Translations under genes and position numbers: made by a program
From: Treponema sp.
GTDB lineage: Bacteria > Spirochaetota > Spirochaetia > Treponematales > Treponemataceae
Assembly: GCA_022510885.1 (NCBI GenBank)
Contig: JAFLSP010000006.1
Coordinates: 1 to 28,454, forward strand
Direction of reading: 5' to 3'
Length of the DNA stretch: 28,454 nt
Notes under the pieces: generated by a model
What the model saw: only the letters and a program-made list of their open reading frames with translations
What the model was told of the DNA's origin: nothing
Database searches by the model: none
In this document: piece after piece, positions 1-28,454 of the stretch
How positions within the stretch are numbered: position 1 is the first letter of the stretch
How the letters are laid out: every line of letters begins with the position of its first letter

Positions 1-73
1 CCTCATTGTGCTGCGCCAACAGCACTGAAAGAGAAAGTCCGACGTATCCCGTGCCAGCGACGGTGATTTTCAT
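1..73 (-). CDS. ugd: UDP-glucose 6-dehydrogenase, N-terminal fragment (runs off the window)
   Basis: Only the first 24 codons lie in the window. They read MKITVAGTGYVGLSLSVLLA and continue with QHNE, which is the Rossmann GxGYVG dinucleotide-binding start of the UDP-glucose/GDP-mannose dehydrogenase family, in the form typical of short Ugd enzymes. Ugd oxidises UDP-glucose to UDP-glucuronate in the cytoplasm for polysaccharide synthesis. The ATG at 73 is preceded by a good ribosome binding site, AGGAGC, at 79-84 on the minus strand. The gene is divergent from the WecA-like gene, which fits a surface-glycan locus. The catalytic domains are outside the window, so another nucleotide-sugar dehydrogenase of the same family is possible. 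Confidence 0.8.
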   Translation of the reverse strand, partial: MKITVAGTGYVGLSLSVLLAQHNE

Positions 74-224
74 GTGATGCTCCTGGTCAGTTTCAGTTTT
101 CGATGTGTTCATACGTTTCTGACGAACGTGCGCCTAACGCCTGTCGTCACTTGTATCATGCGATAAAACATTTCATAATATTAGAAAAAAATCGAAAAAA
201 ATACAAGGAAAATATGTCGTATAT

Positions 225-233
225 GGGGGGGGG
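225..233. repeat. Homopolymeric G9 tract upstream of the WecA-like gene promoter
   Basis: A run of nine G residues sits in an otherwise AT-rich intergenic stretch (about 150-290) and ends 7 bp before a TTGACA -35 box. I noticed no other G run this long while reading the window. Poly-G tracts next to promoters are known in Treponema pallidum to vary in length and alter transcription, for example at some tpr genes. A similar role here is inference. Confidence 0.75.
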
Positions 234-240
234 TAAAACA

Positions 241-269
241 TTGACATTTTATATGCATTGTTGTATGTT
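241..269 (+). promoter_or_regulatory. Sigma70-type promoter of the WecA-like gene
   Basis: The -35 box TTGACA at 241-246 matches consensus exactly. A 17-bp spacer leads to the -10 box TATGTT at 264-269 (4 of 6). The ATG at 276 comes 6 nt after the -10 box, which would make the transcript leaderless. If translation starts at the second in-frame ATG (294), the leader would be about 18 nt with no Shine-Dalgarno. The intergenic region 74-240 holds no gene I can support; its minus-strand side must contain the ugd promoter, which I could not define. Confidence 0.65.
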
Positions 270-275
270 TGTTGT

Positions 276-1346
276 ATGTATATTTCAGCAGCGATGGCAT
301 TTATCTTCAGCGTGGTGTGCACGCCGATGGTTATCCTCCTTTGTAAGAAGAATGGCTGGTATGATAAGCCGGGTGCGCGCAAGATGCACGAGGGTGTTGT
401 CCCACGGTTGGGCGGATTCTGTGTGTTTGTGACATTCTTCCTCATCGCTACGCTTTATATCCGTTGCTTTTCTTCGGCTGAATATACATTTGCACTGCCG
501 CTGTTCGCGGGTAGCTTTATCATCTTTCTGACGGGTATTATTGATGATTTTTTCGACCTGCGCGCAAAATTCAAGTTCGTCATGCAGATAGCAGTTGCGC
601 TGATTGTTGCGCTCAGTCCGTTGTATTTTAGGCATTTTTTTGCATTCATCATTCCGCCGATGCTTGGTCGTGTGTTCACGTTCTTCTGGATAATTATGCT
701 GATGAACGCCTACAACTTAATCGATGGGCTTGACTGGTTATGCGGCGGACTTTCGTTCTTGACTTTGCTTACATCGGGGCTGTTGCTTACGTTTTACGGG
801 AGCGACGTTGGGAACATTTATTTTGTGCTGTGCGCCGCGCTTGCGGGCTTCCTCGTGTGGAACAGACCGCCGGCGAAAATCTTCCTCGGCGACGGTGGAA
901 GTCAAACGCTCGGCTATTTCGTGGCGGTCGTGCCGCTGTTTGCTCCTGCTAGTACGTTCGGTGACAAAAAATTTGAAAGCCTGAAGCTTATCATCATGGT
1001 TCTGCTTACGTCCATCCCGGTGACGGACGTGGTTGCGGCGGTGATACGCAGGAAGCGCGACCACCGTGCTGTCTTCAGCGCAGACCGTGCGCACATCCAT
1101 CACAAGTTGGTCAACATTGGTTTTTCAAAAGTATCGACAGTTTTATTCCTGCTGTTTCTGCAACTGCTGATTTGCCTTTCAGTAATCGGCACTATGTTCA
1201 TGCAGAATCAAAGGTCCTCTCTAATTCTAATCTTCACTGCTTGGGCATTTGTTTGGCTGTTTTTCATCGCCATTCATTACATCAATCGTGCGGTAAACCT
1301 CAAATTCCGTGGTCATCTTGCGGATGCTCCGCAGGAAGAGCACTAG
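276..1346 (+). CDS. Undecaprenyl-phosphate sugar-1-phosphate transferase (WecA/Rfe, MraY superfamily)
   Basis: This polytopic membrane enzyme (356 aa from ATG 276) should transfer a sugar-1-phosphate, probably N-acetylhexosamine, from its UDP form to undecaprenyl phosphate, the first step of a lipid-linked glycan. Family motifs are present in order: DKPGARKMHEG and PRLGG near residues 30-47, the metal-binding DD at 90-91 (GIIDDFFDL), NAYNLIDGLD at 144-153, FLGDGGS at 203-209, and the HIHH histidine motif at 273-276. The NLIDGLD block is followed by W-L-C where the family usually has G-L-A. Hydrophobic segments cover most of the length. The start is uncertain: TTG 258, ATG 276 and ATG 294 are in frame, and 276 fits the promoter best. 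The 3' end overlaps the convergent gene by 47 bp. The exact donor sugar cannot be told from sequence. Confidence 0.88.
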   Translation: MYISAAMAFIFSVVCTPMVILLCKKNGWYDKPGARKMHEGVVPRLGGFCVFVTFFLIATLYIRCFSSAEYTFALPLFAGSFIIFLTGIIDDFFDLRAKFKFVMQIAVALIVALSPLYFRHFFAFIIPPMLGRVFTFFWIIMLMNAYNLIDGLDWLCGGLSFLTLLTSGLLLTFYGSDVGNIYFVLCAALAGFLVWNRPPAKIFLGDGGSQTLGYFVAVVPLFAPASTFGDKKFESLKLIIMVLLTSIPVTDVVAAVIRRKRDHRAVFSADRAHIHHKLVNIGFSKVSTVLFLLFLQLLICLSVIGTMFMQNQRSSLILIFTAWAFVWLFFIAIHYINRAVNLKFRGHLADAPQEEH

Positions 1347-2091
1347 ATTCGGCTTCCTGCACTTTTTGAATGTAAAACGTCGCGAAATCCTTGATGCGGT
1401 TGTTGAAAGCCTTTTCCAACGATTTTCGGAGCAGCCGCGGCTTCGGGCCTCGGATACCGCCCGCGCCATAGACAATCCACCGCTCGCCGTCACGCACAAT
1501 CGCAATGCCGGCTTTCATCGTGTCTTTGTTGATTGCCCGGACGATTGCCAGCTTTATTTTTTCGGTGTTTGTGTGCAGAAATACGAATGTGTGCTCCGTC
1601 TTGCGCATATATAGGCGGGCGAGATATGGCTCGAACGGCTCCATGCAGAAACGCGCAGTGCTGTGCGTCTCCGCGCCGTCCGTTTCCGTTTCGAGCAGGT
1701 CGGCGACAGAGAAGAGCGGCCCGGTTTTGCCGAGCGCCTCGGAATAGTACGGAATCTCACGGAATGTCTCCATGTCGCGGAAGAACGACTCAGCAAGGTC
1801 AGTCAGCCGCTCATTAGCAGAGACTGGCAGCGTCCACAGCACTTCGGACAGATAGTTCGCGTTCGTGCTGCGCATCGCGTCGGCTATCGTATCGATTTCT
1901 TCCGACGTGCCTGGCTCGACGCAGATTTTCTCGACGGTGTTAATATGCCGGATGACGATTTCGCCGCGTTCTAGCCGCTCGCGCTCGTCCTGTGTCAGTT
2001 GCGTGTTGAACAGTTCCGCAGGAAGCTGTGCGGCTGCAAGTAGGAAAAGTGCGACCAGCGGAATCCGCATGAATTTCTTGAGTTCATGCAT
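1300..2091 (-). CDS. Exported protein of unknown function, last gene of the rml operon
   Basis: A 263-aa protein with an N-terminal signal peptide: charged MHELKKFMR, a hydrophobic stretch IPLVALFLLAAA, then a likely cleavage after QLPA. It should act in the periplasm or at the outer membrane. The mature part is rich in charged residues and has no catalytic motif I recognise; it resembles uncharacterised proteins of treponemes (possibly the DUF6675 group, from memory). The start ATG overlaps the rmlB stop by 8 nt, so it is translationally coupled to the rhamnose genes. An internal ATG at 2070 could also begin a shorter form with a complete signal peptide. Its 3' end runs 47 bp into the convergent WecA-like gene. 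A role in surface glycan assembly is suggested only by position. Confidence 0.75.
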   Translation of the reverse strand: MHELKKFMRIPLVALFLLAAAQLPAELFNTQLTQDERERLERGEIVIRHINTVEKICVEPGTSEEIDTIADAMRSTNANYLSEVLWTLPVSANERLTDLAESFFRDMETFREIPYYSEALGKTGPLFSVADLLETETDGAETHSTARFCMEPFEPYLARLYMRKTEHTFVFLHTNTEKIKLAIVRAINKDTMKAGIAIVRDGERWIVYGAGGIRGPKPRLLRKSLEKAFNNRIKDFATFYIQKVQEAESSALPAEHPQDDHGI

Positions 2092-3232
2092 GCTGTTTGT
2101 CCCTATCTCCGTAGTTCTTCTCGACCCACTGCATGTATTCGCCGCTCAGGATGCGGCGTATCCAGTCAGGATGGGTCAGGTTCCAGCGCACGGTGAGCGC
2201 AAGGCCGCGCTCAAACGTCATCTTGCGCTCCCAGCCCAACTCGCGCTTGATTTTTGTGCAGTCAATCGCGTAGCGCAGGTCGTGACCCGGGCGGTCTTTG
2301 ACGTGCGTAATCGTCTTTCTGATGTCGTCCGCGCTTTTCCCCAATCCGTTTGCCGCCACTTCAATCAGCTTGTCGAGCAGCGCGATGTTCTGCCACTCGT
2401 TCTCGCCGCCGATGTTGTATTTTTCGCCCGTCTTCCCGTCTTTCAGGATGAGCCAGACGGCTCTGTTGTGGTCTTCCACGTAAATCCAGTCACGAATGTT
2501 CGTGCCTGCGCCGTAGACGGGGAGTGACGTCCCCCGTTGCATATTAAGAATCATCAGCGGGATGAGTTTTTCGGGAAACTGGAACGGCCCGTAGTTGTTC
2601 GTGCAGTTGGACAGCGTGACCGGAAGCCCGTAGGTGTGGTGGTATGCCATGACGATGTGGTCGCTCGCCGCCTTGGACGCCGAATAGGGCGAGCGCGGGT
2701 CGTAGGATGTGGTCTCGGTGAAATACCCCGTTTCTCCGAGCGAGCCGTACACCTCATCGGTTGAGATGTGGTGGAAGAGCACGTCGTCACGCTGATTGTC
2801 AAGGGAGATGCCCCAGTACGCGCGTGCCACGTCGAGCAGCGTGTGCGTCCCGAGCACGTTCGTCCTGATGAAAGCCTCCGGTCCGACAATCGAGCGGTCA
2901 ACGTGACTTTCGGCGGCGAAATGCACCACGGTGTCGATGTCATATTCCCTGAAGATGCGTTCGACCGCCGCACGGTCGCATATATCGGCTTTCTCGAAAA
3001 AATACCGCCGTTCGCCGCTTGCCCCCGTCCCAAACTCCGCGTCGATGTCATCCAAAGATTCGCCGTTTCCCGCATAGGTGAGCGCGTCCAGATTTACGAC
3101 TCGTCCTGTGAACTGCGCGTCCTCAAACGCCGCTTCGCCGCTCGTGGACTTTCCGAACAGGTAGTGGATGAAATTCGAGCCGATGAACCCCGCGCCACCG
3201 GTGACCAGTATCGTATTAAGTTTCCGTTTCAT
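2084..3232 (-). CDS. rmlB: dTDP-glucose 4,6-dehydratase
   Basis: RmlB converts dTDP-glucose to dTDP-4-keto-6-deoxyglucose, the second step of dTDP-L-rhamnose synthesis. The 382-aa product begins MKRKLNTILVTGGAGFIGSN, which contains the NAD-binding GGAGFIGSN motif. It also has LDALTYAGN, the STDEVYGS segment with the catalytic Asp-Glu pair, and the YSASKAASDH motif with the active-site Tyr-Lys. It is longer than the usual 340-360 aa because of extra residues after the first helix and around ESLDDIDAEFGTGASGE. The frame stays open far upstream (to 3952), but the ATG at 3232 is chosen because it forms an ATGA overlap with the rmlD stop and places the Rossmann motif at the N-terminus. Confidence 0.95.
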   Translation of the reverse strand: MKRKLNTILVTGGAGFIGSNFIHYLFGKSTSGEAAFEDAQFTGRVVNLDALTYAGNGESLDDIDAEFGTGASGERRYFFEKADICDRAAVERIFREYDIDTVVHFAAESHVDRSIVGPEAFIRTNVLGTHTLLDVARAYWGISLDNQRDDVLFHHISTDEVYGSLGETGYFTETTSYDPRSPYSASKAASDHIVMAYHHTYGLPVTLSNCTNNYGPFQFPEKLIPLMILNMQRGTSLPVYGAGTNIRDWIYVEDHNRAVWLILKDGKTGEKYNIGGENEWQNIALLDKLIEVAANGLGKSADDIRKTITHVKDRPGHDLRYAIDCTKIKRELGWERKMTFERGLALTVRWNLTHPDWIRRILSGEYMQWVEKNYGDRDKQHA

Positions 3233-4137
3233 TGCGCTGTCTCCATGTCCTTGATGAATCGTTCGAGCGATTTCTGCCAGTGCGGCAGCGTAATGCGCAG
3301 CGCGTCTTGCACTTTCGCCTTGTCGAGCACGCTGTAGGACGGACGCTGCGCCTTGGTCGGATATTCCGCCGTCGTACAGGGGAGAATACGGCAGTCGTGC
3401 CCCGCAGGAATTCGTCCGTATTTCTTTCCCAGCCGGTTGATTTCGCACGCAAACTCGTGCCAAGTCGTCTCGCCGTTGTCGGTTACGTGGTATATGCCGA
3501 AAGGCACGAAATGCCCTTTTGCATTCGCCGCAATCAGCGTGGTGATGACCGACGCAAGTGTCTCCGCATTGGTTGGTGTACCGCGTTGGTCGGCGACGAC
3601 CTTGATTTCGTCCTTGCTGCCTGTCAAGCTGAGCATTGTATGGACAAAATTGCGTCCGTGCCTGCCGTAGAGCCACGCCGTGCGCAGAATGTAGTATTTC
3701 GCCATTTCCCTGACGACCGCATCCTCGCCGTCGCTTTTCGTCTTGCCGTATACGCCAAGCGGAGATTTTTGGTCGTCCTCTGTGTAAGGGCGCGTTCCCG
3801 TACCGGCAAACACGTAGTCCGTGCTGATGTGGATAAGCGTCGCGCCGTTGCCGCGCGCCACACGCGCGATGTTCTGCACGCCCTTTGCGTTGACGCTGGC
3901 TGCTTTCTCTGGCTCGTCCTCCGCGTTGTCCACAGCGGTATACGCCGCGCAATTGATGATATATTCAATCGTGCGCTCGGACGACTGTGTGCACGCGCGT
4001 GCGGCGAACTGCGCGAGTGCATCATAGTCGGTGATGTCTACGTCGGAATCTGAGGAGACAAACGGAAGTTTCGCCGTGGTCAGCTGCGCTGCGACCTCCC
4101 TGCCGAGCATACCGCGCGCACCGATGAGCCATATCAT
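3229..4137 (-). CDS. rmlD: dTDP-4-dehydrorhamnose reductase
   Basis: RmlD catalyses the NAD(P)H-dependent last step to dTDP-L-rhamnose. The 302-aa protein starts MIWLIGARGMLGREV with the GxxGxxG nucleotide-binding motif of the extended SDR family. It contains HISTDYVFAG and the catalytic YGKTK (Tyr-x-x-x-Lys). The segment LRTAWLYG and the later TWHEFACEI match the family. It overlaps rmlC by the 4-nt ATGA at its start and rmlB by ATGA at its end, so the genes are a single translationally coupled unit. Length is normal for the family. Confidence 0.95.
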   Translation of the reverse strand: MIWLIGARGMLGREVAAQLTTAKLPFVSSDSDVDITDYDALAQFAARACTQSSERTIEYIINCAAYTAVDNAEDEPEKAASVNAKGVQNIARVARGNGATLIHISTDYVFAGTGTRPYTEDDQKSPLGVYGKTKSDGEDAVVREMAKYYILRTAWLYGRHGRNFVHTMLSLTGSKDEIKVVADQRGTPTNAETLASVITTLIAANAKGHFVPFGIYHVTDNGETTWHEFACEINRLGKKYGRIPAGHDCRILPCTTAEYPTKAQRPSYSVLDKAKVQDALRITLPHWQKSLERFIKDMETAQ

Positions 4138-4736
4138 GGCGTATCTCCCGATTCACCGCCAATCCAGCGACCATTCATATCGAAATACCGCCTGTTTCGG
4201 TTGAACGCGGGATGCCGTCGGTCTTTTTCGCTCAGGAGCGGCTGTTTGGCAGACCCGGCGGCGTTCCAGTCAATCGCGATTTCCGGGTCGTTCCACATCA
4301 GCCCCGCCTCGTCCTCGGGGTGATAAAAATCGGTGCATTTGTACGAGAACACGGCGAAATCAGTCAAAACGTAGAACCCGTGCGCAAAACCTTCGGGGAT
4401 ATAGAACATATTCTGCCGTTCGCCATCGAGCAGTACGCCGTGATAGCGCCCGAACGTGGGCGAGCCGTTGCGCAGGTCAACCGCCACGTCGTAGACGCTG
4501 CCCTGCAATGCGCGCACGAGTTTTCCCTGCGGATGCCGCGTCTGCCAGTGCAGGCCGCGCAGTACGCCGCCTCTTGACGCGCTCTGGTTGTCCTGCACGA
4601 AACGCATCGTCAGCCCGGCGGCGAAAAAATCTTTCTCGCTGTAGCTTTCGAGGAAATAGCCCCGCGCGTCGCCGAATACTTTTGGCTGTATTTCCCATAG
4701 TCCCTGAATGGGGCAGGGGATGAAATCGAACGCCAT
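4134..4736 (-). CDS. rmlC: dTDP-4-dehydrorhamnose 3,5-epimerase
   Basis: RmlC epimerises dTDP-4-keto-6-deoxyglucose at C3 and C5. The 200-aa cupin has the family landmarks: FGDARGYFLESY near 21-32, QDNQSASRGGVLRGLHWQ at 48-65 with the catalytic His63, Lys72, and the Tyr132 region (FSYKCTDFY). The PEGFAHGFYVL motif at 114-124 is complete. The start ATG shares one base with the rmlA stop (TGATG), indicating coupled translation. The order A-C-D-B in one operon is common for rhamnose genes, and all four enzymes of the pathway are present. Confidence 0.95.
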   Translation of the reverse strand: MAFDFIPCPIQGLWEIQPKVFGDARGYFLESYSEKDFFAAGLTMRFVQDNQSASRGGVLRGLHWQTRHPQGKLVRALQGSVYDVAVDLRNGSPTFGRYHGVLLDGERQNMFYIPEGFAHGFYVLTDFAVFSYKCTDFYHPEDEAGLMWNDPEIAIDWNAAGSAKQPLLSEKDRRHPAFNRNRRYFDMNGRWIGGESGDTP

Positions 4737-5611
4737 CAGAAATGCTCCGCGATGAACTGGAGGTACGCGCCGTAGTCGGTCTTGTACTGCTTCGCGAGCG
4801 CAGAAAGTGCGTCCTTGCTAATCCAGCCGTTGCGGTAGGCGATTTCCTCAATGCAGCTCACGTAAAATCCCTGCCGTTTCTGGATGGTTTTCACGAAGTC
4901 GCCCGCTTCCTGCAGGCCGTCATAGGTGCCCGTGTCAAGCCATGCCATGCCACGTCCGAGCAGTTCCACGGCGAGCGCGGACTTGGCGAGGTAGGCGTTG
5001 TTTACCGCCGTAATCTCGATTTCCCCACGGGCGGACGGCTTAACCTCGCGCGCGATGCGCACCACGTCATTATCATAGAAATAGAGGCCGGGCACGGCGT
5101 AGTTCGACTTGGGATGCGCGGGCTTCTCCTCGATGCCGAGCACGTTGCCGTCAGCGTCGCTCTCCACCACGCCGTAAGCCGTGGGGTCTTTCACGTAGTA
5201 GCCGAAGATGACCGCGCCGCCGTCCGTTCCCACGCGCCGCACGGCGTTCTTGAGCGTCTCGGAGAAATTCTGTCCGTAGAAGATGTTGTCGCCGAGCACG
5301 AGCGCGACCGCGTCGTTCCCGATGAAGTCCCGCCCCACGATAAAGGCATCGGCAAGTCCGCGCGGCTCGTCCTGCACGGCATAGCTGAACTGCATTCCGA
5401 GCCAGGAGCCGTCGCCGAACAACGACTCGAACGCACCGATGTCGCGCGGCGTGGAGATGACGAGCACCTCGCGGATTTCGGCGAGCATCAGGACGCTCAG
5501 AGGATAGTAAATCATCGGTTTGTCGTATACCGGCAGCATCTGCTTGCTTGTTGCCCGCGTAAGCGGATACAGCCGTGTGCCCGACCCGCCTGCAAGAATG
5601 ATACCTTTCAT
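4736..5611 (-). CDS. rmlA: Glucose-1-phosphate thymidylyltransferase
   Basis: RmlA makes dTDP-glucose from dTTP and glucose-1-phosphate, the first and usually feedback-regulated step of rhamnose synthesis. From the ATG at 5611 the product is 291 aa and begins [20 protein letters not shown], the standard N-terminus of the family with the GGSGTR nucleotide loop. It also has [38 protein letters not shown] and [19 protein letters not shown]. An in-frame ATG three codons upstream (5620) is rejected because it overlaps the predicted -10 box and extends the protein beyond the usual start. This is the first gene of the rml operon. Confidence 0.95.
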
Positions 5612-5618
5612 GGTATCC

Positions 5619-5647
5619 ATTGTATCTCAATTCCTGTCCCGTGGCAA
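5619..5647 (-). promoter_or_regulatory. Promoter of the rmlACDB operon
   Basis: Reading the minus strand, TTGCCA (5647-5642, 5 of 6 to the -35 consensus) is followed by a 17-bp spacer and TACAAT (5624-5619, 5 of 6 to the -10 consensus). Seven bases separate the -10 box from the ATG at 5611, so transcription should start at or within a base or two of the start codon. No Shine-Dalgarno lies within reach of that ATG on such a transcript. Confidence 0.75.
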
Positions 5648-5656
5648 GTGCGCGGA

Positions 5657-5685
5657 TTGACTAAGGCGCGTGAAAAAACTATGAT
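5657..5685 (+). promoter_or_regulatory. Promoter of the poly(A) polymerase/CCA-transferase-type gene
   Basis: TTGACT (5657-5662, 5 of 6) and TATGAT (5680-5685, 5 of 6) are separated by 17 bp. Eight bases later comes the GTG at 5694. An in-frame TAA at 5685-5687 rules out any start further upstream in this frame. The -35 box is only 9 bp from the oppositely oriented -35 box of the rml promoter, so the two RNA polymerase sites lie back to back. Confidence 0.75.
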
Positions 5686-5693
5686 AAAGTATT

Positions 5694-6785
5694 GTGCTGA
5701 CGCGATATTCGACTGATTCTCACGGCAAGCTGCGGCAGCAAGCCGTCATCTACACGAAAGAAGAGCACCGCATTCCGGCGGAAAAGATTGACAAGGACGC
5801 GTACTCGGTGGTCTCGCACTTGCGCGAGTGCGGTTATGATGCCTATATCGTCGGCGGCGCGGTACGCGACCTCATCGTGGGCAGGACGCCCAAAGACTTC
5901 GACATCGTGACCGAGGCGACGCCCTCGCGCATCAAGCGGCTGTTCCGCAACGCGCGCATCATCGGCCGGCGTTTTCGGCTGGTGCACGTCTGTTTCGGCG
6001 AGAAGATTATCGAGGTCAGCACGTTTCGTTCCACCAAGTCGGGCAGCGTCGGCAACGAGTTCGGCACGATAGACGAGGACGTGCACCGGCGCGATTTCAC
6101 GCTCAACGCGCTGTACTACGACCCGCTGCGTGAGCAGGTCATCGACTATGTGGGCGGCGTGAGCGACATCAGGAAGGGCGTGCTGCGGCCGGTCATTCCG
6201 CTTGAGCGTATCTTCGAGGAAGACCCCGTGCGGATGCTGCGTGCCGTCAAGTACAGCGTCACTACGGGATGTCGCATTCCGTTCGGCCTGCGCCACCGCA
6301 TCAGAAAAAGCGCGCACCTGCTGTCGCCTGTCTCGCCGTCGCGCCTGACCGAAGAGATGCTCAAAATCGTGAACGGCGGCCACGCCTGCGAGATTGTCCG
6401 TGAGGCGCTCGACACCGACCTCTATATGCATCTCCAGCCTGCCGCCTGCGCCATGTTCTATGCCGACCGGGAGTTCGGGCGCGCCTATATGGAGAGCCTG
6501 CGTGAGCTTGACGAGTTTTCCGCGCGCGGGGATGACGTGCGGCTGGGCAGAAAACTTACGTTCTTCGTGCGCGACTTTATCGCGGGGCTGACCGACTGGC
6601 AGAAAGAGGTCGAGTCGAAGACGGCGGCAGGCGAATTGTACATGAGAACCTGGTCGCAGGTGCGTGCGTTCGTGCTGCCGATAAACCCGCCGCGCGCCGA
6701 ACTTGAGTACGCTATCCGCGAGTCACTGCGCGCGCTCGGCGTATCGGTCAGAATTCCGAAACGGATGTTCTCGGAAAAGCGGTAG
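5694..6785 (+). CDS. pcnB: Poly(A) polymerase / tRNA nucleotidyltransferase family protein
   Basis: This 363-aa cytoplasmic enzyme should add nucleotides to RNA 3' ends, either poly(A) tails or tRNA CCA. The class II nucleotidyltransferase core is clear: YIVGGAVRDLIVGRTPKDFD near residues 51-70 with the two metal-binding Asp of DFD, the IIEVSTFR strand with its Glu, RRDFTLNALYYD, and EEDPVRMLRAVKYS. The RRDFTLNALYYDP block and an extended C-terminal part favour PcnB-type poly(A) polymerase over a CCA-adding enzyme, but sequence alone does not settle this. GTG 5694 is taken as start because a stop codon lies just upstream in frame and there is no Met until well into the protein. It is convergent with the next gene with one base between stop codons. 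Confidence 0.85.
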   Translation: MLTRYSTDSHGKLRQQAVIYTKEEHRIPAEKIDKDAYSVVSHLRECGYDAYIVGGAVRDLIVGRTPKDFDIVTEATPSRIKRLFRNARIIGRRFRLVHVCFGEKIIEVSTFRSTKSGSVGNEFGTIDEDVHRRDFTLNALYYDPLREQVIDYVGGVSDIRKGVLRPVIPLERIFEEDPVRMLRAVKYSVTTGCRIPFGLRHRIRKSAHLLSPVSPSRLTEEMLKIVNGGHACEIVREALDTDLYMHLQPAACAMFYADREFGRAYMESLRELDEFSARGDDVRLGRKLTFFVRDFIAGLTDWQKEVESKTAAGELYMRTWSQVRAFVLPINPPRAELEYAIRESLRALGVSVRIPKRMFSEKR

Positions 6786-6786
6786 G

Positions 6787-7689
6787 TCAGGACGGGGCAG
6801 GCAGGATTTTGTCCACGATAATAGCGACGTCCTCGATGAGCGTGCCGGTCACTTTCTCTATCATCTCGATGATGAACGCTTTTAGTTCCTCTGTGTACTC
6901 AGCGAGCGGTCGTCCGAACGGGATGTCTGCGGTCAGCACGAGCCGGTAGCTGCTTGCGTCGAACGTAATGGCGAGTTTCTTGATGACGATGTGTTTGTCG
7001 TACTGCCGCGCGTAGTGGTCGGTCATGCGGGCGAGCGTCGGCTGCGGGATGTCCTTGCGGCTGACGCGCGAGAATTCGGGGCGGACGACCGATTTCTCAA
7101 ACTGCCTGCCGGTCATCTCCGTTCCGCTGTCCGCGTGTGTCGGGAAGAGATGCGGCAACCGATTCTTCCGTGCGAGCGAGACGCGCACCGCGTTCATGAA
7201 AATCTTGGTGTAGTCTTTCTTCACCTCGTTCGAGCGCACGGGGATGACGTGCTTCCCCTCCACGATACGGCTTCTGCGCGCCTGCTCCATCTCCTCTTTG
7301 GTGGCAAGCTCCTCGATGTGGATGAATTTCTGGATGGGCGGCAGCTGGAGGCGCGTGATGATTTTTCCTGCCATTTTCTCCGACGTGCCGAGGATGAGCA
7401 GTTTCTTTGGTTTCAGTCGCCGGAGCGCACGCACCGCCTCGTCGCGCTCCTCCTTGCCGTCGAACAGCGCGATTCTGACCGCGCCCATGTAGGTCTTTTC
7501 GAGCTTCGCCGAATGTCCCGAGACGATTTCGTCGTCGTAAATCAGCAGTCCGTCGTCGATGATGGCGCGGATGCCGTAGCGTTGCGCGACCAACTTTGCG
7601 CGGAAACTTTTTCCCGTGCCGCTCGGTCCGACGAACGCGAAAACCTGCATCTGCGTTGGCTGCAATCCAAAAAACTCAAGGAACCCCAT
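6787..7689 (-). CDS. P-loop ATPase with a C-terminal Asp23/Gls24-like domain
   Basis: A 300-aa soluble protein. The Walker A motif GPSGTGKS is at about 21-28, followed by AIIDDGLLIYDDEIVSG and KKLLILGTS, consistent with a small P-loop NTPase fold. The last 75 residues alternate hydrophobic strands and a helix (KLAITFDASSYRLVLTADI, then FIIEMIEKVTG and VAIIVDKIL) in a pattern resembling Asp23/Gls24 proteins. Substrate and role are unknown. It begins with ATG 7689 behind a strong promoter and a leader of about 9 nt without a Shine-Dalgarno. It ends one base from the convergent pcnB-like gene. The family resemblance of the C-terminal part is a judgement by eye. Confidence 0.75.
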   Translation of the reverse strand: MGFLEFFGLQPTQMQVFAFVGPSGTGKSFRAKLVAQRYGIRAIIDDGLLIYDDEIVSGHSAKLEKTYMGAVRIALFDGKEERDEAVRALRRLKPKKLLILGTSEKMAGKIITRLQLPPIQKFIHIEELATKEEMEQARRSRIVEGKHVIPVRSNEVKKDYTKIFMNAVRVSLARKNRLPHLFPTHADSGTEMTGRQFEKSVVRPEFSRVSRKDIPQPTLARMTDHYARQYDKHIVIKKLAITFDASSYRLVLTADIPFGRPLAEYTEELKAFIIEMIEKVTGTLIEDVAIIVDKILPAPS

Positions 7690-7704
7690 AGCAAAGATAC
7701 GTTC

Positions 7705-7732
7705 ATTATAATGGCGTGCTGAAGTTTATCAA
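7705..7732 (-). promoter_or_regulatory. Promoter of the P-loop ATPase gene, overlapping the stop codon of the upstream gene
   Basis: On the minus strand TTGATA (7732-7727, 5 of 6) is followed by a 16-bp spacer and a perfect TATAAT (7710-7705). The TAA stop of the pseudouridine synthase gene (7708-7706) lies inside this -10 box. Predicted transcription starts near 7698, about 9 nt before the ATG at 7689. Confidence 0.75.
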
Positions 7733-8662
7733 GCAGTCGCGCAGCATTTCCGCGAATGCGGGCGGGATTTCCGCGCGGATTTCGACGGGGAGTGCGCAGG
7801 GGTTATCGCCGAACGCAAGGTGGTGCGCGTGCAGGAAGAAATCCTGCGCCGTCGCGCCGCGTCTGCCACCGTAAGCCGTGTCGCCGAGCAGGGGGAAGCC
7901 GTGCGCCGCTGCCTGCGCGCGAATTTGGTGCTTGCGTCCCGTTGTGATGCGGCACTGCACAAGCGTGACAGGAACGCCATTATACGAACCAACGGCGAGC
8001 GGCTTTATGCTGGTTAGCGCGTTTTTTCCGTGTTCGCCGACCGCGACAGTGTAGAAATTTTTAGATGCTGTATCTTTTTTTGCAACGGCATCTTCCCATA
8101 GTTGCTCCGTCTCCACTGTTCCCTGCACGAGCGCGAGGTAGGTCTTCTGTATGCGATGCGCTTGCAGTGCGTCCGAGAACCACCGCGCGCCGCGCAGGCT
8201 CTGCGAGAACACGACGATGCCTGTGGTCTTGCGGTCGAGGCGGTGCAGCGGACCGCAACGGAACGAGAGCGAGTCGCTATCTTTATGGAAGAATACAAAG
8301 TCGTCCCGCACCATGTCCGAGAGCGAGCGTCCGCCATGTCTCGTCGTCTGCACGGGTATGTCATACGGCTTGTTTACGATGAGCAGGTCGTCGTTTCTGA
8401 ACAGCACGAGGTGTTCGGGGAGGGGCGTGGCATTCCGCTCTGCGCCGTTATCCGCGCCCATGAGCATATTCGCAACCGCGATGTCGCTTCCGGCACGCAC
8501 GCGGAAATCCTGTTTCCGTTTTTTGCCGTCCACGGTGACAAGCCCCTTGCGGAGCGCGCCGTACACGTGCGAGAGCGGCTGTCCCGGCAGGAGGCGGCGG
8601 ATAAGGACATCGAGGCGGCGCCCGTCGTCGTCTTGTCCTGCGGTCAGATGCGTAAACTCCAT
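7706..8662 (-). CDS. RluA-family rRNA/tRNA pseudouridine synthase
   Basis: The 318-aa enzyme isomerises uridine to pseudouridine in structured RNA. An S4-like RNA-binding segment occupies about residues 12-65 (DGRRLDVLIRRLLPG...VTVDGKKRKQDFRVRAG). The synthase domain follows with DDLLIVNKPYDIPV, the catalytic HRLDRKTTGIVVF (active-site Asp), the KTYLALVQG strand, GRKHQIRAQAAAHGFPLLGD and FFLHAHHLAF. These place it in the RluA/C/D group; the specific target base cannot be assigned. The ATG at 8662 has a ribosome binding site AGGAT about 6 nt upstream on the minus strand. It is divergent from the DUF212 gene. Confidence 0.9.
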   Translation of the reverse strand: MEFTHLTAGQDDDGRRLDVLIRRLLPGQPLSHVYGALRKGLVTVDGKKRKQDFRVRAGSDIAVANMLMGADNGAERNATPLPEHLVLFRNDDLLIVNKPYDIPVQTTRHGGRSLSDMVRDDFVFFHKDSDSLSFRCGPLHRLDRKTTGIVVFSQSLRGARWFSDALQAHRIQKTYLALVQGTVETEQLWEDAVAKKDTASKNFYTVAVGEHGKNALTSIKPLAVGSYNGVPVTLVQCRITTGRKHQIRAQAAAHGFPLLGDTAYGGRRGATAQDFFLHAHHLAFGDNPCALPVEIRAEIPPAFAEMLRDCLINFSTPL

Positions 8663-8697
8663 GGTTTATCCTAGCGGGAAAATCTGCCTTTTGCTAC

Positions 8698-8725
8698 TAG
8701 ACAAAAACCGCCATACGGATACAAT
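8698..8725 (+). promoter_or_regulatory. Promoter of the DUF212 gene and probably of the downstream rnf chain
   Basis: TAGACA (8698-8703, 5 of 6) and TACAAT (8720-8725, 5 of 6) are 16 bp apart. The last two bases of the -10 box form the A and T of an in-frame ATG at 8724, so that codon would lie upstream of the transcript. The next in-frame ATG (8733) is 7 nt after the -10 box and would be a leaderless start. Confidence 0.65.
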
Positions 8726-8732
8726 GAAGAAC

Positions 8733-9212
8733 ATGGATTCCAATCTTCGCGAGCAGATGCAGCAGTTGTTTTCCTCCTCGGTTTTCCTTGCGTGCGTGTT
8801 CAGCTGGCTGAGCGCGCAGGTCATCAAGACGGTTATCAAGCTGTTCGGCGGGAACATCCATAGTATCGGAGAGCTGTTTGAGCTGCTCATCTGGCGCACG
8901 GGAAGCATGCCGTCGGCGCACTCCGCGTTGGTTTCGTCGCTGTGTACGTCCATTGGCTTTCGCTCGGGCATCGCCTCCGACGTGTTCGTCCTGTCCGCCT
9001 GTTTTTTTTTCGTGACGGTTCGCGACGCGCTGGGCGTGCGGCGCGCGAGCGGCATTCAGGCACGCACGCTGAACGAAATCGGCAGGACATTGCAGGAAAA
9101 AGGTGTCCATGACTATCGGCAGATAAAAGAAGTGCAGGGGCATACGCCGCTTGAGGTGTTCGTGGGCGTGCTGCTCGGTTTTTTCGTGGGCGTTGCCTTT
9201 TCAGTCTTGTGA
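8733..9212 (+). CDS. Divergent PAP2 family (DUF212, YuiD-like) membrane protein
   Basis: A 159-aa integral membrane protein of the DUF212 family, distantly related to PAP2 phosphatases. The signature is intact: a first membrane helix ending in WLSAQVIKTVIK, GSMPSAHSALVSSL at about residue 56, RDALGVRRASGIQARTLNEI, and VQGHTPLEVFVGVLLGFFVG near the end. Lipid-phosphate chemistry is suggested by the PAP2 relationship but is not proven for this family. The start is chosen at ATG 8733 from the promoter position; ATG 8724 would add three residues. A run of nine T at 9002-9010 lies in the coding sequence and could cause slippage. The stop is 18 nt before the next start, so it probably heads the rnf transcript. 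Confidence 0.88.
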   Translation: MDSNLREQMQQLFSSSVFLACVFSWLSAQVIKTVIKLFGGNIHSIGELFELLIWRTGSMPSAHSALVSSLCTSIGFRSGIASDVFVLSACFFFVTVRDALGVRRASGIQARTLNEIGRTLQEKGVHDYRQIKEVQGHTPLEVFVGVLLGFFVGVAFSVL

Positions 9213-9230
9213 CGCATGGTGGTGGGAGCG

Positions 9231-10613
9231 ATGAAAAATATTCGGACGATAATCCTTGCGGCCGCTGTCTGCGCCGTTGCGCTCGGTCTGTTTGCCACGT
9301 TCAGGACGATGCCGGCAAGCCGTCTGTGGAAAGGCTACCGCGTGCTGTGCGTCCGCTCCGGCACGGTAACGGACGAGCAGGTCTATGCGCTGCTGGAAAA
9401 CAGCGGGTGCAGGGACGTGGTGGCGCGGACGAATCAGGGTATCCCGCTTGTCTCCCGCTACAGCCCCGTGCAGGTGCAGGCGGCAGATTCCTACCTCGCA
9501 AAACGGAACGCCTTTTTCCGCGACGAGCGCGACGAGGCGATGGTGTTCTATGTCCCCGAAGGACAGGATGCCGCCCTGTCGCGCGCGCTTGATGACTTGC
9601 AGGCGGCGGGCGTAGCGGCAGCGACGGACGGCGCAGCATCGTTTCCTTGGATAAGTCCGGTTGTCTGTGCGGCGTTCGCGCTCGTCTGCGTCATTTTTGC
9701 CCGGCGGCGGCTCTCGCTTGCGGTCGCGCTCCTGTTTCTGCTCGCCTTTTCGGTTAGCCGCCCGTTCGCTACGACGAGCGCGGCGGTCTGCCTTGCAAGT
9801 TACGGCTTTTTCCTTTTGCAGAAGATTTGGGGACGGCACGGTTTCGTAAAAAGCGCGACGCGCCCGTTGGTCGTCGTCTGCCTCTGTGTGCCGGTGGTGC
9901 TGCTGTCCGTGTCGTCGCCGTTGGGAGCGTTGTTCTATGTGGTCGCGGTCGCGGCGGGCGGTTCTGCAGCCTTGCTTGCCGCCCAACTCAAAACCGTGTA
10001 TGATGAGAGACGTTCGCGCCTGTTCGCGCCCGTTCCTATCCGCAGCGCGCGGTTCGTTCCGCTTATCGAGCGTACTGACATGCGAGTCGTCGCATTGCTC
10101 GCACTTGCTGCGGCGGTCATGCTGGTGTTTTCGCTCATGCGTCCTGTGGCACGGTCAACGGCATCGTCGCTTCCGCCTGTCCCTGCGCCTGTCGCGGGTG
10201 CGGCACGGCTTCCCGACTGGGACGACTTCCTTGCATGGAGCTGGCAGACGGTCACGTTTCCGTACCGCCGCTTGTCTGACGGCGCAGCGGAGACGCCCGT
10301 TGAGGGCGAGCGCGTGGTCATGCGGGAGTACGCGGATGAGGGCGGCGTCATTGCGGAGCGCGAGCAGACGGCGTTCGTGTACAACGGCGCGTTCCGCAGC
10401 TCCGTGCATGATTCGGTGCGGAAGTTGCCGTATCCCGCATTGGAGAAGATGCTGCTGCGGCAGGGCAGGGACGCGCGCTATTCGTATGCGACGGGCGCGG
10501 GGTATGTGGGCGAACGGTTCGGCGTGCCGCTTCTGGCGGTGTTCGTGCTGATTCCTGCGGGAATCATCGGGTATGTGATGATGGCGAGAAAGCAGTATGG
10601 CATCAGTTTCTGA
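9231..10613 (+). CDS. Polytopic membrane protein of unknown function, encoded directly upstream of and overlapping rnfC
   Basis: A 460-aa protein. It has an N-terminal membrane helix (about 5-22), a soluble domain of about 100 residues, a block of several membrane helices (about 125-235), another helix near 285-303, a second soluble domain, and a C-terminal helix near 430-455. No known domain or catalytic motif was recognised. Its last 17 nt overlap rnfC, so the two are probably translated together and it may be an accessory subunit or assembly factor of the Rnf complex; that is inference. From memory, treponemes carry an unassigned gene at this place in their rnf clusters. ATG 9231 is preferred because GGTGGTGGGAG precedes it; ATG 9216 is in frame. 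Confidence 0.75.
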   Translation: MKNIRTIILAAAVCAVALGLFATFRTMPASRLWKGYRVLCVRSGTVTDEQVYALLENSGCRDVVARTNQGIPLVSRYSPVQVQAADSYLAKRNAFFRDERDEAMVFYVPEGQDAALSRALDDLQAAGVAAATDGAASFPWISPVVCAAFALVCVIFARRRLSLAVALLFLLAFSVSRPFATTSAAVCLASYGFFLLQKIWGRHGFVKSATRPLVVVCLCVPVVLLSVSSPLGALFYVVAVAAGGSAALLAAQLKTVYDERRSRLFAPVPIRSARFVPLIERTDMRVVALLALAAAVMLVFSLMRPVARSTASSLPPVPAPVAGAARLPDWDDFLAWSWQTVTFPYRRLSDGAAETPVEGERVVMREYADEGGVIAEREQTAFVYNGAFRSSVHDSVRKLPYPALEKMLLRQGRDARYSYATGAGYVGERFGVPLLAVFVLIPAGIIGYVMMARKQYGISF

Positions 10614-11895
10614 TTTTATTTCCGAGGACACGGGGGCATTCTCCTGCACGGTCAGCGCGTTCCTGCCGCGTGCCGCCATCGTGCCGTTCGATTGCGAGCC
10701 GAACGGGCGGTCGGACGTCCTGGTGCGCGCGGGCGACGTCGTGCGGGAAGGGCAGACGATTGCGCAGAGCACCTATAGTTCCGTGCAGGCGACGATTCCG
10801 GGAACGGTGGAGGCAGTCTCGGCAGTGCAACTCCCGGACGGAACGCTGGGGCAGGCGGCGACTATCAATTTGGGCGGGGCATTCTCTTTTACGGGGAAGC
10901 CGCGCCGCCGCATCGACTGGAATTTCTGCGAAATCGGCATGATACAGCGACTGCTTGCCGAACACGGCGTGGTCAACACATTCGCAGGATGCGAGCCGCT
11001 GTGTGCGCAGATACTGAACCTGCACCCGAGAAGCGCGCGCGTGCTCGCCGTGCGGCTTTTTGACGACGACCCCAGTCGCGTGACCGAGGCATTTATCGCG
11101 GAGCATCACGCGACGGAAGTCTGCGAGGGTGCGGCGATTGTCGCGAAAGCGATGGGGGCACGCGGTGTCGTATTCGCATACGGCGCGAGCGGGCATGGGG
11201 CGACATGGCACGGCGATGCCTCGTTCGCCGTGCCCGTGTGCGAGGTCGTCTGCGACACGACCCGCTATCCGGCAGGAACGCGGCACGATATTGTCGCCGC
11301 CGTAAAGCGGCAGTGCAAGGACGAGCCGTTCTCCGCTATCGGAAATCGCGACGTGTACATTGATGCGCCGACGGCATTGGCGGCATATCGTGCGGTCGCG
11401 CTTTCCACGCCGCTCATGGAGACCTATGTGCACGTGACCGGCGGCTGCCTGAACGCGGCGGCAATGATGCGCGTCAGAATCGGGACGACGCTGGGCGACC
11501 TTGCCGCGCAGTGCGGCGGTTTCAAGCGTCCCGTAGCGGGCATCGTGGTCAACGGCATCACGACGGGCTTTTCCGTGAGCAGCCTCGCTGTGCCGGTCAG
11601 CAAGATGGTGAAATCCGTGGCGTTTCTGCCAGCACGGAAGGCTCGGCGACAGCATGACGAGGAGTGCGTCCGCTGCGGCAGTTGCCGGAAAGTCTGCCCG
11701 GTCGGTCTGTATCCCGACATGTTCCGCCGTTCGTTCCTGCATGGGGCGGACGCAACTGAGCTGGAAAAGCGTTTCGCGGAGACGAGCGTGCTCTGTACCG
11801 ACTGCGCGTTGTGCAACGCGGTCTGCCCGGCGCGGCTTCCGCTCAGCCAGATTGCCGCGCTTTTGAAAGGAACCTATAATGATAATGAAGCATAG
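10597..11895 (+). CDS. rnfC: Rnf electron transport complex subunit C (divergent)
   Basis: RnfC is the peripheral Fe-S subunit that normally exchanges electrons with NADH. The 432-aa product has the N-terminal barrel-sandwich region (about 20-95), a central segment matching the family around FDDDPSRVTEAF and GAAIVAKAMGARGVVFA, and two C-terminal [4Fe-4S] motifs: Cys357, 360, 363, 367 and Cys400, 403, 406, 410, each CxxCxxCxxxCP. The glycine-rich GGAGFPT loop that binds FMN/NADH in canonical RnfC is not present; the corresponding stretch reads HGVVNTFAGCEP at 123-134. The GGPMMG element is likewise replaced by NGITTG. This suggests loss or change of NADH use. It overlaps the upstream and downstream genes by 17 nt each. 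Confidence 0.85.
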   Translation: MASVSDFISEDTGAFSCTVSAFLPRAAIVPFDCEPNGRSDVLVRAGDVVREGQTIAQSTYSSVQATIPGTVEAVSAVQLPDGTLGQAATINLGGAFSFTGKPRRRIDWNFCEIGMIQRLLAEHGVVNTFAGCEPLCAQILNLHPRSARVLAVRLFDDDPSRVTEAFIAEHHATEVCEGAAIVAKAMGARGVVFAYGASGHGATWHGDASFAVPVCEVVCDTTRYPAGTRHDIVAAVKRQCKDEPFSAIGNRDVYIDAPTALAAYRAVALSTPLMETYVHVTGGCLNAAAMMRVRIGTTLGDLAAQCGGFKRPVAGIVVNGITTGFSVSSLAVPVSKMVKSVAFLPARKARRQHDEECVRCGSCRKVCPVGLYPDMFRRSFLHGADATELEKRFAETSVLCTDCALCNAVCPARLPLSQIAALLKGTYNDNEA

Positions 11896-12955
11896 ATTTA
11901 CGACGGTCTCATTGCGACCATACACGTATCTCGCGCCGTCCGTGCAGACCAAAGGATGCGCCTTCCTGCTCGTGCTGTTGCCGCACGTGTGCTTGCTGTT
12001 TCTCACGCACAGTTGGGGCGCGCTTGGCGTGGTAGCGGGCGCAGTGCTCGCGTCGTTTGCCGTGACGGGCATCGGCTGCTGCTTCGCGCGTCCGGGCGCA
12101 TTCGTTTGGGTCGCCGCGCTCGTGCGGGGGCTGGTCATCGGGTTGCTCGTGCCGTCGTCCTATCCGCCGCTGGCGGTGTTTTTGGTCGCGCTGTGCGTAC
12201 TGTTGCTGTGCGCGCACGTCCTCGGCGGTTTTACGGACGCATGGGTGAATCCCGTCGCGCTGACGGTGGCAGTCTGCTGGCTTTTGCGTACCGACTTATT
12301 TCCCGCGCTCGCGCTTGGCGCGGAGGACTTGCAGACGCAGAACGTCGCGCTCGCGCTTATCCAGGACGGCACGTTCCCGGTAATGGGCGCAGATACGCGG
12401 ATTACGGCGTTCCTGAACAAAAACGTGTTCGGCATTTTCGGCGTGTCCATTCCCGAGGGCTACGTGTCGCTCCTGTGGGATTCGCACGCGCCCGTTGCGG
12501 CATTCCGCTTCAACCTGCTTACATTGGTCACGTCGGTGGTCCTCATCTCCTTTGACATCGTGAGCGCGCTCGTTCCGGCGGTCTACCTTGCGGTCTACGC
12601 GCTGCTCGTGCGCTTCCTCGCGCCGATGTGCTATGGCGGGACGGTGGGGCAGGGCGATATGCTGTTCGCCCTGCTGACGAGCGGGACGCTGTTCTGCACG
12701 TTGTTCCTGCTGCAATGGTATGGCACGACCCCGGTAACGGCGGCGGGAAAAGTCGCCTACGGGATTTTCGCGGGCGTGGCGGCGTTCCTCATCGTGGGGG
12801 CGGGCGGCTCGGGCGCAGGGTCGGCGTTCACGATATTGGTTATGAACGTGGTTTCTCCGCTCATCGTCGCGGCGGAGACGGCGGCAGAAAAGCAGTATCT
12901 GCACGCGCTGCTCCTGCCACGGGTGCGGGCTTTCAAGGACGGTCATCATGCTTGA
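11879..12955 (+). CDS. rnfD: Rnf electron transport complex subunit D (divergent)
   Basis: A 358-aa membrane protein of the RnfD/NqrB family. Recognisable parts are the N-terminal SLRPYTYLAPSVQTKG, GGFTDAWVNPVALTVAV at about 120-136, PEGYVSLLWD, and the C-terminal FLLQWYGTTPVTAAGK followed by a glycine-rich helix and ILVMNVVSPLI. Canonical RnfD/NqrB carries a covalently bound FMN on Thr of an SGAT-type motif; I find no such motif, only DTRITAFLNKNVFG in the matching loop. An AAAGG ribosome binding site lies 8 nt before ATG 11879, inside rnfC. The 3' end overlaps rnfG by 8 nt. Confidence 0.85.
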   Translation: MIMKHRFTTVSLRPYTYLAPSVQTKGCAFLLVLLPHVCLLFLTHSWGALGVVAGAVLASFAVTGIGCCFARPGAFVWVAALVRGLVIGLLVPSSYPPLAVFLVALCVLLLCAHVLGGFTDAWVNPVALTVAVCWLLRTDLFPALALGAEDLQTQNVALALIQDGTFPVMGADTRITAFLNKNVFGIFGVSIPEGYVSLLWDSHAPVAAFRFNLLTLVTSVVLISFDIVSALVPAVYLAVYALLVRFLAPMCYGGTVGQGDMLFALLTSGTLFCTLFLLQWYGTTPVTAAGKVAYGIFAGVAAFLIVGAGGSGAGSAFTILVMNVVSPLIVAAETAAEKQYLHALLLPRVRAFKDGHHA

Positions 12956-13427
12956 GAACGAGATGAAAGCGGCGCTCAAGAAGTATGGCATCTTCCTCGG
13001 CATCCTCGCGGGCATGACGGCACTTGTTCTGTGCTCCGTTCTGCTCGCGCGCGGGTCATGGCGGCGCGGACTTGCGCTGGCCGTGCAGGAGACGCTCGAC
13101 GCGCACTATCCCGACACCTATGCCGTGGGCAATTTTATGGACATCAGCGCGCCCATCGCCACGAGCGCGGCGGTCTTTTCCGTGCGTCCGCGTCGGGCAA
13201 ACACGACGGAGCTGTCCGCTTACTGCGTCATCGTGCGGATGCCTACGCTTGCCGGTGCCGCGCCCGCGCTGTTCTTGTACAGCCCGCGCGCTGGCGCGCA
13301 GTTTGTCGGTTACGCGCTCGACCCGGGCAAGGCAGCGCACGTCATGAACGCCACCGTGCAGCGCAGTATGATTGCGTACTGGCAGAAACAGGTGCCGCTC
13401 ATCTTGGGAAAGGCGGGGGTACGATGA
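12948..13427 (+). CDS. rnfG: Rnf electron transport complex subunit G-like protein (short)
   Basis: A 159-aa protein assigned to RnfG mainly from its place between rnfD and rnfE and its layout: one N-terminal membrane helix (about 12-34) and an extracytoplasmic domain. The family usually has about 200 residues and a covalent FMN attached to Thr in a D-x-x-SGAT-x-S/T motif. Here the best candidate is VMNATVQRS at 132-140, with Thr136 as the possible attachment residue; the Asp and the Ser-Gly are missing. Whether it still carries flavin is open. AAGGA lies 8 nt before ATG 12948, and the stop forms ATGA with rnfE. Confidence 0.65.
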   Translation: MLENEMKAALKKYGIFLGILAGMTALVLCSVLLARGSWRRGLALAVQETLDAHYPDTYAVGNFMDISAPIATSAAVFSVRPRRANTTELSAYCVIVRMPTLAGAAPALFLYSPRAGAQFVGYALDPGKAAHVMNATVQRSMIAYWQKQVPLILGKAGVR

Positions 13428-14041
13428 GAAACAGAACCATCTATTTCTACGTGGCGGCATCGCTTGCGACCGTCGTTCCCGTTCCCGGCAGGCTCGCGTT
13501 CGGACTGCTGATGGTCGTGCTCTTCAATATCCAGGTTGTGACGGGCGTACTGACCTGCCACCTCGCGGCGCGGCTCAAATTGGACGATTTGCAGCGCGTG
13601 ATTGTCTCGGTGGAGCTGATTGCGATAACTATCCTGTACAAGCAGCTTGTCATGCTCGTGTGTCCCGTCGCCGCGCTCACGCTGGGCTTCCTCATCTATC
13701 TTCCCGCGCTCTCCTCGGCAGTCATCGAGTTCTCCTATAAAAACAACGTGGGAACGCTGGCGGAAGACCTGAAAGAAAAGGCGGCGCGCAACGGCGTGTT
13801 CTCGGCGGTCGCGCTCGCGCTCTTTTTCGTGCGCGACACCATTGGATTCGGCACGGTGACGTTTCCCGCCTGGCAGCGGATTGCGGCGGCGCATCTGCCC
13901 GTGTTTCCGGGTACCGCGGCTGTCGGAGCGTTTCTTGCGACCGTGCCGGGCGCGTTCGTGCTTGCCGCGCTTCTGCTCGCGCTGTATCTGTTCGTCACAG
14001 GGCAGTTCGCCAGAATCGCGCGCGCGGGAGGTGGGCAATAA
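13424..14041 (+). CDS. rnfE: Rnf electron transport complex subunit E (divergent)
   Basis: A 205-aa polytopic membrane protein of the RnfA/RnfE (NqrD/NqrE) family, identified by position, hydrophobicity and the segment VRDTIGFGTVTFP, which corresponds to the REIxGxGT region of RnfE. Canonical RnfE supplies two cysteines to an intramembrane [2Fe-2S] site, in GLCP near the N-terminus and in a PNC/TNC motif after the middle. In this protein the first position aligns with VAASLATVVP and no Cys exists after residue 80; the only cysteines are 45 and 80. The start ATG overlaps the rnfG stop (ATGA), and the stop overlaps rnfA (TAATG). Confidence 0.8.
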   Translation: MRNRTIYFYVAASLATVVPVPGRLAFGLLMVVLFNIQVVTGVLTCHLAARLKLDDLQRVIVSVELIAITILYKQLVMLVCPVAALTLGFLIYLPALSSAVIEFSYKNNVGTLAEDLKEKAARNGVFSAVALALFFVRDTIGFGTVTFPAWQRIAAAHLPVFPGTAAVGAFLATVPGAFVLAALLLALYLFVTGQFARIARAGGGQ

Positions 14042-14601
14042 TGCTTGCGGCGGTCATTTACTACGTGCTTTCTGCCTCGGCGTTCCTGCTTTACGGCATC
14101 GGGCTGCACAATCTGCTCGCGGCGAACAGCAGCTACGGTTCGCTCGTCCTGACGGGCACGAAATCGCTCATCACGGTGACGATGACGGTTTCGGTCTCCT
14201 ATGTAATCGTCGGCACGGTGCTCGCGCCCGCGCAGCTTTCGGAGCTGTTTCCGCTGGTGGCAGTCCTCGTGTTCGTCTTGTTCTCCGCGGTCATCGAAGT
14301 CTTTGTGGGCATCGGCCTGCAAACTTCAATGACCGAATTCGGCGTACCGCTGCTGTGCGTGTTGCTCGCGCTCAATGAGGCGTCGTCCATCGGTGCGGCG
14401 GTCATCATTGCCATCTCGTGCGTGGCGGCGTTCTACCTGCTGTGCGGCATCATGTTCGCGCTGCGCAGCCGCTTTTCGCTGTTCGCGCCCGCGCCGGGAC
14501 TGCGGGTTTACTGCCTGCTGCTCGTGAGCCTTGCGGTTATCCTCATCGCGCTGAGCGCGTTCAACGTCTCGTGGCTCACGCAGCTGGGAGGCACGGAATG
14601 A
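14041..14601 (+). CDS. rnfA: Rnf electron transport complex subunit A (divergent)
   Basis: A 186-aa protein with about six membrane helices. It lines up without gaps with the N-terminus of E. coli RsxA as I remember it: the FLGLCPFMGVSKK stretch corresponds to YGIGLHNLLAANSS, so the first cluster cysteine is His23. The second conserved cysteine, in LPLITTNC, corresponds to VPLLCVLL at 102-109, where the matching residue is Leu109 and a Cys sits three places earlier (Cys106). Later parts (AAFYLLCGIMFALRSRF) match the family helix before the final loop. It is coupled to rnfE by TAATG and to rnfB by ATGA. Confidence 0.8.
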   Translation: MLAAVIYYVLSASAFLLYGIGLHNLLAANSSYGSLVLTGTKSLITVTMTVSVSYVIVGTVLAPAQLSELFPLVAVLVFVLFSAVIEVFVGIGLQTSMTEFGVPLLCVLLALNEASSIGAAVIIAISCVAAFYLLCGIMFALRSRFSLFAPAPGLRVYCLLLVSLAVILIALSAFNVSWLTQLGGTE

Positions 14602-15143
14602 TTTTTGCCATCCTGATGCTCGTCGTCTTCCTTGTCGTGGCGAGCGGCTTCGCGTTCTTCTTCTTTTGTTTTTTTGTGCCCGCGCTCAAGTCAAAGTATT
14701 ACGGCGTGTCCACGATTCTTTCTGCCGAAAAGGAAGTCGGCTACGAGGCGGAGAAAGAGGACGCGGTGCACGGCGACCCGACCAGGCGCGCCGTCATCGT
14801 CACCGCGCGGAAAGAGGAGGGCGCCCGCCGCCTGACCTACGCGGGCATGAGAAACTGCGCCGTCTTTCATGCGGCATACAAGACCGAATACCACGACTTC
14901 CACGGCTGCGCGGGGTTCGGCGACTGCGCGGCAGTCTGCCACCAGAACGCCATCGAGCTTGAGGACGGCATCGCCGTCGTGACGGACTTGTGCGACGGGT
15001 GCGGCGCGTGCATAAGCGCGTGTCCCGCGCGGCTGGTTTCGCTCGTAAAAAAAGACGGAACCGAGGACATTCCGTCAAAAAAACGTTGTACATTTTGGCG
15101 TAATTGGTATAGAATGGTACAATCGAGGTTAGGGAGGAGTTAG
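14598..15143 (+). CDS. rnfB: Rnf electron transport complex subunit B, short form
   Basis: RnfB is the ferredoxin-facing Fe-S subunit. This version is only 181 aa: an N-terminal membrane helix (about 3-28), a linker, then a ferredoxin-like module. The second cluster motif is standard (Cys132, 135, 138, 142, then Pro). The first has only Cys104, Cys110 and Cys114; where clostridial-type RnfB has a Cys four residues before the first of these there is Asp100, and the Pro after the last Cys is replaced by His. The separate N-terminal Fe-S domain of typical RnfB (260 or more aa) is absent. GGGAGG lies about 7 nt before ATG 14598. It closes the rnf chain. Confidence 0.8.
   Translation: MIFAILMLVVFLVVASGFAFFFFCFFVPALKSKYYGVSTILSAEKEVGYEAEKEDAVHGDPTRRAVIVTARKEEGARRLTYAGMRNCAVFHAAYKTEYHDFHGCAGFGDCAAVCHQNAIELEDGIAVVTDLCDGCGACISACPARLVSLVKKDGTEDIPSKKRCTFWRNWYRMVQSRLGRS
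15095..15123 (+). promoter_or_regulatory. Promoter of the GH57-like gene, inside the 3' end of rnfB
   Basis: TTGGCG (15095-15100, 4 of 6) and TACAAT (15118-15123, 5 of 6) are separated by 17 bp; an alternative TTGTAC/TATAGA pair lies about 10 bp earlier. Transcription should begin near 15130, directly at a strong AGGGAGGAG (15131-15139). That ribosome binding site is followed after 6 nt by TTG and then TAA (15146-15151), a start-stop pair, before the GTG at 15155 and ATG at 15188 of the gene. Confidence 0.5.
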
Positions 15144-15187
15144 CGTTGTAAGTTGTGCAGGGTGGGGCGCAGCACTCGTTTCTTTTT

Positions 15188-17173
15188 ATGAAAGTGTTGC
15201 ATATCTGCATGGCGGTTACGGCCGGTTCTTTGGGCACTACGCCCGCCGCGCTGGAGGAAGCGTACCAGCGTTCATACAAGAAAATCATCTCGTTTCTCTC
15301 TGCCAATCCTGCGTTTCGGCTGTCGCTCTCGTTTTTCGGTCCGACGTTTACCTGGCTCGCAAAGAAACATCCCGAATGCGTCACGCTCCTCAAGGAACTT
15401 CTGCACCGCAAGCAGATTGAAATGCTCGGCGGCGGCTACTACAATCCGCTGTTCCCGCTGTTGCTTCCCCTGGACAGGAGCGGGCAGATTGAACGCTATA
15501 CGGCGGAGCTGACCGGCGCGCTCGGCAGGCGTCCGCGCGGCATGACCGTGTACGGCTCAGTGTGGGACAACGGCATCGTGCCGAACCTGCATACATGCGG
15601 CATGGAATACGTGCTGCTCGACGCTTCGCTCATCGCGCCGGAAAAACGCACGGGCGTGCCGCTGCTTGTCACCGAGCAGGGCAAGTCCATTACCGTTTTT
15701 CCCGTCTTCCGCACGGACGTGCTGCCCGACCAGTCGGTTTCCCCCGCATCCTACCTTGCCGCGCTCAAGCATGAGGCGGAATCTTCGTTCGGAAACACGG
15801 AATTCCCCGTGCTCACGCTGACGTGCGATGCGGAGACCTTCGCCGCGCGCTGCGAGGACGGCTGGATGTCCGCGTTGCAGGAAACGCTGCAAGCCAGTGC
15901 CGAAAGCGTCGTGCTGACGACGGCGCAGGAATACCGCAGGCGGCACACGGCGGTGCGTCCCGCCTACATCGCGGCGGGCGTGCAGGCGGACATCGCGCAG
16001 TGGGGCATCGTTCCGTACACGCCGCACCAGCGTCCGTCAGGCTATCCCGTGACGATTTACGACTTTCTGGAGGCCTATCCGCGCAACCACGCCCTCTACA
16101 ACCGCGTGCTCTACGTCAGCACGCTTATCGCGAACTACCGCGCCGACAAGATGCGCAAGAAAAGCGCGCGGGAGAAGCTGTGGCAGGCGCAGACGGGCGA
16201 AGCCTTCGTGTGCAACCCGCAGGGCATATTCGCCACCAACGCCATCCGTCAGAACGCCTACCGCGCGCTGACCGAAGCGGAGAAAATCCTGCGCGAAGGA
16301 CTGCCCTCGTTCTCCGGCTGCGTGACGAGCTACGACTACGACGCGGACGGCAACGCCGAGTACATCTGCCAGATGCCGTCCTTCGATGCCTGCATCTCGC
16401 TCAAAGGCGCGAGCATCACCGAGCTTGACATCATGCACAACACGGGCAACTACGCCGACAACCTCAAGCGCATCGGGCAGTTTGACCGCGTGAGCGACAC
16501 CTACGAGCGCGGCCTCTTCGTGGACCATCTCTTCTCGCCCGAAGAATACCGGGCATATCAGCAGGGACAGCCGACGGGAAGCGGCATCTTCTCGCGCGTC
16601 GTCTTCGCGCAGGCGGGATTCAACCGCAGGCGGCGCGAAATCAGGCTCGTCGGCACGGACGAATTCGGCGCGCTCTCCCAGCCGGTCACGCTGCGCAAGC
16701 AATATGTCATCAACGACAACGGCTTTACCGTGCAGTACATCCTCAAGAACGAAAGCCCGCACGCGCTCAAGGCGCGGTTCGTGGTGGAGTCAAATTTCGC
16801 GCAGACTGACTTCTCCCGCGCGGACAGCAACAAGTATGCCGTTGCCGTTATCTCCGGGGGCGAAAAAGGCGATTTGGACGCGCAGAAAACGCCGGGAAGC
16901 AGCCCGGACGTGTCCTTCCTTCAGATTACCGACACGGCAAACGACATTTCGTTCGTCTACGAGCCGAACGAGGACGCATCCGTCACCTGTATGCCGCTGT
17001 TTTTCCGGCGACCGGGCGCGGACGGCGCGATGCACGTGGCAGGCACGACCTTCGTCGCCGCATTGAGCTGGGACGTTGAGCTTGCGGCGGGCGGCGAGAT
17101 GGAGAAGAGCGTCGCGTTCACGGTCATCATCCCCAAGAAGCGGAAGAAGCGCAAGCCGGACAACATTGCCTAA
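15188..17173 (+). CDS. GH57-family protein (4-alpha-glucanotransferase-like), probably lacking the catalytic nucleophile
   Basis: A 661-aa cytoplasmic protein related to GH57 4-alpha-glucanotransferases, with the catalytic barrel in the first 300 residues and a C-terminal all-beta part like DUF1926. The signature KQIEMLGGGYYNPLFPLL at 75-92 and the WxNGIVPNLHTCGMEYVLLD stretch at 126-145 fix the family. In Thermococcus litoralis glucanotransferase Glu123 is the nucleophile in an ERVW sequence; here the same place reads GSVW with Gly123. The acid/base Asp214 is retained (CDAETF). It may therefore be inactive, glycan-binding, or use another residue. ATG 15188 begins the conserved MKVLHICMAVTAG; GTG 15155 would add 11 residues. 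The last residues are strongly basic (KKRKKRK). Confidence 0.75.
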   Translation: MKVLHICMAVTAGSLGTTPAALEEAYQRSYKKIISFLSANPAFRLSLSFFGPTFTWLAKKHPECVTLLKELLHRKQIEMLGGGYYNPLFPLLLPLDRSGQIERYTAELTGALGRRPRGMTVYGSVWDNGIVPNLHTCGMEYVLLDASLIAPEKRTGVPLLVTEQGKSITVFPVFRTDVLPDQSVSPASYLAALKHEAESSFGNTEFPVLTLTCDAETFAARCEDGWMSALQETLQASAESVVLTTAQEYRRRHTAVRPAYIAAGVQADIAQWGIVPYTPHQRPSGYPVTIYDFLEAYPRNHALYNRVLYVSTLIANYRADKMRKKSAREKLWQAQTGEAFVCNPQGIFATNAIRQNAYRALTEAEKILREGLPSFSGCVTSYDYDADGNAEYICQMPSFDACISLKGASITELDIMHNTGNYADNLKRIGQFDRVSDTYERGLFVDHLFSPEEYRAYQQGQPTGSGIFSRVVFAQAGFNRRRREIRLVGTDEFGALSQPVTLRKQYVINDNGFTVQYILKNESPHALKARFVVESNFAQTDFSRADSNKYAVAVISGGEKGDLDAQKTPGSSPDVSFLQITDTANDISFVYEPNEDASVTCMPLFFRRPGADGAMHVAGTTFVAALSWDVELAAGGEMEKSVAFTVIIPKKRKKRKPDNIA

Positions 17174-17194
17174 TCCGCGATTTTCGGGTACACT
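17166..17194 (+). promoter_or_regulatory. Possible promoter of the CoA-dehydratase activase gene
   Basis: TTGCCT (17166-17171, 4 of 6) and TACACT (17189-17194, 4 of 6) are 17 bp apart and straddle the stop of the GH57-like gene. The 47-bp gap then offers GGTGGA at 17211-17216, 4 nt before ATG 17221, as ribosome binding site. The promoter match is modest and read-through from upstream is equally possible. Confidence 0.35.
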
Positions 17195-17220
17195 GTCCTA
17201 TCCTAGTTCTGGTGGATTTT

Positions 17221-20200
17221 ATGGCTGAAACACAGTGTACGCCGGCAGCAAAGCCTGTCCGCATGGGAATCGACGTCGGCTCGACCACGGTAAAGGTCGT
17301 CGCGCTCGACGACAACGACGCTTTCTTGTTCGAGGCGTATGAGCGGCACCGCGCCGACATCCGCAACACGATTATCACGGTGGTCGGACGCGCGCTCGAC
17401 AGGCTGGAGGCCCTGCTTCCCGAAAAAGACCGGCGTACCGTCAGCCTGCGTGTCACCGGCTCGGGCGGGCTTTCCGTTTCTCAGTGGCTCGGCATTCCCT
17501 TTGTGCAAGAAGTGGTCGCCGCGACGACTGCCGTCAGGAGGCTCATCCCGCAGACCGACGTGGTGATTGAGCTGGGCGGCGAGGACGCGAAAATCACGTA
17601 TTTTGCCGGCGGCGTGGAGCAGCGCATGAACGGCACCTGCGCGGGCGGCACGGGCGCGTTCATCGACCAGATGGCGGCCTTGCTGGAGACGGACGCGACG
17701 GGGCTCAACGAACTGGCAAAGGGCGCGACCACGATTTACCCGATAGCCGCGCGCTGCGGCGTGTTCGCCAAGACGGACGTGCAGCCGCTCATCAACGAGG
17801 GCGCGCGGCGCGAGGACATCGCCGCGTCCATCTTCCAGGCGGTAGTGAGCCAGACGATTGGCGGGCTTGCCTGCGGCAAGCCGATTCGCGGCAACGTGGC
17901 GTTCCTCGGCGGCCCGCTGCACTTCCTTGACCAGCTGCGCCACCGCTTTATCGAGACCCTGCGCCTTGAGGGCGACGCAATCATCGTCCCGGAAAACTCG
18001 CAGCTGTTCGTGGCGGCGGGAAGCGCGTTCAATGCCGAGCCGCACGCCGCGCCCCTGGCGGAAAAGGACGGGGAAACCTATCCCACGATTGCGCAGGTCC
18101 GCGCGAACCTGCAAAACCTTGTGGGCGCGGAACTGAACGAAGTCGCCCGCCTGGAGCCGCTCTTCAAGAACCAGGAAGAACTGGACGAATTCACCGCGCG
18201 CCACGCAAAAGAGACCACGGAAACCGCCCCGCTTGCCGACGCGACCGGCCCGCTCTTCCTCGGCCTTGATGCCGGCTCGACCACGACCAAGGCCGTCCTC
18301 ATTGACCAGAAGGGACGCATCCTCTGGCGGTTCTACGACGTGAACGCGGGCAATCCCGTCGATGTGGCGGTGCGGGTGCTCAAAGACTTGTATGCCATCC
18401 TCCCCAAGCACGCCTACATCGCGCGCTCGGTCTCCACGGGCTACGGCGAGGCCCTGTTCCAGGCCGCGCTCGGCGTGGACGCGGGCGAGGTGGAGACGAT
18501 AACGCACTACCGCGCCGCCGATTTCTTCGTTCCCGGCGTGGAGTTCCTGCTCGACATCGGCGGGCAGGACATGAAGTGTCTGCGCATGAAGGACGGCGCA
18601 ATCAACTCGATTCAGCTCAACGAGGCGTGTTCGGCGGGCTGCGGGTCGTTCTTGGAGAATTTCGCGCGCTCAATGGGCATGGACGTGCGCGAGTTCAGCA
18701 AAATCGCGCTGCTTGCGCAGAAGCCCGTGGATTTGGGCAGCCGCTGCACGGTCTTTATGAACAGCCGCGTCAAGCAGGCGCAGAAAGAGGGCGCGACGAT
18801 TGCCGACATCAGCGCGGGGCTGTCGTACTCGGTCATCAAGAACGCGCTGTTCAAGGTCATCAAACTGCGGCGCGCGAGCGAAATCGGCACGAAGGTCGTG
18901 GTGCAGGGCGGCACCTTCAGCAACGACGCGGTGCTGCGCGCCTTTGAGAAAGTGGCGGGCGTGAACGTCTACCGTCCGGACGTGGCGGGGCTGATGGGCG
19001 CATACGGTTCGGCATTGATTGCCTGCGACCAGTGGCGTGACCTGACCGCGCCCAAGCCGGGGCAGGAGAAGGGCTGGGTTCCGCCCAAGGTCGTGTCGAA
19101 CATCGCCACGGTCGAGCAGCTGGAGACGTTCAAGGTCGATTTGGAGCTGACGCGCTGCGGCGGCTGCCAGAACAACTGCCTGCTTACGATTAACAAATTC
19201 TCCACGGGCGGCACGGTGCGCCAGTTCATCACGGGAAACCGTTGCGAAAAGGGGCTGGAGCGGCATCAGCTTGCGGACGCGCAGACGCTTGGCGGTCAGA
19301 ACAAAGAGCGCGAGGACGAGGGCGTGGAGCTGCCCAATCTGTTCGACTGGAAATACAAGCGGCTCTTTCAGCACTACGCGCCGTTGCGGCCGGAGGACGC
19401 GCCGATGGGGGCGGTGGGCATTCCGCGCGTGCTCAACATGTACGAGAACTATCCGCTGTGGTTCACGGTTTTCACCAAGTTGGGCTTTCAGGTGCGGCTC
19501 AGTCCGCGCTCAAACCGCATGGTCTACGAGCGCGGCATCGATTCCATTCCCTCCGAGTCGGTCTGTTATCCGGGGAAAATCTCGCACGGGCATTTGGAGT
19601 CGCTCATCAAGATGGGCTGCTCGTTCATTTTCTATCCCTGCGTGCCGTATGAGAAAAAGGAAGACAAGGGGGCGGGCAACCACTTCAACTGCCCCGTCGT
19701 CACGAGTTACCCCGAGGTGCTGAAGAACAACATCGACGAGTTGCGCGAGAACGGCGACCTGCTGTTCATGAATCCCTTTCTGCCGATTTACGACAAGCCG
19801 CGCCTGTGCGAGCGGTTCTACGAGGAGATGCACGCTCACTTCCCGCAGCTTTCCAAGGAGGCGGTCTTTGCGGCGGTGGAGGCGGGCTGGGACGAGCAGG
19901 AGCAGTTCAAGCGCGAGGTGGAGCGCGCGGCGGAGGACGCGCTTGAGCAGTTGGTCGTGACGGGCGGAAGCGGCGTGGTGCTTGCGGGGCGGCCCTACCA
20001 TCTCGACCCCGAAATCAACCACGGCATCCCGGAGATGATTCACGGGCTGGGGCTTGCGGTCTTTACGGAGGATTCCGTGGCGCACCTGGGCAACGTGGAG
20101 CGTCCCTTGCGCATCATCGACCAGTGGTCGTACCACAACCGCCTGTACCGCGCGGCGAATTTCGTGGCGGGAATGCCCAACCTGGAGCTGGTACAACTTA

Positions 20201-21780
20201 CGTCGTTCGGCTGCGGGCTTGACGCGGTGACGGCCGACCAGGTGGACGAAATCATGCGCTCAAAGAGCCGGATGTACACGCTCATCAAGATTGACGAAGG
20301 CTCGAACCTCGGCGCGATTCGTATCCGCATCCGCTCGCTCATCGCGGCGGTCAAGGCGCGGCAGCGCAATCCGCGCAAAGTCATCAAGAAGTCTGCGGCA
20401 TATCAGCGCACGGTCTTCACCGAGGAGATGAAGGGCGAGTACACGATTCTCTGTCCGCAGATGAGCCCGATTCATTTCCGGCTTATAGAAAAGGCCTTCC
20501 AGTATTCGGGCTACAACTTCGTCGTCATGGACGCGGTTGACCCCAAGGCGGTCGAGGCGGGGCTGAAATACGTGAACAACGACGCCTGCTATCCGTCCAT
20601 CCTGGTGACGGGGCAGATGATTGCGGCGCTGGAGAGCGGCAAGTACGACATCAACAAGACGGCGCTCATCATGAGCCAGACCGGCGGCGGCTGCCGCGCC
20701 ACGAACTACATCGGCTTCATCCGGCGCGCGCTCAACGACGCGGGCTGGGGGCATATCCCCGTCATCTCGATGAGCGTGCAGGGCTTCGAGAAGAACCCGG
20801 GCTGGACGTATTCCCCCAAAATGATAAACCGCGGGCTGATGGCGATGTTCATCGGCGACGTGCTGATGCGCGTGCTGTACCGCGTGCGCCCCTACGAGCG
20901 GGAGCCGGGCAGCGCGAACGCGCTCTACGAGAAATGGAACGAGAAGGCGACGGAGATGCTCAAGGATGCGTCGTTCCTCGCGTACCGAAAAATTATCCGC
21001 GGCATCATCAAAGATTTTGACCATCTGCCGATTCTGCCGGTCAAAAAGCCGCGCATGGGCGTGGTCGGCGAGATTCTGGTCAAATTCCACCCGACGGCGA
21101 ACAACGACATCGTGGACGTGATTGAGCGCGAGGGCGCGGAGTGCGTCATGCCCGACTTCATGGACTTTTTCTTCTACGCGATGAGCGACGGCGTGTTCCT
21201 GCACCGGCAGCTCGCGTTCCCCAAAAAAGAGGAGCGGATGTCGCGCTTCCTGATTTGGGCGCTCGGCTTGTACCGCCACTACACGATTCGCCAGCTCAGG
21301 CGCAGCCGCCGCTTTGACGCGCCTGCTTCTATTTGGAAAATGATGAAACTGGTGGACGGCATCGTGCAGACGGGCAACATCTCCGGCGAGGGCTGGTTCC
21401 TGACGGCGGAAATGGTGGAGCTGATTCACGGCGGCGCGCCCACGGTGGCGTGCATCCAGCCCTTCGCGTGCCTGCCCAACCACATCACGGGCAAGGGTGT
21501 CATCAAGGAGCTGCGCAAGCGGTATCCCGAATCGAACATCGCGGCAATCGACTACGACCCCGGCGCGTCCGAGGTCAACCAGCTGAACCGCCTGAAGCTG
21601 CTTTTGAGCAACGCGCCCATCGGCAAGAACCCGGACGAGATGAAAAATGGAAAAATCTGGACACGCTCGGGGCCAGTTGAGCCGATAATACAATATGCGG
21701 CGGGCGGGGGCGCGTTCATTGACGACGACCCGGTAAGCGCGCTGAACATTCCTGCGGCGACGAGCGAAGTCTCCGCGTGA
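17221..21780 (+). CDS. Giant CoA-dehydratase activase-type protein with two BadF/BcrA ATPase domains and a DUF2229 region
   Basis: A 1519-aa protein. The first ASKHA ATPase domain begins GIDVGSTTVKVVALDD near residue 16 and the second LGLDAGSTTTKAVLID near 345. Each keeps the cysteine pair that ligates a [4Fe-4S] cluster between subunits in 2-hydroxyacyl-CoA dehydratase activases: Cys140/Cys179 and Cys470/Cys509. A Cys-rich segment (RCGGCQNNCLL near 645) leads to a DUF2229-like region (PRVLNMYENYPLWF near 730) and a long C-terminal part resembling the HgdB/HgdA-type fold (MSQTGGGCRATNY, NDACYPSILVTGQM). The family couples ATP hydrolysis to low-potential electron transfer; the substrate of this fused form is not known. 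Reduced ferredoxin is a likely electron source, which links it to the rnf genes nearby. GTG 17212 is an alternative start. Confidence 0.88.
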   Translation: MAETQCTPAAKPVRMGIDVGSTTVKVVALDDNDAFLFEAYERHRADIRNTIITVVGRALDRLEALLPEKDRRTVSLRVTGSGGLSVSQWLGIPFVQEVVAATTAVRRLIPQTDVVIELGGEDAKITYFAGGVEQRMNGTCAGGTGAFIDQMAALLETDATGLNELAKGATTIYPIAARCGVFAKTDVQPLINEGARREDIAASIFQAVVSQTIGGLACGKPIRGNVAFLGGPLHFLDQLRHRFIETLRLEGDAIIVPENSQLFVAAGSAFNAEPHAAPLAEKDGETYPTIAQVRANLQNLVGAELNEVARLEPLFKNQEELDEFTARHAKETTETAPLADATGPLFLGLDAGSTTTKAVLIDQKGRILWRFYDVNAGNPVDVAVRVLKDLYAILPKHAYIARSVSTGYGEALFQAALGVDAGEVETITHYRAADFFVPGVEFLLDIGGQDMKCLRMKDGAINSIQLNEACSAGCGSFLENFARSMGMDVREFSKIALLAQKPVDLGSRCTVFMNSRVKQAQKEGATIADISAGLSYSVIKNALFKVIKLRRASEIGTKVVVQGGTFSNDAVLRAFEKVAGVNVYRPDVAGLMGAYGSALIACDQWRDLTAPKPGQEKGWVPPKVVSNIATVEQLETFKVDLELTRCGGCQNNCLLTINKFSTGGTVRQFITGNRCEKGLERHQLADAQTLGGQNKEREDEGVELPNLFDWKYKRLFQHYAPLRPEDAPMGAVGIPRVLNMYENYPLWFTVFTKLGFQVRLSPRSNRMVYERGIDSIPSESVCYPGKISHGHLESLIKMGCSFIFYPCVPYEKKEDKGAGNHFNCPVVTSYPEVLKNNIDELRENGDLLFMNPFLPIYDKPRLCERFYEEMHAHFPQLSKEAVFAAVEAGWDEQEQFKREVERAAEDALEQLVVTGGSGVVLAGRPYHLDPEINHGIPEMIHGLGLAVFTEDSVAHLGNVERPLRIIDQWSYHNRLYRAANFVAGMPNLELVQLTSFGCGLDAVTADQVDEIMRSKSRMYTLIKIDEGSNLGAIRIRIRSLIAAVKARQRNPRKVIKKSAAYQRTVFTEEMKGEYTILCPQMSPIHFRLIEKAFQYSGYNFVVMDAVDPKAVEAGLKYVNNDACYPSILVTGQMIAALESGKYDINKTALIMSQTGGGCRATNYIGFIRRALNDAGWGHIPVISMSVQGFEKNPGWTYSPKMINRGLMAMFIGDVLMRVLYRVRPYEREPGSANALYEKWNEKATEMLKDASFLAYRKIIRGIIKDFDHLPILPVKKPRMGVVGEILVKFHPTANNDIVDVIEREGAECVMPDFMDFFFYAMSDGVFLHRQLAFPKKEERMSRFLIWALGLYRHYTIRQLRRSRRFDAPASIWKMMKLVDGIVQTGNISGEGWFLTAEMVELIHGGAPTVACIQPFACLPNHITGKGVIKELRKRYPESNIAAIDYDPGASEVNQLNRLKLLLSNAPIGKNPDEMKNGKIWTRSGPVEPIIQYAAGGGAFIDDDPVSALNIPAATSEVSA

Positions 21781-21799
21781 CGGGTGGAGAAGAGAGACA

Positions 21800-23173
21800 A
21801 TGATAAAACGATGTGTTGGGGCGATGCTCCTGCTGCTGTGCATGATGCCGTTGTGCGCGGAATACAACCGCCTCGGTGTGCCCGATTCTACGGTGGTTCG
21901 CCGCGCGGTCGCAGACCGCTGGTTTTCTGCCCCGCTCGACGAGCTGCGCCAGATGCGCGCGGAAATCCGCGTGAACGAAATCGGTGAGCGGTTTCAGGTT
22001 CGCCTTGAGGAAAATGCCACGGAATTCGTGGTCATCGTCGCACCCGAAGTGCAGATGAAAGTGGACTTCTACACGGAGCACGGCGTGGAGACACAGCTTT
22101 CCTCGGAGTATCCCGGCACCGCGGACGGCGCATGGCTGCTGTTCCGGGACACGGCGACGGGCAAGGCGAAGCGAATCCGCTGGTATATGACGCGGAACAG
22201 CGACGTGTATGTGCAGTTCGCGCCCGACCGTACCAGGACGCTCGGTGATTTCGTCATTGACGGGTGCTACGCGGCGCGTTCTGTTCCCGTGGGCTGCGTG
22301 TTCGAGCAGTTGTACACGACTTCGTTCGCGGACGTGCTCAAGATGACCGAGAATTCGCTGCCGTGGCGGTACGCGGAGATTTTTCCGGGAGCATATACGC
22401 CCAAGTACAAGATGATAAACACCATCCGCCGGAACCTGCTCCGCATTTCGTATGCGGAGGACGCGGCGTATGACGAGAATGGCAAGCCGGTGCATATTTC
22501 CGACGGCAAGCCGCGCACGGTTGATGTGAGCGAGAAAGAGGACGATACGCTCTCGCTGTCGTCAGCAGGATTCGTCAAATGGGTGGTGGACGGTTTGGTC
22601 GAGCCAATCAGCGGGAGCTACACGAAGATGCTGCCGCTCGTGCAGCCTACGGTGGTGTACGACCCGCTCAGCTACGCGGGCATGAAAGAGGCGGAAGAAA
22701 GCATCTCATTTATGCTTGACTGGACGCGCAATTTGGCGGCGGCGCGGCTTTCGGTGCAGGCACGCAGGAATTACCGCTACGAGGAATCCGGTGTGGACGT
22801 GGCGATTGACCCGTTCAGCGGCGAACTGACGGAGAACGGCATCATGCAGACGGCGGGTTACATCCGCAATTCCGGGTACGCGATTGCGCGTCTGCGCGCG
22901 GTGCTGTATGTGCTTGCCGTGACTGAGCCGACCTACTGTTACCTTGCGGCCGTCCGCCGTCGCTACGTGAGCGCGAACGGTTCTGCGCCTGAGTTGTATA
23001 AGTTTGACCAGACGGCAGTGATTTTCCCGTATTTTGACGCGAACGGACGCTTTGCAATCACGGTGTTTGAGAACGGAACGGAAGTGCCTTTTAATACGTT
23101 CGTGCAGAAATACAAAAATTCGTTTGTGCATCTGGCGCGCGTGCTTACGTCGGAGGAATTTTTTCCGCAGTGA
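21800..23173 (+). CDS. Exported protein of unknown function
   Basis: A 457-aa protein with a signal peptide: MIKRCVGAMLLLLCMMPLCA, likely cleaved before EYNRLG. The Cys near the cleavage site does not fit a lipobox well, so it is taken as a soluble or surface protein and not a lipoprotein. The mature part is mixed alpha/beta with repeated aromatic strands and no motif I recognise. A GGAGAAGAG ribosome binding site lies just before ATG 21800, 19 nt after the previous stop, so it is probably cotranscribed with the activase-type gene. It appears to be a treponemal conserved protein, but I cannot name its family. Confidence 0.75.
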   Translation: MIKRCVGAMLLLLCMMPLCAEYNRLGVPDSTVVRRAVADRWFSAPLDELRQMRAEIRVNEIGERFQVRLEENATEFVVIVAPEVQMKVDFYTEHGVETQLSSEYPGTADGAWLLFRDTATGKAKRIRWYMTRNSDVYVQFAPDRTRTLGDFVIDGCYAARSVPVGCVFEQLYTTSFADVLKMTENSLPWRYAEIFPGAYTPKYKMINTIRRNLLRISYAEDAAYDENGKPVHISDGKPRTVDVSEKEDDTLSLSSAGFVKWVVDGLVEPISGSYTKMLPLVQPTVVYDPLSYAGMKEAEESISFMLDWTRNLAAARLSVQARRNYRYEESGVDVAIDPFSGELTENGIMQTAGYIRNSGYAIARLRAVLYVLAVTEPTYCYLAAVRRRYVSANGSAPELYKFDQTAVIFPYFDANGRFAITVFENGTEVPFNTFVQKYKNSFVHLARVLTSEEFFPQ

Positions 23174-23183
23174 CGTGCTGTGC

Positions 23184-23203
23184 AGGAGCGAGGCTTCGCT
23201 CCT
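23184..23203. terminator. Perfect 8-bp inverted repeat between two genes, possible terminator
   Basis: AGGAGCGA (23184-23191), a four-base loop GGCT, and the exact complement TCGCTCCT (23196-23203) form a GC-rich hairpin 10 nt after the stop of the exported protein gene. There is no T-tract directly after it, so it is not a classical intrinsic terminator. It could still end transcription, protect the mRNA 3' end, or separate the upstream operon from the HAD promoter that follows at once. Confidence 0.5.
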
Positions 23204-23213
23204 CCAGGGCTTG

Positions 23214-23242
23214 TAGACTTTTCACGGCATCTCGTCTATACT
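23214..23242 (+). promoter_or_regulatory. Promoter of the HAD hydrolase gene
   Basis: TAGACT (23214-23219, 4 of 6) and TATACT (23237-23242, 5 of 6) are separated by 17 bp. The ATG at 23249 follows the -10 box by 6 nt, predicting a leaderless transcript. No Shine-Dalgarno sequence precedes this ATG. Confidence 0.65.
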
Positions 23243-23248
23243 TTTGGT

Positions 23249-23920
23249 ATGCTCGCGGATATTTCGGTAGTTGCGTTTGACATTGACGGTACGTTGTATC
23301 CTTCCTGGACGCTCAACGTGCGTCTGTTGCCGTATGTCCTGCGCCATCTTTCGTTTTATCTCAAGTACAACAAGGTGCGACAGCGCTTGCATACGACCGC
23401 GCCGCTTGCGGATTTTTACGGGTATCAGGCACGGCTTTTGGCGGATGAGTTGCACTGCGGTGCGGAAGAAGCGAAGCAGCAGATTCAGACGATTGTCTAC
23501 GACGGGCTGAAACCGTTTTTCGTGCGCAGCATCAAACCGTTCCGGCACGTGCACGAGACGTTTGCGCGGCTGAAAGAAAGCGGCTACCGCATCGCGATTC
23601 TGTCGGACTTTCCGCCGGCGCAGAAAGGCGACCTGTGGGGGCTGCTGCCGTACTGCGACGCAGTGCTTGGCTCAGAAGAAATCGGCGCGCTCAAGCCGTC
23701 AAAATATCCGTTCGGAATGCTCGCAAAAAAACTGGGCGTGCCGGAAAGTCGCATCCTCTATGTAGGAAACAGTGTCCGTTATGACGTCATCGGCGCGAAC
23801 AACGCGGGCATGAAAAGCGCGTACTTGCTGCCGTTCTGGCGGAAAATCCTGCATTTAAAGCACCCAAAAGCCGATATTTCATTCGCTACCTATCGTCAAT
23901 TCTTGCAAATTATGCTATAA
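23249..23920 (+). CDS. HAD-superfamily hydrolase
   Basis: A 223-aa cytoplasmic phosphatase-like protein. All four HAD motifs are visible: FDIDGTLYP with the nucleophile Asp11 and Asp13, ILSD as motif II, the Lys of ALKPSKYPF as motif III, and YVGNSVRYDVIGANNAGM as motif IV. A helical cap of about 80 residues lies between motifs I and II, as in subclass I enzymes. The substrate cannot be predicted. The frame is open upstream to 23180, but ATG 23249 puts the DxDGT motif at the usual distance from the N-terminus and fits the promoter. Its TAA stop lies inside the -10 box of the next gene. Confidence 0.9.
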   Translation: MLADISVVAFDIDGTLYPSWTLNVRLLPYVLRHLSFYLKYNKVRQRLHTTAPLADFYGYQARLLADELHCGAEEAKQQIQTIVYDGLKPFFVRSIKPFRHVHETFARLKESGYRIAILSDFPPAQKGDLWGLLPYCDAVLGSEEIGALKPSKYPFGMLAKKLGVPESRILYVGNSVRYDVIGANNAGMKSAYLLPFWRKILHLKHPKADISFATYRQFLQIML

Positions 23921-23921
23921 T
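23893..23921 (+). promoter_or_regulatory. Promoter of the SpiroCoCo-like gene, overlapping the HAD stop codon
   Basis: A perfect -10 box TATAAT (23916-23921) is preceded at 17 bp by TCGTCA (23893-23898, 4 of 6). The TAA stop of the HAD gene is 23918-23920, within the -10 box. Transcription should start near 23929, giving a leader of about 24 nt. Confidence 0.65.
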
Positions 23922-23930
23922 ACAGAGACA

Positions 23931-23954
23931 ACTTTTTTGGGTGGGTAAAAAAGT
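23931..23954 (+). promoter_or_regulatory. Leader hairpin with the ribosome binding site in its loop
   Basis: ACTTTTTT (23931-23938) and AAAAAAGT (23947-23954) are perfect complements around an eight-base loop GGGTGGGT. The loop is the only plausible Shine-Dalgarno sequence, 7-8 nt before the GTG at 23953, and the right arm reaches into that start codon. The A-T stem is weak, so any effect on translation is a guess. Confidence 0.45.
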
Positions 23955-26900
23955 GACCGTTCTCTCAATCTTCATTGCTACGGCAATTTCCGTCTCCGTC
24001 GTTTTTTTGTTCAGGACGCTAGACCGAGACAACAACAGCATGGAAAAAATCACGCGCTACGCGAAAAAGCTCATGGGTGATTTTGACGAGTATTTTAAAA
24101 AGCAGAAAGAACAGCTCAATGTCGTTTCCGCGGACTTGCAGACACAGCAGACGATGGCGAGCGCGGCGGTAAAACGGCTTGCACAGCAGACGGACGAATT
24201 CAAGCGGGCAAGCGCAGGATTTGACGAGCAGTTTGCCGCCGTTGATACCATCGGGCGGCAGCTGGAATCGTACAACGGCGTGCTCAACGAGCTGATGGAC
24301 ATGACCACCCGCGTGGAAGAGAACCTGGAGCACATCCGCAAAGAATCCAACATTATTGACGACCTTTCGTCGGCTATTGCCACGCAGAAAAAGACCGTAG
24401 ATGCCATCGAAAAGAAAATCCCGCAGATTAACGAAAAATTCATCGAGCGCAACAACGAAAGCCTCAAGACGATTTCCACGGAGTTGCTGAACCAGTACCA
24501 GGCGCGGGCGGAGTCAATCGACCGCTCCACGGCGGCGGCGGCGGAGCGCAGCGAGAAGACGCTCGCCAAACTGGAGGGCGACATCCGGCGCGTGTATGAC
24601 GAGGCGGCGCAGAAAGCGGCCCGGCTTGACGATGCGGCGTTCAAACGCCTTGCCGAGCAGATGCAGGGGCGCAACGGACGGCTTGCCGAAGAATTGGACG
24701 CACGTGCCAAAGAGCTTGAGATGCAAATGCAGGCAAAAATCGCGGAGCTTTCCAACCACTTGCGCAATGAGACGGAGGCGGTTAAAAAGCAGTTCGGCGA
24801 TACGCTTGTGCAGGCGAAGAACATGGCGAAAGAACTGAACGCGGAAGTGAACGGCAATGGCAAGATATTGGAAACGCTGCGCGCGTCGCTGGAAACGAAG
24901 ATAAACGAGGTGCAGACGCGCTACAATCAGTTGTACGAGAATGCGATTGCCGACGTAGACGCAAAGGAGACCGCCGCGTACACGAAATTCCAGAAAATCT
25001 CTTCCGACCACGTGCTCGGTTACAAGAACATGGTGGAAGAAGAAATCAAGACGATGCAGAACACCGTGGACGCGACAATCAGCGGCATCGACGAGGACAT
25101 CAAGCAGAAAATTGGAGCGGTGCGGGACGACGTGAATGCCAAAGTCGCGGGCTTGCAGGGCAGTTTGCAGGCGGCAGAACAGGCAAAGACAGATTTGGAG
25201 GCGTTCCAAAAGCAGGCAGACGAACAGATTGCCGCCGTCAACACGAAACTGGCGCAGCTTACGGAGCGGCTTTCCACGGTCTACGACACAAAGCAGACGG
25301 AGTTGCTGTCGCTGGTGGACAGCCAGCTCGACGGCTACCGCAAAAATCTCGAATATCGCTTCGGGCGGCTTGAGAAAATCGAGGCGGACGTCGGCTCGCT
25401 TGAGGACACGCTGAAACAGACTTTGGAGCAGACGCGCGGGCGTGTCATGGGCGAGTTTACGGCGTTCACGACGGCGCAGACGCAAAAGAACGCGGACTTT
25501 GAGCGCATCGTCAACGCGAACCGCGACGATATTACCAAGCAAATCGCGCAGCTTGAAAGCCAGCTGAACGATATGCAGACATCGGCGAGCGACGACATGA
25601 GCGCGAAACTCAAGGCGTTTGAGGAGCGGTTCAGCGCAGACCTGCAGCAGCGCGGCGCGCGCATCGACGGCGACCTGAGCGCGTGGAAGCAAACCCATGA
25701 CGCGAAACTGACCTCGCTTGCCGACGAGTTTGAGAACGCCCGCCGTGAAATCGAAACGAAGCAAACCGACAACCTCAAGACGGCTTTTGCAGACTACGAG
25801 GCACAGGTGCAGGCAAAAGTCGCGGAACTTACCGAACGGCTGCGTACCGAAACGGAAGCGGTCAAAAATCAGTTCAATGAAACGCTCGCAATGAGCGCGG
25901 AACTCAAGGCGTTTGAGGAGCGGTTCAACGCAGACCTGCAGCAGCGCGGCGACCGAATCGACAGCGACTTGAACGCATGGAAGCAGAGCCACGACGCGAA
26001 ACTGACATCGCTCGCGGACGATTTTGAGAACACGCGCCGCGAAATCGAGACGAAGCAAGCCGACGAAATCAAGGCATCGCTCGCTGAGCATGAGGCGCAG
26101 GTGCAGGCAAAGATTGCAGAACTTGCCGAACAACTGCGCAATGAGACCGAAGAGGTCAAAAATCAGTTTAAGGAAACGCTTGCGCAGGCACATGTGACGG
26201 CGGGCGAACTGAAAGCGGAGCTTGAGGGCAACGGCGAGACCTTGCAGTCTCTCCGCACGTCGCTTGAGAGCCAGATGGCTGACATTCAGACGCGCTACAA
26301 TCAGCTGTACGAAAAGGCGATTGCGGACGCGGACGAAAAAGAGCGCGAAGCCTACACGCGCTTGCAGAGCGATGCCGCGGACTATCTTGCCAAGTACAAG
26401 GGCGACGTGGAAGAAAAAATCAAGGCGATGCAGAGCACGGTGGATGCGGAAATCAGTACGGCAGACACGTCGCTCAAAGACAAAATCGGCGCGGTACGGA
26501 GCGAAGTGGACGAGACGGTTGCGGGCTTGCAGAACAGCTTGCAGGCGGCGGAGCGGTCAAAGTCCGACCTGGAGGCGTTCCAAAAACAGGCAGACGAGCA
26601 GATTGGCGAGGTCCGCGAGAAACTGGCGCAGCTCAGGGAGCAGCTTTCTGCGGTGTGCGACGAGCGGCAGACGGAACTGCTTGAGCAGGTGGAATCGCAG
26701 TTCACGGGCTACCGCGAGAACCTTGAGTATCGCTTTGAGAAACTGGAGCGTATCGGCACGGACGTGGACGCGCTTGAGGAGAACCTGCGGCGGGCACTTG
26801 AGCTGACGAAGGGCAGCGTGATGGGCGAGTTTACGGCGTTCGCGGCGGCGCAGGAGCAGAAACAGGCAGACTTTGCGCAGCGTTTCAAATCCGACAGCGA

Positions 26901-28454
26901 CGACCTCGCCGGAAAAATCGCTTTGCTTGAAGGTCAGCTGAACGACATTCAGATTTCGGCGAGCGACGACATGAGCGCGAAACTCAGGGAATTTGAGGAG
27001 CAGTTCAACGCAGACTTGCAGCAGCGCGGCGACCGAATCGACCATGAACTGGATGCATGGAAACAAAACCACGATGCGCAGTTGACGTCGCTCGCGGATG
27101 CATTCGATACCAGCCGCCGCGACTTTGCGGCGAAACACGCCGACGACCTCAAATCAGCCATCGCCGACCAGGAAGCGCGCACGCAGGCGGACATCGCGGA
27201 ACTTGCCGAGCATCTGCGTGGTGAGACCGAGGCGGTCAGAAATCAGTTTGCGGAAACGCTTGCGCAGGCACATGAGACGGCGGGTGTGTTGCGGGCGGAG
27301 TTGGACAGCAACAGCAAGATGCTGAGTACCATGCGCACGTCATTGGAAAGTCAGATTGGCGAGGTCCGCGAGAAACTGGCGCAGCTCAGGGAGCAGCTTT
27401 CTGCGGTGTGCGACGAGCGGCAGACGGAACTGCTTGAGCAGGTGGAATCGCAGTTCACGGGCTACCGCGAGAACCTTGAGTATCGCTTTGAGAAACTGGA
27501 GCGTATCGGCACGGACGTGGACGCGCTTGAGGAGAACCTGCGGCAGACGCTTGAGCTGACGAAAGGCAGCGTGATGGGCGAGTTTACGGCATTCGTGGCG
27601 GCGCAGGAACAGAAGCGGGGCGAGTTTGAGCGGACGTTCAAAGCCGGCAACGACGACCTTGCCAACGGACTCGCGCAACTTGAAGGTCAGTTGAACGACC
27701 TCAAGGCAACGGCGAGCGAAAACGTGAGCGCGACGCTCAAAGTCTTTGAGGAAAAATTCAACGCGGACCTGCAGCGGCGCGGCAACAGAATCGATGACGA
27801 ACTGAACACCTGGAAGCGCGACCTCGACGAAAAACTGGACACGCTGACGGGCGGGTTTGAGAGCGAGCGTCATGCAATCGAGACGAAATACACGAACGAC
27901 CTCAAAACGAACCTTGCCGACCAGGAGGCTCGCGCGCAGGCGGACATCGCGGCGTTTACCGAGCGCTTGCGCACTGATACAGAGTCGCTCGCGAACCGCC
28001 TTGGCGAAACGTTGGAACAGGCGACGCAGATGGCGCGCGAACTGGAGGCAGAGCAGAACGGCAATGGCGAGACGCTGAAAACCCTGCGCGCCTCTTTGGA
28101 AAGTCAGATTGCCGACCTTCAGGCGCGGTCTGACAAACTCTATCAGGATGCGGTTGCGGACGCGATGGAAAAAGAGGGCGAGACCTACGCGCGGGTGCAG
28201 GAATTCGTCGCTCAGCAGCTTGAGGGCTACAAGAACGCGGTGGAAGCGAGAATCAACGCGATGCAGGGCGACGTGGACGCAAGTATCAACACGGTCGATG
28301 AGGAGCTGCGAGAAAAGCTCAACGAAGTGCAGGGCGACATGAAGACGACGATTGGCATCATCGACTCTGAGCTTCGGAGCAAAATTGATAAGGTGCAGGA
28401 CAACGCGGAAGCGGACATCAACGCCGTTGACGCGCAAGTCAGGCAGCGAATCGA
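23953..28454 (+). CDS. SpiroCoCo-family coiled-coil protein, partial (runs off the window)
   Basis: An open frame of at least 1500 codons without a stop. From GTG 23953 it encodes a short N-terminal membrane helix (VLSIFIATAISVSVVFLF, about residues 3-20) followed by continuous charged, Ala/Glu/Lys/Gln-rich sequence with almost no proline, that is, a very long coiled coil. This is the architecture of the spirochaete coiled-coil (SpiroCoCo) proteins, whose role is not established; anchoring or a structural part in cell shape is plausible. The sequence is repetitive: the landmark G/S-N-G/S-x-x-L-x-x-L/M-R-x-S-L-E recurs at 24853, 26227, 27307 and 28060. A second GTG at 23941 is in frame. The C-terminus is outside the window. 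Confidence 0.85.
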   Translation, partial: MTVLSIFIATAISVSVVFLFRTLDRDNNSMEKITRYAKKLMGDFDEYFKKQKEQLNVVSADLQTQQTMASAAVKRLAQQTDEFKRASAGFDEQFAAVDTIGRQLESYNGVLNELMDMTTRVEENLEHIRKESNIIDDLSSAIATQKKTVDAIEKKIPQINEKFIERNNESLKTISTELLNQYQARAESIDRSTAAAAERSEKTLAKLEGDIRRVYDEAAQKAARLDDAAFKRLAEQMQGRNGRLAEELDARAKELEMQMQAKIAELSNHLRNETEAVKKQFGDTLVQAKNMAKELNAEVNGNGKILETLRASLETKINEVQTRYNQLYENAIADVDAKETAAYTKFQKISSDHVLGYKNMVEEEIKTMQNTVDATISGIDEDIKQKIGAVRDDVNAKVAGLQGSLQAAEQAKTDLEAFQKQADEQIAAVNTKLAQLTERLSTVYDTKQTELLSLVDSQLDGYRKNLEYRFGRLEKIEADVGSLEDTLKQTLEQTRGRVMGEFTAFTTAQTQKNADFERIVNANRDDITKQIAQLESQLNDMQTSASDDMSAKLKAFEERFSADLQQRGARIDGDLSAWKQTHDAKLTSLADEFENARREIETKQTDNLKTAFADYEAQVQAKVAELTERLRTETEAVKNQFNETLAMSAELKAFEERFNADLQQRGDRIDSDLNAWKQSHDAKLTSLADDFENTRREIETKQADEIKASLAEHEAQVQAKIAELAEQLRNETEEVKNQFKETLAQAHVTAGELKAELEGNGETLQSLRTSLESQMADIQTRYNQLYEKAIADADEKEREAYTRLQSDAADYLAKYKGDVEEKIKAMQSTVDAEISTADTSLKDKIGAVRSEVDETVAGLQNSLQAAERSKSDLEAFQKQADEQIGEVREKLAQLREQLSAVCDERQTELLEQVESQFTGYRENLEYRFEKLERIGTDVDALEENLRRALELTKGSVMGEFTAFAAAQEQKQADFAQRFKSDSDDLAGKIALLEGQLNDIQISASDDMSAKLREFEEQFNADLQQRGDRIDHELDAWKQNHDAQLTSLADAFDTSRRDFAAKHADDLKSAIADQEARTQADIAELAEHLRGETEAVRNQFAETLAQAHETAGVLRAELDSNSKMLSTMRTSLESQIGEVREKLAQLREQLSAVCDERQTELLEQVESQFTGYRENLEYRFEKLERIGTDVDALEENLRQTLELTKGSVMGEFTAFVAAQEQKRGEFERTFKAGNDDLANGLAQLEGQLNDLKATASENVSATLKVFEEKFNADLQRRGNRIDDELNTWKRDLDEKLDTLTGGFESERHAIETKYTNDLKTNLADQEARAQADIAAFTERLRTDTESLANRLGETLEQATQMARELEAEQNGNGETLKTLRASLESQIADLQARSDKLYQDAVADAMEKEGETYARVQEFVAQQLEGYKNAVEARINAMQGDVDASINTVDEELREKLNEVQGDMKTTIGIIDSELRSKIDKVQDNAEADINAVDAQVRQRI
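25597..26184 (+). repeat. Tandem duplication of 294 bp (98 codons) inside the SpiroCoCo-like gene
   Basis: The segment starting ATGAGCGCG at 25597 is repeated from 25891 with the same start and high similarity throughout; for example CTCAAGGCGTTTGAGGAGCG occurs at 25609 and 25903, and GTCAAAAATCAGTT at 25861 and 26155. The offset is exactly 294 bp. Ninety-eight residues are fourteen heptads, so the duplication keeps a coiled coil in register. Confidence 0.85.
26599..26791 (+). repeat. Perfect 193-bp direct repeat, copy 1
   Basis: Bases 26599-26791 are identical to 27352-27544, base for base, with differing bases immediately on both sides. It begins CAGATTGGCGAGGTCCGCGA and lies in frame within the SpiroCoCo-like gene. 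Sequence following the repeat is only moderately similar between the two places. Confidence 0.95.
27352..27544 (+). repeat. Perfect 193-bp direct repeat, copy 2
   Basis: Identical to 26599-26791, offset 753 bp (251 codons). Its left edge coincides with a junction where the protein passes from a segment ending in SLESQ to IGEVREKLAQ, skipping about 109 residues that separate these two elements in the preceding unit. Confidence 0.95.

What the first reader, a model, noticed from the sequence alone, without database searches (positions are those of the whole stretch)
13424..14601. RnfA and RnfE have lost the cysteines of the intramembrane [2Fe-2S] site
In Rnf/Nqr complexes RnfA and RnfE each give two cysteines (GLCP/GICP and TNC motifs) to an Fe-S cluster in the middle of the membrane, which is needed for transmembrane electron flow. 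Here the RnfA positions read His23 and Leu109 (with Cys106 three places off), and RnfE has no Cys at the first position and none after residue 80. Both genes are intact, overlapping and in a normal rnf order, so decay is unlikely. The complex may pass electrons by another route, use a His ligand, or have a new function. I compared with E. coli RsxA and RsxE from memory.
Basis: partly seen in the sequence, partly recalled or inferred. Interest (0 to 1): 0.75.

Follow-up and report, generated by a model that had tools for sequence, protein, structure and literature searches.

The report
Rnf complex stripped of its wire
A treponeme carries a second, ancient copy of the Rnf membrane electron pump that has lost the metal cluster and flavin sites used to carry electrons across the membrane, yet the copy is kept intact across many spirochaetes, so it probably does something other than normal Rnf work.

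Summary
RnfE (13424-14041) and RnfA (14041-14601) lack all four cysteines of the intramembrane [2Fe-2S] cluster; so do 30 of 30 same-genus pairs. They belong to a second, vertically inherited rnf operon, distinct from canonical Rnf (SH-aLRT 100). In three other families it shows 4, 3, 1 or 0 cysteines; the tree needs at least three changes.

More is lost than the cluster. In the window's family the FMN motifs of RnfD and RnfG, the FMN/NADH loop of RnfC and the N-terminal cluster motif of RnfB are gone, and rnfB is often missing. RnfC's two [4Fe-4S] motifs never go (80 of 80). The genes are intact, under purifying selection; models match RnfE/NqrD and RnfA/NqrE.

The His-ligand idea fails: His in 2 of 30. 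A genome I take to be Treponema pallidum has only this stripped operon, against the published view of its Rnf as a flavin-based ion pump. Function is inferred, not shown.

The parts
8730..9212 (+). DUF212 ('divergent PAP2') gene at the head of the conserved operon; start approximate
   Evidence: PF02681 E 3.4e-37; conserved first in the operon
9216..10613 (+). 465-aa multi-span membrane protein of no known family ('P'), overlaps rnfC
   Evidence: no Pfam hit; marker of this operon
10597..11895 (+). rnfC-like: two [4Fe-4S] motifs kept, FMN/NADH loop (GxGGAGFP, ECEPY) lost
   Evidence: TIGR01945 143 bits (cut-off 246); motifs
11879..12955 (+). rnfD-like: SGAT flavinylation motif lost, riboflavin-site Asp replaced by Trp
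   Evidence: PF03116 E 9.9e-31
12948..13427 (+). rnfG-like, short (159 aa), no SGAT-type motif in its sequence
   Evidence: position in operon; no family hit; sequence
13424..14041 (+). rnfE-like: both [2Fe-2S] cysteines lost (Ala15, Ser98); new conserved Arg23
14041..14601 (+). rnfA-like: both [2Fe-2S] cysteines lost (His23, gap); new conserved Lys41, Glu99, Glu113
14598..15143 (+). rnfB-like: ferredoxin-type [4Fe-4S] motifs kept, N-terminal CGxCG motif absent
15155..17173 (+). GH57 family protein that closes the conserved gene order
   Evidence: PF03065 E 5.9e-22

Best explanation
This is a second, Rnf-derived complex of spirochaetes that has given up transmembrane electron transfer. An ancestral duplicate of the rnf operon lost, in steps, RnfC's FMN/NADH site, the [2Fe-2S] cluster between RnfA and RnfE, and the flavin sites of RnfD and RnfG. 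Shown: loss of the motifs, survival of the operon, predicted fold, purifying selection, survival of RnfC's two [4Fe-4S] motifs in every scored row. Inferred: the cluster cannot form, electrons cannot cross the membrane here, and the complex is not a ferredoxin:NAD+ redox pump. Inferred, weaker (about 0.35): RnfC (with RnfB where present) works as a membrane-anchored cytoplasmic Fe-S electron-transfer or redox-sensing module, and the RnfA/E and RnfD membrane parts, with new fixed charges in the old cluster region, serve as a scaffold or as an ion path gated from RnfC.
Against: No biochemical data. RnfE position 1 (GLCP) keeps its cysteine in 10 of 23 f1 genomes outside the window's genus, and in 5 of 18 f5 genomes a cysteine falls on RnfE position 2, so some metal binding is not excluded there. 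ApbE is present in 10 of 11 genomes tested, the window's own included, so flavinylation machinery has not vanished. The RnfD Asp of the riboflavin site is kept in 17 of 18 f5 and 9 of 23 other-genus f1 rows. RnfB keeps [4Fe-4S] motifs where present. A TGAS string stands in one f5 frame between rnfD and rnfE (G182; not checked further). Three of the six canonical RnfG controls do not show SGAT/TGAT at the site either but TAST. RnfA column 2 is uncertain.
Confidence: 0.7

Rival explanations
1. A working Rnf-type redox pump with a different ligand set (His, Asp/Glu) or a mononuclear metal at the site.
For: His23 at the first RnfA position in the window; new conserved acids near the site in family f1.
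Against: His in 2 of 30 orthologues; the letter at that position varies (N, E, H, D, K, T, L, S). Neighbouring flavin sites are lost as well, so the site would have no redox partners.
Confidence: 0.08
2. The membrane core still moves ions or a solute: the redox state of RnfC/RnfB or another partner drives conformational change in RnfA/E or RnfD without electrons crossing the membrane.
For: RnfA/E fold kept; new conserved charges near the old cluster site; published alternating access of RnfA/E linked to the cluster (PMC11889175, PMC12174285, passages); Fe-S motifs of RnfC never lost.
Against: No ion-site residue was shown to be conserved; the RnfD riboflavin-site Asp is lost in 30 of 30 same-genus rows.
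Confidence: 0.25
3. Decay: relics of an rnf operon on the way to being pseudogenes.
For: Stepwise loss of cofactor sites and of rnfB.
Against: 31 of 36 same-genus genomes keep it; dN/dS well under 1; it survives in a 1.14-Mb genome without a canonical RnfA/RnfE match.
Confidence: 0.03
4. Misannotation: the proteins are not RnfA/RnfE.
For: No significant single-sequence hit to Pfam, NCBIfam or PDB.
Against: Profile hits to RnfE/NqrD at E 2.5e-22, subunit-correct fold matches, rnf gene order, orthologues with intact cysteines.
Confidence: 0.02

Closest known systems
Canonical Rnf complex (RnfABCDGE; Acetobacterium woodii 9eri, Clostridium tetanomorphum 7zc6, Azotobacter vinelandii 8ahx)
   Same: Gene order C-D-G-E-A-B, predicted folds of RnfE and RnfA, RnfC with its two [4Fe-4S] motifs.
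   Different: No [2Fe-2S] cysteines, no FMN motifs on RnfD/RnfG, no RnfC FMN/NADH loop, RnfB reduced or absent, extra head genes (DUF212, P) and GH57 at the end.
Na+-NQR (NqrABCDEF)
   Same: Also proposed to be an rnf duplicate that dropped RnfB and part of the cofactors (PMC4014512, passages).
   Different: Mirror image: NQR emptied the peripheral subunit (NqrA) and kept the membrane wire; here the membrane wire is emptied and RnfC's Fe-S motifs are kept.
Proposed noncanonical Rnf of Treponema pallidum (TP0151 annotated RnfD)
   Same: Genome G061, taken as T. pallidum, carries this operon type, and its rnfD covers the position of a published variant in the TP0151 counterpart of another strain.
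   Different: Papers describe it as a flavin/flavodoxin-driven ion pump (PMC7512555, PMC11371664, passages); the sequence lacks the cluster and flavin motifs.

Membership tests
Rnf complex | Four cysteines in RnfA/RnfE for the intramembrane [2Fe-2S] cluster | tested here: not met
   0 of 4 in the window; 0 of 4 in 30 of 30 same-genus pairs; controls 6 of 6 with four
Rnf complex | RnfE and RnfA six-helix fold | tested here: met
Rnf complex | Covalent FMN threonine motif in RnfD | tested here: not met
   no S/TxxTPL in the window or in 71 f1/f5 rows; the pattern finds 9 of 10 f2-f4 rows but only 3 of 6 canonical controls, while all 6 controls have Thr in the aligned column; linkers printed
Rnf complex | Covalent FMN threonine motif in RnfG | tested here: not met
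   none in the window's sequence (the scan did not locate the window's frame); three of six controls read TAST instead, so the motif is not strict
Rnf complex | RnfC FMN/NADH loop (GxGGAGFP, ECEPY) | tested here: not met
   NTFAGCEPL and RLFDDDPSR in the window; loop GG in 6 of 6 controls, 0 of 79 second-operon rows that cover it
Rnf complex | Two [4Fe-4S] motifs in RnfC | tested here: met
   window and 80 of 80 scored rows
Rnf complex | RnfB with N-terminal shuttle cluster | tested here: not met
   CGxCG motif absent in the window; RnfB not found in 5 of 29 same-genus loci that reach past rnfA
Rnf complex | Ferredoxin:NAD+ oxidoreduction coupled to ion pumping | not testable with these tools
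   needs protein
Na+-NQR | NqrF subunit and Fe-S-free NqrA | tested here: not met
   the RnfC-type subunit keeps two [4Fe-4S] motifs and the last subunit is RnfB-like, not NqrF-like

The most novel reading that the evidence does not exclude
The old electron wire has become a different machine: the RnfA/E hourglass, now holding a conserved Arg (RnfE 23) and acids (RnfA 99, 113) instead of an Fe-S cluster, works as an ion or solute pathway or conformational relay controlled by RnfC's surviving Fe-S clusters. It is the only Rnf relative found in the genome taken as Treponema pallidum, so that organism would have no Rnf redox pump at all.
Probability: 0.3. Interest if true: 0.87.

Novelty: new variant of a known kind. 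Interest (0 to 1): 0.74.

Why it matters
[quoted passage not shown] Here a whole lineage of Rnf relatives lives without them and without the flavin motifs, and living intermediates with 4, 3, 1 and 0 cysteines still exist. That gives a natural test of what the membrane parts of Rnf can do without electrons. It also bears on the energy budget of the syphilis spirochaete: the published model has its Rnf oxidise flavodoxin and build an ion gradient (PMC7512555, PMC11371664, passages), which this sequence does not support.

Tried and rejected
His as replacement ligand: rejected, 2 of 30. RnfE Cys45/Cys80 or RnfA Cys106/127/135 at the site: rejected; Cys127 (23 of 30) is the best conserved but lies on the next helix of the model (helix 117-148). 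Decay: rejected on dN/dS and breadth. The RnfD threonine column of the MAFFT alignment was misled by a long insertion in f2-f4 (it shows Thr in 0 of 10 there, and in 3 of 53 f1 rows without the motif); the motif count replaces it. RnfB rows for genomes without rnfB in fact hit RnfC and are ignored. RnfB counts leave out G012 and G162, whose contigs end just after rnfA. One row with two RnfE cysteines (G287) and five f5 rows with one have no RnfA partner and are counted as found. Rows dropped: G007 (RnfE split on two contigs), cG056 (incomplete control); G002 RnfE (frame broken in the assembly) and G035 RnfE (partial) were kept; G170 and G162 left out of the tree. In one search eight of 60 listed f1/f5 loci gave no RnfG frame (the window's among them), 11 more were not listed, and the frames shown for G055 and G050 were not rnfG. 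The models give no chain-pair geometry, so an Arg23/Glu99 contact is untested; the first helix of the RnfA model has low confidence. Deka et al. 2015 (10.1128/mBio.00519-15), recalled as the source of the T. pallidum Rnf proposal, is not held, so what it says about the cysteines is unknown to me. Paper searches listed no title or abstract that describes cysteine-less RnfA/RnfE; I saw listings and the cited passages only, plus section 9 part 1 of PMC9588780.

Full report

The cysteines. In solved Rnf the metal site is held by Cys25/Cys113 of RnfA and Cys26/Cys109 of RnfE, called invariant in PMC9588780 (section 9 part 1), and is seen as a [2Fe-2S] in PMC11889175 (passages). A canonical spirochaete pair aligns to these residues. 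At these columns the window has Ala15, Ser98, His23 and a gap. Across 87 aligned pairs, 6 of 6 canonical controls have all four. Of 81 pairs of the second operon, 4 cysteines are found in 5, 3 in 2, 2 in 1, 1 in 15 and 0 in 58. All 30 same-genus pairs have 0. Eight of the 87 RnfE domains contain no cysteine anywhere.

A second operon. PF02508 finds canonical RnfA/RnfE in 24 of 36 same-genus genomes but not in the window's own (88% complete). The second-operon RnfE and RnfA are found in 31 of 36; by these searches have both systems and 10 only the second. The same gene order recurs in families f2, f3, f4 and f5 of the order; 77 of 81 loci fit it if missing genes are allowed, and in the other 4 overlapping frames swap places (rnfG not counted). 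A tree of RnfC+RnfD (85 rows, quick method; RnfE and RnfA not used) puts the six canonical sets on one side and all second-operon sets on the other with SH-aLRT 100; f1, f3, f4 and f5 each form one group (100, 98, 91, 100). So this is an old duplicate, inherited vertically.

Loss in steps, more than once. Four cysteines stand in G036 (f2), G037 and G040 (f3), G047 and G055 (f4); three in G044 and G038 (RnfE position 1 is Ala); one in G054; none in G089 (f3) and G050 (f4); at most two in every f1 and f5 row. On the tree the state 'both RnfA cysteines' (13 of 85 rows, controls included) and the state 'all four' (11 of 85) each need at least 3 changes; with canonical Rnf as the older state these read as losses within f3, within f4 and near the stem of f1+f5. 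Outside the order, G313, G354 and G436 carry the operon up to rnfA; their RnfE lacks both ligands (GLAP or GLIP; VVGS), though in G313 and G354 another cysteine stands three residues before the first site (read by eye).

The rest of the wire. RnfC's loop GG is kept in 6 of 6 controls and 0 of 79 second-operon rows that cover it; the two glutamates of ECEPY survive in 4 of 5 f2/f3 rows and in none of the other rows (75 scored, one of them, G170, not covering the site), and in f1 the region often reads close to RLFDEDPSRxTDS. The RnfD motif S/TxxTPL is in 9 of 10 rows of f2-f4 and 0 of 71 of f1/f5; the pattern is strict and finds only 3 of 6 controls, although all six have a threonine in the aligned column. 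The RnfD Asp that touches riboflavin is Trp in 27 of 30 same-genus rows and other letters in 3, but still Asp in 17 of 18 f5. A GA[T/S]-type motif of RnfG is seen in G036, G040, G054 and G089, not in the frames of G037, G044 and G038, and in none of 52 f1/f5 frames located out of 60 listed; the window's own protein has none; one f5 frame (G182) holds a TGAS string that I did not follow. The N-terminal CGxCG motif of RnfB is absent in all 37 f1 rows that have RnfB, and RnfB is not found in 5 of 29 same-genus, 10 of 23 other f1 and 16 of 17 f5 loci that reach past rnfA. Against all this, RnfC's two [4Fe-4S] motifs stand in 80 of 80 scored rows.

Selection and new residues. Pairwise dN/dS (Nei-Gojobori, dS near saturation, so rough) is 0.073-0.232 for RnfE and 0.042-0.256 for RnfA, 12 pairs each, two of them f4 pairs that keep 3-4 cysteines; one canonical pair gave 0.040. 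The stripped proteins are constrained, if mostly less than the canonical one. Constraint has moved: RnfE position 23, eight residues after the lost first cysteine, is Arg in 18 of 18 f5 rows and Arg/His/Lys in 48 of 53 f1 rows, but in none of 6 canonical and 10 f2-f4 rows. RnfA 99 is Glu/Asp in 50 of 53 f1 rows and RnfA 41 Lys/Arg in 45 of 53, neither in the 6 controls; f5 does not share these two. This speaks for reuse of the site rather than decay. The counts share descent and are not independent.

Treponema pallidum. G061 is a single contig of 1,139,633 bases, 99% complete, in the same family; I take it as T. pallidum from its size (recalled) and because its rnfD (about 173.9-175.0 kb) covers position 174177, given in PMC6103504 for a variant in TPASS_20151, RnfD (passage; the coordinates are of another strain). 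A named scan with its RnfE returned nothing, so the name is not proven by a tool. It has no PF02508 match, 0 of 4 cysteines, no rnfB or P match, no SGAT in its RnfG-like protein, and two [4Fe-4S] motifs in RnfC. Published work proposes a flavin-dependent Rnf pump there (PMC7512555, PMC10194888, PMC11371664, passages). The sequence argues against that part of the model; it does not touch the acetogenic enzymes. ApbE is present in G061 and in the window's genome, so its targets lie elsewhere or are not recognised.

How it most likely works. Shown: motif loss, operon, predicted fold, constraint. Following from the known Rnf mechanism: without the cluster and both FMNs no electron can pass RnfB - RnfA/E - RnfG - RnfD - RnfC. 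Inferred: RnfC, with RnfB where present, is a membrane-anchored Fe-S module on the cytoplasmic side; the membrane subunits are a scaffold or a gated ion path. The parallel is NQR, proposed to be another rnf duplicate, which did the opposite: it emptied NqrA and kept the wire (PMC4014512, passages).

Noticed in passing
window 9216-10613: A 465-aa membrane protein of no known family sits between DUF212 and rnfC in most second operons; its profile matches 28 of 198 genomes sampled across the phylum, the window's included. It may be a partner subunit, though G061 lacks it.
   Followed up: partly
L264 (G425:C1): This class-level relative has DUF212, P and GH57 side by side with no rnf match between them, so the rnf part can drop out whole.
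   Followed up: no
   Followed up: partly
L132, L136, L137 (canonical operons of G046, G058, G048): Canonical RnfG of these relatives reads TASTITS where the flavinylation motif SGATITS is expected.
   Followed up: no
L102 (G058:C48): A weak RnfA-like match (E 0.0097) lies in a region without an rnf operon among its frames and was dropped.
   Followed up: partly
window 17212-21780: A 1522-aa protein that reads like a fused 2-hydroxyacyl-CoA dehydratase activator follows the operon (name from recall, no search made).
   Followed up: no
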